A stretch of DNA of 64,000 nt from Prochlorococcus sp. AG-347-J22 (GTDB taxonomy: Bacteria > Cyanobacteriota > Cyanobacteriia > PCC-6307 > Cyanobiaceae). The notes under the pieces were generated by a model. It saw nothing but the letters and a program-made list of their open reading frames with translations, had not been told where the DNA came from and made no database searches. Shown here piece after piece: positions 1 through 64,000 of the stretch (its first letter is position 1; the number at the start of each line of letters is the position of its first letter). The translations under genes and the position numbers were made by a program. The stretch lies in NCBI GenBank assembly GCA_003279005.1, contig QCBY01000005.1, positions 1-64,000 on the forward strand. The letters run 5' to 3'.

Positions 1-286
1 ATTTGCATCTTTCAATTACATCTAAAATAACAGCTGATGAACTTGCTTCATCAGAAGATAATTCTTTTGAACGGAGAAAAGGAACTTCAGATCCATACTG
101 TGTAGAAATATTTGCAATTTCCTTATCATCTGTGGAGGTAATACATCTGTCAAATAAGCCAGACTTTTTTATAAACTCTATAGACCAGGCTATTAGCGGT
201 TTTCCGTATAGTGGTAGTATATTTTTTCTTTTAAGGCCTTTAGAACCTCCTCTAGCAGGAATAATTGCAATAAACTTTTTTTTCAA
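1..286 (-). CDS. neuA: Acylneuraminate cytidylyltransferase (CMP-nonulosonate synthetase), N-terminal part, runs off the window start
   Basis: Reverse strand reads LKKKFIAIIPARGGSKGLKRKNILPLYGKPLIAWSIEFIKKSGLFDRCITSTDD...; IIPARGGSKGxxxKN is the NeuA/CMP-KDO synthetase nucleotide-binding signature. No ATG found nearby; TTG start assumed. Missing from the ORF track. Confidence 0.85.
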   Translation of the reverse strand, partial: MKKKFIAIIPARGGSKGLKRKNILPLYGKPLIAWSIEFIKKSGLFDRCITSTDDKEIANISTQYGSEVPFLRSKELSSDEASSSAVILDVIERCK

Positions 287-468
287 CCTAAAAAGACATG
301 TATTTGAATTGATTTTAATATTTCGAAGGAAAAACCACTTTATAGAATTACATTTAGTAGCATGTTTTTTGATTTTTATTTTTATAAAATTATTTATAAA
401 TAATTTTCAAAATGTCTACGAAGTTTTAACAAATATTTTATATTTATATTTTATTTTTATTAATTAAA

Positions 469-1419
469 TTAATTATTTTCCTTAAAAATTGAGATACCTT
501 TCATAGCTGTAATTTCCTTAGGTATTGGTAAAGATGAAATAGTTTTATTCTTGTATAAATCTATTATTATTTTTATAAAGTTTAAACCGCTTAAATGAGT
601 CCATGGATATCCTCCACCAAAACGTGGGTTGAAATCAATACAGTAAAATTTTCCATTTTCATCTTCTAATATATCACAATCAAGATTACCAATATGTCTG
701 AGGGAATTAGAAATTTTACAAGCGATTGAGGTCAAAGAAGAATTAATAATAACTTTTGCTTTATCTGTTTCCCCTCCACGCATGTAAATTTTTTTTCTCA
801 CACAAGAAGTTATATAATTACCATTAAAATCATTCAAAATATCAATTCCATATTCATTTCCTTTTATAAATTCTTGTAGGAAAAAGTCCTTACTTTGCTC
901 TAATTGCATCAAATCGCTTTTTGAATTGATTATTTTAATTTGGTTAGAGCCACTTCCATATATAGGTTTTCTAATTATTGGGAAAGTTAAATTTTTATCA
1001 TGAATATTAGAATATACAATTGGCGTATTTAAAGAGTTAGAAAAGCAAAAATTCTCAAACTTAAGTTTATTCATGCACGTCTCAACTATATTTTCTGAGG
1101 GAAGAAGAATTGAAGCTCCTGCTTTTCTAAAAATATCTTTATTTTTAGATAAAGGGATAATATCGAAGTCTGATAAAGGAATAACTAGATTAATTTTATA
1201 TCTATAAATTAATTTGATAATTTGGTCAATGTATTTTTTTTTATCTAGATTTACAGGACAGGTTATGTGAAAATTGAATCTTTCATCTACCCAAAACGAA
1301 GATGTCTCTCTAACACAATCGGATAAATGAATATTTAATTCTTTCTCTTTTTCAATAATATCTTGTAGAAATTTAATAAAATAGGTTCTTCGTCCTACAT
1401 TAGTAAAAAGAATATTCAT
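469..1419 (-). CDS. ATP-grasp domain protein (carbamoyl-phosphate synthase large-subunit-like) in glycan cluster
   Basis: 316 aa ORF; MNILFTNVGRRTYFIKF N-terminus, FPIIRKPIYGSGSNQI and CDILEDENGKFYCIDFNPRFGGGYPWT typical of ATP-grasp ligases. Confidence 0.75.
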   Translation of the reverse strand: MNILFTNVGRRTYFIKFLQDIIEKEKELNIHLSDCVRETSSFWVDERFNFHITCPVNLDKKKYIDQIIKLIYRYKINLVIPLSDFDIIPLSKNKDIFRKAGASILLPSENIVETCMNKLKFENFCFSNSLNTPIVYSNIHDKNLTFPIIRKPIYGSGSNQIKIINSKSDLMQLEQSKDFFLQEFIKGNEYGIDILNDFNGNYITSCVRKKIYMRGGETDKAKVIINSSLTSIACKISNSLRHIGNLDCDILEDENGKFYCIDFNPRFGGGYPWTHLSGLNFIKIIIDLYKNKTISSLPIPKEITAMKGISIFKENN

Positions 1420-1423
1420 AACT

Positions 1424-2371
1424 TTAAAGATTCGGTCTAGAAATCAACTTTTTGCTAGAAGCATACTCTATTAAATTTTCAATCACACCTTTAAGATAGG
1501 GAGTAATGTCTTTAACACTTGAGCCAACATGTGGAGATAAAAATGCATTTTTGAAATTTAAAAATTCATCATGGCCACTTAAGTTATTTTTCCCGCCATA
1601 TGGAACATCGCTGGCAAATCCCTTAATTGAATTTGTTTTAAGCACATTTAATAAATCAACTTGATTAATAACTTCTGCCCTTCCAACATTAATCAGATAT
1701 GGACATGGACTTTTAATTTTTAGGTGTTCACTATTAATAATATTCTTCGTAGATTTATTAAGTGGTAAAGCGATAAAAATTAAATCACTTTTTTTAAATA
1801 GTTCTAAAATACCGATATTACATTTCCCAATTTTCTTCTTTCTAGAAAAAATATAAACTTTGTTTTTAAAAGGTTTTAAAAATTTATAAATTGCATTATT
1901 TATATTCCCAAAACCTACAAATCCAACAGATTTACCTATTAAAGTGTCTGTTTCAAATCTTATATTAATAAAATCTTTATTGTTTCTATTTCTCTCTAAA
2001 AGTTGTTCACTATGAATTTTAGTTTTTTTAAGCATACCTAATGCGAGAGAAATAGCATGTTCAGCAACAAAATCAGAATGTGTGTTGGAATTACCAATCT
2101 CTACGCCCAACTCAGTAAGTAACTTAATGTTTAATTCATCAACTCCACTACTGGGGGTTTGAAACAACTTTAAATTATTCGTCGAATAAAGAAATTCATC
2201 AGAAACGTTATTACCTAAAACTACATCAGCCGTTGATGCATATTTTAAAAATTCATTATCATCAAAAACATTTGGATAAATTATTTCGTAAAAATTCTCT
2301 AAGGCTTTAAATAGTTGATTTTTGCTTCTCTCATTAAATGGTCTTAGAAAAAGTAATTTTAATTTATTCAT
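1424..2371 (-). CDS. D-isomer-specific 2-hydroxyacid dehydrogenase family protein
   Basis: 315 aa; GKSVGFVGFGNINNAIYKFLKPF Rossmann motif, LINVGRAEVINQVDLL, FLSPHVGSS. Confidence 0.8.
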   Translation of the reverse strand: MNKLKLLFLRPFNERSKNQLFKALENFYEIIYPNVFDDNEFLKYASTADVVLGNNVSDEFLYSTNNLKLFQTPSSGVDELNIKLLTELGVEIGNSNTHSDFVAEHAISLALGMLKKTKIHSEQLLERNRNNKDFINIRFETDTLIGKSVGFVGFGNINNAIYKFLKPFKNKVYIFSRKKKIGKCNIGILELFKKSDLIFIALPLNKSTKNIINSEHLKIKSPCPYLINVGRAEVINQVDLLNVLKTNSIKGFASDVPYGGKNNLSGHDEFLNFKNAFLSPHVGSSVKDITPYLKGVIENLIEYASSKKLISRPNL

Positions 2372-2452
2372 TGAATTATCATATTTAATTTTCTAAAAAT
2401 CAAATTGAACAAAATTGGATTTTTAATATCAAGGTCATATTAAAAAAAGAAT

Positions 2453-3610
2453 TTATTCAAACTTAGCGTAATTACACAGATGACTAATTCCTTTTTTAAA
2501 TTTTTCATTAGGTATTGCGAGTGAAACCCTTACATAATTATCCCAATTTTCCCCAAAATTGACTCCAGGTGTGCATGCCACCAAAGATTTTTCTAATAAA
2601 GATGTTGCAAATTCATCTGAGTTTAAACCAGTGTTAGATATATTTATAAAACTAAAAAGTCCTCCTTTACTTAAACTTGTTGATAAGAATTGATTATTCT
2701 TAATCTCTTTTTGTAAGGTTTCATGGTTGTATAAAAGCTGATTATTATATTTAAAAAGATAATCTTTAGGAATCGATAAAGCTTTTAATGCCGCCCTTTG
2801 CGTAAAAGGGGCAACATTAGTATTTATATGCTGCTGTATTTTGCATATAGTTGGAATCAATATTGAAGGTGCCACAAGATAACCAATCCTCCATCCAGTC
2901 ATACTGAATGCTTTAGAGAATCCATTAATTGTTATTGTTTTCTGAGATAATCCATCAATAGAAGCAGTAGAGAAATGTTTTTCTTTGGAAAAATTCAATA
3001 ATTCATAGATTTCATCTGAAATAATAAAAACTTCATAGTCTCTAGTAATTCTCTCTATCTCAATCAACTCTTCATAGGAAATCATTTTCCCTGTTGGATT
3101 ATGCGGACTATTTAAAATAATTATCTTAGTATTATTATTGATTAGTGAACTTAACTTTTTGAAGTCTATTGTATAGTCTTCAGTTAAATCGATATTATTT
3201 ATCCTACAGTTTGGTTCAGCTAATTTTATTTGAGGGATATAACTTGGATAGCAGGGAAGTATATTAATAATTTCATCTCCAGGTTCGAGTATGGCTGATA
3301 AAACAAGAGATAAAGCCATTTTAGAACCAGGTGTAATAATTATTTGATCAGAATTGACATAAATATTATTTTCATTCATTAGCTTCTCAACAATTGCCTC
3401 TCTAAGTTCTATCAATCCCATTGGATTAGAATATCTTGTATAGCCTGCTTTTATTGCGTTAATTGCTTCTTCAATTATTGGTTTAGGCGTAGGAAAATAT
3501 GGCTCTCCTAAACCTAAAGAAATAATATTTTTACCTTGTCTATTATATGTACTAGCTAATTTACTAAATTTAAGCTCTAAGGAATCTTTAATATCACTTT
3601 TTATTTCCAT
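2453..3610 (-). CDS. Pyridoxal-phosphate-dependent aminotransferase class I/II
   Basis: 385 aa; ISLGLGEPYFPTP, NSPHNPTGKMIS, SDEIYELL, FSKAFSMTGWRIGY (PLP lysine). Confidence 0.9.
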   Translation of the reverse strand: MEIKSDIKDSLELKFSKLASTYNRQGKNIISLGLGEPYFPTPKPIIEEAINAIKAGYTRYSNPMGLIELREAIVEKLMNENNIYVNSDQIIITPGSKMALSLVLSAILEPGDEIINILPCYPSYIPQIKLAEPNCRINNIDLTEDYTIDFKKLSSLINNNTKIIILNSPHNPTGKMISYEELIEIERITRDYEVFIISDEIYELLNFSKEKHFSTASIDGLSQKTITINGFSKAFSMTGWRIGYLVAPSILIPTICKIQQHINTNVAPFTQRAALKALSIPKDYLFKYNNQLLYNHETLQKEIKNNQFLSTSLSKGGLFSFINISNTGLNSDEFATSLLEKSLVACTPGVNFGENWDNYVRVSLAIPNEKFKKGISHLCNYAKFE

Positions 3611-4081
3611 TAAAAAATATTTTTTATAAGTTTAAAATTCAATTAATTAATATTGTTGAATTTAATACTAATACTAGCAAGTGATAGTAATCTTAAATAA
3701 TAAAAATTTAAAGTTTGTTTAATTCTTTTTTCATTTGCTAAATAATATCTTAAGAATTTATCTAATATATATATTTAGAAATAAAGTCATTAAAGAAAAA
3801 ATAAGATTACAGCTACCTCTTAAAGATTTATTTTCTAGTAATGGTTTATTTTTTAAAATTGCCGAAAGTATTGTACAAAAAATATTTTAAATAAGAAGAA
3901 ATGGTAGTCCGATATCTCTTCAGAATTAGTATAAGATCATTTTAATAAGGGAACTCCAATATAAGAATATTGAGCTCTACTTTAAATATTGAATTATAGA
4001 TAAGTAAAATCAAAGATTAAGATTATAAATTTAATAAATTATTTTTAGTATGATAATGCTGATTAATTAAATCCAAAAAAG

Positions 4082-5083
4082 ATGAGTGTAATTATCATTG
4101 CGGAAGCCGGAAAAAATCATAATAAAGATTTAAATTTAGCATTTAGATTAGTAGATGCTGCTAAAGAAGCCGGCGCAGATGTTGTTAAGTTTCAAGCTTC
4201 AATATCTAGTGAAGTAGTTACAAAAAATGGGATAATGGCTCCTTATCAAATTAAAAATATTGGGAAACGTGAAAGTCAACTAGAAATGATAAAGAAAATA
4301 AATCTTGATTTAGAGGATTTTGAGAAAATAAATAATTATTGTAAAAAGAAAGAAATAACTTTTTTAGCAACAAGTTTTGGTGAAAGTGCAACAAGATATT
4401 TAAGTAATTTAAACATGCCTTTTTGGAAAATACCTTCTGGAGAAATTACAAACTTGCCATATTTAAGAGAAATAGCAAGTTTTGGTAAGCCAGTCATTAT
4501 GTCAACTGGAATGGCAAATTTAGGCGAAGTAGAAGCAGCCTTAGAAATCCTAATTGCAGGAGGGTTAACTCGAGAAAAAATTACTATTTTGCATTGTACA
4601 ACTGAATACCCAACTGCCTTTGAGGATGTAAATTTAAATGCTATGAAAAGTTTATCAACTGCTTTTAATACACCAATAGGTTATTCTGATCACACTCTTG
4701 GTATAGAAGTTTCAATAGCTGCAGTGTCGTTAGGAGCATCAATTATTGAAAAACATTTAACTTTAGATAATTCTTTACCAGGACCTGATCACCGAGCAAG
4801 TCTTGAACCAAAGGAATTTAGTTCAATGGTTAGGGCTATAAGAAATATTGAAATATCAATGGGGGATGGAGTAAAAAAAGCGGTAACAAAAGAACAAAAT
4901 AATATTCCTATAGTTCGTCGATCTATAGTTGCCAAAAAATCAATAAAAGAAGGAGAGATATTTAGTGTAGACAACATTACAGTAAAAAGACCTGGGGATG
5001 GAATTTCTCCTATGCATTGGGACTCTATAATAAACACACCTTCAAAAAGGTTTTATGAAGTTGATGATTTAATTTCATGGTAG
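4082..5083 (+). CDS. neuB: N-acetylneuraminate (nonulosonate) synthase with C-terminal SAF domain
   Basis: 333 aa; IIAEAGKNHNKDLNLA, VKFQ, STGMANLGEVEAAL, HCTTEYPT, GYSDHTLGIE, EKHLTLDNSLPGPDHRASLEP; C-terminal RSIVAKKSIKEGEIFSVDNITVKRPGDGISP (SAF). Confidence 0.95.
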   Translation: MSVIIIAEAGKNHNKDLNLAFRLVDAAKEAGADVVKFQASISSEVVTKNGIMAPYQIKNIGKRESQLEMIKKINLDLEDFEKINNYCKKKEITFLATSFGESATRYLSNLNMPFWKIPSGEITNLPYLREIASFGKPVIMSTGMANLGEVEAALEILIAGGLTREKITILHCTTEYPTAFEDVNLNAMKSLSTAFNTPIGYSDHTLGIEVSIAAVSLGASIIEKHLTLDNSLPGPDHRASLEPKEFSSMVRAIRNIEISMGDGVKKAVTKEQNNIPIVRRSIVAKKSIKEGEIFSVDNITVKRPGDGISPMHWDSIINTPSKRFYEVDDLISW

Positions 5084-5112
5084 TGTAAGAATTATTCAAC
5101 CAATAATGATAT

Positions 5113-6309
5113 CTAATTTAAATCATAAAAAGATTTCTTAATTAATTTGGATAAATCTGTTAATTTAATAATTTCAACAATTTTTTTTGAACATCCTGCA
5201 TTGCCATATGGGCTTACAGTATTTTTCACCTTTAATTGAAATTCTCGTGTATAAATCTTTTGAATTGCCAGAGATATAGAACTTTTACTACCATTACAAT
5301 CAATAATGCTATCAGCACGCATTCTTCCTTTTTGTCGATCTCCAATATTAATTGTGGCTTTTTTAAAATAGGGGATTTGAGTAATCCCACTTGAAGAATT
5401 GCCAATTACACCGTCAACATATTGCACTAAACTAAAGTACTTTTTTTGACCTAAAGACTTAAATACATATGCATTAGGAGTTACAGAAACAAATTTATTA
5501 ATAAGTTCCATAAAAGCATTACTTCCAGGATCAGCATTTGGCATAGTAAATATAAGAGTCGTTTTGGATAACTCTGTTAAGGCTCTCAGAAGATTTCTTA
5601 ATTGAATTGATGATTTATCAATATCTAAGGTTTCTGGATGGAATGTAATTAGTAATGAATTATCTAAAAAAGATATTTTCAATTCTTCTTCAATTTCTTT
5701 TTTGTTCAGAAAAGTAATTGATTGAATTGCATCAATACTCATTCCTCCGAAATTAAAAACTCTTGATGGATTCTCTCCCAATTGAATAACTCTTTTCCTA
5801 TATTTTTCATTAGCAACAAAGTGTAAGTGTGAAAACTTCGTAATTGAATGTCTAATAGCTTCGTCAATCGCACCTTCTGTAACCTCTCCGCCATGAATAT
5901 GAGCTATTGGAATACGCTGAAAACATGCTGGAATTACAGCTGATAAAATTTCATATCTATCACCTAATACTACTAATAAATCGGGTTTAATTTTTTTGTA
6001 AATTTCAGAAAATCTGTTTATTCCTAATCCAGATGCTTTTGAGATGTTTTCGGTATTATCAGAATCCAAATCAAGAAATACTTTTTCATCAACTTTAAAA
6101 CCACTCTCATAAATTTCACTTATAGTTTCACCATGTTTTTTAGATAAATGTGTTCCAGTAACCAATAGTTTGAGATTTAACTCAAAAGATAAATTAATCT
6201 CATTTATTAAAATTCTTAAAAGACCAAATTCTGCTCTTGAGCCTGTTACTAAAGCAATAGTTTTTGACAAAATACTTCTAATATTTTTACTATAAATTGA
6301 GGATAGCAC
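5113..6309 (-). CDS. neuC: UDP-N-acetylglucosamine 2-epimerase (hydrolysing)
   Basis: 398 aa; ALVTGSRAEFGLL, LLVVLGDRYEILS, IPIAHIHGGEVTEGAIDEAIRHSITKFSHLHF, GNSSSGITQIPYFKKATINIGDRQKGR. Confidence 0.95.
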   Translation of the reverse strand: MLSSIYSKNIRSILSKTIALVTGSRAEFGLLRILINEINLSFELNLKLLVTGTHLSKKHGETISEIYESGFKVDEKVFLDLDSDNTENISKASGLGINRFSEIYKKIKPDLLVVLGDRYEILSAVIPACFQRIPIAHIHGGEVTEGAIDEAIRHSITKFSHLHFVANEKYRKRVIQLGENPSRVFNFGGMSIDAIQSITFLNKKEIEEELKISFLDNSLLITFHPETLDIDKSSIQLRNLLRALTELSKTTLIFTMPNADPGSNAFMELINKFVSVTPNAYVFKSLGQKKYFSLVQYVDGVIGNSSSGITQIPYFKKATINIGDRQKGRMRADSIIDCNGSKSSISLAIQKIYTREFQLKVKNTVSPYGNAGCSKKIVEIIKLTDLSKLIKKSFYDLN

Positions 6310-6438
6310 ACAAAAAATCTAGAATAAATCTTAGCTTATTAAAGAAAATATGCTCCTAAAATATTAATTAATTCTTTTGATAATCTTTTCCTATGAAATA
6401 AACAAGATTATTATTTAGTTATTAATAAAAACTCTTTT

Positions 6439-7344
6439 TCATTGATTTGTAGTAAAGATTCTTCTAAAATTTTTAATAAAATTCATTATTTTGTATCTAA
6501 AAATCTTTAAAAAATTAATAATCATTTTCATTACAAATTTTTCTTTAAGATTTGTAAGAGGAATTTCATAAATAATGCTAGGGATATAAACAAATCCAGA
6601 AATCCAAGAATAATTACTAAAAGTTTTTATATTATTTGCACCTTTTAAAATATTGAATTCTAAAAAATTATCAAAAGTTTGCTTTGCATTTATTTTTAAT
6701 CCGAAATGAGTAGGTTGAGTAGGTAATATTCGTGCAGAAAAATTACGTTTTGCATAATATTTTAAATAATTTGAATCAGAGATTAAAATAGTATTCTTAT
6801 TGATATTAGACTTAAGAATCATTAATATATTTTTAGTTATTTTATTTTTATTTTCAATAAGATAATCATCTCCAAGACGTAAGTGCAAGACCTCATAGCT
6901 TTTGGGCGAAGGTAAAGAATTCTCTAATAATTTTCTATATTTACTCTTAAGTTGAAAATTTTCATTAATAAATTTTTGAAAATTTCTTGCGTAAATATTT
7001 GATAAAGGTAAGCAACCATTTGTCATTATAAATAAATCTTTCTTTTCATTTTTGGCAGCTTTAAGAATAAAATTTTCCATTTCAAGCGTATTCAAAAAAA
7101 TATGAAAATTTATTGTCGAAGAATTTTTATTTTTCAATTCAGACTTTTTTACCATAATCTGTGATATTGGATGATTTCTAAAATCTAATTCGAATGATAT
7201 GTTATGTTTTCTACAGATCTGATAAAGCTGAAATGTGCCTCTAATTAAATCTCCAAGACCCCATATATTTGAATGAATTGATTGATCCATATTACTAACT
7301 TTTGTACTCCATACACTTATTACACGTATAGAATTATTTGCCAT
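6439..7344 (-). CDS. Putative glycosyltransferase (HxRxGD, alpha-fucosyltransferase-like superfamily)
   Basis: 301 aa; LHLRLGDDYL fits HxRxGD; SNYSWISGF resembles the C-terminal acceptor/donor loop of GT11-like enzymes; sits next to neuC. Confidence 0.5.
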   Translation of the reverse strand: MANNSIRVISVWSTKVSNMDQSIHSNIWGLGDLIRGTFQLYQICRKHNISFELDFRNHPISQIMVKKSELKNKNSSTINFHIFLNTLEMENFILKAAKNEKKDLFIMTNGCLPLSNIYARNFQKFINENFQLKSKYRKLLENSLPSPKSYEVLHLRLGDDYLIENKNKITKNILMILKSNINKNTILISDSNYLKYYAKRNFSARILPTQPTHFGLKINAKQTFDNFLEFNILKGANNIKTFSNYSWISGFVYIPSIIYEIPLTNLKEKFVMKMIINFLKIFRYKIMNFIKNFRRIFTTNQ

Positions 7345-7566
7345 AAATAAATTTAAATTATGCTTAATCTTTGTAAATTTAATATCATATTTATTTGCTA
7401 GATTATTAAATAGTTTCTTCGTCTCTTTACCCTTTGTAATAGAAACTTTTTGGTATATTTGTGTGATTTGTATCTATCCCTTTTAAATTAAATATTTCAC
7501 AGTTTTCTACTTATGGAGAAAGTCTTTAAATTGAGCAACATTTAATTTTATCAATTTTGATAGAGA

Positions 7567-7755
7567 ATGCTTACAACAAAAATAACTTATGTCCTAGCAA
7601 ACTGGATAAAGGAGTGGCGGAAATGTAGAAATGAGGACCCTACTCTAGATGATTGTTTAAAATTTGTAGAATGGAAATCTGATAATTATAATTTAATAAA
7701 TAGTGATTGGATGATATTTGAGAAAATTCTTATTTATGAAACTGAAAAAATTTAA
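7567..7755 (+). CDS. Small hypothetical protein (62 aa)
   Basis: ORF with normal composition, no overlap with other genes. Confidence 0.5.
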   Translation: MLTTKITYVLANWIKEWRKCRNEDPTLDDCLKFVEWKSDNYNLINSDWMIFEKILIYETEKI

Positions 7756-7849
7756 GACTCTTATAAATTTAATTTTTCATGTTTTTAATTATTAGAAGTA
7801 TTTTTAAACTTTAAAATTTCTTAAAAAAACAAATCATTAAAATTCTCGT

Positions 7850-8220
7850 ATGGATCGATCAGAAAGTAAATCAGCATATTTACCGATTTACTAAAAATCT
7901 CAAAAGTAGTAATTTATATATGTTGAGTTAGGAGGCAATCTAAATGATTGATAGTCCGCCTGAAATTTAGTAAATTTACAAATATAGGAAGCGTATTCCT
8001 GACCAAGGGATTAATCGAAAAGTAAAGTTCATCAATTAGTCTGATAAGACTTCGCTCTATAATTACCAGCGACAAAAAGGAATAAACTTAACGAAAATAA
8101 TCCCATGCCTCACATATTTTAAGCTTATGAATAAATAAACTTTAAATATGTTTTATAAAATCCTGTAAGTAGGAAATAATAATTTTTAAAGAGGGCTTTA
8201 TTTTAGCCCTCTTTTCTTTT
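7850..8220 (+). ncRNA. Candidate structured non-coding RNA / long leader ending in an intrinsic terminator
   Basis: Several inverted repeats (7866-7872/7885-7891, 7986-7990/7996-8000, 8007-8013/8098-8104 enclosing 8038-8042/8047-8051, 8112-8119/8144-8151) followed by the terminator hairpin at 8191-8211; no substantial ORF. Confidence 0.35.
8191..8220 (+). terminator. Rho-independent terminator
   Basis: GAGGGCT-ttatttt-AGCCCTC followed by TTTTCTTTT. Confidence 0.85.
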
Positions 8221-8291
8221 GATTTATTTATTTACTAATTAAATTATTTGATTACTTTAATTTTCTAGGGGAAATAAATTATATTTAAAAG

Positions 8292-9242
8292 ATGAAAGAA
8301 AAAAATTTGTTCCCCCCAATAGAACCATTAAAAAAAGGTTTTTTACAAGTTAGTAAAATTCATACTATCTATTGGGAAAGATCTGGTAATCCAAATGGTA
8401 AAAAGATATTAGTAATTCATGGTGGTCCTGGAGGGGGAAGTCAGCCAAGATATAGACGATATTTTAATCCAGAAAAATTTGATATTATTCAATTTGATCA
8501 AAGAGGTTGTGGTTTTTCAAGACCTTTTTCAGAATTAATAGAAAATACAACAGATGATTTAGTAGATGATATTGAAAAATTAAGAGTAAGTTTAAAAGTA
8601 GATTCTTGGCATTTGTTTGGGGGCTCATGGGGATCTACACTTGCCTTAATTTATGCAATAAAAAATCCATCAAGAGTTATAAGCTTGACCCTAAGAGGAA
8701 TATTTTTATGTCGAAAATTCGAACTACTCTGGTTTTATCAATATGGTGCAAGTGAGATATTCCCTGATGAGTTCGAAAAATATATTTCTGTAATACCTAA
8801 TAACGAAAGGGACAATTTAATAGCATCTTTTTATAAATACCTAACATCTAATGATATTCAACTAAGATCAAAAGCTGCTGCAGCATGGACAAATTGGGAG
8901 CTATCTACAAGTCATCTTATTAAGAAAGATATTAATGTTAGTAAAAGTAAAACTAATTCATTCTCAGATGCTTTTGCAAGAATAGAGTGTCATTATTTTA
9001 TTAACAATATCTTCTTAGAGGACAATTTCATTTTGAAAAATATAAAAACTATTGAGTCAATTCCAACAAAAATTATTCAAGGAAGATACGATATAGTTTG
9101 TCCTGTTAGGAGTGCTTGGGATCTTAGTAAAAAATTAATAAATTCAGAGTTGATTATCGTTGATGATGCTGGTCATTCTATGAGTGAAAAAGGTATCACA
9201 ATAAAATTACTAGATTCAGTTGAAAAATTAGAAAGTTTATAG
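8292..9242 (+). CDS. pip: Proline iminopeptidase (alpha/beta hydrolase)
   Basis: 316 aa; IHGGPGGGSQPRYRRYFNPEKFDIIQFDQRGCGFSRP, GGSWGSTLAL, GRYDIVCP, DDAGHS. Confidence 0.95.
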   Translation: MKEKNLFPPIEPLKKGFLQVSKIHTIYWERSGNPNGKKILVIHGGPGGGSQPRYRRYFNPEKFDIIQFDQRGCGFSRPFSELIENTTDDLVDDIEKLRVSLKVDSWHLFGGSWGSTLALIYAIKNPSRVISLTLRGIFLCRKFELLWFYQYGASEIFPDEFEKYISVIPNNERDNLIASFYKYLTSNDIQLRSKAAAAWTNWELSTSHLIKKDINVSKSKTNSFSDAFARIECHYFINNIFLEDNFILKNIKTIESIPTKIIQGRYDIVCPVRSAWDLSKKLINSELIIVDDAGHSMSEKGITIKLLDSVEKLESL

Positions 9243-9274
9243 GTAAATTTAATTGAAAATAATTTTATTAAGAT

Positions 9275-9448
9275 TTAAAGTCCATTATCTTCAATATTTT
9301 GGGCAATACTTCTTAGTAATTCAACAATATCTGAGTCATCACATTCTGTGTCTTCTTTAAGCAAAATGCACTCATCTCTAATACTCACATTAGTACTCCA
9401 CCAGATACCAGAACTATTAGTATCGTCCCATTCAAATCTTTCAGCCAT
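9275..9448 (-). CDS. Small hypothetical protein (57 aa)
   Basis: Reverse strand MAERFEWDDTNSSGIWWSTNVSIRDECILLKEDTECDDSDIVELLRSIAQNIEDNGL*; just downstream of the 83 aa ORF on the same strand; below the ORF-track length cutoff. Confidence 0.65.
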   Translation of the reverse strand: MAERFEWDDTNSSGIWWSTNVSIRDECILLKEDTECDDSDIVELLRSIAQNIEDNGL

Positions 9449-9453
9449 TACTA

Positions 9454-9705
9454 CTAAGAATTAACTTTAATTTCTTCTTCCATATTCGTATTTTCTTTTA
9501 TTTCTTCTTTTACTTCTTCTGGCCATTCAATATCAAATCTTGCATACTCTTCAGTTGCAAATCCTTCAGGATGAAGCTTACAAATTTTCATTCTTTTAAC
9601 AAAAACGTGATCGACTCTTTTTTCCTTATCAGGAGTAACCGTTCTTTCAAGTTCAATAATTTCAGTAAATTCTGTTGATTTAAGCTCAATTGTTGGTTTC
9701 TTCAT
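9454..9705 (-). CDS. Conserved hypothetical protein (83 aa)
   Basis: ORF with acidic/Lys-rich composition, separate from neighbours. Confidence 0.7.
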   Translation of the reverse strand: MKKPTIELKSTEFTEIIELERTVTPDKEKRVDHVFVKRMKICKLHPEGFATEEYARFDIEWPEEVKEEIKENTNMEEEIKVNS

Positions 9706-9865
9706 GTTTGTAATGATTTACACTCATACATTAAAGCTTGCTACTAACGATCGTGGATTACTAGTTGTAACTTATTTAACTTGAATTCTTTTGAAAAAAG
9801 AGTTTTTCAAAAACTTAGTTTTTAAGAACTTTCAAAATTTTTTATTATTCTAAAATTAATTAAAT

Positions 9866-11371
9866 TTATAAACCAAGATTTAATTCATATTGAAAATCTC
9901 TTTTTTCTTTTAAGTTAATTTTTTTTGGATTATTTTTTCTTTTAATTAATGGCCTTTTCCTGGATCCGTGTTTTAAATAAACTTCTTTTGAAATATCCCA
10001 ATAACCATCTTTTTGAGTTATTTCTTGCATCTTTTTTCTTGCAATTTTAGTGGTTTTCTGTAGGTCGATTATAGGTTTTATATAATCAAACTTTGAAAAC
10101 TCACTTGAATTGAATTTTTCCATCAACCAAGGTTCATGAATAAAATTATCTGGATAATGTTTTAACTCAGGAACCCATTTTCTAATAAAATCCCCTTTTG
10201 GATCATGATCTTTCCCTTGTTTTATAGGATTATAAATTCTATTTATATTTATAGAGGTTGTCCCTGATTGCATTTGGCATTGATTCCAGTGAATTCCAGG
10301 CTCATAATCAATAAATTTCCTGGCTAACTCTGAACCAGATTCTTGCCAGGGTATCCATAAATTATAGCTTGCAAAAGACATTAACATAGCACGCATTCTG
10401 AAATTAAGCCATCCATTAAAATTTAAAGATCTCATACAAGCATCTAAAAAAGGATAACCCGTTATTCCTTTACTCCATAATTGAAGTAAATTATTATCTT
10501 TTTTTCTGATTTTTTGGAAATATGGATGAAATTCTTTAAATTCTAATTCAGGTTCACTCTCAAGTTTTTGAATAAAGTGACAATGCCAGGTTAATCTACT
10601 CTTAAGCATTTTGGAATTATTATTCTGAATTAAATTTGCTTTATAAAAAATTTCTTTTAAAGAAATACAGCCCCAACTTAAATAAGGAGATAGTCTTGAA
10701 CAGCTATCGAATGATTTATCTGGGCTTGAAATATCTTTTGAGTAATAATTTAATTTGTAATTGAAAAAGTAAGTCTTTCTTTTGAGGCCATTTTTTCTGC
10801 CACCCTTTAGGCGACCTTTACATAAGTCTTCCTTAAAGCAAAAGTAATCATCTGGAGGTATTTCGCCTATATCAATTTCTATACTATTAATTTTAGATGG
10901 TTTTATAAATAATTCCCTCTCCATATTTTGTTGCCACTTTTTAGACCAATTATTTCTATTTAGATTTCCTCTGAATACAGAAAATTGTAAATACTCTTTC
11001 CAAATTATTTTTTTATTTGAAGCCCATTTTCTAACTTCTTGATCTCTCTTATAAGTAAAATAGTCTCCAGTTTCTTGATGACTATAAATTCCTTTTATAT
11101 TAAATTTATGTGATATTTTTTCGAAAATTTCAATTACTTTTCCTGTTCTAACTATTAAAGGTTGTCCAATTTCTTGAAGTGCATTTCGAAGATCAATAAG
11201 ACATTCTTTGCAGAATTGCCATTGTCTATCTGAATGAGTTTTTTGCATCCATATTTCTTTCTCAATTATATAAAGGGGAATTATATCTCTATCTTTTAAA
11301 GATTCTACAAGAGCTTCGTTATCGTCAATCCTTAAATCTTTTTTAAACCATAAAATATTTATTTCTTTCAT
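9866..11371 (-). CDS. phrB: Deoxyribodipyrimidine photolyase / FAD-binding cryptochrome-photolyase family
   Basis: 501 aa; ILWFKKDLRIDDNEAL, LSWGCISLKEI, ITGYPFLDACMRSLNFNGWLNFRMRAMLMSFASYNLWIPWQESG, DYEPGIHWNQCQMQSG. Confidence 0.9.
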   Translation of the reverse strand: MKEINILWFKKDLRIDDNEALVESLKDRDIIPLYIIEKEIWMQKTHSDRQWQFCKECLIDLRNALQEIGQPLIVRTGKVIEIFEKISHKFNIKGIYSHQETGDYFTYKRDQEVRKWASNKKIIWKEYLQFSVFRGNLNRNNWSKKWQQNMERELFIKPSKINSIEIDIGEIPPDDYFCFKEDLCKGRLKGGRKNGLKRKTYFFNYKLNYYSKDISSPDKSFDSCSRLSPYLSWGCISLKEIFYKANLIQNNNSKMLKSRLTWHCHFIQKLESEPELEFKEFHPYFQKIRKKDNNLLQLWSKGITGYPFLDACMRSLNFNGWLNFRMRAMLMSFASYNLWIPWQESGSELARKFIDYEPGIHWNQCQMQSGTTSININRIYNPIKQGKDHDPKGDFIRKWVPELKHYPDNFIHEPWLMEKFNSSEFSKFDYIKPIIDLQKTTKIARKKMQEITQKDGYWDISKEVYLKHGSRKRPLIKRKNNPKKINLKEKRDFQYELNLGL

Positions 11372-11489
11372 AATAAATTTTTTTTTTATTATAAAAGAAC
11401 TTTTTATTTCCTATGAGTTTTGATTTAATTTTTTTTCAATTAAAATAATAAACAAAATAACAATTTGTATATTTAATAATAAAAAATTA

Positions 11490-12113
11490 ATGCTAATTTC
11501 AAATACTTTATGGGAAGCTAATTATGAGCTTGCCATATTAAGCTTAAAATCAAAATTTGTTCAGGGTCTAAAAAATGGAAACCTTCCAAAATTTATATTT
11601 CAAGAATATGTAGCCCAAGATTTTTTCTTTTTAGAAAGTTTTTCTAGAGCATATGATTTAGCAATTTCTAAATCTAGAGATAAAAATTCAATAAAGGTTT
11701 TAAGTCAACTTTTAGATGGCGTATCAGAGGAATTAATACTTCATGAGACATATGCAAAAAAATGGAATATTGATCTAACAAGTAATTACATACAACCTGC
11801 TACTCGAAATTATACTGACTTTTTAGAGGAAGTTTCTAAAACACAAAGTGCTGTTGAGATAATGTTTGCAATGACTCCTTGTATGCGTTTATATTCATGG
11901 ATAGGTAAGTCATTATCAACCAACGTTTTAAATAATCCATATAAAGAATGGATAATAACTTACTCTGATGATAGTTTTGATAATCTAGCTAAATCTCTTG
12001 AAAATCTTATTGATTTTTCTAAAGAGATATATAATATTAATCAAGCAAATTACTTATATAAGAGAGCAATGGAATTGGAATTAGAATTTTTTAACGCTTA
12101 TTCGAATTACTGA
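11490..12113 (+). CDS. tenA: TenA-family protein (thiaminase II / thiamine-salvage aminopyrimidine aminohydrolase-like)
   Basis: 207 aa; FIFQEYVAQDFFFLESFSRAY, YTDFLEEVSKTQSAVEIMFAMTPCMRLYSWIG; directly upstream of thiD. Confidence 0.85.
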   Translation: MLISNTLWEANYELAILSLKSKFVQGLKNGNLPKFIFQEYVAQDFFFLESFSRAYDLAISKSRDKNSIKVLSQLLDGVSEELILHETYAKKWNIDLTSNYIQPATRNYTDFLEEVSKTQSAVEIMFAMTPCMRLYSWIGKSLSTNVLNNPYKEWIITYSDDSFDNLAKSLENLIDFSKEIYNINQANYLYKRAMELELEFFNAYSNY

Positions 12114-12147
12114 TAAAAAAGTGAATTTCTAAATTTTTAAAATAATT

Positions 12148-12936
12148 ATGTATTCAAAAATTGCTCTTTCTATTGGTGGTAGTGACTCTGGAGGAGGGGC
12201 TGGTATCCAAGCTGATTTAAGAACTTTTATGGCACTTAATGTTCATGGATGCTCTGCAATTACGTGTATAACGGCTCAAAATAGTTTGGAGGTAAATTGC
12301 GTTGAAGCCGTTAAGAAGAATACTTTAATAAGCCAGATAGATACTTTATTCTCGGATTTTAATATTAATGCATTAAAAACTGGAATGCTGCTAAATGAGC
12401 GTATTATCAATGATACTGCTCTAAAATTAGAATCTTATTCTATCCCTAAAATTATTGACCCAGTAATGGTAACTAGAACTGGGTCTAAGTTACTTGAGGA
12501 TTCTGCAATTTCTGCGTATAAGAAATTACTTTTACCAATTGCTGACATAGTAACTCCGAATATTTTTGAAGCAAAACTTTTATCAAACTTTGATATCAAA
12601 AATAAGGAAGATATAGAGCTCTCTGCACGGCATATTGTTGGACTTGGAGCTAAAGCAGTTTTAATAAAAGGTGCTGGATTAAAAGATATGCAAGGTATAG
12701 ATTTTTATTTTGATAGCACCGGAAAAAGAAAATGGTTTACCAATAAATTTGTAAATACTAAAAATACTCATGGAAGTGGATGTACTTTAAGTGCTGGAAT
12801 TTGTGGTTATCAAGCCTTGGGGTTTGATTTGATTGAGTCAATTAAAAGGGCAAAAGTATTTATTGAGAGATCTTTAAAAAAATCATATAAAATTGGATCT
12901 GGTCCTGGACCTCTTGGACATTACCAATCACAATAA
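12148..12936 (+). CDS. thiD: Hydroxymethylpyrimidine/phosphomethylpyrimidine kinase
   Basis: 262 aa; ALSIGGSDSGGGAGIQADLRTF, DPVMVTRTGSKLL, NTHGSGCTLSAGICG. Confidence 0.95.
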   Translation: MYSKIALSIGGSDSGGGAGIQADLRTFMALNVHGCSAITCITAQNSLEVNCVEAVKKNTLISQIDTLFSDFNINALKTGMLLNERIINDTALKLESYSIPKIIDPVMVTRTGSKLLEDSAISAYKKLLLPIADIVTPNIFEAKLLSNFDIKNKEDIELSARHIVGLGAKAVLIKGAGLKDMQGIDFYFDSTGKRKWFTNKFVNTKNTHGSGCTLSAGICGYQALGFDLIESIKRAKVFIERSLKKSYKIGSGPGPLGHYQSQ

Positions 12937-13006
12937 GAAAATTTTTTTAGATAAAAATTTTAAAAAAAAGGAAGATTAATTTACTTTAATAGTTTTAAAC
13001 ATGTTT

Positions 13007-13246
13007 TTAAAACCACCATTTTCTGTGTGGCTTTTTTAAAAATAAAATTTCCTCTGTTTCCCATCCACCTTCTAGCCACTCAAGATGCTCTAATAATAAA
13101 GACTCGCTTTCTCCTTTTGTTAAATGACCTAATCTGTTTGCAATCCCATCAAATCTCACTTTCATTAACTCTTCGATTTTGATGTTATTCATAAATTTAG
13201 TAAATAATTTTTTATCTAGAGAAACTTGGATAGTTGTTAATGTCAA
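13007..13246 (-). CDS. Conserved hypothetical protein (79 aa)
   Basis: Intact ORF of normal composition. Confidence 0.6.
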   Translation of the reverse strand: MTLTTIQVSLDKKLFTKFMNNIKIEELMKVRFDGIANRLGHLTKGESESLLLEHLEWLEGGWETEEILFLKKPHRKWWF

Positions 13247-13381
13247 TGAAATTTTCCAATTTTGATATTTAAGAAAATCTAAATGGTATTAAATACGACT
13301 ATTTAAAGTTGATAGTAATTAAGACTTATTCTCATAAAATATATTTCGAGTTAGTTTAAAAAATAAAATATCTAAATTTTT

Positions 13382-13525
13382 ATGCGAAACGAAGAAAAAT
13401 CCACCACAAAAACTATTATTAATATAGGTTATTGTGAAAGTACTTCTGAATGGCTGAATAGAATTATGAAAGAATTGGCGGATGAAAGTAAGAATTTTGT
13501 TGATTTATCTGTTTTATGTGCCTAA
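13382..13525 (+). CDS. Small hypothetical protein (47 aa)
   Basis: MRNEEKSTTKTIINIGYCESTSEWLNRIMKELADESKNFVDLSVLCA*; below ORF-track cutoff. Confidence 0.4.
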   Translation: MRNEEKSTTKTIINIGYCESTSEWLNRIMKELADESKNFVDLSVLCA

Positions 13526-13747
13526 TTTAGCTTCTAAGAATTAATTTTTGGGATTCTCCATAAGACTTCCTTTTTTATATTAGTAAAGCTTATGAAAGTT
13601 ATTTGAATTAACTATTTATTTAAGTATTTATTCGTATAGCTAATGACAAAAAATATGCCTAAAAATAACTAATTTATAAAATGTTACTTAAATTATGAAA
13701 CCAATTTCAGAAGAACTTTACAAGAAAATAGTTAAAACTTCAAAAAA

Positions 13748-13852
13748 ATGAAGAACATCTTTTTTTATTTTTTGGCTCTTGACATAGGGTTGCTTATAGG
13801 AAAGTTTAATTCCGCCGATGGCTTTACATATCAATTAGGGCTATTTAAATAA
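13748..13852 (+). CDS. Possible 34-aa hydrophobic microprotein, coupled to a preceding 18-aa ORF (13695-13751)
   Basis: MKNIFFYFLALDIGLLIGKFNSADGFTYQLGLFK*; its start overlaps the stop of MKPISEELYKKIVKTSKK* (ATGA). Confidence 0.35.
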   Translation: MKNIFFYFLALDIGLLIGKFNSADGFTYQLGLFK

Positions 13853-13873
13853 AAGATCTAATAAAAAGAAAAT

Positions 13874-14335
13874 TTGGATAAAAAAAGTTCTGAAATTATT
13901 AAACAATTTAATTTAAAGGCGCATCCTGAAGGAGGGTGGTTTAGAGAAATATTGCGTAGTCAAAGTTATGTGAAAAGAAAAGATGGTGAAAAAAGAAATA
14001 ACATAACTGGTATATACTATATGCTCCGTAAAAATGAAAAAAGTACATGGCATAGAGTTAATTACGCTGATGAAATATGGATTTATCTCAAAGGTGCACC
14101 TCTTAATTTATGGTGTCTTGATGATGATAATAAGGAGTTAAAGAAACTAAGGTTAGATTCCAATAATCCTATTGAAATGATTCCATCTGGATATTGGCAG
14201 GCTGCTACAACTAGTGGAGCCTATACTCTGGCTAGTTGTTGTGTAGGCCCTGGTTTTGAATTCTTGGATTTTGAAATGCTAAAAAATAAAAAACCTTCTT
14301 TAAGACCAACTAAAGCTTTGAAGGAACTTTTGTAA
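13874..14335 (+). CDS. Cupin-fold protein, DUF985 family
   Basis: 153 aa; LKAHPEGGWFREILRS, ITGIYYMLRKNEKSTWHRVNYADEIWIYLKGAPLNLW, WQAATTSGAYTLASCCVGPGFEF. ORF begins at TTG. Confidence 0.85.
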   Translation: MDKKSSEIIKQFNLKAHPEGGWFREILRSQSYVKRKDGEKRNNITGIYYMLRKNEKSTWHRVNYADEIWIYLKGAPLNLWCLDDDNKELKKLRLDSNNPIEMIPSGYWQAATTSGAYTLASCCVGPGFEFLDFEMLKNKKPSLRPTKALKELL

Positions 14336-14848
14336 TGAATCAAATACATTTAATGATTTAATTTTAATGAATCAGGACTCTTAAAACAATTGGAAAGAAG
14401 CAGGCTCCAAGAGAAGACGCAATTTTGTTCATGGTAAATGAGGTTAAAGGATTAGTGAATACTTTTGATAAGGATTTTTAGAACGGTGTGATTTGTATTT
14501 TTGGGGAAAATATAGGTCTAAAGCTATGGATTTTTTTAAGAGCTATGGATATTTATCGAGGTGAGAAAATTGATATTAAATGTGACTCTTGAGAAGCTAT
14601 TGAATTAAATAAAATTGCAGTAAAAAAAATATCTAACTAAAAATGTTAAGGGATGAAAAGTGCATATATGATTAGATATTTATTAGGTGAAATTGTTTTA
14701 GCTAAAGAGAGAATAGAGAGTGATGGTATATATTCGTCATGAAATCTGGATTTAACATATTAATTTTTTTTTTATTTAGTAATTCAAGATAAATTAATCG
14801 CCCTTTTCTTATTTGAGGTAGGTTAATTATTAGCTTACATATTTTATT

Positions 14849-15196
14849 ATGTCTTCAACGTTTTACATTGTTCATCATGAATTTAAGGCAGGGAAAGCTG
14901 AAAAATGGTGGGAAACAGCTTATGCAGCAATGTCACCAGGCGGCGGTTGGGATGACGCAGTAGCAGCCAATAAAGAAAAAGGATTTTATAACCATTCTGC
15001 AAATGCCATAACTAAAACTGGTCCTGTATATTGTTTTTGGGAAGTAAAAGAAGGTATTTCTGCTGAGGAATTTCAGGAGTTTATAGATGGATCTTCTGGT
15101 CCAGGTTTCGGACAAGATGCACTGATGAATATCTGTAAACCAATTGATACATCTTTAATGAATGGACAAACACCTTATCCATCAGTTTTTTCTTAA
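14849..15196 (+). CDS. Conserved hypothetical protein (115 aa)
   Basis: Intact ORF MSSTFYIVHHEFKAGKAEKWWETAYAAMSPGGGWDDAVAANKEKG...; normal coding composition. Confidence 0.75.
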   Translation: MSSTFYIVHHEFKAGKAEKWWETAYAAMSPGGGWDDAVAANKEKGFYNHSANAITKTGPVYCFWEVKEGISAEEFQEFIDGSSGPGFGQDALMNICKPIDTSLMNGQTPYPSVFS

Positions 15197-15243
15197 TAAT
15201 TTATGGTCAATATACAATAAGAAGCCATTAATAACTTATATAC

Positions 15244-15269
15244 ATAAAAAAAGGGCGTTAGCTACGCCC
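15244..15269 (-). terminator. Intrinsic terminator for a minus-strand transcript
   Basis: GGGCGT-tagct-ACGCCC stem; minus strand reads GGGCGTAGCTAACGCCCTTTTTTT. Confidence 0.6.
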
Positions 15270-15378
15270 ATTTAAAAGCTAGATCATCCCCATCACCCAG
15301 CTTTTTTTAAACTATAGCACTATATATGGTGTTTGCATGTAATATTTATTACTTAAGGTGGGGTTGTATGTTTCCTTT

Positions 15379-15462
15379 TTATTTGCCACGATAGAAATCC
15401 CCATCACCAAGGCTCGCAAGAGTCTTTTTTATGTCTATTTTTCGTTCAGATATACCATTCAT
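15379..15462 (-). CDS. Putative 27-aa microprotein with LGDGD motif
   Basis: MNGISERKIDIKKTLASLGDGDFYRGK*; the 12-nt core ATCCCCATCACC recurs at 15286-15297 encoding LGDGDD in another remnant. Confidence 0.4.
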   Translation of the reverse strand: MNGISERKIDIKKTLASLGDGDFYRGK

Positions 15463-16156
15463 GCTTGTTTTAAAAAAAAAAGTCAAGGAAGATAAAGTTT
15501 CTTAATATTTAGAAATTGCAGATAAAACAGATAAATCTGGCGAGGTATCTGAGCCGGTAATGCTCCATTATGCATTAGATCAAGATTTTGAAAATCCACT
15601 AAGTTTTCTATGATGAGAGGCTTTTAAGAATGATAATACCTTTCTTGTTAATTTATTTAATCCACCTTAAGGCACTACTATTGAAGCTTGTACTAAACTA
15701 TGCAACTAAACTATATTTATTTAAATTTATGGAACTGTTAAGGATAAGTAATTGTAGCGATGAAGGAGTTGGATTACCCTTTAGAACCTTTAAAATACAA
15801 TTAGATTACAATATGGTTAAAGGGAAAAGTGTTAACTAATTTGTTTGACTAAAGGTTTTACAAAAATAATAAGAAACGGAGTGTTAAAGGCAACCACAGA
15901 CATATAAGCACCATTAGTAATAGTAGGGACATTTGGAATGTACTGCTCTTAAAAACTTGTGTCTTCATTATGAGTTGTACATTGTATAACTATCTAACTC
16001 TCCTAAGTTTGATATCTCTTCTAACCAACAATATTATAACTACGACACACATATTAATAAGAAAAACGTCTAATGGCATTTAATAAAGAAGTCTCTTTTT
16101 AATTTATAGCAAGAATAAAAATAATTGAATCAAAAAAAGTAAACTAATTTTGATGA

Positions 16157-16300
16157 CTAAGAATCTTTTGATATATTGTTCTTCATATCTTCGATTTTAT
16201 TAATTAATTCATCTAACCATTCTGTATTCTTTTCTGATTCTTCCTTGAAATATGAAATTTTTGGTTGATTAATATCAAGTGTCTCGTAATCTCCGCTCAT
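16157..16300 (-). CDS. Small hypothetical protein (47 aa)
   Basis: MSGDYETLDINQPKISYFKEESEKNTEWLDELINKIEDMKNNISKDS*; preceded by GGGGGAAATCC leader (Shine-Dalgarno-like). Confidence 0.55.
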   Translation of the reverse strand: MSGDYETLDINQPKISYFKEESEKNTEWLDELINKIEDMKNNISKDS

Positions 16301-16401
16301 GGATTTCCCCCTTTCTAGATTTTATTTATTGTATTTATAGAATTAGTCATAATCAATAAGTAGAAAATACTCAATTGCTTAAAATGACTAAAGTTAAATA
16401 A

Positions 16402-16587
16402 TTAGATAGAAATCCTATCAATCATCAATACATCTTGTGATTGGATCGTATCTGATTTATTTTCATCATCAGGATCTTTATAAGAATCAATTTCAGCTTG
16501 AACTCTTTTCTTATAAACACTTTTGATATATTCCAGTTCCCTTCTCTCCTTATTAAGAATAGAAAATGGTGATGTTTTTAGATTCAT
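16402..16587 (-). CDS. Small hypothetical protein (61 aa)
   Basis: Intact ORF; member of a run of minus-strand small ORFs. Confidence 0.5.
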   Translation of the reverse strand: MNLKTSPFSILNKERRELEYIKSVYKKRVQAEIDSYKDPDDENKSDTIQSQDVLMIDRISI

Positions 16588-16614
16588 TAATAACTCCTTT
16601 ATGAAAATTTTTGA

Positions 16615-16752
16615 TCAGCACCAGTTTTTATGTGATTCTATAAAAGTATCAATAGTTTGCTGATTCCTGATTTCTTCCTCAATTAGTTCTTCCTCTGATC
16701 TTTCTTTTATATCAGAATTAAAAACTTCTTTTTTTGTGGATGTGGTAGACAT
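16615..16752 (-). CDS. Small hypothetical protein (45 aa)
   Basis: MSTTSTKKEVFNSDIKERSEEELIEEEIRNQQTIDTFIESHKNWC*; spaced like a gene in the same small-ORF run. Confidence 0.5.
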   Translation of the reverse strand: MSTTSTKKEVFNSDIKERSEEELIEEEIRNQQTIDTFIESHKNWC

Positions 16753-17132
16753 TAGTTTATTACTACTACAAGTATGTTCTAACTAACTAAACGAGTCTTT
16801 CGATTATCTAAGATGTTCGGTTTGAGGTACTCCAGTATACGGATATAGGATCAACAATTAATTTTCAAAATTGTTAAAATAAAAATGATTTTTTGGAATG
16901 TTGAGAAGTATTATTACAATCTACATAACATTTTTAATGGATGTTAGTTTAATTGTTTAATCAAATTTTAACATTGGAAATTTTATTAATTAATTTTTTA
17001 TCAGTTATCTATATTGTTTTTAGGGTTTGTTATGTGAATAATCAAATTTAAGGCAAAGTTTGCAGGCAAGTCTAAGGGCTTTAAGAGTAGTAAAACCATT
17101 CCTTGAGTTAAATTAAAACCTTTATTTTTCAA

Positions 17133-17267
17133 TTAACTGGGCAGTTGGTGTGTAGGTGGTGCATGAAATTTTCTCTTTTTTCTTTTTGTTTTCTTATAAA
17201 TAACAAAAAGACCAAATCCTAGTAAAGGAAATAATAAACCCTCTACAATTAAATGAAAGTTAATCAT
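17133..17267 (-). CDS. Small single-pass membrane protein (44 aa)
   Basis: MINFHLIVEGLLFPLLGFGLFVIYKKTKRKKRKFHAPPTHQLPS*: one hydrophobic segment then a basic tail; resembles the 31-aa ORF at 21246-21341. Confidence 0.55.
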   Translation of the reverse strand: MINFHLIVEGLLFPLLGFGLFVIYKKTKRKKRKFHAPPTHQLPS

Positions 17268-17521
17268 ATTCTTCAACCCCTTATTAATTTTGTTGTAGGG
17301 CTATTAACCCAAACTAACACTTCAATTATTGACAGTCGATCTATTGGGACTTGTGAATCTTTTTATAAGAGATTTCCTACTTAAGAATAATCAATAAAGG
17401 CAAACCTATGGTCATATTAGATCCCTATCTATCAATAAAAAGGATATTAACTCATTTTTTAATTTCATCTGGGGTTTTCTATTTAAGTGGAATACTTTTT
17501 TTAAAGTTATTTTCTTTCATA

Positions 17522-17645
17522 TCATTCTTTCTTCCCTAATTTGTTGTAGTAGGCTAATTCAAGGGAATCATTAGAATCGAGTCCATATTTCATTGTCGAA
17601 GCAAAATATATTATTTTCTGTGCATTCGATATGAAGATAATGCCA
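17522..17645 (-). pseudogene. Frameshifted paralogue of the 63-aa ORF at 21338-21529
   Basis: MALSSYRMHRK* in one frame continues as QKIIYFASTMKYGLDSNDSLELAYYNKLGKKE* in the -1 frame; compare MSLSPHRIQKIYLAATMNYGLGSEDLEELAYYEKIRKEM. Confidence 0.65.
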
Positions 17646-17907
17646 TAAAAAATCAATATTCTTAATAATATCAAAGAAATTTGTAAGTTCTTTATCTCTA
17701 ATCACATTAGGACAGCGAAAAATAATCTGCATAGCCCTAACAATATAAGCAGTAATTAGTAAAAATTAGTGTTTGAATTTTAGTAAACCGACTTTCTTAA
17801 TTCTTTCAAATTATTAGCAGGATTAAATAATGTTGCAAAATAGCTTTTGTTTTTATCAGGAGAGTTTGAAGATATTGAAGGAAGTAAGTGAAAAATATGA
17901 TAGCAAT

Positions 17908-18750
17908 CTACTTTATAAAAATATGATTGTATGTAGTTGAATATTTAGAGTTGTCAAATATTGAAGAGCGGCTTTTTTGAATAAGTTTAAGACCACTTTT
18001 TTCAATTATTGATATTGAAGATTTGTAATCTGATCTCTTTTCGTCTAATTCTATAAGCAAAGACTGTAATGATTCCATTCTCAATGTTTTGCTACTACCT
18101 TGCAGGATAAGATTCTCATTGCCGTCAACATCAATTTTTATGTGATTAACTTTTGGTGATAATGAAAAAATACAATTATCTAATTTATCCCCATAGCAGC
18201 CTTGGGAATAATCAGTTTCGAATGATTTTTCGAACTGATCCTTTTGATTGTCAAAACTAGATAAAGCCCCTCCCCATTGCATTTTTTGAAGATTTAATTT
18301 AGAGAATCCTTTTTTATTATGTAATGCAATTAAATAAGCTCTTACTAATTGTCCAATATTATTTTTCATGATATTCATATTTAAAAGTGCAAAATTAAGG
18401 GCATCAGGTTCCACACATGTTGTTCTTATTCCTTTCTTGGCTGCATATAAGCTATATATCCCAATATTTGCTCCTATATCAAGAAAATAGTCTTTTGAAT
18501 TAAATTTGTCTATCCATTTTATAGTCTCTGGCTCTTTGTATAAAAAACTGGATGCCCTGTATCTACAAATTTCCCCGTAATCATAAATTTCAAAAAGAAG
18601 TTTACTTTCCTTATTCAAAACGGGTTGTGTTTTTAGTAAACGCTTATCAGAAAATTGCGCAAATTTTCTTTTGAGCTTACAAATTAATTTATTGATAATT
18701 TTTTTTGGGTTGAGTAACCTTTTCCAAGAAATCCTGTCACTTTTATCCAT
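17908..18750 (-). CDS. FkbM-family SAM-dependent methyltransferase
   Basis: 280 aa; FLDIGANIGIYSLYAAKKGIRTTCVEPDALNFALLNMN, INHIKIDVDGNENLILQG-type motif (VNHIKIDVDGNENLIL). Confidence 0.8.
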   Translation of the reverse strand: MDKSDRISWKRLLNPKKIINKLICKLKRKFAQFSDKRLLKTQPVLNKESKLLFEIYDYGEICRYRASSFLYKEPETIKWIDKFNSKDYFLDIGANIGIYSLYAAKKGIRTTCVEPDALNFALLNMNIMKNNIGQLVRAYLIALHNKKGFSKLNLQKMQWGGALSSFDNQKDQFEKSFETDYSQGCYGDKLDNCIFSLSPKVNHIKIDVDGNENLILQGSSKTLRMESLQSLLIELDEKRSDYKSSISIIEKSGLKLIQKSRSSIFDNSKYSTTYNHIFIK

Positions 18751-18982
18751 TCCAAATAATCTAAATTACCATTATTAGAGCAGAAATTAGAGTGCATTGC
18801 ATATATTGGGACTATATCTGGATATATAATGATTATTTCTCTCTGGCTTTCTTAAATGAACTGTACAAATAATAATCTTTAATTCACTTGGTAATTTATT
18901 TAATTCTTATTTGAAATTTTGATAATAATTTTTTATCTAGATATTCTATTAATAAGAAAGATTCTTTCTAAATTTAAAAGTC

Positions 18983-19834
18983 ATGATAGATCTTAAAAGA
19001 AATGGTAAAAAGGAACCCATAAAAGCTACTGGATTAAGAGCGAGAAGATCATCTTCTTACTCTCCTAATCAGAAAGATGATTTCAAAATAAGTAGAGGAA
19101 GATTTTCCAATTTTTTAACCTGCAAAAGATGTTTTTATTTAGACAGAGTAAAAGGCCTTGATCCACCAGGTACACCTGGGTGGACATTAAACGAAACCAC
19201 AGATTTACTTTTAAAAAAAGAATTTGATTATTGTCGAGAAAGACAAATTCCTCATAGATTGTTCATAGATAATGATTTAAGTCATCTAGTTCCTTTTGAT
19301 CATCCTGAGATAGATGACTGGCGTAATTCACTCCATAAAGGATTGATGCTTCGTCATAAGGATACAAACATAATCTTGACTGGAGGTGTTGATGATATTT
19401 GGCAGCATAAAATTACAAAGCAATTAATTGTAGTTGATTACAAGTCCCAGGCAAAACTTGGGAGAGTAGATAAACAAGATTATCTTGATGATCCATATCA
19501 CGTAGGCTATAAAATCCAAATGGATTTCTATGCCTATCTTCTGAAGGGGATGGGATTTGATGTTCATAAAACATCCTATTTTTTAGTTTGCAATGCAAAA
19601 AGAGATAAAGAAGAATTTAATAAAAGAATGAATTTTGACGAATATTTAGTTCCTTATGATTGGAATATTGATTGGATTGAGGAAGAAATAGATTCAATGG
19701 TTTCTTTGATGAATAATGACCAGATCCCGGAACCAAATCTATCCTGTAAAAATTGTGCATATTCCGAGCAATATGCAAAGTTGGTTTGTAAACCTGAAAA
19801 AGATAATAAAGAGATTCAAGGCAATCTTTTTTAA
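18983..19834 (+). CDS. PD-(D/E)XK (RecB/Cas4-like) nuclease with candidate Fe-S cysteine cluster
   Basis: 283 aa; ILTGGVDDIW...LIVVDYKSQA (D...D-x-K), QMDFYAYLL motif; Cys at LTCKRCFYL and C-terminal CKNCAYSEQYAKLVC. Confidence 0.8.
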   Translation: MIDLKRNGKKEPIKATGLRARRSSSYSPNQKDDFKISRGRFSNFLTCKRCFYLDRVKGLDPPGTPGWTLNETTDLLLKKEFDYCRERQIPHRLFIDNDLSHLVPFDHPEIDDWRNSLHKGLMLRHKDTNIILTGGVDDIWQHKITKQLIVVDYKSQAKLGRVDKQDYLDDPYHVGYKIQMDFYAYLLKGMGFDVHKTSYFLVCNAKRDKEEFNKRMNFDEYLVPYDWNIDWIEEEIDSMVSLMNNDQIPEPNLSCKNCAYSEQYAKLVCKPEKDNKEIQGNLF

Positions 19835-19888
19835 GGAATATTATTATGATTTTTAATAGTCTAGTTATTATTAAAAAATTTTTCATTA

Positions 19889-20182
19889 ATGGCTAAAAAT
19901 TGGAGTGATGAAGAACTTGAAGCTTCAGTTAGATCCTATTTGGAGATGAAGGATAAAGAATTAAAAGGAATTAAGTTTTCAAAAGTTGATTACTATAGAG
20001 ATTTATCTAAAAAGTTTGAGAGATCTAAAAAATCCTTTGAATATAGAATGCAAAATATTTCTTTTGTTTTCTCTCAATTAGGAAGGGGATGGGTAACTGG
20101 ATTGAAACCAGCAAAGAATGTAGGATCCCATGTGTTTGGAAAAATTGATGAAATTATAGATAGAATTGAAAGAGAAAAATAA
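19889..20182 (+). CDS. Stand-alone domain resembling the N-terminal domain of HNH/restriction endonuclease proteins
   Basis: 97 aa; WSDEELEASVRSYLEMKDKELKG...SFEYRMQNISFVFSQLGRGWVTGLKPAKNVGSHVFGKIDEII resembles the domain with the YRMQNISAVL..G..PAKNVG signature found N-terminal to HNH nucleases. Confidence 0.55.
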   Translation: MAKNWSDEELEASVRSYLEMKDKELKGIKFSKVDYYRDLSKKFERSKKSFEYRMQNISFVFSQLGRGWVTGLKPAKNVGSHVFGKIDEIIDRIEREK

Positions 20183-20458
20183 TCAATTTTGTTATTGTTG
20201 GATAAAATTTGTTTCTAACTCATATATATTTTCTCGATAATTAAAAATAAAATTAATGAGTAGTGGAATAATACAAAATTACTTCTTGTAAGTTGATATT
20301 TTATTTGGCATTATTAGTAACCGACTTCAAAATTGGCACATCTAACTTGGATGTTTCCCTTAATGGCCAAATAGAACTGAAGGTATAAAGTCAGGGATTT
20401 TTAAATGTTTTACTTCGGTTCAGCTGTTAAAAAGCTCTTACACACATACTGAAAAAAA

Positions 20459-21241
20459 ATGAACATTATTAAGAGACTCAGGTCGCTACCTAGCGATTCT
20501 TTGAGTGTTATACGCCGTACTCCTCCGCTAGTTTTCGCAATGGCTGTCTTATCTCTTGGAGGTTTTATAGGGGCTTCCACGGTCCTTGTGAGGGGGTTCA
20601 GAATGGTTGAGAATTCCATCACTGTTACTGGTGCAAGTACCGAAAGTTTTGAGAGTGATATTGCAAAATGGTCCGTTCAGGTGAGGGCTACAGCAAAGAC
20701 TCAAATCGACTCATTCAAAAAGCATAAAGAGTCAATGAAAAAAACTATGAATTTCCTTAAAGCCAATGGAATTGAGGATGGTATCAAACAGGAAGTTTAT
20801 CTTGGACCTGCCAGCATAAAAGAATATGAGACAAAGCATCCCAAGACAAATGAAATCATAAGAACTGAATGGATTACCTATCAGAGTATTGAAATCCAGA
20901 GCAATGATGTTCATCGAATTCAAAATACCCACAGCAGGATAACTGAACTTCTTGGTGATGGTGTTTTAGTGAGACCAAGTTCCCCAGAATTTACCTATTC
21001 AAAGCTTGCTGATAAAAGAGTAGATATGCTCGCCAAGGCTGCAAAAGATGCAAGAATCAGGGCTGAGGCTATTGCCTTTCAGGCAGGATCTGAGGTGGGT
21101 GGTTTGAAGAAAGTAAATACTGGTGTTTTTCAGATAACAGTTCCTAATTCCACGAGAGTAAGTAGCTGGGGATCATATGACACAACCACTATCAAAAAAG
21201 ATATCACTGCCGTTATGGGAGTAACTTTTGCAGTTAAGTGA
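20459..21241 (+). CDS. SIMPL-domain (DUF541) protein with N-terminal signal anchor
   Basis: 260 aa; ITVTGASTESFESDIAKWSVQVRATA..., hydrophobic N-terminal helix VFAMAVLSLGGFIGASTVLV; visibly higher GC and different codon choice than flanks. Confidence 0.85.
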   Translation: MNIIKRLRSLPSDSLSVIRRTPPLVFAMAVLSLGGFIGASTVLVRGFRMVENSITVTGASTESFESDIAKWSVQVRATAKTQIDSFKKHKESMKKTMNFLKANGIEDGIKQEVYLGPASIKEYETKHPKTNEIIRTEWITYQSIEIQSNDVHRIQNTHSRITELLGDGVLVRPSSPEFTYSKLADKRVDMLAKAAKDARIRAEAIAFQAGSEVGGLKKVNTGVFQITVPNSTRVSSWGSYDTTTIKKDITAVMGVTFAVK

Positions 21242-21245
21242 TAAC

Positions 21246-21341
21246 TTAAGGAGTCTTCTTTTTGCCTCTAAAAATCATAATTAAAGGTAGACCAATAAGC
21301 ATTAGACTTCCATCAATTAATAAAAAAGTATTCAGATTCAT
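21246..21341 (-). CDS. 31-aa single-pass membrane microprotein
   Basis: MNLNTFLLIDGSLMLIGLPLIMIFRGKKKTP*; start overlaps the stop of the upstream 63-aa ORF (ATGA). Confidence 0.55.
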   Translation of the reverse strand: MNLNTFLLIDGSLMLIGLPLIMIFRGKKKTP

Positions 21342-21529
21342 TTATCCATTCCTTCTGGGTTATCCCAATTTAGGGGTATCCCTTTTTTAACTGGTTCTTT
21401 TTTCATCTCAGCCATCTCTTTTCTGATTTTCTCGTAGTAGGCCAATTCTTCTAGATCTTCAGAACCAAGACCATAGTTCATTGTCGCTGCAAGATAGATT
21501 TTCTGAATTCTGTGTGGTGATAGAGACAT
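21338..21529 (-). CDS. Small hypothetical protein (63 aa)
   Basis: MSLSPHRIQKIYLAATMNYGLGSEDLEELAYYEKIRKEMAEMKKEPVKKGIPLNWDNPEGMDK*; has a decayed paralogue at 17522-17645. Confidence 0.7.
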   Translation of the reverse strand: MSLSPHRIQKIYLAATMNYGLGSEDLEELAYYEKIRKEMAEMKKEPVKKGIPLNWDNPEGMDK

Positions 21530-21595
21530 TTAAGAAATAATTAGCAAATCTTCTTGATTAATAAAATCTAAGACTTAAATTAATATTGATGATAA

Positions 21596-22981
21596 TTGAA
21601 GATGGAAAAATTTAAGTTTGTAGATTTATTTGCAGGTCTTGGCGGATTTCACTATGCCTTAAAAGAATTAGGGGGAGAATGTGTTTTCGCAAGTGAAATA
21701 GATACAAAACTTCGAGAACTTTATATTCGTAACCATAAGCATAAGAAATCTCTAATGTATGGTGATATATCTAAATCAGTTGATCAAGTTCCTCCTCATG
21801 ATGTTTTAGTGGCTGGTTTCCCATGCCAACCTTTCTCTAAAAGCGGCAAACAACTTGGTTTTGAAGATACTAGTAGAGGTAATTGCATCTTTTATGTAAT
21901 TGATATCCTCGAAAGATTAAAGCCAAAATATTTTATTTTTGAAAATGTAAGTAATTTTGCTAAACATAATGATGGCCGAACATGGGAAGAAATAAAAAAT
22001 TTAATAAAAAAATTAGGATATTACGTAAGATCTTCTGCAGATTTCAATCAAAGACTAGATAAATGCAATATAAATCTTTCTCCTCATCAATTTGGCTATC
22101 CTCAAAAAAGAGAGAGATTCTTTGCTGTCGGTTCTTTGGCTTATTTGCCAACAAATCCTTTCCCAATTCCAAATGAGATAAAACCATCACTTAAAAAGAT
22201 TCTTCTAAGTAAAAAAGATTTAAAAAAAAGAAAAGATTCATTGATTGATTTAGATGATTGTCAAATAAATAAGCAAGCAGAAGAATCAATAAATTTATGG
22301 AATAAATTTATTGATTGCTTACCAAATAAACATAAAGATCTACCTTCGGCTTTCCCTTTATGGCTTGAAGAATATTATTCTGACTTTCCCTACGCAACTC
22401 AAACACCATATCAATTTCTTCTTGATAAGGGATTTAATGATGAAAAGATAAATGAGGAATTAGAAAAATTACCTCCTTATGCTAGAGAAAAAGCTTCACA
22501 ATTTCCCCTTTGGAAAATTAAATTTATCGATGACAATAGGAAATGGTTTCGAGATTTTAAAAATTCAATTGATAAATCAATTGTGGATCAAATAAGAAAA
22601 ATGGACTATACATATAGAAAATTAGAATGGAATTTTAAGAATTCAAATTCAAGTGATATTTGGGATCATACAATTCAATTAAGACCGAGTGGTATAAGAG
22701 TTAGTAATCCTATTTATGTTCCAACTATTGTTTCTTTAAATTCATCTCAAAGACCAATTTATGGCCCATTGAAAAGGCATTTGACTGCAAGAGAAATTGC
22801 TAGAGTTTTTGGTTTTCCCAGTTCTTTAAAACTTTTTGGCAATCATAATCTTGATACAAAGGCTTTAGGTAACGCTGTACATAAGGATGTTGTAAAATTG
22901 ATTGCAAAAAATCTTTTAAATTATGGTAACTTGAAAGTCATCAATGATGATTACTCAAGAGAACAAAAAATCTCTGCATGA
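21596..22981 (+). CDS. DNA (cytosine-5-)-methyltransferase
   Basis: 461 aa; motif I FVDLFAGLGGFHYAL, IV VAGFPCQPFSKSGK, VI FIFENVSNF, VIII FGYPQKRERFFAV, IX LTAREIARVFGFP, X ALGNAVHKDVV. Confidence 0.95.
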   Translation: MKMEKFKFVDLFAGLGGFHYALKELGGECVFASEIDTKLRELYIRNHKHKKSLMYGDISKSVDQVPPHDVLVAGFPCQPFSKSGKQLGFEDTSRGNCIFYVIDILERLKPKYFIFENVSNFAKHNDGRTWEEIKNLIKKLGYYVRSSADFNQRLDKCNINLSPHQFGYPQKRERFFAVGSLAYLPTNPFPIPNEIKPSLKKILLSKKDLKKRKDSLIDLDDCQINKQAEESINLWNKFIDCLPNKHKDLPSAFPLWLEEYYSDFPYATQTPYQFLLDKGFNDEKINEELEKLPPYAREKASQFPLWKIKFIDDNRKWFRDFKNSIDKSIVDQIRKMDYTYRKLEWNFKNSNSSDIWDHTIQLRPSGIRVSNPIYVPTIVSLNSSQRPIYGPLKRHLTAREIARVFGFPSSLKLFGNHNLDTKALGNAVHKDVVKLIAKNLLNYGNLKVINDDYSREQKISA

Positions 22982-24591
22982 CTAATTCCAAGCAAGTAAA
23001 TATTACTCCCGGGATGGGGGTTTATGGATATTTTAAGCATATTAACTACAAGCCATGGTTTGCAATAGCTGAATTTATAGATAACGCTATCCAGAGTTTT
23101 GATACAAAAAATGGTTTCTATATTACAAGAGAAAAATGTCTGATAAACATCATATATGACCCAAATAATTTGTTCCTTTCAATTGAAGATAATGCATATG
23201 GAATTGCTGAGAGTGAGCATGAGAGGGCATTTACTGCAGGAGTCCCCCCTTCTGATAGGTCTGGGTTGTCGGAATTTGGAATAGGTATGAAATCTGCGGG
23301 ATTATGGTTCTCTCCAGATTGGAGCGTTATTACTCAACCAATTGACTCTTCAAAGCTATTTACATACAACTTAGTAGAAGAAGATTTAAAAAATAGTAAT
23401 GACGGGAATTTATCACCTTTAGTTGAAGATAAGAAGGCAAAATCAGGTTATACAAAAATTGAACTAAGAAATCTGCATTCAAAGTTGCAAGGAAAAACTT
23501 TAAAAAAAATAAAAGATCACCTTGCATCAATTTATAGGTGCTTTATAAGAGCAAATTTGCTTGAGATTAAATTTAATGGTGAATCTTTAGAATATGAAGA
23601 TCCAAAAATTTTAAACCAACCTCCAGCTTGGGATAAGAACTCAAAAAATATTGAGTGGAAAAAATCTGTATCAGTTAAATTAAATAATGGTGCATTGATA
23701 ACTGGTTTTGTAGCAATAAGAGAGAAAGCATCTACAAGCCAGGCTGGATTTAGTTTATTTAGAAGAAAAAGATTAATAGAAGGTTCAGATGATGAAAAAA
23801 AAAGACCTACTGAAATATTTGGTAAACCAAATACATATATTTATCAAAGACTTTTTGGAGAAATACATATGAATGGATTTGACGTATCGCATACAAAAGA
23901 CAGTTTCAATTTTCTTGATTATGAAGAAGAAATATATGAAAAATTGAAAGATTTAATCAATGAAGAACCTTTAAAATTACTAAAGCAAGCAAGAGAATAT
24001 AGAGTAAATCAAATTACCGAACAATCTGAAATTAATCTTGTTCAGTCAGTCCATCAAACCACTCAATCTATAAGCAAAAATAGTGATGAAATAAAATCTC
24101 AAATAATAGATCCCTCCAAACAAAATAATTTTATAAAACAGTTTTCAGCAACATTTAATAATAATCCACTTTCAGAAATAAAGCCGAGTCAGGTATCAAA
24201 CTATAGTGAACAAAATAAAATTAAAAATATACTTCAAAAAGAAAAATTTTTAAATTACAAAGTCGGTGGTATTTCATGGACAATCTCAGTAGAGATGCAA
24301 GACTTCAATAATTCTGATCAGTTCAATAACAATGAACTTTACTCATTTATTTACGGTGATAAAGAGTCTGAAGATAAAGATAGCAAAGTTAAAAATATTA
24401 ACGTTGTTATTAATACTGGCCATCCCTTAATTATTGATAATTGTAGTGGTTCGCTTGAAGCAATTAAACCAACTCAATCAATTATATTAGCTCTCGCTAT
24501 CTCAGAAATAACTGTGAGTGCTCAAGGTCACAAATTTGTAGGTTTGATGAGACAATCAATTAATGAAATAATTCTGAAAAGTTACACATAA
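22978..24591 (+). CDS. GHKL ATPase of MORC/MutL-like type
   Basis: 537 aa; AIAEFIDNAIQSF (N motif), LSIEDNAYGIAES (G1), EFGIGMKSAGLWFSPDWSV (G2); ATGA overlap with the methyltransferase stop. Confidence 0.85.
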   Translation: MTNSKQVNITPGMGVYGYFKHINYKPWFAIAEFIDNAIQSFDTKNGFYITREKCLINIIYDPNNLFLSIEDNAYGIAESEHERAFTAGVPPSDRSGLSEFGIGMKSAGLWFSPDWSVITQPIDSSKLFTYNLVEEDLKNSNDGNLSPLVEDKKAKSGYTKIELRNLHSKLQGKTLKKIKDHLASIYRCFIRANLLEIKFNGESLEYEDPKILNQPPAWDKNSKNIEWKKSVSVKLNNGALITGFVAIREKASTSQAGFSLFRRKRLIEGSDDEKKRPTEIFGKPNTYIYQRLFGEIHMNGFDVSHTKDSFNFLDYEEEIYEKLKDLINEEPLKLLKQAREYRVNQITEQSEINLVQSVHQTTQSISKNSDEIKSQIIDPSKQNNFIKQFSATFNNNPLSEIKPSQVSNYSEQNKIKNILQKEKFLNYKVGGISWTISVEMQDFNNSDQFNNNELYSFIYGDKESEDKDSKVKNINVVINTGHPLIIDNCSGSLEAIKPTQSIILALAISEITVSAQGHKFVGLMRQSINEIILKSYT

Positions 24592-26915
24592 TGAATGAAG
24601 TTACCCCTATTGATTCAACTAAATTCTGGTCCCCTTCTCAAGGAGATACATTTAAGCAATTTTATAATTACTGTGAGCAAGTTGAAGGCTTACAACAGAA
24701 AGATATCGATATCATAAAAGCTAATGCAAAAAAAATTTTAGAAAGATGTATTAATCCAACTTCAAATGACAAAAGTGTTGCAAGAACAAATCTTCATATT
24801 GGAGATGTTCAAAGTGGTAAAACTTTGACAATGACAGCTGCTATAGCTCTAGCCCATGACAATGGATTCCTTGTGACAACTGTTTTATCTGGTACCAAAA
24901 CAATACTCAAAGACCAAAATGAGTCGAGAATCGAATCGATTCTCCAGAAAATTGATCAAGATAAAGATAAATTCTATTTTAATAAGGGTGATCAATCTCA
25001 ATTGGAAACGCAAGTTGAGAAGTTAAAAAGAAAACCTAAGTCAGGGGTTCCAAATAAGATGATTGTATCGATAATTCTCAAACAAAAAGATAACATAGAG
25101 GTATTGATAGAACAATTCGAAAAACTAAAAATTAATGAAAGAAGCTTTGGTTCATTAATTCTTGATGATGAAGCAGATCAAGCAAGTCTTAATACAATGC
25201 TTAGAAGAGAAGGACAAAAGAGTCCAACTTACAGTTATATAAATTCTCTCATTAATACCCATTCAATTAGTACTACATTTGTCCAAGTGACGGCTACTGC
25301 GAGCGCACTTTTTTGCATCCCTGCAGATGATCCCTTATCTCCTCTTTATGTGTCCTTATCTGAAAGATCTGAAAAATATATTGGTTTACATACTTACTTT
25401 GGGGATGAAGAAAAAATAAACTTTTTTGTTAAGGATATTTCTGAAGATGATATCCCAGAGGCAGGAGAAAATGATAGTAAACCGCCTGATGCACTGATAA
25501 ACGCACTGAATTATTTTATTGTTGCAGTATGTATTGCAAAATTTTATAAGTTAAAAACACCCTACACCTTTTTGTGTCATCCTGATAGCTCAAAATTGGA
25601 ACATAAAAGATATCGAGATTGGATCCAATATCATTTTGATGATTTAAACGATTTACTTTATAAGGATGAAGCTCAATTAATTGCGACAATTGGTTTCAAA
25701 GAAATTATTGAAGAAATTTTAGATAGTACAGGATTTCCAAAACTTATTGAATGGAGTGATATTCAGAATCAATTAATAAAAGTAATTGATAATGCACCAA
25801 TTATTTCAATAATAAATGATGATCACAAAGTCAGTGATCTTAAAACTTTCTGGTCTCAATCCAATGTTCATGTAATTGTTGGGGCTATGTCAATTGAAAG
25901 GGGATTTACCGTAGAAGGATTAATGGTTACATATTTATCTAGGAGTCCTGGAAGAAATGCTGATAATATTCAGCAAAGAGCTAGATTTTGTGGATATAAA
26001 GATCCAAAAGATCCAGAAAAAAGATTACTAAAATTAAGCAGGCTTTGGTTAGATAGTGAGAATTTAGACTTTTTTAGGTCTTCAATAGTTACAGAAAACT
26101 CCATAAGGCATGGATTAGAACCTCATATCAATTATGAAAAACCATATTTTAAAGGTGGATTCGCGATGATTGTCAAAAAGCCATTTAGACCTACCAGAAC
26201 CAATATTCATGATGTTTTAAATACAGATGGAATATTCGGATGGTTTTATCCAAGATCTAGTCAATATTTGTCTGCAGATGAAAGAGAAAAAAATAAATAT
26301 TTGTGTAATGAAATTATAAAAAAATTTAATTTTGAATCTCAAGCGCATAAACAATGGAGATGTACATCCACCAATTCTCTGACAATTGGAGACTTAAAGG
26401 AACTTTTGAAAGAGTATGTTTTTCATGATGATGACAAAAATCATGCAAACATGTTGACGTCAGCTTTAAGAAATAATCTTACCCAATTTGAAGATGAACA
26501 AGAAATTCTTACTTGCTTAAGAGTACCTTTATTAAAGAACACCAAAACTCTAAAACTCAATGGTTATATTGATGAACCATATAATGCTGGTATAAGATTT
26601 CCTAAAAATCCAAAAACAGGTGAAAGACTAAGAAGCTATTCTATGCCAAGAATCAATAACATGGATAGGGGCTATTATCCACCAATAAAAAAAGGACCCA
26701 TGGAATGGATAGATGATAAAAAGATGGTAAATGAAAAAGGTATTACTTTACATTTAAATTTAGTAAGGTTTTCTTTAAAAAATTTAAGAGACTATGATCA
26801 TAGTATTGAAGCCGATAGAAAACTTAATAGTTACTTTGAAAAATCTCATAGTCCAACATTCATAATTCATGTCAAATTTCCTGATTTAAAAAATTGGAGG
26901 TTCTTTAGCCAATAA
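24591..26915 (+). CDS. Z1-domain P-loop/SF2-like ATPase
   Basis: 774 aa; Walker A LHIGDVQSGKTLTMTAAIALA, Walker B LILDDEADQAS, HVIVGAMSIERGFTVEGLMVTYLSRSPGRNADNIQQRARFCGYKD; start overlaps the preceding stop (TAATG). Confidence 0.9.
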   Translation: MNEVTPIDSTKFWSPSQGDTFKQFYNYCEQVEGLQQKDIDIIKANAKKILERCINPTSNDKSVARTNLHIGDVQSGKTLTMTAAIALAHDNGFLVTTVLSGTKTILKDQNESRIESILQKIDQDKDKFYFNKGDQSQLETQVEKLKRKPKSGVPNKMIVSIILKQKDNIEVLIEQFEKLKINERSFGSLILDDEADQASLNTMLRREGQKSPTYSYINSLINTHSISTTFVQVTATASALFCIPADDPLSPLYVSLSERSEKYIGLHTYFGDEEKINFFVKDISEDDIPEAGENDSKPPDALINALNYFIVAVCIAKFYKLKTPYTFLCHPDSSKLEHKRYRDWIQYHFDDLNDLLYKDEAQLIATIGFKEIIEEILDSTGFPKLIEWSDIQNQLIKVIDNAPIISIINDDHKVSDLKTFWSQSNVHVIVGAMSIERGFTVEGLMVTYLSRSPGRNADNIQQRARFCGYKDPKDPEKRLLKLSRLWLDSENLDFFRSSIVTENSIRHGLEPHINYEKPYFKGGFAMIVKKPFRPTRTNIHDVLNTDGIFGWFYPRSSQYLSADEREKNKYLCNEIIKKFNFESQAHKQWRCTSTNSLTIGDLKELLKEYVFHDDDKNHANMLTSALRNNLTQFEDEQEILTCLRVPLLKNTKTLKLNGYIDEPYNAGIRFPKNPKTGERLRSYSMPRINNMDRGYYPPIKKGPMEWIDDKKMVNEKGITLHLNLVRFSLKNLRDYDHSIEADRKLNSYFEKSHSPTFIIHVKFPDLKNWRFFSQ

Positions 26916-27862
26916 TGATTAATATTGAAGATTACAAGATTTTTTTCGAGAGGACTCTTTCACACAACTTTGATAATGATAATTCTATTTTGTTGTTTGA
27001 GGATTTTAAATTAAATAATAGTTGCGTCTTTGGCTTTAATCGTTTTAAAAATTTAGTTATTATTCTGCCTCAAGAAATATATCAATCAAATGTAGGTATT
27101 GATAATGTTTGTATATTAAAAAGTCCAATGGAATATAACTCTGTACTTGATAAATCCTTTAAAATTTTTGGCTGCCCACTAACTTATTATTCTGATGACC
27201 TTGATGAACAGTTTCAACTTTTAAACCATATAGATGATTTACTTTTATTAGAGGATTATGGAAATCAAATAAATAATTTTTTAAATATTCTTGAGAATAT
27301 AAGATTTAGAGCAAGTTCAAAATTTAATAGTTCTGGTTTTTTTGCTGAAGTTTGTACCGTCTTATTTCTGAAAAAGAAATTTCCTAAAATTGCTGATCAT
27401 TGGATAGGTACTAGAAAAACTACTTTCGATATAAAATCTTCACCAGAAAATCCTTTCATAGAGATTAAATCGACTTTAAATATTGATGCAAGGGAACATA
27501 AATTAAGTATTAATCAAATTCAATTTTTTAAAGACAATAAAGATGCCGAATTAGCTTCTTTACTTGTTAGTAAAGATGATGTTAATGGCAAATCATGTAA
27601 TGAAATCTGTAAATTGTTGTTATCAGAGCTTTCAGAACATGAAATTGGATATCAAAATTTATTCAGCATAATTTTGTATTATGCAAGAAATGCTGATTTT
27701 AATAATGATTTGTATGACTTTGAAAAGACAACTAAATCGATAAAATTTTTCAAACCAGATTTTTCAGATTTGAAACTTGATCCACAACCTTTATGGCTTA
27801 CTGGAGGCGTTTTAAATATAGATTTTGATCTAATTAAAAATTTAGATTCAATAATTATTTAG
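26915..27862 (+). CDS. PD-(D/E)XK nuclease-like protein (DUF4420-type), candidate restriction subunit
   Basis: 315 aa; GFFAEVCTVLFLKK...TTFDIKSSPENPFIEIKSTLN (D...E-x-K); TAATG overlap with the Z1 gene. Confidence 0.8.
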   Translation: MINIEDYKIFFERTLSHNFDNDNSILLFEDFKLNNSCVFGFNRFKNLVIILPQEIYQSNVGIDNVCILKSPMEYNSVLDKSFKIFGCPLTYYSDDLDEQFQLLNHIDDLLLLEDYGNQINNFLNILENIRFRASSKFNSSGFFAEVCTVLFLKKKFPKIADHWIGTRKTTFDIKSSPENPFIEIKSTLNIDAREHKLSINQIQFFKDNKDAELASLLVSKDDVNGKSCNEICKLLLSELSEHEIGYQNLFSIILYYARNADFNNDLYDFEKTTKSIKFFKPDFSDLKLDPQPLWLTGGVLNIDFDLIKNLDSIII

Positions 27863-27930
27863 ATAAATGCAGTTGTTGTTCAATATTACCTTTGCTCATA
27901 TAAATTAACTAATAGCATTGTTTTTGGCCA

Positions 27931-28002
<72 letters not shown>

Positions 28003-28013
28003 TCAAATAAAAG

Positions 28014-28095
28014 TGGGCCGGGTTGGATTTGAACCAACGTAGGCAGAGCCAGCGGATTTACAGTCCGCCCCCTTTAACCACTCGGGCACCGACCC
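28014..28095 (-). tRNA. tRNA-Tyr(GTA)
   Basis: Reverse strand GGGTCGGTGCCCGAGTGGTTAAAGGGGGCGGACTGTAAATCCG...GGTTCAAATCCAACCCGGCCCA; long variable arm; anticodon GTA. Confidence 0.97.
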
Positions 28096-28190
28096 CCACT
28101 ATTTGAACTTATCAGTTAATGGTCACTTTGTGTGAAAATGTTTTGGTTTTTTTGTTTCTTTCTAGATAGCATTTAAATGAAAAGACTTAA

Positions 28191-28637
28191 TTGCTGATGA
28201 ATATTTTATTGATAAATGGGCCTAACCTTAATCTGTTGGGTACGAGAGAGCCTGAAATATATGGAAATAAAACCTTGAATGATATTGAAAAAGACTTAAC
28301 TAAAGTTGCTCAAGAAAAAAATGTTAACCTTGAATGCTTTCAAAGTAACCATGAAGGTGAAATAGTTGATAAGATCCAAGAATCGGTTAAAGGTATCAAA
28401 GGAATACTTATAAATGCTGGAGGTTTTACACATACTTCTATTTCCATTCGAGATGCTTTAATTGGATCAAAAATTCCATTTGTAGAGTTACATATTTCAA
28501 ATATTTTTAGTAGGGAAGAATTTCGTAAAGAATCTTTTCTTACAGATAAAGCTATAGGGATAATTAGTGGATTCGGTATATCCAGTTATACCCTTGCTCT
28601 AGAAGGAATAATTGGATATTTAAGTAAAATAGATTAA
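28191..28637 (+). CDS. aroQ: 3-dehydroquinate dehydratase, type II
   Basis: 148 aa; [50 protein letters not shown]. Confidence 0.97.
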
Positions 28638-29246
28638 ATGTTAGTTGATTTTAAAAGGCCTTCTTCTCACATTAAATATTTATTTTCATTAACTTCAGAC
28701 GATTGGATCAAACTCGCATTATCTAATCCAATAGATCTTTTGATTGATCATGCTCATTGCGAGAGAAAGGCTGCAGGAGTGGCTATTCAATTTATGTTCA
28801 GATATCCATCAGAACCGAATTTGGCAGAAGTTTTGAGCCCAATAGCAAGAGAAGAGTTGGAACATTTTGAGAGAATAATTTACTTTTTAAAGGATATAGG
28901 ACATTCTCTTAAGACTTTAAAACCGCCTCCATATGGTGCTGAATTGGCTAAGAATATTAGAAAGGAAGAACCTAATAGAATGCTCGATAGTTTCTTAATC
29001 GCAGGGTTGATTGAAGCAAGAAGTCATGAAAGACTAAGCTTGCTTGCGCTGAATTCTGAAGAAGAATCTTTTAAAAACCTTTATAAGTCTTTGCTTGAGA
29101 GTGAGGCAAGACACTTTGGGATTTATTGGAAACTTGCACAAACTAAATTCTCTAAAAATCAAACACTCAAAAGGTTAGAAGAATTGTCTAAAGTTGAGTC
29201 AGAAATTCTGGCTGAGACTTTTTTTATGCCAAGGATCCATAGCTAA
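28638..29246 (+). CDS. miaE: tRNA-(ms2io6A37) hydroxylase
   Basis: 202 aa; LIDHAHCERKAAGVAIQFMFRYP, EELEHFERI, LIEARSHERL, SEARHFGIYWKLA di-iron ligand pattern. Confidence 0.9.
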   Translation: MLVDFKRPSSHIKYLFSLTSDDWIKLALSNPIDLLIDHAHCERKAAGVAIQFMFRYPSEPNLAEVLSPIAREELEHFERIIYFLKDIGHSLKTLKPPPYGAELAKNIRKEEPNRMLDSFLIAGLIEARSHERLSLLALNSEEESFKNLYKSLLESEARHFGIYWKLAQTKFSKNQTLKRLEELSKVESEILAETFFMPRIHS

Positions 29247-29266
29247 AATAATTATATTAAATAAGA

Positions 29267-30025
29267 ATGATAATAAAAAAATTTTTAAGAGCATTTACAG
29301 GTTATAAAAGTAAGTCAACATCATTAACGATAGTTGGGGTTGGCCCTGGAGATCCATCGCTTTTAACAATTGCTGCTGTAGATGCAATTAAAAAAGCAAA
29401 CATTATAGTTTTCCCAATATCGGATGATAACAAAAAGAGTTTTGCTGCAGAAATAGTCAAGAAATATATCAAATTTAAAAAAAATATACCTATTATCTTT
29501 CCGATGGCTAGGAAGGATTTTGATCCTGATGAAATATGGTCTAAAGCTGTAGAGAAAATTGTGAAATTTATACAAAATGGAGAATCAGTTGTTTTACTTT
29601 GCCTAGGAGATACTTCACTATTTGCAAGCTCTTCTAATATTTTGAGGTTAATAAAGAAAAATCATTCTGAAATTATTACCAAAACCATACCTGGTATTTC
29701 CTCTATTTCAGCAGCAGCAGCTTTGAATGATTTTGATTTAGTTAAAAAAGGTGAGACCTTGATAATCAAAGAATGCCCTTCTTCAAATTCAGAATTAAAA
29801 TGCCTAATTCAGGAAAGTAGAGGAAATAAAACGGTCTTGGCCATTATGAAAGTTGGGAAAAGATGGAAGTTAGCCAGAGAAACTTTAAAAAAAGAGAGTA
29901 TTATCGATACATCATTAATCGCCCTAAATGTAGGTATGCCCGATCAAATAATTCAATACGCATCCCAATATAAGGATGATACCATGCCTTATTTTTCTTT
30001 AATTTTGATAAGATTCGTTTTATGA
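29267..30025 (+). CDS. cobI: Precorrin-2 C20-methyltransferase
   Basis: 252 aa; TIVGVGPGDPSLLTIAAVDAIKKA, VVLLCLGDTSLFASSSNI, TIPGISSISAAAA. Confidence 0.9.
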   Translation: MIIKKFLRAFTGYKSKSTSLTIVGVGPGDPSLLTIAAVDAIKKANIIVFPISDDNKKSFAAEIVKKYIKFKKNIPIIFPMARKDFDPDEIWSKAVEKIVKFIQNGESVVLLCLGDTSLFASSSNILRLIKKNHSEIITKTIPGISSISAAAALNDFDLVKKGETLIIKECPSSNSELKCLIQESRGNKTVLAIMKVGKRWKLARETLKKESIIDTSLIALNVGMPDQIIQYASQYKDDTMPYFSLILIRFVL

Positions 30026-30507
30026 ATAAAAAGGAAAATTTCGAAAAAAATCAATTTACATGGTCAATAAGTAAGGAACTATTATTTCTCGTTCTTCAAG
30101 ATAAGGTTAGTGATGTTTTTGTTTGCGAGTTGGTTTGGGAAAGACTTTTTTATAATAGAGAAGGAATTACGAACAATTGGGTTTCTAGTGCATTAACTCC
30201 TACTTATTGGTCAGAAAAATTTGTAAAGGCTCCTCAAATCATTTCAGAGCGAAAAGCCTCAATACATTTGACTCGATCAATCCCAAAGGAATATAAACAG
30301 GGATTGAAAAATTTACTTAACTTTGAAGGTTACAAGATTAACGAACTCTATCCACGAAGAACTAGAAGAGCGACAGCAGTGAATTGGTTGATTTATTGGG
30401 CTCTTGAAAATGATTGTTTTTCAAATGGTAATGATGTTATTCCAAGTCTTAGTTCACCACCTGGTAATCCTTTAAAAGGACATTTTGGTGATCCTGAAAT
30501 CAAATAA
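30022..30507 (+). CDS. Conserved hypothetical cyanobacterial protein (161 aa)
   Basis: Intact ORF with ATGA overlap to cobI. Confidence 0.75.
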   Translation: MNKKENFEKNQFTWSISKELLFLVLQDKVSDVFVCELVWERLFYNREGITNNWVSSALTPTYWSEKFVKAPQIISERKASIHLTRSIPKEYKQGLKNLLNFEGYKINELYPRRTRRATAVNWLIYWALENDCFSNGNDVIPSLSSPPGNPLKGHFGDPEIK

Positions 30508-30580
30508 ATTTTTTTGAGTAAGGTAAATTAATCTAATAAAGGTATAGTTGTAATGGATACTAATTTTTTGGAGAGAAGAA

Positions 30581-31957
30581 TTGATACTCCCTACAATAGC
30601 AATTATAGGAAGACCTAACGTTGGGAAGTCTACCCTGGTTAATAGGTTATGCCAAAGTAATGATGCAATTGTATTTGATAAACCAGGAGTTACCAGAGAT
30701 AGAACTTATCAAAATGCTTCTTGGGGTGGCAAGGAATTCCAAGTTGTTGATACTGGAGGACTAGTTTTTGAAGATGATAGTGAATTCCTTCCTGAGATTC
30801 GAACTCAAGTTTTTTTAGCATTAGAAGAGGCTTCTCTTGCTTTATTTATAGTTGATGGAAATCAAGGCGTAACTGTTGGAGATATATCAATTGCAAAATG
30901 GTTAAGGAATTCAACTTGTAAAACAATTGTTGCAGTAAATAAATGTGAATCTACATCCTTAGGGATTTCTTTAGCCTCTGAATTCTGGAAACTGGGATTA
31001 GGGGAACCTTATCCTGTCTCGGCTATTCATGGTTCTGGAACCGGAGATCTTTTAGATCGTGTTGTTGATGAACTTCCTGTAGATTTAGATCTTGAAGATC
31101 AACAAGATAAAATAATGATGTCTATTGTAGGAAGACCAAATGTTGGTAAATCTAGTTTGCTGAATGCTATATGTGGAGAAAAAAGAGCAATTGTTAGTGA
31201 TATAAGTGGAACTACAACTGATTCAATAGATACGCTTATTGAAAAAGATTCACATTTATGGAAAATAGTAGATACGGCTGGAATTAGAAGAAGAAAAAAT
31301 GTAAAATATGGAACTGAATTTTTTGGAATTAATAGAGCTTTTAAATCTATTGATAGAAGTGATGTTTGTGTTTTAGTAATAGATGCTATAGATGGGGTGA
31401 CTGATCAAGATCAAAAATTAGCAGGGCGAATTGAAGAACAAGGTAGAGCGTGCGTAATTGTTGTCAATAAATGGGATCTTGTAGAGAAAGATAGTTCTAC
31501 TATCTATCAATCAGAAAAAGAGCTTAGATCAAAATTATATTTTTTGCATTGGTCAAAAATGATTTTCATATCAGCTTTAACTGGTCAAAGGGTTGAAAAT
31601 ATTTTTGAGCATGCTCTTAATGCTGTAACCCAACATCGAATGAGAGTTACAACATCAGTTGTTAATGAAGTTCTTAAAGAGGCTCTTGGATGGAAGAGTC
31701 CACCCACTAAGAGAAGTGGGAAACAAGGGAGAATTTACTATGGTACACAAGTGAAAAATCAGCCTCCAACCTTTACTCTGTTTGTAAATGACCCCAAATT
31801 ATTTGGAATGACATATAGAAGATATATTGAAAAACAAATTAGATTAAATCTTGGGTTTGAAGGTTCACCAATAATTCTACTTTGGAGAGGAAAGCAGCAA
31901 AGAGAACTAGAAAAGGAGAAATCAAAAAAAAATATTAATATTATTCAAAAAGATTAA
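30581..31957 (+). CDS. der: Ribosome-biogenesis GTPase Der (EngA)
   Basis: 458 aa with two G domains: [16 protein letters not shown] and [18 protein letters not shown]-like C-terminus. Confidence 0.97.
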
Positions 31958-32871
31958 TGAATATCCTTACTAAATTTTCTATTGGCCAATATGTTGATGG
32001 TAATAGAAGTTGGTTAAGAATCGTAGACAGTAGATTAAAGATAATTGTAGTATTAATTTTTTTAATCACTCCAATATGGGCAGGTCCATTATGGAGAGTA
32101 AGTTTAGTTATTTGTTTAATAATCCTTACTTTTATAAGTTTGTTACCCTCAAGAGTGTGGTGGCGATCGCTAGTCTTTCTTTTAGGATTGTCATTGTTAA
32201 TTGGATTTCTATCATTAATGGCCTCTTCTGATATTCAATCTTTTGATAGCTCTTTTAGAGATCCAAATGAATTGAATTTGATTTTAGAAAGTCAGGCACA
32301 ATGGAATATTTTAGAACTTCCAGCTAAGAAAATTGGCTTTCTAACTCTTGGTCCCTATAACTTATCAAGAAAAGCTTTTGAATTAGGTCTAAAAACTTCA
32401 ACTTTAATTTTTACTGTGGTTCACAGTGTGAATTTAATGCTCTTAACAACATCACAGGAGGATCTAGTCTGGGCATTAAGTTGGTTTATGAATCCTTTGA
32501 GAAAAGTTGGATTACCTATTGATAAATGGCTTTTTCAATTACTTTTAGCTTTGCGATTTATTCCTTTGGTTCAAGAAGAATTCCAGAATATACTTAAATC
32601 TGTCTCAGTAAGATCAATAAATCTTAGAACTTTAGGATTTAAGAAATCTATTAATGTTTTATTAACTATGGTTGAAAGATTATTTTTAAATATTTTCTTA
32701 AGAATCGATCAAGGTGCTGATTCTTTACTTTCTAAAAAAAATATTCTCATACAAACAGATAGATTAAAAACTCTTGATAAAAGAAATTATCAAACTTTTA
32801 TTTTTAATTCATTATCGATATGTTTTATTTTCATAGCAATTTTTCTTAGAAAACAGTATGGTGCATTGTAA
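31957..32871 (+). CDS. Energy-coupling factor transporter transmembrane (EcfT/CbiQ) protein
   Basis: 304 aa polytopic; LLLALRFIPLVQEEFQNILKSVSVRSI; 1-nt overlap with der. Confidence 0.85.
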   Translation: MNILTKFSIGQYVDGNRSWLRIVDSRLKIIVVLIFLITPIWAGPLWRVSLVICLIILTFISLLPSRVWWRSLVFLLGLSLLIGFLSLMASSDIQSFDSSFRDPNELNLILESQAQWNILELPAKKIGFLTLGPYNLSRKAFELGLKTSTLIFTVVHSVNLMLLTTSQEDLVWALSWFMNPLRKVGLPIDKWLFQLLLALRFIPLVQEEFQNILKSVSVRSINLRTLGFKKSINVLLTMVERLFLNIFLRIDQGADSLLSKKNILIQTDRLKTLDKRNYQTFIFNSLSICFIFIAIFLRKQYGAL

Positions 32872-32889
32872 ATAACATAATATTTAAGT

Positions 32890-33156
32890 TTGAGTTCAGA
32901 GCGTTATTTAAATCATCCAACTTTTGGAATGCTTTATCAAGTCTCTCCAGGAATTGAGGGAAAAGATATTTATGCGACTTTATACGCACAAAAAATGTTT
33001 TTTTTAGTCGAAATTAAACAAAGAGAAGTCTTTTTTGAAGTTATTCCCTATCTAGATGCTCGAAATCAGTCTGAGTTAAACTTGCAAAAAGCTAGAAGAC
33101 AAGGTTCGGAAGATTTTCCAAAATGGGATAATTTATTTAGACAAACTTTTTTATAA
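32890..33156 (+). CDS. pipX: PII-interacting protein X (NtcA co-activator)
   Basis: 88 aa; YLNHPTFGMLYQVS...LYATLYAQKMFFLV tudor-like PipX sequence; followed by a yggS/pipY homologue. TTG start. Confidence 0.9.
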   Translation: MSSERYLNHPTFGMLYQVSPGIEGKDIYATLYAQKMFFLVEIKQREVFFEVIPYLDARNQSELNLQKARRQGSEDFPKWDNLFRQTFL

Positions 33157-33159
33157 AAT

Positions 33160-33798
33160 TTGGAAATTTCAAATTATCTGCAAATAAAAAAGAAATTACC
33201 ACTTAATGTAAGATTACTTGCCGTTAGTAAGGGCTTTAGCAGTCAAGAAATCAAATATATTCACAATAAAGGGCAAAATGATTTTGGTGAAAGTAGATTT
33301 CAAGAAGCTTTTGAGAAGCAGAACTTACTAAAAGATTTTAAAAATATAAAATGGCACTTTATTGGAAGACTTCAGAGCAACAAAATACGAAAAATAGTTC
33401 AAAATTTTGAATATATACATTCTGTAGACTCATATGAAAAGTTAATAAAAATTTCTAAGATATCATGTGAAAGTAATAAAAATCCATTAATAATGTTGCA
33501 AGTCAAATTAAGTGATGATCCTAGTAAGGGAGGATTTAATCCCAAAGTACTTGAAGAAAAATGGGATCAGATTAAGCAATTTAAAAGTATAACTATTAAG
33601 GGCCTAATGACCATCAATCCAAAAGGTTTGAGTTCAAAAGAAAATTTTAAATTATTTAAAGAATGCCGCAAACTTGCAGATTCACTCGAACTTGATGATT
33701 GTTCAATGGGAATGTCCGAGGACTGGGAAGAAGCGGTTGACGCAGGTTCTACTTGGTTAAGATTAGGATCGATAATCTTTGGGAATAGATCTATTTAG
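33160..33798 (+). CDS. pipY: YggS/PipY-family PLP-binding protein
   Basis: 212 aa; LLAVSKGFSSQEI, FGESRFQEAFEK, WHFIGRLQSNKIRKIV, GLMTINP, SMGMSEDWEEAVDAGSTWLRLGSIIFG. TTG start. Confidence 0.92.
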   Translation: MEISNYLQIKKKLPLNVRLLAVSKGFSSQEIKYIHNKGQNDFGESRFQEAFEKQNLLKDFKNIKWHFIGRLQSNKIRKIVQNFEYIHSVDSYEKLIKISKISCESNKNPLIMLQVKLSDDPSKGGFNPKVLEEKWDQIKQFKSITIKGLMTINPKGLSSKENFKLFKECRKLADSLELDDCSMGMSEDWEEAVDAGSTWLRLGSIIFGNRSI

Positions 33799-33955
33799 TT
33801 AGTAATTGATTATATTTTATAAAAATCTTGTTTTTAAACTTGCGGTAAACTATAACTAACGTTATTTAAGTATAGGTAGTTTATTCATCTATAAAAGATG
33901 AATCTATTATTTAAGGTTTTATGCCTTAGTTGTAAATCTCAAGAGGACTTAAAAG

Positions 33956-34528
33956 GTGTCACTTATTTCTCGATTAAAGGCGGTTGTTGCAGGTGATGAT
34001 TATTTGGATGATGATTTTGATGAGTTGGATTATGCATCAGAAGATGAATTGAACAGTACAAATGATTTCAAGCAAAATCAAAGAAAATCAAATGCACTTT
34101 CAAATTCAAATCCATTTGAATTTATGAATAATAGATCATCAAATGTGGTAGGTATGCCTGGTATATCAAATTCATCTTCTGAAGTCAGCCTTATGGAACC
34201 AAGAAGTTTTGATGAAATGCCTCAAGCCATTCAGGCATTAAGAGAAAGGAAGACTGTCATACTAAATCTGACTATGATGGATCCTGATCAAGCACAGAGA
34301 GCTGTAGATTTTGTTGCAGGAGGTACATTTGCAATAGATGGTCACCAAGAAAGAGTTGGGGAAAGTATTTTCCTTTTTGCGCCTAGTTGTGTAAATGTAA
34401 CAAGTTCTTTCCCTGAAGAGGCATCTCCTTCAAATGTTTCAAGCAAAAAGACATCTCTACATAATCATGAAACTAATACAACTCCAGAACCGGCTTGGGG
34501 AGAATCTAAATTATCGGCATTTTCTTAA
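33956..34528 (+). CDS. sepF: Cell-division protein SepF (Cdv2/YlmF)
   Basis: 190 aa; [73 protein letters not shown] start. Confidence 0.95.
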
Positions 34529-34535
34529 TTAATCT

Positions 34536-35345
34536 GTGACAACAAAAATCGCAGTTATTGGTTTTGGAAATATTGCGAAAGCTATAATCACTCCTCTATT
34601 TGAAAAAAAGTTACTAAACCCAAAGGATGTTTACTGTTTAGTAAATACAAAAAAAAGCTTAGAAAATATTAAAAAAAACTATAAATATAACATTAATATT
34701 TTACAGGCAAACTCTAAAGATTCTGAAATTGTCTGGGATTGCCAAGTTAAACTTCTTTCTGTTAAGCCTCAGCAACTTAAAAATATAATTGAAATAAATA
34801 AAAAAAATCAAAGAAATTTATTAGTCTCAATTTTAGCTGGTGTTTCTTTAGAAAATCTTATTAAAAAATTTCCAAATCATAAATGCGTGAGGGTTGTGAC
34901 TAATATTCCAATAACAATAGGTAAAGGTTTAACTGGAATTGCATGGGGGGAGGAAATCACTAGAGTTCAAAAGTTATTTATAAAAAGATTGTTTGAAAAC
35001 TCTAGTAAAATTTATGAATTTCCTGAATATTTACTCGATATTTTTTTAGCATTAACATCCTCAGGACCTGCAATAATTGCTTTAATTATTGAAGCTTTAA
35101 GTGACGGCGGTTTAAGTGGCGGATTGCAAAAACAGCTTTCTGAAGAACTTGTAATAGAGATGATTTTGGGTACTGTTAGTTTAATAAAAGATACTAATGT
35201 ATCAACTGCTGAACTTAAGAATTTGGTAACTTCCCCAGGGGGCACGACAATATCGGCACTTAGGGTTCTAGAAAACAAAAGCCTAAGATCTGCTTTAATT
35301 GAAGCAATAGTTTCTGCGACTAACCGCAGTAAAGAATTTAGTTAA
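34536..35345 (+). CDS. proC: Pyrroline-5-carboxylate reductase
   Basis: 269 aa; IAVIGFGNIAKAI, LLSVKPQQLKNI, LALTSSGPAI, LVTSPGGTTISALRVLE. Confidence 0.95.
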   Translation: MTTKIAVIGFGNIAKAIITPLFEKKLLNPKDVYCLVNTKKSLENIKKNYKYNINILQANSKDSEIVWDCQVKLLSVKPQQLKNIIEINKKNQRNLLVSILAGVSLENLIKKFPNHKCVRVVTNIPITIGKGLTGIAWGEEITRVQKLFIKRLFENSSKIYEFPEYLLDIFLALTSSGPAIIALIIEALSDGGLSGGLQKQLSEELVIEMILGTVSLIKDTNVSTAELKNLVTSPGGTTISALRVLENKSLRSALIEAIVSATNRSKEFS

Positions 35346-36508
35346 TTTTTTAATGTTCTTATAGAATCTAAATAAAGTTTTTCAAGAGCTTCGATATTTT
35401 TTTTTATTGTATATCTTTCAATTATTCTCGCTCGTCCTTTTTCTCCTAAAGCTTTTGTGAAAGAAGGATGATCTACCATAATTGGAATTATAGTTTTTAA
35501 TTGAGTTGCAACATTTTCAGTAGATATTACAATTCCTGCTCCGTTATCTAAAACTTCACCATCAGCTCCAGCATCAGTTGCAACACATGCTGTGCCAGTA
35601 GACATCGCCTCTAAAAGTGATAAAGATAGTCCCTCTACTAAACTTGGCAAAAAAAATACCTCTGCAATTTGCATTATTGCTACTCTGGTTTCTAAATCCA
35701 TTTCAGATCCCCACCAAATTAATTTATCTTTTCCTATGTTAGAAAAACTATTTTCCAGTGTTGGCTTCATTGGTCCGTCTCCAACAATTACAAGTTTGCA
35801 GTTATGAGTTTTTGTTTGACGCCATGATTTTAAAAGTGCTTCAATATTTTTTTCGTTGGCAATTCTTCCCATATATAAAAAGATTCTTCCCTCTCCTAGC
35901 TTACTTTTAACTGAATTATATTTTTTACTTTTTAGTGGATTAGGTTGCCAAATATTTTCATCAACTCCATTTGGTATGATTATCTGCTTTTGTTTACTAA
36001 CTCCTAGTTTTTCTAGAAGTATTTTTTGAGTTTCTGAAAAAACAATAATTCTGTGAAATTTAGCAAGTGAGGGAGCATAAAGTTGATAAGTTAGTTGTTG
36101 AGTACTTGCAGTTAAGTTTCTATTATTTTTATCGTATGCCGGATGAAATGTTCCTACTAGGGGAAGGTTGATTTGTTTACAAAGTTCCGGCAATCTAAAG
36201 TCTAAAGGAGATAATGTCAAGCTTGCATGTACTATGTCTGGCTTTAACCTCTCTAAAGAGCGTCTTAATTCTTTTTCTGCTCTTGGAGAAGGGATTGTAT
36301 AAACTTGAGATTTAATTAAGTATGGAAGACTTACTTCAGGATCATTGGCTAAAAATAAGGGTTTAGATTCATTTGAGTTGGATGGATTGTCAAAATGTAT
36401 AAAACTAACTTTATGTCCTTTATCTTTTAATTTTTCGGTAGTTAAATTTCCATAACTTACATTTCCACAAAAAGGAGATTTTTTACCTAACCAGGCAATA
36501 TGAACCAC
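35342..36508 (-). CDS. Glycosyltransferase family 4 (SqdX-like)
   Basis: 388 aa; PDIVHASLTLSPLDFR, GRIANEKNIEALLKSW, PSLVEGLSLSLLEAMSTGTACVATDAGADGEVL. Confidence 0.88.
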   Translation of the reverse strand: MVHIAWLGKKSPFCGNVSYGNLTTEKLKDKGHKVSFIHFDNPSNSNESKPLFLANDPEVSLPYLIKSQVYTIPSPRAEKELRRSLERLKPDIVHASLTLSPLDFRLPELCKQINLPLVGTFHPAYDKNNRNLTASTQQLTYQLYAPSLAKFHRIIVFSETQKILLEKLGVSKQKQIIIPNGVDENIWQPNPLKSKKYNSVKSKLGEGRIFLYMGRIANEKNIEALLKSWRQTKTHNCKLVIVGDGPMKPTLENSFSNIGKDKLIWWGSEMDLETRVAIMQIAEVFFLPSLVEGLSLSLLEAMSTGTACVATDAGADGEVLDNGAGIVISTENVATQLKTIIPIMVDHPSFTKALGEKGRARIIERYTIKKNIEALEKLYLDSIRTLKN

Positions 36509-36589
36509 ATGAAATTTCTTAACTATTTATAAAGTTAACAGTCAAAGTTAAAAACTACTAGATGTTTTAATTTAGTAACATTTTTATTG

Positions 36590-37372
36590 CTAATTATGGT
36601 AAAAGTCTTTTAACATTTTTAGTGATGATAACTCTTTTTGTAATTGGGCAGAGATCCAACTTTCAAGAATTGATAAAATTCTAAGCCAAACTTTCTTAGG
36701 TCCTAATAGTTCTCCATTTGATTTAATTGGTAAATCTGGGAAAAGAAGTCTTTGTAAAAGGGCTATTTCAGATGCATTAACTTTTAAGATACTTTCTGAA
36801 TCTTCTATTGTAGAAAATCCTTCATTTGGTAGGAAGTGACATTGCCAATCCCAGTCACCTAATGGCGGAATTATAGGTTCTCCAGATTTGCAGCAAAAAT
36901 TTACAGGGATATTTACCCCTCCAATGGCTAATAAGTGTATTAAAGATTGAATGCTCATTGAAAGCATTTTGAAGTCATCTTCACTTTTATTTTTATAGGC
37001 ATAAAGTCTATCCAAGTGAATAAGGACACTAGATAAATAATTTTGCTGCTTATCATTGTTCCCTACTAATAAAAAAGTTAATTCAGTTATTGCTTGGGCT
37101 GCTGCAAGACACTCTATATTTTTACCTAATCCATTATAGCTTTTGAGTATTTTAATCTGGCGAACAGACCTAAGACTTCTTTTTCCAAAGATCTGAAAAC
37201 TTAAATATGTTAAAGGAGTTGCTGCCGCAAGACTACTTTTTGGACGTCTAGCTCCAGGAACAGCAAGCCTAATAATACCTTGTTCATCTGTTAAAACAGT
37301 AATTAATCTTCCACTTTCGCCTAGTGGACTAGCTTTAATACAGAGACCTTCAACTTTGGCTTCACCTGACAT
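36590..37372 (-). CDS. recO: DNA repair protein RecO
   Basis: 260 aa; GLCIKASPLGESGRLITVLTDEQGIIRLAVPGARRPKSSLAAATPLTYLSFQIFGKRSLRSVRQ. Confidence 0.92.
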   Translation of the reverse strand: MSGEAKVEGLCIKASPLGESGRLITVLTDEQGIIRLAVPGARRPKSSLAAATPLTYLSFQIFGKRSLRSVRQIKILKSYNGLGKNIECLAAAQAITELTFLLVGNNDKQQNYLSSVLIHLDRLYAYKNKSEDDFKMLSMSIQSLIHLLAIGGVNIPVNFCCKSGEPIIPPLGDWDWQCHFLPNEGFSTIEDSESILKVNASEIALLQRLLFPDLPIKSNGELLGPKKVWLRILSILESWISAQLQKELSSLKMLKDFYHN

Positions 37373-38032
37373 TTAGATTAGTCTGATTTCTTTAAATATC
37401 TCATTAAAATTCGAAGTCCCAATACAATCTATACCTGTGTCAAATAAATCAATAACTTGGGATAGTTTTTTTATGCCTCCAACAATTTTTATAGAATTTT
37501 GATTACCTAGAAATTTTAATATCTCAACTATATCAACATTAGAAACCGGAGTTCCAAAACCATCTCCAAATTGAAAATTTCTTATTCCTAACTCAAGGGA
37601 AATTTTTATGGCTTTTTCAAAAAGTTTTTTTTCTAGCTTTGATTTGTTAATAATAATAGTTATTGGCAATTCTGAGGAATTAATACTTTCAATTTCAGTG
37701 CCGAAAGTGTTTAAATTATTTTTAGATAGATTGAGAAAATTAGGCATATAGTCTATTCCACTTGCACCAGCATCTTTTGCATAGCAAACAAATTCATCAA
37801 TAAAATCAAATGGTACATCAGCTAATGGATAAGAAATGAGAGTATTTATATTTATTTCGTGATTACTTAATGTATTTTTTATATGACTTAAAAAATTAAG
37901 AGATGTAGAAACATTTTTAATATTATATTTTTTAACTATGTCGCAGTTTGCATTTAATTTTTCCCAGGATAAATAAGGGTTAATAATCGTTGCATGTATC
38001 TTTTCGTTTAATTCATAATCAATGTTTAACAT
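37373..38032 (-). CDS. deoC: Deoxyribose-phosphate aldolase-like TIM-barrel protein
   Basis: 219 aa; ISYPLADVPFD, QFGDGFGTPVSNVDIVEIL, IKIVGGIKKLSQVIDLFDTGIDCIGTSN. Confidence 0.75.
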   Translation of the reverse strand: MLNIDYELNEKIHATIINPYLSWEKLNANCDIVKKYNIKNVSTSLNFLSHIKNTLSNHEININTLISYPLADVPFDFIDEFVCYAKDAGASGIDYMPNFLNLSKNNLNTFGTEIESINSSELPITIIINKSKLEKKLFEKAIKISLELGIRNFQFGDGFGTPVSNVDIVEILKFLGNQNSIKIVGGIKKLSQVIDLFDTGIDCIGTSNFNEIFKEIRLI

Positions 38033-38039
38033 TTTAAAA

Positions 38040-38624
38040 TTATTTAGACTGGATTAATCCATATCCACCATGGTTTCTTTTATAAATAACTTTAAGTTTA
38101 TTATTTTTTTTACTTCTAAAAAAATAAAAATCGTGATCAATTAAATCTAATTGTTTTCTGGCCTCTTCTAAAGAAATAGGAGCCATTTCAAAATATTTAT
38201 TTTTAATAGATGGTTCGGGTAATCTAGCCTTGCTCTCTTGATTGAAGATATCTCTTCCTAAAGAAACTGTTTGTTCAGTTTCATCTAAAAATGAATTTTT
38301 ATTTTTTACAAAGTTATTATGAAATGTCTTTTGATTCCTTTCTTTATATTTACGTAATTTTCTGCAAAGTTTATTTGAAACCAAATCAATACTCGAATAC
38401 AGATTCTCTGTTTTTTCTTCAGCCCTGATAATAGTCCCATTTGCAAAAATTGTGACTTCAGCTGTTTGGAATGAAACTCTTGGATTCTTTTCGACTGAAA
38501 GATGTATATCTGCTTCTTTAACGATATCCTTATAATGATGTATCGCTTTTTTTATCTTTGCTTCAGTATATTCTTTCAATGCAACTGTGAGTTCAAGATT
38601 CTTTCCATGAATTAAAATTTTCAT
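38040..38624 (-). CDS. hpf: Ribosome hibernation-promoting factor (light-repressed protein A, LrtA)
   Basis: 194 aa; MKILIHGKNLELTVALKEYTEAKIKKAIHHYKDIVKEADIHLSVEKNP, C-terminal MAPISLEEARKQLDLIDHDFYFFRSKKNNKLKVIYKRNHGGYGLI. Confidence 0.95.
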   Translation of the reverse strand: MKILIHGKNLELTVALKEYTEAKIKKAIHHYKDIVKEADIHLSVEKNPRVSFQTAEVTIFANGTIIRAEEKTENLYSSIDLVSNKLCRKLRKYKERNQKTFHNNFVKNKNSFLDETEQTVSLGRDIFNQESKARLPEPSIKNKYFEMAPISLEEARKQLDLIDHDFYFFRSKKNNKLKVIYKRNHGGYGLIQSK

Positions 38625-38669
38625 AATAACTCTAAAAAATATTTTCTTACTTCCTAAATCTACTTAAAT

Positions 38670-39314
38670 ATGATTAATAGAACATCAATAATTAAACAAC
38701 CTGATAAAATTTCATATTTTAATGATGTATATAAATTACAAAAAAAGTATCAAGAAGAATTAATTTCAGGAAAATCAAAAAAGAATCTTATTTGGTTAGG
38801 AGAACATCAACTTTGTTATACCTTGGGAAGAGGATCAAATACCGGTAACTTGCTTTTCGCATTAGATGAACAAGATGTATTTAAAATTGATAGAGGTGGA
38901 GAGGTAACATGCCATATGCCAGGACAGTTAGTCACTTATTTGGTTTTAGATCTGAATAGTTTTAACAAAGATTTAAATTGGTACTTAAGAAAAATTGAAG
39001 AAATAATCATTAAAGTTCTTAGTAGTTTTAATATTAATTGCTCAACTAAAAAGGGATTTACTGGGGTCTGGATTGGAGAAAGGAAGATTGCTTCGATTGG
39101 GATTGGATGCAAAAGATGGGTAACAATTCACGGCTTCTCAATAAACGTTAACTGTAAATTAGAAAATTTTGATAGAATTATTCCTTGCGGTATTGATGGC
39201 TGCCAAATGGCAAATATGAATGATTACTCTAAAAATTTAGATATCAAAGAAGTTAAGAAAATTGTTAAAAAAATAATTCAGGAAGAATTTAATTTTAAAT
39301 TGGTATCAGAATAG
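38670..39314 (+). CDS. lipB: Lipoyl(octanoyl) transferase
   Basis: 214 aa; [69 protein letters not shown]. Confidence 0.95.
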
Positions 39315-39325
39315 AAATAAAAGGC

Positions 39326-41269
39326 TTGTTGAAAATTTTAAAAATGAATGATCAAGCATATTGGCCCGCGACTAAATCTCTTATAAAAAATGAAAAATTT
39401 ACCATATTAGAAAAGCATATAAATAACCTTGAACATGTTGATCAAATATGGGAATACTTAAAATCTAAATGCGGAAATACTTTAGCTATTAATGATTTGA
39501 GAGGAAAAAATAAAGAAAAATATTCCTACTCTGAGTTAGCTAATTTAATCACTAAAGCCTCAATTTCTTTTAAAAATTATGGATTAGTTAAAGGAGATGT
39601 TGTTTCATTAATATCTGAAAACTCACCAAGATGGTTAATTGCTGATCAAGGATTGATGAGATTAGGTGCTATTAATGCTGTAAGAGGAATTAATTCACCT
39701 GCGGTAGAATTAGACTATATAATTGAACATTCTAATTCTGTTGGACTTATAGTTCAATCCAAGAAAGTTTGGTTGAAATTAAATAAAAAAGATGAATTAA
39801 AAAAAAGATTAAAGTTTTTAATTAATCTAGAGGATGAGCAATTTGAAGATTTAATAAATTGGCCTGAATTTATCAAAGCAGGAGATCAAGATTATTTTAA
39901 AAATAATAGTTCTAAAAAAGATAATAATCAGATTAATGATATAGCAAGCATTCTCTACACCTCAGGAACAACAGGCAAGCCAAAAGGCGTTCCCCTAACA
40001 CATGGAAATTTTTTACATCAAATTATAAATCTTGCGAGAATTGCCGATCCAAAACCCGGCACTTCTGTCTTGAGCGTATTACCTATCTGGCATTCATATG
40101 AAAGAAGTGCCGAATATTTCTTTTTTTCATGTGGATGTACTCAATTTTATACAAATCCAAAGTTCTTGAAAGATGATATTAAAAAAGTCAAGCCAGTTGT
40201 CATGGCAACTGTTCCTAGGTTATGGGAGGCTATTCATGATGGTTTCTTCTTAGCTTTAAAAAAAATGCCGCCTAAAAAACAAGGAATCATAAAGTTTTTG
40301 ATAAAAAACAGTTCTATTTTTAAAAGAAATCTTAGAAAGATCAGAAATCTAGAAATTAATCAAGTCAGTTTCTTAGCCAAAATTCCTTTGACAATATCTG
40401 TCATGAGTAGATTGTTTTTACATAAGTTATCTTCTACTTTTTTGTGGCCAAGTATCTTGAAGCAATTATGTGGAGAAAAACTTAAATTTCCTATTAATGG
40501 GGGAGGTGCTTTACCTGAACATGTTGATTTGTTTTTTGAATCTTTAGGTATAGATGTTTTGGTAGGTTACGGATTAACAGAAACTAGTCCAGTACTTACT
40601 TGTAGGAGAAGAGAACTAAATGTGAGGGGATCTTCGGGGCAGCCTTTGGCATTTACTGAAATTAAAATTATGAATGAGGGAAAAGATAAGATTTTGAGAT
40701 TTAGGGAGATAGGTAAGATTTTTGTTAAAGGACCGCAAGTGATGAAGGGTTATTTGAATAATGTTTCAGCTACAAAGGCTGTTTTATCAAAAGATGGTTG
40801 GTTTGATACTGGAGATTTAGGTTTTCTTATCCCAAATGGATCTTTAGTCATAACAGGGAGAGCAAAAGATACAATAGTACTTTCTAGTGGAGAGAATATT
40901 GAGCCTAATCCCTTAGAAACTGAAATTCTTAGTTCTGAATTTATTAATCAAGTTCAATTAGTTGGTCAAGATAAAAAATGTTTAACTGCGCTTGTTTGTC
41001 CAAATATAGAATTAGTAGAAACTAAATTCTTTGTGAATGATGTTTCCAAATTAAATTCGAATAAAAATATTCGTTTATTTTTTAAATCTCAGATAAACAA
41101 TTTGCTAAAAAATAGAACAGGAGCAAGATTTGAGGAACAGATATTAGATTGCTATTTTGTTGAGGCTTTTACTTTAGAAAATGGTTTGTTGACACAAACT
41201 CTTAAACAGAAAAGAAGAGAAATTGTGGATTTGTATTCAACACAAATAGAAGAAATGTATAAAAAATAA
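39326..41269 (+). CDS. AMP-dependent long-chain acyl-CoA/ACP synthetase
   Basis: 647 aa; ILYTSGTTGKPKGVPLTHGN, GYGLTETSPVLTCRR, GWFDTGDLGF, GRAKDTIVLSSGENIEPNPLE. TTG start. Confidence 0.93.
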   Translation: MLKILKMNDQAYWPATKSLIKNEKFTILEKHINNLEHVDQIWEYLKSKCGNTLAINDLRGKNKEKYSYSELANLITKASISFKNYGLVKGDVVSLISENSPRWLIADQGLMRLGAINAVRGINSPAVELDYIIEHSNSVGLIVQSKKVWLKLNKKDELKKRLKFLINLEDEQFEDLINWPEFIKAGDQDYFKNNSSKKDNNQINDIASILYTSGTTGKPKGVPLTHGNFLHQIINLARIADPKPGTSVLSVLPIWHSYERSAEYFFFSCGCTQFYTNPKFLKDDIKKVKPVVMATVPRLWEAIHDGFFLALKKMPPKKQGIIKFLIKNSSIFKRNLRKIRNLEINQVSFLAKIPLTISVMSRLFLHKLSSTFLWPSILKQLCGEKLKFPINGGGALPEHVDLFFESLGIDVLVGYGLTETSPVLTCRRRELNVRGSSGQPLAFTEIKIMNEGKDKILRFREIGKIFVKGPQVMKGYLNNVSATKAVLSKDGWFDTGDLGFLIPNGSLVITGRAKDTIVLSSGENIEPNPLETEILSSEFINQVQLVGQDKKCLTALVCPNIELVETKFFVNDVSKLNSNKNIRLFFKSQINNLLKNRTGARFEEQILDCYFVEAFTLENGLLTQTLKQKRREIVDLYSTQIEEMYKK

Positions 41270-41327
41270 ATTAGAAAAGGAAAATTCTTTTTCATATCTT
41301 TATATTAAAAGGGTAATTTAATTTTTT

Positions 41328-41774
41328 ATGGAAACAAAAACCTCTATATCTATCAAACGCTCAATAGCCATAAAAGCTATTGTTACCCCTACTTGGAAAG
41401 AAGATGCTGAGAAGGAGCTAAGTAATGCGATTTCGACAGTGGATCAACAATTGTCACAACTTGAACAAGAAGGTCAACAAATAGTGAGTAATATAAGATC
41501 CCAGTCATTAAATCCATTAGATCCCAGAGTTCAAGAGCAAGTTGGCCAAGTTCAGCAACAAGTTGCTGCAAAGAGGAACGAACTAGAAGAGCAAAAAAGA
41601 AATCTTTTGCAACAACAAAGCCAAGTTCGTGATTTAAAAATGGATGAGATTGTTGAGCAAGGTCAAGTTGATAGTTTTTGTGATGTCTCCGTTGGAGATA
41701 ATCTTATTGATAAGATGCAAGTTTCAATAACAGTAAAAGATGGGATAATTCAATCTATAAATAATAATAAATAG
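41328..41774 (+). CDS. YlqD-family protein
   Basis: 148 aa; ISIKRSIAIKAIVTPTWKEDAEKEL... coiled-coil ...VSVGDNLIDKMQVSITVKDGII. Confidence 0.8.
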   Translation: METKTSISIKRSIAIKAIVTPTWKEDAEKELSNAISTVDQQLSQLEQEGQQIVSNIRSQSLNPLDPRVQEQVGQVQQQVAAKRNELEEQKRNLLQQQSQVRDLKMDEIVEQGQVDSFCDVSVGDNLIDKMQVSITVKDGIIQSINNNK

Positions 41775-41920
41775 AATAATTAAATAAATTTAAGATTTTA
41801 ATTCCTTTTTGAATGTAAATCATAGTTTCTTTGGAGCTATTTTTTTGTAAAATACTTACATAACAACCTTTAAGAATTTTCCAAGTTCTTAAAGCTATTA
41901 AATCACTAAAAATCTATCTG

Positions 41921-43294
41921 ATGTCTCACGAAATATTTATGCCAGCTCTTAGTTCTACTATGACTGAAGGAAAAATTGTTGAATGGTTAAAGAATCCTGG
42001 AGATAAAGTTGAAAGAGGAGAATCTGTTTTAGTTGTTGAATCAGATAAAGCCGATATGGATGTTGAATCTTTCCAAGATGGATATCTTGCAGCAGTATTA
42101 ATGCCAGCTGGTAGTACAGCCCCAGTTGGGGAAACAATTGGACTAATTGTAGAGAACGAGGATGAAATAGCACCTGTACAAGAACAAAGTAAAGGGAAAC
42201 ATAATGAAGGATTTAGTTCTGATCAACTTGAATTACCAAATAAAAAATCTGAAATAAAAGAAGATAAACAAAAAGATTTTCCACAAATTAAGGAGCGAGA
42301 AGTCGAATTTAAAAGGGAAAAAGTGCTTACTCCCTCTAATGAAATTCAATTTAATGCATCGACAAGTAATAATTCTTCAAGAGTAATAGCATCTCCAAAG
42401 GCAAAAAAACTTGCTTCTACAATGGGGATTGACTTGGCAAAAGTAAATGGATCAGGACCTCATGGGAGGATTCAGGCCGATGATGTGTTGAAGGCAAATG
42501 GCCAACCTGTTTCTATTCCATGGATAGGAGAGGGGACCTCTCATGCAAAAATTGCCAATTCCAGTTCCCATGTTCAAGTTGAAATTAAGTCAGAGACATT
42601 AGGGACATGTTTTGGTAAACCTGGAGAAACTGTTCAATTTAATACTCTTCAGAATGCTGTCAATAAGAATATGGAATCTAGTTTAAATGTCCCTTGTTTT
42701 AGAGTGGGTTATTCAATTGATACTGATAAATTGGATAATTTTTATAAGAAAGTAAAGCGAAATGGAGTTACTATGACTGCATTATTAGTTAAAGCAGTTG
42801 CAAAGACACTTAAAAAACATCCCCAAGTTAATTCAAGCTTTTCAGAAAAAGGAATTTCTTATCCTGAAAACATAAATATTGCTGTAGCTGTTGCTATGGA
42901 AGACGGGGGATTGATAACTCCAGTATTAAAAGAACCTTGTAATACAGATTTATTTGAATTATCTAGAGAGTGGAAAGATCTTGTGAAAAGATCTAGAGCA
43001 AAACAATTAGAACCAGATGAATACTCAACAGGAACATTTACGTTGTCTAATTTAGGAATGTTTGGTGTTGACAGATTTGATGCAATACTTCCGCCAGGTA
43101 CGGGTGCTATTTTAGCTATAGCATCATCGAAGCCAACAGTTGTTGCTAATGATGATGGCTCAATATCTGTTAAAAAAATAATGCAGGTAAATTTAACTGC
43201 TGACCATAGAGTTATTTATGGTGCTGATGGTGCTTCATTCTTAAAAGACTTGTCTTATCTCATTGAAAACGAGCCAGAGAATCTAATATCATAA
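41921..43294 (+). CDS. pdhC: Pyruvate dehydrogenase E2 (dihydrolipoamide acetyltransferase)
   Basis: 457 aa; lipoyl VVESDKADMDVE, peripheral-subunit-binding ASPKAKKLASTMGIDLAKVNGSGPHGRI, catalytic TADHRVIYGADGA. Confidence 0.93.
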   Translation: MSHEIFMPALSSTMTEGKIVEWLKNPGDKVERGESVLVVESDKADMDVESFQDGYLAAVLMPAGSTAPVGETIGLIVENEDEIAPVQEQSKGKHNEGFSSDQLELPNKKSEIKEDKQKDFPQIKEREVEFKREKVLTPSNEIQFNASTSNNSSRVIASPKAKKLASTMGIDLAKVNGSGPHGRIQADDVLKANGQPVSIPWIGEGTSHAKIANSSSHVQVEIKSETLGTCFGKPGETVQFNTLQNAVNKNMESSLNVPCFRVGYSIDTDKLDNFYKKVKRNGVTMTALLVKAVAKTLKKHPQVNSSFSEKGISYPENINIAVAVAMEDGGLITPVLKEPCNTDLFELSREWKDLVKRSRAKQLEPDEYSTGTFTLSNLGMFGVDRFDAILPPGTGAILAIASSKPTVVANDDGSISVKKIMQVNLTADHRVIYGADGASFLKDLSYLIENEPENLIS

Positions 43295-43300
43295 TTTCAA

Positions 43301-44422
43301 TTGAATTTTGAAATTCATAATCAAGAAATAGATCATAAACTTGAAGCTTATGATTATTTTCTTGATGAGTCATTAATTGCAGATAAACCTTCTAAAGTTA
43401 GGCATGAATCTCGACTAATGATAGTTAGAGATAATGCATTAGAAGAAAACTTTTCAACAAATAAAAATACTAAGGATCTCTTAGATGAACTTAGAGAAGG
43501 GGATCTGGTAGTTATAAATGATACGAAGGTGATGAAAGCAAGGTTAAAGGTTGAATTGGAAAATGGAAGATTAGTCGAATTATTGGTATTGGAGAAATCA
43601 GACGAATCTACTTGGCTATGTTTGGCAAAGCCTGCGAAAAAATTAAAAATAAATAAAAAATTAAATTTAAAATCACCCTTGGCAAAAGATATAAAGTTGA
43701 ATGTTTCTGGGATTGATAAAGAAACTGGAGGAAGATTTATTAAGTTTCCAGAAAATATCAATGATCTCATTTCAATGAATACCTTTCTTGATATCTATGG
43801 AGAAATACCCCTCCCTCCCTATATAAAAAGTGCCGAAGAAAAATCTTTTCATGAAAATAGTTATCAAACTGAGTATGCATGTAATCCTGGAGCAGTCGCC
43901 GCCCCAACAGCAGGATTACATTTAAGTAAAAGTCTTATTTCAAATTTAAAAAAAAAAGGTATTTTGGTCATGCCTATTACTTTGCATGTAGGTTATGGGA
44001 CATTCAAGCCAATTGATCAAGAAGATTTGTCTAATTTAAAACTTCATAAAGAGTGGGTTAGCGTTAGTAGGAAAGTAGTAGAAGAAATAAAAAAAATAAA
44101 AAAGTCAGACAGAAGAGTAATAGCAATAGGAACTACTAGCGTAAGAGCACTTGAAAGTTCTTATTCAGATAAAATGGAAGACTTTGTTCCTATAGCTAAG
44201 TATGTTGATTTAGTAATTAAGCCAGGTTATAAATTCAAGGTAGTTGATGGATTATTAACCAATTTTCATCTCCCAAAGAGTTCATTATTACTTCTAGTAA
44301 GCGCAATGATTGGTAGAGAAAGGTTATTAGATCTATATAAAAAAGCCATAAAAGAAAAATTTAGATTTTTCTCTTATGGCGATGCTATGTATATTTCACC
44401 AGATTCATTTCTGGATAAATAA
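43301..44422 (+). CDS. queA: tRNA preQ1(34) S-adenosylmethionine ribosyltransferase-isomerase
   Basis: 373 aa; DYFLDESLIADKPSKVRHESRLMIV, LVVINDTKVMKARL, EIPLPPYI, AVAAPTAGLHLS, TLHVGYGTFKPI. TTG start. Confidence 0.95.
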   Translation: MNFEIHNQEIDHKLEAYDYFLDESLIADKPSKVRHESRLMIVRDNALEENFSTNKNTKDLLDELREGDLVVINDTKVMKARLKVELENGRLVELLVLEKSDESTWLCLAKPAKKLKINKKLNLKSPLAKDIKLNVSGIDKETGGRFIKFPENINDLISMNTFLDIYGEIPLPPYIKSAEEKSFHENSYQTEYACNPGAVAAPTAGLHLSKSLISNLKKKGILVMPITLHVGYGTFKPIDQEDLSNLKLHKEWVSVSRKVVEEIKKIKKSDRRVIAIGTTSVRALESSYSDKMEDFVPIAKYVDLVIKPGYKFKVVDGLLTNFHLPKSSLLLLVSAMIGRERLLDLYKKAIKEKFRFFSYGDAMYISPDSFLDK

Positions 44423-44427
44423 AAATT

Positions 44428-45414
44428 TTAAGCTTTAACTGGTTCCTCAATTATGCCACTTGGGACTTCAGTAAACATTATTGATGATAAATATCTTTCC
44501 GCTAAATCAGGAAGAACAACAACAATGGTCTTGCCTGCATATTCATCTTGTTCAGCTAATTTAACAGCAGCAGCAGCAGCAGCTCCACAAGATATACCAA
44601 CGAGCAAGCCTTCCTCTTTAGCTAATCTTAAAGCCATGTCTATAGATTCATCGTTAGTAACTTGTTCAACTTTGTCAACAATTGATAAATCAAGATTTTT
44701 CGGGATAAACCCTGCCCCGATTCCTTGAATTTTATGTGGTCCTGATTTCACTTCCTCTCCATTAAGTGTTTGAGTAATAACAGGGCTATGTGATGGTTCA
44801 ACGGCTACAGAAGTAATATTTTTACCCTTTTCTTGTTTAATGTATCTTGAGACTCCTGTTATTGTTCCACCTGTTCCTACTCCGGCAACTAAAACATCAA
44901 TCGCACCATCACAATCATCCCAAATTTCAGGACCTGTTGTTTTGAAATGAATTTCTGGGTTTGCTGGATTATCAAACTGACCTGGCATAAAATATTGAGA
45001 GGGGTTGCTATCTGCAATCTCTTTAGCTTTAGCAATTGCTCCTGGCATACCTTTAGAAGCCTCTGTTAAAACAATTTCGGCCCCTAATACTGCCATCACT
45101 CTTCTCCTCTCTATTGACATAGATTCTGGCATCGTAAGGATTAATTTATAACCTCTTGCTGACGCAGTAAAAGCAAGAGCAATTCCAGTATTCCCAGATG
45201 TAGGCTCAACTATTGTTTTGTCCTTTGTGAGTTTCCCACTTTTCTCAGCGTCCCATATCATGTTTGCACCAATTCTGCATTTAACACTATAAGCAGGATT
45301 TCTTCCTTCAATTTTTGCTAAAACAGTGGCTTTAGCATTTTTGGTAACTGACTTTAACTTTACTAATGGAGTGTTTCCGATAGCAAAACTGTTGTCCTCA
45401 TAAATTTTTGCCAT
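44428..45414 (-). CDS. cysK: Cysteine synthase A
   Basis: 328 aa; [67 protein letters not shown]. Confidence 0.95.
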
Positions 45415-45497
45415 TTATTTATTTAGAATATACATTAATACTAACTATTTTTCAGAAAAAAGAGTATATAAGTTTCTATACGGTAAATACTAGGGAT

Positions 45498-46967
45498 TTA
45501 AAAATTATTTAATGCTTCAGAAAAGATGCTCCATAAGTGATCTTTATCTTCTAGTCCCACTGATACTCTTAAAAGGTGCGAAGGTATACCAAAACTTTCA
45601 GCCCACTCCAATTCTTCATAATGAGCTAATAAAACATAAGGACATACAAGTGTGAAATTTGTACCTAAACTAGGTCCTTTGGATATTTGTAGAGAATCAT
45701 AAAACTTTTTAGCTTTCTCTATTCCTCCTTTTAATTCGAACGATAATAAGCAACCATATCCCCCCTCTGAAGTAAGTATAGAATTGAAATTCGGGCAATT
45801 TTCTGGATGAAAAATATTTTTTATCTCTTTGTGGTTTTCTAATCTTTTTTTTAATTCCAAACAGGCTTTATTTTGCTCAAAAACTCTTTGATTTACGTCT
45901 CTACTAACTTGTTCTAGAGAGACTACATCTCCATCTGAAAGAATTGGAAGATTAATTTCCTTTAATACATTTCTAAACTGATCAATCCATCTGCTTTTTG
46001 GATTTAGTATTAATGAGCCAGCAAGAATATCTCCGCTACCTGAAAAGATTTTTGTAAGTGAAGTAAAAACAATATCTGCATGCTCTAGGGAATTTATATT
46101 CAAATTTGAACCAATAGTATCGTCTACTATCACGGGGATATTAAATTTATTTGCTATTTTTGAAACTTTTTTTATATTTACACATTTAAGCATTGGATTA
46201 CTTGGTAATTCAATAATCAAGGCTGCTGGATTTATTCTTATTATTTCTAACTCAATATCCTTGCAATTTTCTTCTGTTATTAGCTTGGCTCCATGAAAAA
46301 TATGCATTGGCAATTTAAGTACATCAACATATGGGAAACCAATTTGAAGTGTAGGTCTTTCGGGAAATAATTTATATATAATTTCTAATGAAGTGTATAA
46401 CGCAGACATGCCAGATGAAGTTAGGTGTATATCATTAGAGTTTGTTTTTGTAAATTTAGAAATTCTATTTTTTATTCTCTGATTACTTTCATAGACTAAA
46501 GATTTTGAAGGGTAATCTTCAAGGCCTAATTCAATTGCTGCCGCTCTTGAAGATAGACCAAGACCAGTATGTTGCCAAAAGGATCTTGCATATATGCTTG
46601 CTGATTCTTTAGTAATTAATAATGTAAAATTATGTCTTCTTTCTATATAAGAATATCTTTCAAAAGTATTCTTATCACAGTATTTTTTTGCTTTTAAAGC
46701 TATTCTTTCATCTGGATAAGGCCAGATACTTTGATTATTGAATTTACTTTCTTTTTTTGTCTTTTCACATAATCTTTTTACTAAAGGATTGAGTCCAAAA
46801 CGAGGATATATTGACCTTAATGCTTCTATGCATTTTGGATTTTTTTCCTCATAGTTAATTACATCATTCCAAGTTGGTAAAGCTACAGATACAGCATGCT
46901 TACTATCGGGAATCGAAAATCCCAACTCTAAGTTTTTCCATATTGGATTTTTAAGTAAATCTCTCAA
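45498..46967 (-). CDS. metB: Cystathionine gamma-synthase-like PLP enzyme (489 aa)
   Basis: Trans-sulfuration-family C-terminal half (VDDTIGSNLNINSLEHADIVFTSLTKIFSGSGDILAGSLILN) with an N-terminal extension; tandem with the next PLP enzyme. Confidence 0.75.
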   Translation of the reverse strand: MRDLLKNPIWKNLELGFSIPDSKHAVSVALPTWNDVINYEEKNPKCIEALRSIYPRFGLNPLVKRLCEKTKKESKFNNQSIWPYPDERIALKAKKYCDKNTFERYSYIERRHNFTLLITKESASIYARSFWQHTGLGLSSRAAAIELGLEDYPSKSLVYESNQRIKNRISKFTKTNSNDIHLTSSGMSALYTSLEIIYKLFPERPTLQIGFPYVDVLKLPMHIFHGAKLITEENCKDIELEIIRINPAALIIELPSNPMLKCVNIKKVSKIANKFNIPVIVDDTIGSNLNINSLEHADIVFTSLTKIFSGSGDILAGSLILNPKSRWIDQFRNVLKEINLPILSDGDVVSLEQVSRDVNQRVFEQNKACLELKKRLENHKEIKNIFHPENCPNFNSILTSEGGYGCLLSFELKGGIEKAKKFYDSLQISKGPSLGTNFTLVCPYVLLAHYEELEWAESFGIPSHLLRVSVGLEDKDHLWSIFSEALNNF

Positions 46968-46970
46968 TTT

Positions 46971-48143
46971 TCAAAATTTATTTAAGGCTAATAAGATATC
47001 TGAGATTAAATCATTTGTATCTTCACAACCAATCGACAATCGTACAAGAGAATCATCAATTCCTAGGAGATTTTTAGTTTTATCATCAATAGATGCATGA
47101 GTCATTGTTGCGGGGTGGCAAATTAAACTTTCAACTCCACCGAGACTCTCTGCTAATGAGAAATATTTGAGAGATTTACAAAATTTTAAAGTGTCGGCTT
47201 TGTTTAAGTTCAATTTAAGGGTGATCATGGAACCACCAGATTTCATTTGTAATTTTGCTAAATCAAATTGTGGATGTTTTTGATTAAAAGGATAAATAGC
47301 CTTACTAATGATCCTATGATTTTCAAATTCCTTAGAAATTATTTCTGCACTTTTTGTTTGTTGCTCGATTCTTAGAGGGAGAGTTTTAACTCCTCTTGTA
47401 ATTAGCCATGAATCAAAGGGCGAGGGTTGAAGTCCTAAAGCTTTTTGAGAGAAAAGCATCTTACTATTCCATTCCTCATTATTAGTTAGTACTGCTCCAC
47501 CAAGCGCATCACTATGTCCATTTATAAATTTGGTTGTACTTATTAGAGATAGTGTTGCTCCAAGTTCTAAAGGTTTTTGAATGAGAGCTGTAGTAAAGGT
47601 ATTATCTAGAACCACAGGTATTTTGTATTTATTAGCTTCGTCACAGATCGATTTAATATCAAGTATTTTTAGCAGCGGATTTGTTGGACTTTCTAGCCAT
47701 ATTAAAGTTGGATGGAAGTCTTTGATTTTTTTGATACTTTCTTTATCTGTAAAGTCTGTGTATTGAGCTTCTACCCCAAATTTTTTGAAAATTTTTTCAA
47801 ACATTCTTACCGTACAACCATAGAGATTAGACTCGCAAAGTATCTTATCGCCTGATTTTAATGTGGATGTTATTGCAGTTACAGCACTTATTCCAGATCC
47901 AAAAACTGTACAGTATTCAGAATTTTCTATTGATTTCAGTATATTTTCTAGAATTTTAAAATTTGGATTACCTGACCTGGTGTAATCAAAATTTTGTTTA
48001 TTGCCATATTTAAAAGTTGATGTTGAGAAAATTGGAGGCATAATACAACCAGTCTCTTCGGAAAATGTTTTTCCATGATGAATGGACAAGGTTTTAACGC
48101 CAGGCTTTTTGATATTATTTTCCTCATTTCCCATTGTTTTCAA
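46971..48143 (-). CDS. metC: Trans-sulfuration enzyme (cystathionine gamma-synthase/beta-lyase)
   Basis: 390 aa; DYTRSGNPNFKILE, WLESPTNPLLKILDI, LDNTFTTALIQKPLELGATLSLISTTKFINGHSDALGG. Confidence 0.85.
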   Translation of the reverse strand: MKTMGNEENNIKKPGVKTLSIHHGKTFSEETGCIMPPIFSTSTFKYGNKQNFDYTRSGNPNFKILENILKSIENSEYCTVFGSGISAVTAITSTLKSGDKILCESNLYGCTVRMFEKIFKKFGVEAQYTDFTDKESIKKIKDFHPTLIWLESPTNPLLKILDIKSICDEANKYKIPVVLDNTFTTALIQKPLELGATLSLISTTKFINGHSDALGGAVLTNNEEWNSKMLFSQKALGLQPSPFDSWLITRGVKTLPLRIEQQTKSAEIISKEFENHRIISKAIYPFNQKHPQFDLAKLQMKSGGSMITLKLNLNKADTLKFCKSLKYFSLAESLGGVESLICHPATMTHASIDDKTKNLLGIDDSLVRLSIGCEDTNDLISDILLALNKF

Positions 48144-48208
48144 AATAAGAATTAAATAAAATCTCTCATCTTATCGAGGAGAGATTTAATAATCCAAAGA
48201 AAAATTTT

Positions 48209-48817
48209 TTAAACTTTTCTTGAATAGTATTCAACAACCAGCAGCTCGTTTATTTCAAGAGCAACCCACTCTCTATCACACTTGCCGTTTATTTTACCTG
48301 TTAATTTAGATTTATCTAACTCTATATGTGGAGGGACATTTGCTAAACCAGGGAATTCAATATTTCCTTCAACAAGTTTTTTACTTGCTTTGTTTTCCTT
48401 AATGCTGATTAAATCTCCTGATTTACATTGGTAACCAGCAATATCAAGAACTTTGCCGTTAACAGTTACATGCCCATGATTTACTAATTGTCTTGAGCCT
48501 GGGATTGTTCCACCAAAACCTAATCTAAAACAAACATTATCTAATCTGTTTTCTAAAAGTCTAAGGAGGTTGGTTCCTGTAGAGCCTTCTTGGGCTCTAG
48601 CTTTTTTAACGTAACGAACAAGTTGTCTTTCAGAAACTCCATAGTTGAATCTAAGTTTCTGCTTTTCTTCTAGACGAATTGCGTATTCTGATCGCTTGCG
48701 ACGGGCTTGGCCGTGCTGACCTGGAGGATTAGACTTCTTTGAAGATTTCCTAGTGAGACCTGGTAGTTCTCCCAAGCGACGCGTAACCCTTAATCTTGGG
48801 CCGCGGTATCTTGACAT
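48209..48817 (-). CDS. rpsD: 30S ribosomal protein S4
   Basis: 202 aa; [53 protein letters not shown]-type S4 domain. Confidence 0.98.
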
Positions 48818-48912
48818 AAGTTTAAATTAAAATTGAGATTTGCAATAAATTGGTTAATTGATTAGATTCAATTAAACTAAATACTACTGAAAAGTTATTT
48901 TACATCATTAAA

Positions 48913-49149
48913 GTGATTAAAAGCATCAACAAACTACTTACATCTATACTTCTTTTGATGATCTCATTCTATCAAAAGTGGTTTTCGCCTTTTTTTGGAC
49001 CAAGATGTAGATTTATTCCAAGTTGTAGTACTTATGGATACGAGGCCATTTCAAGGCACGGTCCTTGGAGAGGTGGATGGTTGACCCTTAGAAGATTAAG
49101 CAAATGTCATCCGTTAACTCCGTGCGGTTGTGATCCTGTTCCTGATTAA
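48913..49149 (+). CDS. yidD: Membrane-protein insertion efficiency factor YidD
   Basis: 78 aa; SFYQKWFSPFFGPRCRFIPSCSTYGYEAISRHGPWRGGWLTLRRLSKCHPL...GCDPVP. Confidence 0.95.
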   Translation: MIKSINKLLTSILLLMISFYQKWFSPFFGPRCRFIPSCSTYGYEAISRHGPWRGGWLTLRRLSKCHPLTPCGCDPVPD

Positions 49150-49153
49150 GTGA

Positions 49154-49456
49154 ATGAAAATATTCATTTTTGTTAGGAAAGGTTGTTGCCTTTGCGAGAC
49201 ATTAAAAAATAAACTAACAAAAATAAACCTTAAAGAATTAAACCCTAAATTAGAAATCAATGAAATTGACATAGATAGGTTTGATTTGTACCAGGATAAA
49301 TATAAAAAATTTGATAATGAAGTTCCTGTTGTCGCTATTAAAGAAAGTAAGTCTCAAAAAATTATTGAGTTACCTAGGATCTCTCCAAGATTGAAGGATG
49401 ATCAATTAAAAAAATGGCTAGAAAAAAATATAAACATTGCTTTGTATAAGAATTGA
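49154..49456 (+). CDS. Glutaredoxin-like protein (DUF836)
   Basis: 100 aa; IFVRKGCCLCETLKNKL, EIDIDRFDLYQDKYKKFDNEVPVVAI. Confidence 0.85.
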   Translation: MKIFIFVRKGCCLCETLKNKLTKINLKELNPKLEINEIDIDRFDLYQDKYKKFDNEVPVVAIKESKSQKIIELPRISPRLKDDQLKKWLEKNINIALYKN

Positions 49457-49463
49457 TTAGAAG

Positions 49464-51002
49464 ATGAGATCAATAAAATTACATAAACTTCTATCTTTAG
49501 TAGAAATTGTTCCAACATCTGGGTTAATAAATCCAGAGATAACTAATATATCTTTTAATTCCAAAGAAGTGGAAAAAGGAACTTTATTTTTGGGGTTACC
49601 AGGATTAAATGTCGATGGAGGGAAATATTGGAGAGAAGCTATTGAAAATGGTGCAGAGGCAGCCATTATTGGTTCCAAAGCCAAAGAATTAACTGAAACT
49701 ATTGATTGTGAAAGAGTTCTTGTTATCGACGAGACTTTAGGGGATCTTTTTTGTGGTCAAATAGTATCTGAGTTTTGGAATAGACCTTCAAGTAAACTTA
49801 AACTTATTGGTGTGACAGGTACTAATGGGAAAACAACAATAACTTTTTTATTAGAATATATTCTTAATAAATTAGGAAAAAAGACAGCTTTATTTGGAAC
49901 ATTATTTAATAGATGGCCAGGATATTCAGAGGTCTCTTCACATACAACTGATTTTGCGGATAAACTTCAAAAGAAATTAAATGCTGCAGTTAAAGCCGAC
50001 TCTGAGTTTGCAATATTAGAAGTAAGTTCTCATGCTATTGCTCAAAATAGGATATCAGGTTGTGAATTTAATGCAGCTATTTTTACAAATTTATCTCAAG
50101 ATCATCTTGATTATCACTCAGATATGGAATCATATTTTCAGACAAAACGAAGATTATTTTTCCCGCCTTACTTATCAGAAAAAAATGGGATAGCTGTTTT
50201 AAATTGCGATGACATTTGGATCTCAAACTTGCCAACTCATTTAAAAAAAAGATCGTCTTTAGTTTCTACAAAAAAGGTTAAGAGCGAGTTTAAAAATGAA
50301 GAATTATTTTATGTAACAGATAAAAAATTTACTGGAAATGGTTCCTCATGTATCTTTCATACCCCTAAAGAAAAAATTAACCTTTCTGTTCCACTAATTG
50401 GAGAGTTTAATTTAATGAATGTAATTCAAGCAATAACAATTTTGTATAAACTTAATTTCTCTTTAAAAGATTTATCAAGATCACTAAAATCCTTTCCAGG
50501 TACTCCAGGGAGAATGGAGAAAATTGGTATTGATAATAACGATTTTTCAGCATTACTACCAACTGTAATTGTTGATTATGCTCATACACCTGATGGATTA
50601 GAGAAAGTTTTGAAATCAATTAAAAAACTTTGTGAAGGAAAACTTATAACTGTTTTTGGATGTGGTGGAGATCGAGATTCTATTAAAAGGCCTTTAATGG
50701 GATCAATAGCTGAAGAGTTTTCTGATTACGTTTTTATAACATCAGATAATCCAAGATCAGAAGACCCCGAAAAAATAGTAAGTGAAATTTTAAAGGGTAT
50801 TGAAAAAAGAGATCAAATAAAAATTGAAATTGACAGATTTATAGCAATAAAAGAATCTATTGAATTTGCAAAAAAAGAAGATATTGTTTTAATTGCGGGT
50901 AAAGGACATGAAGATTATCAAATTCTTAATGATAGGATAATTGATTTTGACGATAGAAAAATTGCTTATAAATTTTTACAAGAGAAAACTAAATCCAAAT
51001 AA
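49464..51002 (+). CDS. murE: UDP-N-acetylmuramoyl-L-alanyl-D-glutamate-2,6-diaminopimelate ligase
   Basis: 512 aa; GVTGTNGKTTITFLLEYIL, EVSSHAIAQNRISG, VDYAHTPDGLEKVL, TSDNPRSEDPEKIV. Confidence 0.97.
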   Translation: MRSIKLHKLLSLVEIVPTSGLINPEITNISFNSKEVEKGTLFLGLPGLNVDGGKYWREAIENGAEAAIIGSKAKELTETIDCERVLVIDETLGDLFCGQIVSEFWNRPSSKLKLIGVTGTNGKTTITFLLEYILNKLGKKTALFGTLFNRWPGYSEVSSHTTDFADKLQKKLNAAVKADSEFAILEVSSHAIAQNRISGCEFNAAIFTNLSQDHLDYHSDMESYFQTKRRLFFPPYLSEKNGIAVLNCDDIWISNLPTHLKKRSSLVSTKKVKSEFKNEELFYVTDKKFTGNGSSCIFHTPKEKINLSVPLIGEFNLMNVIQAITILYKLNFSLKDLSRSLKSFPGTPGRMEKIGIDNNDFSALLPTVIVDYAHTPDGLEKVLKSIKKLCEGKLITVFGCGGDRDSIKRPLMGSIAEEFSDYVFITSDNPRSEDPEKIVSEILKGIEKRDQIKIEIDRFIAIKESIEFAKKEDIVLIAGKGHEDYQILNDRIIDFDDRKIAYKFLQEKTKSK

Positions 51003-51029
51003 AATTTCTTAAATAAATAAGAGAGATAT

Positions 51030-51788
51030 TTGCGCAAATTAAAAGAAAAGTTTCTTAATATAATAAATATTTACTCTTCAAAAATGAAAGGTTTAGCTTT
51101 GGTTGTTGGCTCTGGTGGAATTGGTACCCAACTAGCTACAGATCTGAGCAAAAGTGAAAAAGGATTGGATGTTGTTTTGTGTGGAAGAAAAAGTAAATTT
51201 AATTCTTTTTGGGAATTAGATATAGAGGATTCTCAATCACTTTTGCAGTTTAAAAGTAAAATTTCGAATCATTCTTCGAAATTAAGATTAGTTGTTAACG
51301 CTACTGGAAGACTTCATAGTGAAACTCTTAAACCAGAAAAAAGACTACAACATCTTGATAAAGAAAATATGATGGAAAGTTTTTCAATAAATGCCTTTTC
51401 TCCTATTTTATTAGCTAAAGCAATTGAAGAATTCATCCCAAAAGATAGTGATTTTAATTTTGCGACTATAAGTGCGAGAGTTGGTAGTATTGGAGATAAT
51501 CAAACTGGAGGTTGGTATTCATATAGAGCTTCAAAATCTGCGCAAAATCAGTTTTTTAAGTCCTTAAGTATTGAGTGGGCTAGACGTTTCCCCAAAGCTA
51601 CTGTTACATTGCTTCATCCAGGTACAGTTGATACTGACTTGTCTAGACCTTTTCACAAGTTTGTTCCAGAACATAAATTATTTAGTAAAGAAAAATCATC
51701 TCAATTCTTGATCAATATTATTAAAAATCAATCACCAGCATCTACCGGAAAATTTATTGCATGGGATAGTTCAGAAATCCCCTGGTAA
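51030..51788 (+). CDS. Short-chain dehydrogenase/reductase (CsgA-like)
   Basis: 252 aa; ALVVGSGGIGTQLATDL, WYSYRASKSAQNQF (YxxxK), LHPGTVDTDLSRPF. TTG start. Confidence 0.9.
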   Translation: MRKLKEKFLNIINIYSSKMKGLALVVGSGGIGTQLATDLSKSEKGLDVVLCGRKSKFNSFWELDIEDSQSLLQFKSKISNHSSKLRLVVNATGRLHSETLKPEKRLQHLDKENMMESFSINAFSPILLAKAIEEFIPKDSDFNFATISARVGSIGDNQTGGWYSYRASKSAQNQFFKSLSIEWARRFPKATVTLLHPGTVDTDLSRPFHKFVPEHKLFSKEKSSQFLINIIKNQSPASTGKFIAWDSSEIPW

Positions 51789-52953
51789 TTTTTTTAATTT
51801 CTTCAGAAAGTAAATCAATTTCTTCGTCTGTTGTCATCTGATGCACGCATGCTCTAAACCATTTTGGGTCTTCTAAAACTCTAATCCAAATTTTCTTTTC
51901 TCCAAGTCTTTTAACAAAATTGTCCTTATCTTCAATATTTTTGATATCAAAACTAACTATCCCATTTAAGTATTTTTTTTCTAAAACTAACTCTATTTCG
52001 TTAAATTGATTTAAATTATCCCAAAGTTTTTCACTTAATCTTTTGATATTTTTGCTTTTTTCTTTCTCAGGGCAGTCTTTATCCAAAAGATCTAGAGAAT
52101 TACGAAGACCTGCAAGTAATGGAATACAAGAGGTAGCTACTTCAAACTTTCTTGCATCTTCATGAAAAAGATTATCTGAAGGCTCATAAATTCCTTTTTC
52201 TTTTTTTAATGATTTCCAACCAATTATTGTTGGATCTGTTTCATGAATAAATCTATCTGAGACATAAATAGCTCCTAGTCCTTCAGGCCCACATGCCCAT
52301 TTATGAGAAGTTATGGAATATAAATCAGAATAAAAAACTTCTTCTTCGATTTTTATATGACCAAAGGTTTGAGCACCATCAACAAGTAGATAAGAATTTT
52401 CTCGATTATTTTTTAATTCGATAGAAATTTGTTTTAAAGGAATTTTATATCCAAAGTTCCACAAAATATGAGAAATAATCAGGATCTTAGTCTTACTATT
52501 TAGATTTTTTGAAATCTCTAAAATTATATTTTCGTCGTTTAGATTTTTAATTTTTTGGATTGGAAAAATTTTGAATTTTAACTTATTTCTTCTGCAAAAT
52601 TCTCTACTTGCAGCTACTACTCCAGGATGTTCACAGTCACTTATTAACAATTCTTCTCCCTCTTCTACTTTTATACCCCAAAAAGGCAAAATCATTCCAG
52701 AAGAGATATTCTCGGTTAAAGCTATATTTTTTGAATTAATGCCTAATTTTTTCGCAATAATTCTTTTTGTAGTCAATATTTCTTTATAAATAAAAGGCCA
52801 CATATCATTTGTAAATGGGCCTAAATCTTGAATGATTTCCCAAGTTTTAACTATTGCTTCTAGAGAAGATTTTGGTAATGGTCCTTGCCCTCCATAATTG
52901 AAGTAATATTTGTTTTTTAATGCAGGTATTTGATCTCTTAAATTAATTTTCAT
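51754..52953 (-). CDS. Class V aminotransferase / cysteine-desulfurase-like protein
   Basis: 399 aa; YFNYGGQGPLPKSS, VDGAQTFGHI, YSITSHKWACGPEGLGAIYV; overlaps the convergent SDR 3' end by 35 nt. Confidence 0.88.
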   Translation of the reverse strand: MKINLRDQIPALKNKYYFNYGGQGPLPKSSLEAIVKTWEIIQDLGPFTNDMWPFIYKEILTTKRIIAKKLGINSKNIALTENISSGMILPFWGIKVEEGEELLISDCEHPGVVAASREFCRRNKLKFKIFPIQKIKNLNDENIILEISKNLNSKTKILIISHILWNFGYKIPLKQISIELKNNRENSYLLVDGAQTFGHIKIEEEVFYSDLYSITSHKWACGPEGLGAIYVSDRFIHETDPTIIGWKSLKKEKGIYEPSDNLFHEDARKFEVATSCIPLLAGLRNSLDLLDKDCPEKEKSKNIKRLSEKLWDNLNQFNEIELVLEKKYLNGIVSFDIKNIEDKDNFVKRLGEKKIWIRVLEDPKWFRACVHQMTTDEEIDLLSEEIKKITRGFLNYPMQ

Positions 52954-52985
52954 TCAAATTTTAAAATTTAATTTCTTCAGAAGGG

Positions 52986-53780
52986 CTAAATATTCCCTAC
53001 TAAAGTCACTGTTCTAAATTCAATATCTTCAATAACTTTCCAAGGTTCATTACTTCTCTCCGAGAATTCTAAGTTTTTAAACCCTAGATCTTGAAAATCA
53101 TTTAGGAATTCTGGCTCATACCAAGCTCCACTAATACATCCTGTCCATAAATCATGATCATTTTGCAATCTTATAGGAACTTTTTTACTTGAGACAATAT
53201 CGCTTATGGCTATTCTTCCGTTATCTTTAAGTACTCTTTTTATATTTCTTAAAAGATTATTTCTAGATTCAGGATTTACTAAATTTAAAACACAATTACT
53301 TAAAATAATATCAACTGATTTGTCTGCAATTAACGGATTTAAATCTTTATCTAATTCATCGAGATTTTCAATTGATCCTCTAAGAAATTCTGTATTGATA
53401 AAACCTATCTTTTCTGAAAATTTTTTGGAAGCAGATCTTGATAATGCAAGCATATCAGGATTTTGATCAACCCCAATAACCTTACCCTTTTTCCCAACAA
53501 TTTGAGAACAAATAAAGGCATTTTTACCGCTACCACTACCAAGATCTAAAACAATATCATTCTTCCGTACGTACTTAGTTGGATCACCACATCCATAATC
53601 CCTTTCAATAACATCTTCAGGTATTGCTTCGAGTAAAATAGGATTAAAACCAACAGGTGTGCAAAGACAACTCTCTTTTTCTAGTGCAGCAGAACCATAC
53701 CTTTCTTGAATAGCATCTTTATGATCAAGACCTTTCAAATTTTTATTTGACTCATTAGTTTCGCAGCAATTACTAGACAT
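52986..53780 (-). CDS. SAM-dependent methyltransferase, arsenite methyltransferase (ArsM)-like
   Basis: 264 aa; VLDLGSGSGKNAFICSQIVGKKGKVIGVDQNPDML, IILSNCVLNLV, GRIAISDIV, WTGCISGAWYEPEF; several ArsM-like cysteine positions. Confidence 0.65.
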   Translation of the reverse strand: MSSNCCETNESNKNLKGLDHKDAIQERYGSAALEKESCLCTPVGFNPILLEAIPEDVIERDYGCGDPTKYVRKNDIVLDLGSGSGKNAFICSQIVGKKGKVIGVDQNPDMLALSRSASKKFSEKIGFINTEFLRGSIENLDELDKDLNPLIADKSVDIILSNCVLNLVNPESRNNLLRNIKRVLKDNGRIAISDIVSSKKVPIRLQNDHDLWTGCISGAWYEPEFLNDFQDLGFKNLEFSERSNEPWKVIEDIEFRTVTLVGNI

Positions 53781-53811
53781 TAAAATAATTCTAATTTTTT
53801 ATAAATATAGC

Positions 53812-53835
53812 CAAAAAAAAACCCCTAAGAAGGGG
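53812..53835 (-). terminator. Rho-independent terminator after the DUF4278 gene
   Basis: Minus strand CCCCT-TCTT-AGGGG followed by a T run. Confidence 0.85.
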
Positions 53836-53855
53836 CTTTCTCTTTTGGAATTAAA

Positions 53856-54053
53856 TTATTTAGTGTATTTAGCACCTCTGTAATTTAATTCTGCCTTTTC
53901 ATTACTTGAAGAAGCGTCATCCATTCTATTGGTGTATACGTTTCTTCTGTAGGTAAGTTCAACAAGTTGCTTTTGAGCAACTTTTTTATTTTGAACGTAG
54001 TTTTTACCTCTGTAAGTTAAAGTAGTCATGTTTCGATGTAACAAAACGGCCAT
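53856..54053 (-). CDS. DUF4278 microprotein with three LxYRGxxY repeats
   Basis: 65 aa: MAVLLHRN-MTTLTYRGKNYVQNKK...LTYRRNVYTNR...LNYRGAKYTK; alternative start at internal Met9. Confidence 0.9.
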   Translation of the reverse strand: MAVLLHRNMTTLTYRGKNYVQNKKVAQKQLVELTYRRNVYTNRMDDASSSNEKAELNYRGAKYTK

Positions 54054-54102
54054 CCCCCGTTCCCTGGTATGACTCGAACTGCGCCCTCAATGAGGGTGAA
54101 CG
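54050..54102 (-). promoter_or_regulatory. Glutamine-II riboswitch (Downstream-peptide motif) candidate
   Basis: Minus strand CGTTCACCCTCATTGAGGGCGCAGTTCGAGTCATACCAGGGAACGGGGGATGG: P1 CGTTC/GAACG, hairpin CCCTCATTGAGGG, conserved GCGCAGTTCGA..CATACC..GGGAACGGGGG with the ORF ATG right after the G-run. Confidence 0.85.
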
Positions 54103-54284
54103 AAAATGTAGCTGTTGCTACAATTTTATTATAAACGTATTTTTGCCTTACTGTCCAGGTTTCACAGAAAGATACAATTTTTTAATTTTTTTTTAATTAT
54201 TATCTTAAGTTAATTTTATTATGATTTATAGCTAAAAGGTATTAGGTTTATAGTTGATTTCGGCTTTTTAATTAATTTGATTTT

Positions 54285-54545
54285 ATGACAGGATTTTTAT
54301 ATTTTTTGGGTAATACTTTAAGGTGGCCCGCTTTAAAACCAAAAGAATTTTTTTCTTTACATACTTATTTTATTATCATTTATTTGATAACTTTTACATT
54401 AAGTAAAAATGAAGTTAACCAATCAAATTTAGTATTTACGATTGGAATTTTAGCTCCACTCTTAATAGCTATAGGTCAAGGCCTTCCCATAAATTGCCTA
54501 GATTTTAAATCATCATTAACTAAAGAATTAAGCAAAGAGTCGTAA
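54285..54545 (+). CDS. Small hypothetical membrane protein (86 aa)
   Basis: ORF with two hydrophobic segments. Confidence 0.65.
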   Translation: MTGFLYFLGNTLRWPALKPKEFFSLHTYFIIIYLITFTLSKNEVNQSNLVFTIGILAPLLIAIGQGLPINCLDFKSSLTKELSKES

Positions 54546-54563
54546 AAATATTTTAAAAACAGC

Positions 54564-54809
54564 TCACAAAACTTGGACTACTTCGCTTATTTCAGGGATC
54601 ATTTCTTTTAGCTTTCTTTCTATTCCCATTTTTAATGTCATGGTACTACTTGGGCAGCTTCCACATGCTCCCTGAAGTCTTACTTTTACAATGGGACCAT
54701 CAATTTCTACTATTTCTACATTACCTCCATCTGATATCAAGAAAGGTCTCAGTTCATCTAAAACCGTTTCTACATTTTCATTTGTAAGTGGTAATGTTTC
54801 AGTACTCAT
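54564..54809 (-). CDS. nfu: NifU-like Fe-S scaffold protein (Nfu C-terminal domain)
   Basis: 81 aa; [54 protein letters not shown]. Confidence 0.97.
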
Positions 54810-54881
54810 AATTTTAAATTAACTATATAATAAGCCTAGAAAAAAATGTGACTAATTGCAAAAAAAAATAATTTTTCTGTT

Positions 54882-56375
54882 GTGACTTCTAAAAACTTCT
54901 TAAATAAAAATAATAGTTATGATGCGATATTGGTAGGGGCAGGAATAATGAGCGGAACACTTGCGTTATTAATTACAGAGATTTTACCTTCAATAAAAAT
55001 ATTAATTATAGAAAAATTAAATAAACCAGGTAGTGAAAGTACTGGTGCATTTAATAATGCAGGAACTGGTCACGCTGCAAATTGCGAATTAAATTACACA
55101 CCCTTAAATGAAAATGGAGATTTACAAATAGATAAAGCCCTTTCCATAAATCGTTCCTTTGAAAATTCAATGTCTTTATGGGCCTCATTATATGCAACTG
55201 GGAAGATAGATATTAAAAAATTCTTTAAATTTATTCCTCACATAAGTTTTGTCACCGGTAAGGAAAATATTTCTTTTTTAAAAAAAAGATTCAAAGCAAT
55301 GTCTGAATATCCAGAGTTTGCAGATATGGAATTTTCATCATCTTTTAATCAAATAAAATCATGGGCACCCCTTATTACCAGTAGTAGAAATCCATTAGAT
55401 AAAATTGCAGCTACTCGAATAAAAAGAGGAACAGATATCAATTTTGAGGCTTTAACAAGAGAATATCTAACCTATATTTCTAAGAATAAAAATGTAGAAA
55501 TTAGTTACAACACAGAATTAATAGATTTAAAGAAAACAGATAAAAAAAAATGGGAATTAAAAGTTCGTTCACTAGGTAGGGTAGTTTCTCTTAGCACTTC
55601 ATACGTTTTCCTAGGGGCTGGTGGCAAAACGATAAACTTTTTGCAAAAATCTAAAATTCCAGAAGCTAAAATGTATGGTGGTTTTCCTGTTAGTGGAAAA
55701 TGGCTTATTTGTGAGGAAAAGTCTTTAACGGAAAAACATAATGCAAAAGTTTATGGGAAAGCAAATATAGGATCACCTCCAATGTCAGTACCTCATTTAG
55801 ATACAAGATGGATTGAAGGCAAAAAATTTCTTCTCTATGGTCCTTTTGCTGGTTTCACGACTAAATTCTTAAAAAAAGGATCTTATTTTGATTTATTTAG
55901 TTCTATAAAAAAAAATAATTTATTTTCTATGCTTGATGTTGGGATAAAAAATAAAGACTTAATTAATTATCTTTTTTCACAATCTCTCAAGAACCATAAT
56001 TCCAGAGTTGAAAACTTAAGGCATATGATGCCCTCAGCTGATCCTTCGAATTGGTATTTAGAGAATGCTGGACAAAGAGTTCAAATAATTAAAAAAACTG
56101 AAGATGGAGGTTCTCTCCGGTTTGGGACAGAAATTGTTAATTCGAAAGATGGCTCACTTTCTGCTTTGTTAGGGGCTTCTCCGGGAGCAAGTACAGCAGT
56201 TACTATAATGATTCAGGTTTTAAAAAAATCTTGCATTTTTAAATCTGATAAAATACATCTTGAGAAGAAAATAAGTCATTTACTTTATGAATCAGAATTA
56301 AAGAATGAAAGTGATACTAATTTTTTAGTAAAGATTAAAAAAAGAAATAATTCTATTTTAGGTTTCCATCCATAA
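54882..56375 (+). CDS. mqo: Malate:quinone oxidoreductase
   Basis: 497 aa; [57 protein letters not shown] start. Confidence 0.95.
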
Positions 56376-56430
56376 TCTTAATTAGCTAAAATTTGCAAAG
56401 AGAATAACACAAAGGTTGTTTTAATTTTAT

Positions 56431-58239
56431 ATGACTAATATCTCAGTTTCAAAAATAAGGAATTTTTGCATTATAGCTCATATTGATCATGGTAAATCTA
56501 CTCTCGCAGATAGGTTACTTCAAGACACAGGTACTGTGAAACCAAGGGATATGCAGGACCAGTTTTTGGATAATATGGATCTTGAAAGAGAAAGGGGCAT
56601 AACAATTAAACTACAAGCAGCTAGGATGAAATATGAAGCAGAAGATTCTCAAGAATATATTTTAAATTTAATTGATACACCAGGACATGTTGATTTTTCT
56701 TATGAAGTAAGTAGATCTTTGCAGGCTTGTGAAGGTGCTTTATTAGTCGTTGATGCGAGTCAAGGTGTAGAAGCTCAAACTTTAGCTAATGTATATCTTG
56801 CACTTGAAAATAATTTAGAAATTATTCCTGTTTTAAATAAGGTTGATTTGCCTGGTGCAGATGCGGAAAAAATAAAGCAAGAAATTGAAGAGATAATTGG
56901 ACTAGATACATCTAATGCTATAAATTGCTCTGCTAAAACGGGAGAAGGCATTAAAGATATATTGGAAGCTGTTGTTGGTAGAATCCCCCCTCCTCAAGAT
57001 GAGATAAAATCTCCTACTAAGGCACTTATTTTTGATTCTTATTATGATCCTTATAGAGGTGTAATTGTATACTTCAGAGTAATATCTGGATCAATTAATA
57101 GAAAAGATAAAATCTTACTTATGGCTAGTAAGAAACAATATGAATTAGATGAAATCGGAATAATGGCTCCTGATGAGAAACAAGTTAATGAACTTCATGC
57201 AGGAGAAGTTGGTTATCTAGCCGCCTCTATTAAGTCAGTCGCTGATGCAAGAGTAGGAGATACGATTACACTATTAAATTCCCCCGCTGAAGATCCACTT
57301 CCTGGATATAAAACAGCAAATCCAATGGTTTTTTGTGGATTATTTCCAACCGATGCAGATCAGTATCCAGATTTAAGAGAGTCATTAGAAAAACTTCAAT
57401 TATCTGATGCGGCACTTAAGTATGAACCTGAGACTAGCAGTGCTATGGGATTTGGATTTAGGTGTGGATTTTTAGGATTACTGCACATGGAAATTGTTCA
57501 GGAAAGATTGGAGAGAGAATATGATTTAGATCTGATTGTAACTGCACCTTCAGTAATCTATAAAATTAATTTAAATGATAATGAACAAATCTTTATTGAT
57601 AATCCCTCGACAATTCCAGATCCACAATCAAGAGAATCAATAGAAGAACCCTATGTGAAAATGGAAATTTATTCTCCTAACGAATTTAACGGAACACTAA
57701 TGGGTTTATGCCAAGAAAGAAGAGGAGTTTTTATTGATATGAAATACATAACAACTGAAAGAGTGACTTTGATTTATGAAATACCTTTAGCAGAAGTTGT
57801 TACAGACTTTTTTGATCAAATGAAAAGTAGAACTCAAGGATATGCATCAATGGAATATCATTTGATTGGCTACAGAAAAAATGATCTAGTTAGATTAGAT
57901 GTGCTTATAAATTCTGAAAGAGCTGATCCTTTAACTTCAATTGTTCATAGAGATAAGGCTTATGGCATAGGCAGAGGATTAGTTGAAAAATTAAAGGATT
58001 TAATACCGAAACAACAATTTAAAATACCTATTCAGGCTTCAATAGGTAGCCGTGTTATTGCGAGTGAAAGTATAAGTGCACTAAGAAAAGATGTTCTTTC
58101 CAAGTGCTATGGGGGTGATATTTCTAGAAAAAAGAAACTTTTAAAAAAGCAAGCTAAAGGGAAAAAGAGGATGAAGGCGATGGGTAAAGTTGATGTACCT
58201 CAAGAAGCTTTTATGGCAGTCCTGAAATTAAATCAGTAA
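56431..58239 (+). CDS. lepA: Elongation factor 4 (LepA)
   Basis: 602 aa; [68 protein letters not shown]-terminal [37 protein letters not shown]. Confidence 0.98.
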
Positions 58240-58320
58240 TTAATTTCAAATTAAAAACCAAAAGCTATCTTATCTTTTTACAAGGGCTATATTTTAGTTG
58301 ATTAGAGTAATAATAAAGTT

Positions 58321-59154
58321 GTGAACGTTAACTCCTCAAATCAAGTTGCTCAGAATATTAGGAGAGTTGGATTTTTAATTGTATTTTCATACCTTTTAAT
58401 AGTGTTAATTATGAAAGTATTAGAGGCTAACAACTTTTTTGGTTATTCTTTATCTTCATTTAGTAGCGATATTTTTGCACCACCTTCCCTGAAACATTTA
58501 TGTGGAACCGATAGATTAGGAAGGGATGTTTGTTTAAGAACTTTACAAGGATCTTCTATAGCTGTAGAAGTTGTGTTCCTCGCCATTTTCTTTGCGTTAA
58601 TTTTAGGTTTACCATTAGGTTTATTGAGCGGATATTGGGGTGGGATACTTGATAAATGCTTGTCACTTGTAATGGACACTATTTTTTCAATACCGGTTAT
58701 TTTACTTTCAGTAGTTGTAGCTTTTGTATTGGGCAAAGGGATTATCAATGCTTCCATAGCATTATGCATAGTTTATTCTCCTCAATATTTTAGGTTAATT
58801 AGAAATCAAACAATATTAATAAAATCAGAGACATATGTTGAAGCCGCAAGAGTTTCGGGTGCTGATGTTAAAACTATAGTTTTTAAATATATCCTTCCAA
58901 ATGTAATAACTCCTTTGCCCATCCTCCTAACGTTAAATGCTGCTGATGCAGTTTTAGTATTGGGAAGTTTAGGCTTTCTAGGTTTAGGAGTACCCGCAGA
59001 TGTCCCAGAATGGGGTAGTGACCTTAATCTTGCTCTAGCAGCACTACCTACTGGAATATGGTGGACTGCGTTATTCCCTGGATTAGCAATGTTTTTCTTA
59101 GTCTTAGGCCTTTCTTTTATTGGGGAAGAAATTGAAAATATTTTTGAGAAATGA
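58321..59154 (+). CDS. ABC transporter permease, dipeptide/oligopeptide (DppC) type
   Basis: 277 aa; FGTDRLGRDV-like CGTDRLGRDVCLR, YVEAARVSGADVKTIVFKYILPNV EAA motif, GLGVPADVPEWGSDL. GTG start. Confidence 0.9.
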   Translation: MNVNSSNQVAQNIRRVGFLIVFSYLLIVLIMKVLEANNFFGYSLSSFSSDIFAPPSLKHLCGTDRLGRDVCLRTLQGSSIAVEVVFLAIFFALILGLPLGLLSGYWGGILDKCLSLVMDTIFSIPVILLSVVVAFVLGKGIINASIALCIVYSPQYFRLIRNQTILIKSETYVEAARVSGADVKTIVFKYILPNVITPLPILLTLNAADAVLVLGSLGFLGLGVPADVPEWGSDLNLALAALPTGIWWTALFPGLAMFFLVLGLSFIGEEIENIFEK

Positions 59155-59172
59155 TAGTTAATATTATATTTT

Positions 59173-59844
59173 TTAGTTATTAATAACTTCGTCTATTTCT
59201 CCAAACTTATTAAGTTTTGGATATTTAGTACCAGAATTTCTGTAAATTGAAGCTAACTCTGGGTAACTCCATTCAAATAATGTCTTTCGGTATTCATTAG
59301 GACTTAAACCTTCTCCATTAACAGGAAGCAGGCCCTTACTTTGTCTTTGGCGAATAGCTTCAAAAAGTAAAATAGATGCTGCTACGGAAACATTTAAAGA
59401 TTGGACCATTCCTGTCATAGGGATAAATATTGATTCATCAACTTTTGAAATGAGTTCATCACTCAATCCCCACTTTTCCGCTCCTAGCACAAAACAAGTA
59501 TTTTCTGAATAGTCAAAATTTTTGAAATCAGACGAGCTTTCACTGAGTGTAGTTCCATATAATTTAAAACCTCTTTTCTTTAGTTCAGATACTGCAGAAA
59601 TTATTGACTCATGATTATTTAACTTTATCCATTTTTGACTACCTTGAGCTGTACTGTTAAATGTTTTAACTTCATCTCTTTCACAAATGAAATTTGCTTC
59701 AAAAACCCCTGCTGCATCACATGTTCTTAATATTGCAGATAAGTTGTGAGGCTTATTTACTGCTTCTACTAGAACTGTTAAGTTTTTCATGCGGCAATTT
59801 AATACATTTTTTATGCGCTCAAACCTTCTTGGCAAAATTGACAT
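59173..59844 (-). CDS. trmH: SpoU-family tRNA/rRNA 2'-O-methyltransferase
   Basis: 223 aa; NLTVLVEAVNKPHNLSAILRTCDAAGV, FVLGAEKWGLSDE, IPMTGMVQSLNVSVAASILLFE. Confidence 0.92.
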   Translation of the reverse strand: MSILPRRFERIKNVLNCRMKNLTVLVEAVNKPHNLSAILRTCDAAGVFEANFICERDEVKTFNSTAQGSQKWIKLNNHESIISAVSELKKRGFKLYGTTLSESSSDFKNFDYSENTCFVLGAEKWGLSDELISKVDESIFIPMTGMVQSLNVSVAASILLFEAIRQRQSKGLLPVNGEGLSPNEYRKTLFEWSYPELASIYRNSGTKYPKLNKFGEIDEVINN

Positions 59845-59968
59845 TTTAAAAATGCTTAAATAATTAATACAATTATATGCATTCCAATAAAAGATAATTC
59901 AAATTAAATTTAGTGAATATTTTGATGGTTAGATAGTTTATAATAGATAAAAGAGTGGAAGTGACTAA

Positions 59969-60172
59969 ATGGCTTACTTTGAATGGGATTATACAGTTAT
60001 AACGAGTATGGTTGAGTCTCAAGGATGGACATTACCTGATCGTGGTACAAAAGAATGGGATCAGTTCAATGATGAGCTTGGGGAAACGATGAGAGGGGTA
60101 GGAATTGTTTTTGAAAAATACTGTAAATTTTCACCAGATGTTGGAGAAGGTGTTCATCTCTTCGACGATTGA
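59969..60172 (+). CDS. Small conserved hypothetical protein (67 aa)
   Basis: Intact acidic ORF MAYFEWDYTVITSMVESQGWTLPDRGTKEWDQF... Confidence 0.7.
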   Translation: MAYFEWDYTVITSMVESQGWTLPDRGTKEWDQFNDELGETMRGVGIVFEKYCKFSPDVGEGVHLFDD

Positions 60173-60402
60173 AACTTTTGAAATTAATTTTTAAACCATT
60201 GATGTATCCCTTTATCAATGGTTATTAACTACCAAGATAAGGGAATTTTGATTGAATTAGAGAGAGAGATTATTAAGGTTTTATAAAGCTTATTTTTAAA
60301 AATCTAAGGATAAGATTCATAAAAATTTTTTTTAGAAAGCTTTTAATTTTATTTTGCCCACAGAAATGTTATTTAAATTTTATATTTATAGTAAAAGTTT
60401 AA

Positions 60403-60795
60403 ATGCAGAATAAATTTATTTTTTTGTTTGATGGTGGTTGTCCACTTTGTCTTAGAGAAACTAAGTTCTTAAAAAAGAAAGACTTTTTAAACAAAATTAA
60501 ATTCATTGATATCAATAATGATAGTTATAATCCTTCACTCTATCAGGACATTTCTTATCAAGAAGCAATGTCAAATCTTCATGGGATTTTAGAAAATGGA
60601 GAAATCATCAAAGGTCTAGAAGTACTCGCATATTCATATGAATTAATAGGTCTTGGTTGGGTTTACTATCCTTTAAAAATTGAATTTCTAGCTCCACTTT
60701 TAAGATTAATTTACAAATATTGGGCAAAATATAGACTTAAAATTACTGGTAGATCAAATATTCAAAAACTCTGTAAATCTGAATGTAAGCAATAA
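60403..60795 (+). CDS. DCC-family thiol-disulfide oxidoreductase-like protein (DUF393)
   Basis: 130 aa; FIFLFDGGCPLCLRETKFLKKKD (DxxCPLC). Confidence 0.92.
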   Translation: MQNKFIFLFDGGCPLCLRETKFLKKKDFLNKIKFIDINNDSYNPSLYQDISYQEAMSNLHGILENGEIIKGLEVLAYSYELIGLGWVYYPLKIEFLAPLLRLIYKYWAKYRLKITGRSNIQKLCKSECKQ

Positions 60796-60797
60796 TT

Positions 60798-61034
60798 ATG
60801 GAAATTATTGACATAGATAGAATAATTGAGATGTGTTGGGAGGATAGAACCCCTTTTGATGCGATTGAATATCAATTTGGTCTAACAGAAGATGAAGCCA
60901 TAAAAATCATGAGAAATAACCTTAAGCCAAAATCATTTAAAGTTTGGAGGAAAAGAGTTTCAGGGAGAAAAACAAAACATATGGAATTAAAAGATTCGAA
61001 TAGATTTAAATCAACACATAAAAGAAAATTATAA
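60798..61034 (+). CDS. TIGR03643-family protein
   Basis: 78 aa; IDIDRIIEMCWEDRTPFDAIEYQFGLTEDEAIKIMRNNLKPKSFKVWRKRVSGRKTKH. Confidence 0.88.
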   Translation: MEIIDIDRIIEMCWEDRTPFDAIEYQFGLTEDEAIKIMRNNLKPKSFKVWRKRVSGRKTKHMELKDSNRFKSTHKRKL

Positions 61035-61037
61035 ATT

Positions 61038-61169
61038 TTGAAGTATTTACCAAGTAAAATTTGTCCTGTTTGTAAAAGGCCATTTGATTGGCGAAAAAAA
61101 TGGAAAGATTGTTGGGATGAAGTTAAATATTGTTCAAATAGATGCAGAAATAGGAAAGCATCGATATGA
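61038..61169 (+). CDS. DUF2256 zinc-ribbon-like small protein
   Basis: TTG-start [46 protein letters not shown]; CPVCxRPFxWRKKWxxxWxxVKYCSxRCR signature; overlaps the photolyase start (ATGA). Missing from the ORF track in this frame. Confidence 0.9.
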
Positions 61170-62656
61170 ATCAAATATCAATAATATTGCCAAATCAAAT
61201 TTTCAGAGAAAGTCCAATCTTAAAATTAAATTGCGAAATTGTGATGATAGAAGATTCATTATATTTTGGGAATGATAAATATTTTAAGTTAACTAATCAT
61301 AAAAATAAATTGATTTTTCATAAAGCCTCAATGCTCTCATATAAAAAATATCTAGAAATTTTAGGTCATAAAGTTTTTTATATTGAGAACAAAAATAATC
61401 TTTCAACATTTGATTATCTATCAAAATATTTAGATAAAAAGTATCAAAAGTTAAATATTATAAACCCGCATGATTTTTTAATTATGAAGAGAATAAATAG
61501 ATTTGTTGAGGTCAATAATCTTAAATTACAAGTTTTTAGTTCCCCCATGTTTCTTACTAATGAAGATTTAAGAGAGTCTTTTAGATCCAATCCAAAAAAA
61601 CCATTAATGGGCAGATTTTATGAGAATCAAAGAAGAAGTCTAAATATTTTAATGAAACCTGATAACTCGCCTCAAGGCGGTAAATGGAGTTTTGATGAAT
61701 TAAATAGAAAGAAATTACCCAAGAATATAGATATTCCTGAGATCCCAAAATTACCAAAAAATGAGTTTGTAAATCTTGCTGAAAAGATAGTTTCTAATTT
61801 AAATATAGAGTGTATTGGTGAAAGTAATTATTTTATATATCCAACTTCTTTTGAAGAAGCAGATAAATGGCTTAATGATTTTTTTAAAACTAGATTTTTT
61901 TTATTTGGAGATTATGAAGATGCAATTAGTAAGGAAAAAGTTTTTTTGTGGCATAGTTTGCTTTCTCCTCTTTTAAATAGTGGTCTATTAACCCCAAAAG
62001 AAATTATTAATAAAGCATTAGTTTATGGCGAAAAAAATAAAGTTCCTCTTAATTCTTTGGAAGGTTTCATTCGTCAAGTTATTGGATGGAGAGAATTTAT
62101 TTGCCTGGTTTATGAAAAATATGGAACAAAAATGCGTACTACCAATTTTTGGAATTTTGATAACAAGCCGATGCCTGATTCTTTTTATGATGGAACCACA
62201 GGCATAGAGCCAGTAGATAATGTTATAAAAAATATTATTAAATATGGATATTGCCATCATATTGAAAGACTAATGATTATTGGTAACTTTATGCTTTTAT
62301 GTCGCATACATCCTGATCAAGTTTACAAATGGTTTATGGAAATGTTTATTGATTCTTACGATTGGGTTATGGTTCCAAATGTTTACGGAATGAGCCAGTT
62401 TAGTGATGGAGGTATCTTTTCTACAAAACCTTATATTTCTAGCTCAAATTATGTTAAAAAAATGTCTGATTATAAAAGTGGTCCTTGGTGTTCAATCTGG
62501 GATGGCTTATTTTGGAAATTTATTAAAGATAATGAAACATACTTTAGAAAACAATACAGGCTAGCAATGTTAACAAGGAATTTAGATAAGATGAGTGAGG
62601 AAAAGTTAAATTGCCATTTAAGAATAGCTGAGGAATTTATTAGTAAACTTTATTAA
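61166..62656 (+). CDS. Cryptochrome/deoxyribodipyrimidine photolyase-related protein (bacterial (6-4)/FeS-BCP-like)
   Basis: 496 aa; [73 protein letters not shown]. Confidence 0.92.
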
Positions 62657-62787
62657 ATATAAGATTTAAATTAACAAATTTAAAAACTTAAGAGAACCTT
62701 ATATAGTTACGAAATATCAAAAGAATGTGTTAATTTATACTATATTAAAGGTTTGAAAAATCTTAAAACTTTTTATTTACATAATTA

Positions 62788-62931
62788 ATGCAATACAACA
62801 AAGATAATAACGATAAGATTTTTTCTGGTGAAAAACTTCACTCTTTAAATATCTTTTTATTTTTGGGATTTAATCTAACACTAGTGACAGTTCTTGCTTT
62901 TATTTGGTTCAACACTTCAATTAATAGTTAA
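62788..62931 (+). CDS. Small single-pass membrane protein (47 aa)
   Basis: MQYNKDNNDKIFSGEKLHSLNIFLFLGFNLTLVTVLAFIWFNTSINS*; below ORF-track cutoff. Confidence 0.65.
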   Translation: MQYNKDNNDKIFSGEKLHSLNIFLFLGFNLTLVTVLAFIWFNTSINS

Positions 62932-62991
62932 GTTAAATATTCTTATAAAAGAGTATATTTAGCTTGTATACCTAAACAACATTTTGATACT

Positions 62992-64000
62992 TTGGCTAAA
63001 GGATACCTTCAAAGGAAAGCATCTTGGGAAATTCTTTTAAAGGTCAGTTCTGGAATTTATTCAGATCATGCATTAGAAAAGGTTGTAAAATACTATAATT
63101 TTAATTCATTAGATATAGCCTTCATAACTGAATTATCTTTTGGATGTATAAGGTATAGAAATCTCCTTGACCTTTGGATAGACCATATATCCAGAATTTC
63201 CCACCAGAAGCAACCTCCAAAACTTAGATGGCTTTTACATATTGGTTTATATCAATTATTAAAAATGGATAAAATTCCTTTTTCTGCAGCTATATCCTCC
63301 ACAGTAGAGGTAGCAAAGAGAACTGAATTAAAAGGTTTAGCGGGAACTGTAAACGCAATATTAAGAAATACTATTAGAAATATAAAAAAAGAAAACTTTC
63401 CAAAAATATCATCCAATGAAATGGAGCGTTTGTCATATCTTGAGTCATTGCCTTTATGGCTGGTAAATGAAATTGTTAATTGGTTAGGAATAGAAGAAGC
63501 TAAAAATGTGGTTAAGGCATTTAATAAAAAACCTTCAATTGATTTACGAATCAATTCTCTGAAAACTGATTTAAATAAATTTTTGAAAGAACTTAATGAC
63601 TGTAATATTAATGCAGAACCTATCAATCAATTAAATGATGGGGTTGCTTTAAATTCGAATCCAAGATCTATAAAAAGCCTTCCAGGTTACAAAGATGGTA
63701 TGTGGGTAGTTCAGGATAGATCTTCTCAATGGATCGCCCCCCTTTTGAATCCAATGAAAGGAGAAAAGATATTGGATGCTTGCTCTGCCCCTGGTAGTAA
63801 AACAACTCATTTGGCAGCCTTGGCGAATGATGATGCTGAAATCCTTGCTGTAGATAGATCTGAAAAAAGATTGAAAATTCTACAGTCAAATTTAGAAAGA
63901 TTAAATATAAAAAGTGTTAAAACTTTTAAAGCGGATGCTACAAGTTTGATTGATTTAAGGCCAAATCTTATCTCTTATTTTGATAAAATTTTAATCGATG
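62992..64000 (+). CDS. rsmB: 16S rRNA (cytosine-C5) methyltransferase RsmB/Sun, partial, runs off the window end
   Basis: + strand LAKGYLQRKASWEILLKVSSGIYSDHALEKVV...WVVQDRSSQWIAPLLNPMKGEKILDACSAPGSKTTHLAAL...VDRSEKRL; start uncertain (no ATG; TTG assumed, frame open further upstream). Not in the ORF track. Confidence 0.9.
   Translation, partial: MAKGYLQRKASWEILLKVSSGIYSDHALEKVVKYYNFNSLDIAFITELSFGCIRYRNLLDLWIDHISRISHQKQPPKLRWLLHIGLYQLLKMDKIPFSAAISSTVEVAKRTELKGLAGTVNAILRNTIRNIKKENFPKISSNEMERLSYLESLPLWLVNEIVNWLGIEEAKNVVKAFNKKPSIDLRINSLKTDLNKFLKELNDCNINAEPINQLNDGVALNSNPRSIKSLPGYKDGMWVVQDRSSQWIAPLLNPMKGEKILDACSAPGSKTTHLAALANDDAEILAVDRSEKRLKILQSNLERLNIKSVKTFKADATSLIDLRPNLISYFDKILID

What the first reader, a model, noticed from the sequence alone, without database searches (positions are those of the whole stretch)
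21596..27862. Four-gene MTase / MORC-like ATPase / Z1 ATPase / PD-(D/E)XK putative restriction-modification or defence operon
Four ORFs are translationally coupled (ATGA overlap at 22978-22981, TAATG overlaps at 24589-24593 and 26913-26917). They encode a C5-cytosine methyltransferase (GFPCQPFS, QKRERFF, ALGNAVHKD), a GHKL ATPase with MORC/MutL-type motifs (EFIDNA, EFGIGMKSAG), a Z1-domain ATPase (GDVQSGKT, LDDEAD, ERGFTVEGL...QQRARFCGY) and a PD-(D/E)XK-like protein (FDIKSS...FIEIKST). This gene set matches the architecture that comparative genomics (Iyer/Aravind work on MutL/MORC ATPases in R-M systems) proposed as an unusual ATP-dependent restriction system; to my knowledge its biochemistry is largely untested. 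High-light Prochlorococcus genomes are streamlined and generally lack R-M systems, so an intact copy here is unexpected. How a MORC-like clamp and a Z1 motor cooperate with a 5mC methylase and nuclease is open.
Basis: partly seen in the sequence, partly recalled or inferred. Interest (0 to 1): 0.9.

Follow-up and report, generated by a model that had tools for sequence, protein, structure and literature searches.

The report
MORC–Z1 restriction-modification operon in Prochlorococcus island
A tiny ocean cyanobacterium carries, in a slot beside a tRNA gene that its relatives fill with different defence genes, an intact four-gene kit that probably marks its own DNA and uses two ATP-driven machines and a nuclease to cut unmarked phage DNA; this class was predicted in 2008 and its joint mechanism appears still untested.

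Summary
Four intact, overlapping genes (21602-27862, +) encode a C5-cytosine methyltransferase, a MORC-type GHKL ATPase, a Z1 ATPase and a divergent DUF4420/PD-(D/E)XK protein; catalytic motifs are conserved, but the DUF4420 match is below Pfam's cut-off. The gene set matches the third class of MORC operons of Iyer et al. 2008, so the kind is known. It is not an MZA system: AIPR and Vsr are absent and MZA models match poorly. Its Z1 protein scores better against an NgoAVII-type N-protein family, a characterised restriction ATPase, than against MzaC. All four genes recur in order on a Rathayibacter plasmid. Eight of 267 Prochlorococcus genomes carry the ATPase (two as solo genes). The operon sits in a ~10-kb island ending at tRNA-Thr(GGT). 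Relatives fill this slot with canonical MZA-like or other restriction genes, often with a tyrosine integrase; tRNA-Thr duplicates flank three such islands. Two strains share a nearly identical operon amid more diverged flanks, with low dN/dS. The rarity claim is overstated: 31 of 87 high-quality genomes have a C5 methyltransferase. Most likely this is an ATP-dependent, methylation-guided restriction system; activity and target site are untested.

The parts
21602..22981 (+). C5-cytosine DNA methyltransferase, 459 aa, with a long variable region (about residues 181-350); TTG 21596 is an alternative start
   Evidence: PF00145 1.5e-62; PCQ, ENV and QxRxR motifs intact; phmmer to M.HhaI structures ~5e-42
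22978..24591 (+). MORC-type GHKL+S5 ATPase, 537 aa, plus a C-terminal region of unknown fold
   Evidence: HATPase_c_3 2.1e-14; N36, EDNAxG, EFGxGMKSA and the MORC signature GhXhhpXXRhl conserved (signature from PMC2292703)
24591..26915 (+). Z1-domain SF2-like ATPase, 774 aa
   Evidence: Z1 PF10593 1.2e-22; PADLOC Helicase_II 2.7e-36, a model that an NgoAVII-type N-protein matches with 1065 bits
26915..27862 (+). Predicted PD-(D/E)XK nuclease, divergent DUF4420, 315 aa
   Evidence: PF14390 1.3e-4, below cut-off; E-D-ExK residues conserved in every homologue aligned
27931..28002 (-). tRNA-Thr(GGT), likely attachment site of the island, with tRNA-Tyr at 28013-28095
   Evidence: ARAGORN; full duplicates flank the islands of three other genomes
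21338..21529 (-). 63-aa conserved gene (copy 2) at the left edge of the operon slot
   Evidence: Next to the slot in most occupied loci
20459..21241 (+). SIMPL/DUF541 gene, left neighbour of the slot
   Evidence: PF04402 8.2e-23; same position in MIT 9401, AG-442-N17, AG-686-M10 and G440
17522..17674 (-). Degraded first copy of the 63-aa gene, marking the left boundary region of the island (about 17.65-17.9 kb)
   Evidence: 61% identity over 28 aa to copy 2; DNA matches empty sites up to about window 17646-17667

Best explanation
This is an ATP-dependent restriction-modification system carried as cargo in a tRNA-Thr island. The methyltransferase places 5mC at one target site on host DNA. Foreign DNA lacking the mark is engaged by a complex of the MORC ATPase, the Z1 ATPase and the PD-(D/E)XK protein. 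The MORC dimer would close as an ATP-gated clamp or loop holder, the Z1 protein would hydrolyse ATP on duplex DNA as the N-proteins of NgoAVII/CglI do, and the DUF4420 protein would cut. Shown here: gene identities, intact motifs, co-occurrence of the four genes across divergent copies, transfer between lineages and low dN/dS. Inferred: complex formation, the order of action, and that methylation protects.
For: Domains and overlaps. Catalytic residues conserved across divergent lineages. The same four-gene order on a Rathayibacter plasmid with 39/31/32/22% local identity, and two further divergent Prochlorococcus versions. Z1 homology to an NgoAVII-type N-protein in a locus with C5 methyltransferase and RE_NgoFVII genes, a family shown to need ATP hydrolysis for cleavage and to spare methylated sites (PMC4267653). 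The slot holds canonical MZA-like and other restriction genes in relatives. MIT 9401 and AG-442-N17 operons differ at pS 0.005-0.037 while flanking SIMPL differs at 0.18, with few nonsynonymous changes (27 synonymous, 10 nonsynonymous).
Against: No activity, methylation or phage data. The nuclease assignment is below Pfam's cut-off and the AlphaFold2 model was too poor to test the fold (pLDDT 38). No dedicated site-recognition domain like the B3 domain of R.NgoAVII was found, so the reader of the site is unknown. Synonymous sites between the window and AG-442-N17 are near saturation, so that dN/dS estimate is rough.
Confidence: 0.62

Rival explanations
1. Phage-triggered (abortive or DNA-structure-sensing) defence: MORC and Z1 sense phage replication intermediates or DNA ends rather than a specific unmethylated site, and the methyltransferase only shields the host from its own nuclease.
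For: Related MZA operons carry AIPR, named for abortive infection. No site-recognition domain was found in the restriction genes. The methyltransferase is the best conserved gene.
Against: AIPR is absent here and from the rest of the 86%-complete genome. The methyltransferase is retained in every complete copy, as expected if methylation is the self signal. The nearest characterised Z1 relative acts at specific unmethylated sites.
Confidence: 0.2
2. Decayed or domesticated system: the methyltransferase is used as an epigenetic regulator, or the operon is no longer active for restriction.
For: The integrase is absent in the window and split in MIT 9401. Solo MORC genes exist in two genomes.
Against: All four frames are open with intact motifs, and near-identical copies in two strains show mainly synonymous change.
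Confidence: 0.1
3. Type IV-like restriction: the complex cuts foreign modified DNA and the methyltransferase has a separate role.
For: MORC relatives in eukaryotes were proposed to respond to DNA and histone methylation (PMC2292703).
Against: No methyl-binding domain was detected; a co-transcribed host 5mC methyltransferase would make 5mC self.
Confidence: 0.05

Closest known systems
Iyer et al. 2008 third class of MORC operons (MORC + SF2 helicase with Z1 + RE-fold protein, often with a cytosine methylase; PMC2292703)
   Same: All four components, the MORC signature and E-D-ExK residues; horizontal mobility
   Different: The Z1 motif DThhQXuRhFG reads DNIQQRARFCG here, off consensus at up to three positions; that paper had no experimental data
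MZA anti-phage system (MzaB-E; PADLOC and NCBIfam models)
   Same: MORC, Z1 and DUF4420 homologues; in Prochlorococcus both types occupy the same slot
   Different: No AIPR (MzaE) and no Vsr; MzaB 9.8e-5 and MzaC 1.3e-16, far below NCBIfam cut-offs; Z1 774 aa against about 900-960 aa in most Prochlorococcus MZA-like operons
NgoAVII / CglI (C5 methyltransferase + PLD-B3 R-protein + Z1 N-protein)
   Same: Z1 ATPase homologous (26% over 450 aa); C5 methyltransferase; predicted ATP-coupled cleavage
   Different: Nuclease is PD-(D/E)XK and not PLD-B3; an added MORC ATPase; no B3 domain
Four-gene operon on Rathayibacter festucae plasmid NZ_CP047182
   Same: Same four genes and order; all four proteins homologous
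   Different: Actinobacterial plasmid; 17-39% global identity; its DUF4420 match is above the Pfam cut-off

Membership tests
Iyer 2008 MORC/Z1/RE-fold operon class | GHKL ATPase with the MORC S5 signature GhXhhpXXRhl | tested here: met
   GFSLFRRKRLI at residue 257, conserved in all aligned homologues
Iyer 2008 MORC/Z1/RE-fold operon class | SF2 helicase-like protein with a Z1 C-terminal domain | tested here: met
   Z1 1.2e-22; Walker A, DDEAD and TAT motifs present
Iyer 2008 MORC/Z1/RE-fold operon class | Exact Z1 motif DThhQXuRhFG | tested here: inconclusive
   Reads DNIQQRARFCG, a partial match; the Rathayibacter homologue reads DTIQQRARFFG
Iyer 2008 MORC/Z1/RE-fold operon class | Adjacent RE-fold protein with E-D-ExK | tested here: met
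   Residues E145, D172, E183, K185 conserved; the fold itself not confirmed
MZA (MzaA-E) | AIPR protein (MzaE) | tested here: not met
   No AIPR ORF beside the operon; no PF10592 match in the genome, which is 86% complete
MZA (MzaA-E) | MzaB and MzaC above curated model cut-offs | tested here: not met
   20.9 bits against 850 and 59.8 against 1500
NgoAVII/CglI-type restriction | Z1 N-protein ATPase | tested here: met
   Helicase_II 2.7e-36; 26% over 450 aa to an NgoAVII-type N-protein
NgoAVII/CglI-type restriction | R-protein with PLD and B3 domains | tested here: not met
   The fourth gene is DUF4420-like and no RE_NgoFVII match occurs
Restriction-modification system in the functional sense | Site-specific methylation that blocks cleavage of the same site | not testable with these tools
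   Needs EM-seq and restriction assays
tRNA-integrated element (tycheposon-like) | Bounded by a tRNA and carrying a tyrosine recombinase | tested here: inconclusive
   Other islands at this site have duplicated tRNA-Thr and integrases; in the window the left tRNA copy and the integrase are missing

The most novel reading that the evidence does not exclude
The compact four-gene set is a separate class of ATP-dependent restriction enzyme in which no dedicated site-reading subunit exists. The methyltransferase, whose long middle region shares a conserved block (PPYAREK..FPLWKIKFI..NR, RKLEW) with the Rathayibacter and Hymenobacter homologues but not with the MZA-type methyltransferases, would serve as specificity subunit for both methylation and cleavage, while a MORC clamp and an NgoAVII-type Z1 ATPase deliver the nuclease.
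Probability: 0.2. Interest if true: 0.75.

Novelty: new member of a known kind. Interest (0 to 1): 0.5.

Why it matters
How a MORC ATPase acts together with a Z1 ATPase and a nuclease in prokaryotic restriction has been an open proposal since 2008, and MORC proteins matter for gene silencing in plants and animals. This operon is small and complete, recurs across phyla, and exists in MIT 9401, a named Prochlorococcus strain, so that methylome, heterologous-expression and reconstitution tests are practical. It also shows a defence hotspot at tRNA-Thr in a streamlined ocean bacterium.

Tried and rejected
Structure prediction of the nuclease and of the MORC protein with 2- and 4-row alignments gave unusable models (pLDDT 38 and 42), so no fold search was run. 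PDB sequence searches for the MORC, Z1 and PD-(D/E)XK proteins gave no convincing relatives. A genome-contig scan with the Z1 protein alone found nothing, and the MORC alignment found only Prochlorococcus. A viral-contig scan found nothing. A tRNA-Thr duplicate at the left flank of the window was sought and not found. Promoter-like matches were fewer than in shuffles, so none is claimed. Druantia was considered because the methyltransferase hits DruM2 models and rejected because no other Druantia component was hit. MZA membership was considered and rejected for lack of AIPR and weak model scores. Alignment A7 included one wrong segment and was not used.

Full report
Observation. The window holds four open, head-to-tail genes on the + strand with the stated overlaps. 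Pfam recovers DNA_methylase, HATPase_c_3 and Z1 well above cut-off; the fourth protein matches DUF4420 only weakly (21.7 bits against a cut-off of 27). Alignment with homologues shows E145, D172 and E183-x-K185 conserved in every aligned copy, including clear DUF4420 members, so the PD-(D/E)XK reading is likely though not proven. The methyltransferase start is better placed at ATG 21602.

What family. The MORC signature of Iyer et al. 2008, GhXhhpXXRhl, is present as GFSLFRRKRLI, and the operon has the Z1 helicase-like protein, the E-D-ExK protein and the cytosine methylase that the paper lists for its third class (PMC2292703). It fails MZA membership: MzaB and MzaC scores are far below NCBIfam cut-offs, PADLOC has no MORC or nuclease match, and no AIPR is beside it or elsewhere in the 86%-complete genome. 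The Z1 protein scores 2.7e-36 with PADLOC Helicase_II against 1.1e-11 with MzaC. Helicase_II matches, with 1065 bits, the Z1 protein of an N. gonorrhoeae locus that also has a C5 methyltransferase and an RE_NgoFVII PLD-B3 nuclease, that is, an NgoAVII-type locus. N-proteins of that family need double-stranded DNA and their nuclease partner for ATP hydrolysis, hydrolysis is needed for cleavage, and methylated sites are spared (PMC4267653).

Recurrence. The same four genes occur in MIT 9401 and AG-442-N17 (72/61/59/54% identity to the window), in G440 (62/42/41/37%), and in part in AG-347-I15 and AG-686-M10, whose contigs end inside the operon. Outside the genus the whole set occurs on a Rathayibacter festucae plasmid, and a partial relative with Vsr on a Hymenobacter plasmid. 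A search of 294 genomes of the phylum found no close copy outside this genus. In the 267 genomes of the genus, 8 have the MORC protein; in G099 and G543 it is solo and outside this site.

Site. To the left lie SIMPL and a 63-aa gene, to the right tRNA-Thr(GGT), tRNA-Tyr and aroQ. The same slot in other genomes holds Vsr + C5 methyltransferase + MzaB + MzaC + DUF4420 + AIPR operons, a second Z1 set related to PDC-M33, an Eco57I/ResIII set or a helicase with an Mrr domain, often with a tyrosine integrase next to tRNA-Thr. Full tRNA-Thr copies flank the islands of G024, G041 and G026. In the window only the right copy remains; a degraded first copy of the 63-aa gene at 17522-17674 marks the left boundary. 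The island is thus about 10 kb. In MIT 9401 an integrase gene lies between tRNA-Thr and the operon but is split into two ORFs. These features resemble the tRNA-bounded islands called tycheposons (described second-hand in PMC10872708), but membership is inconclusive.

Selection and transfer. MIT 9401 and AG-442-N17 differ by 27 synonymous and 10 nonsynonymous changes over the operon (pS 0.005-0.037), while the flanking SIMPL gene has pS 0.18. The operon therefore probably moved between lineages recently, and most changes are silent, as under purifying selection. The window copy against AG-442-N17 has dN about 0.18-0.34 with dS near saturation.

Specificity. The middle region of the methyltransferase (residues 181-350), where the target-recognition domain should lie, is about as conserved within Prochlorococcus (61-72%) as the catalytic part (65-75%), which suggests that the copies share a target (inference).

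Rarity. 26 of 267 genomes have Z1 and 70 of 267 a C5 methyltransferase (14 and 31 of 87 high-quality genomes). The operon is uncommon but not out of place.

Mechanism. The best-supported reading is restriction-modification with ATP-coupled cleavage. The main rival is phage-triggered defence. Neither was tested; steps that would separate them are given.

Noticed in passing
L127:5505-7040 (G099) and L128:5718-7265 (G543): Solo MORC ATPases of the same subfamily without methyltransferase, Z1 or nuclease neighbours, in regions with sugar-nucleotide genes and away from the tRNA-Thr site.
   Followed up: partly
L057:11352-17150 (G108), also L058, L059, L062: A second multi-gene set (clusters c14, c15, c18) beside a ~698-aa C5 methyltransferase; parts match PADLOC candidates PDC-M33A and PDC-M33C, with DUF6339. 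Possibly an uncharacterised defence system common at this hotspot.
   Followed up: partly
L057:3966-11331 and Synechococcus elongatus plasmid L098:27-8233: Z1 + DUF4420 + PDC-M33A-like genes without MORC, shared between Prochlorococcus and a plasmid.
   Followed up: no
L054:895-1887 (MIT 9401): Tyrosine integrase gene next to tRNA-Thr split into two ORFs.
   Followed up: partly
window:18983-19834: PD-(D/E)XK protein with weak Cas4 similarity inside the island, 93-95% identical in two relatives, far more conserved than the defence cargo.
   Followed up: no
MT835579 and seven other human faecal phage records: Unannotated phage records with Z1-domain homologues.
   Followed up: no
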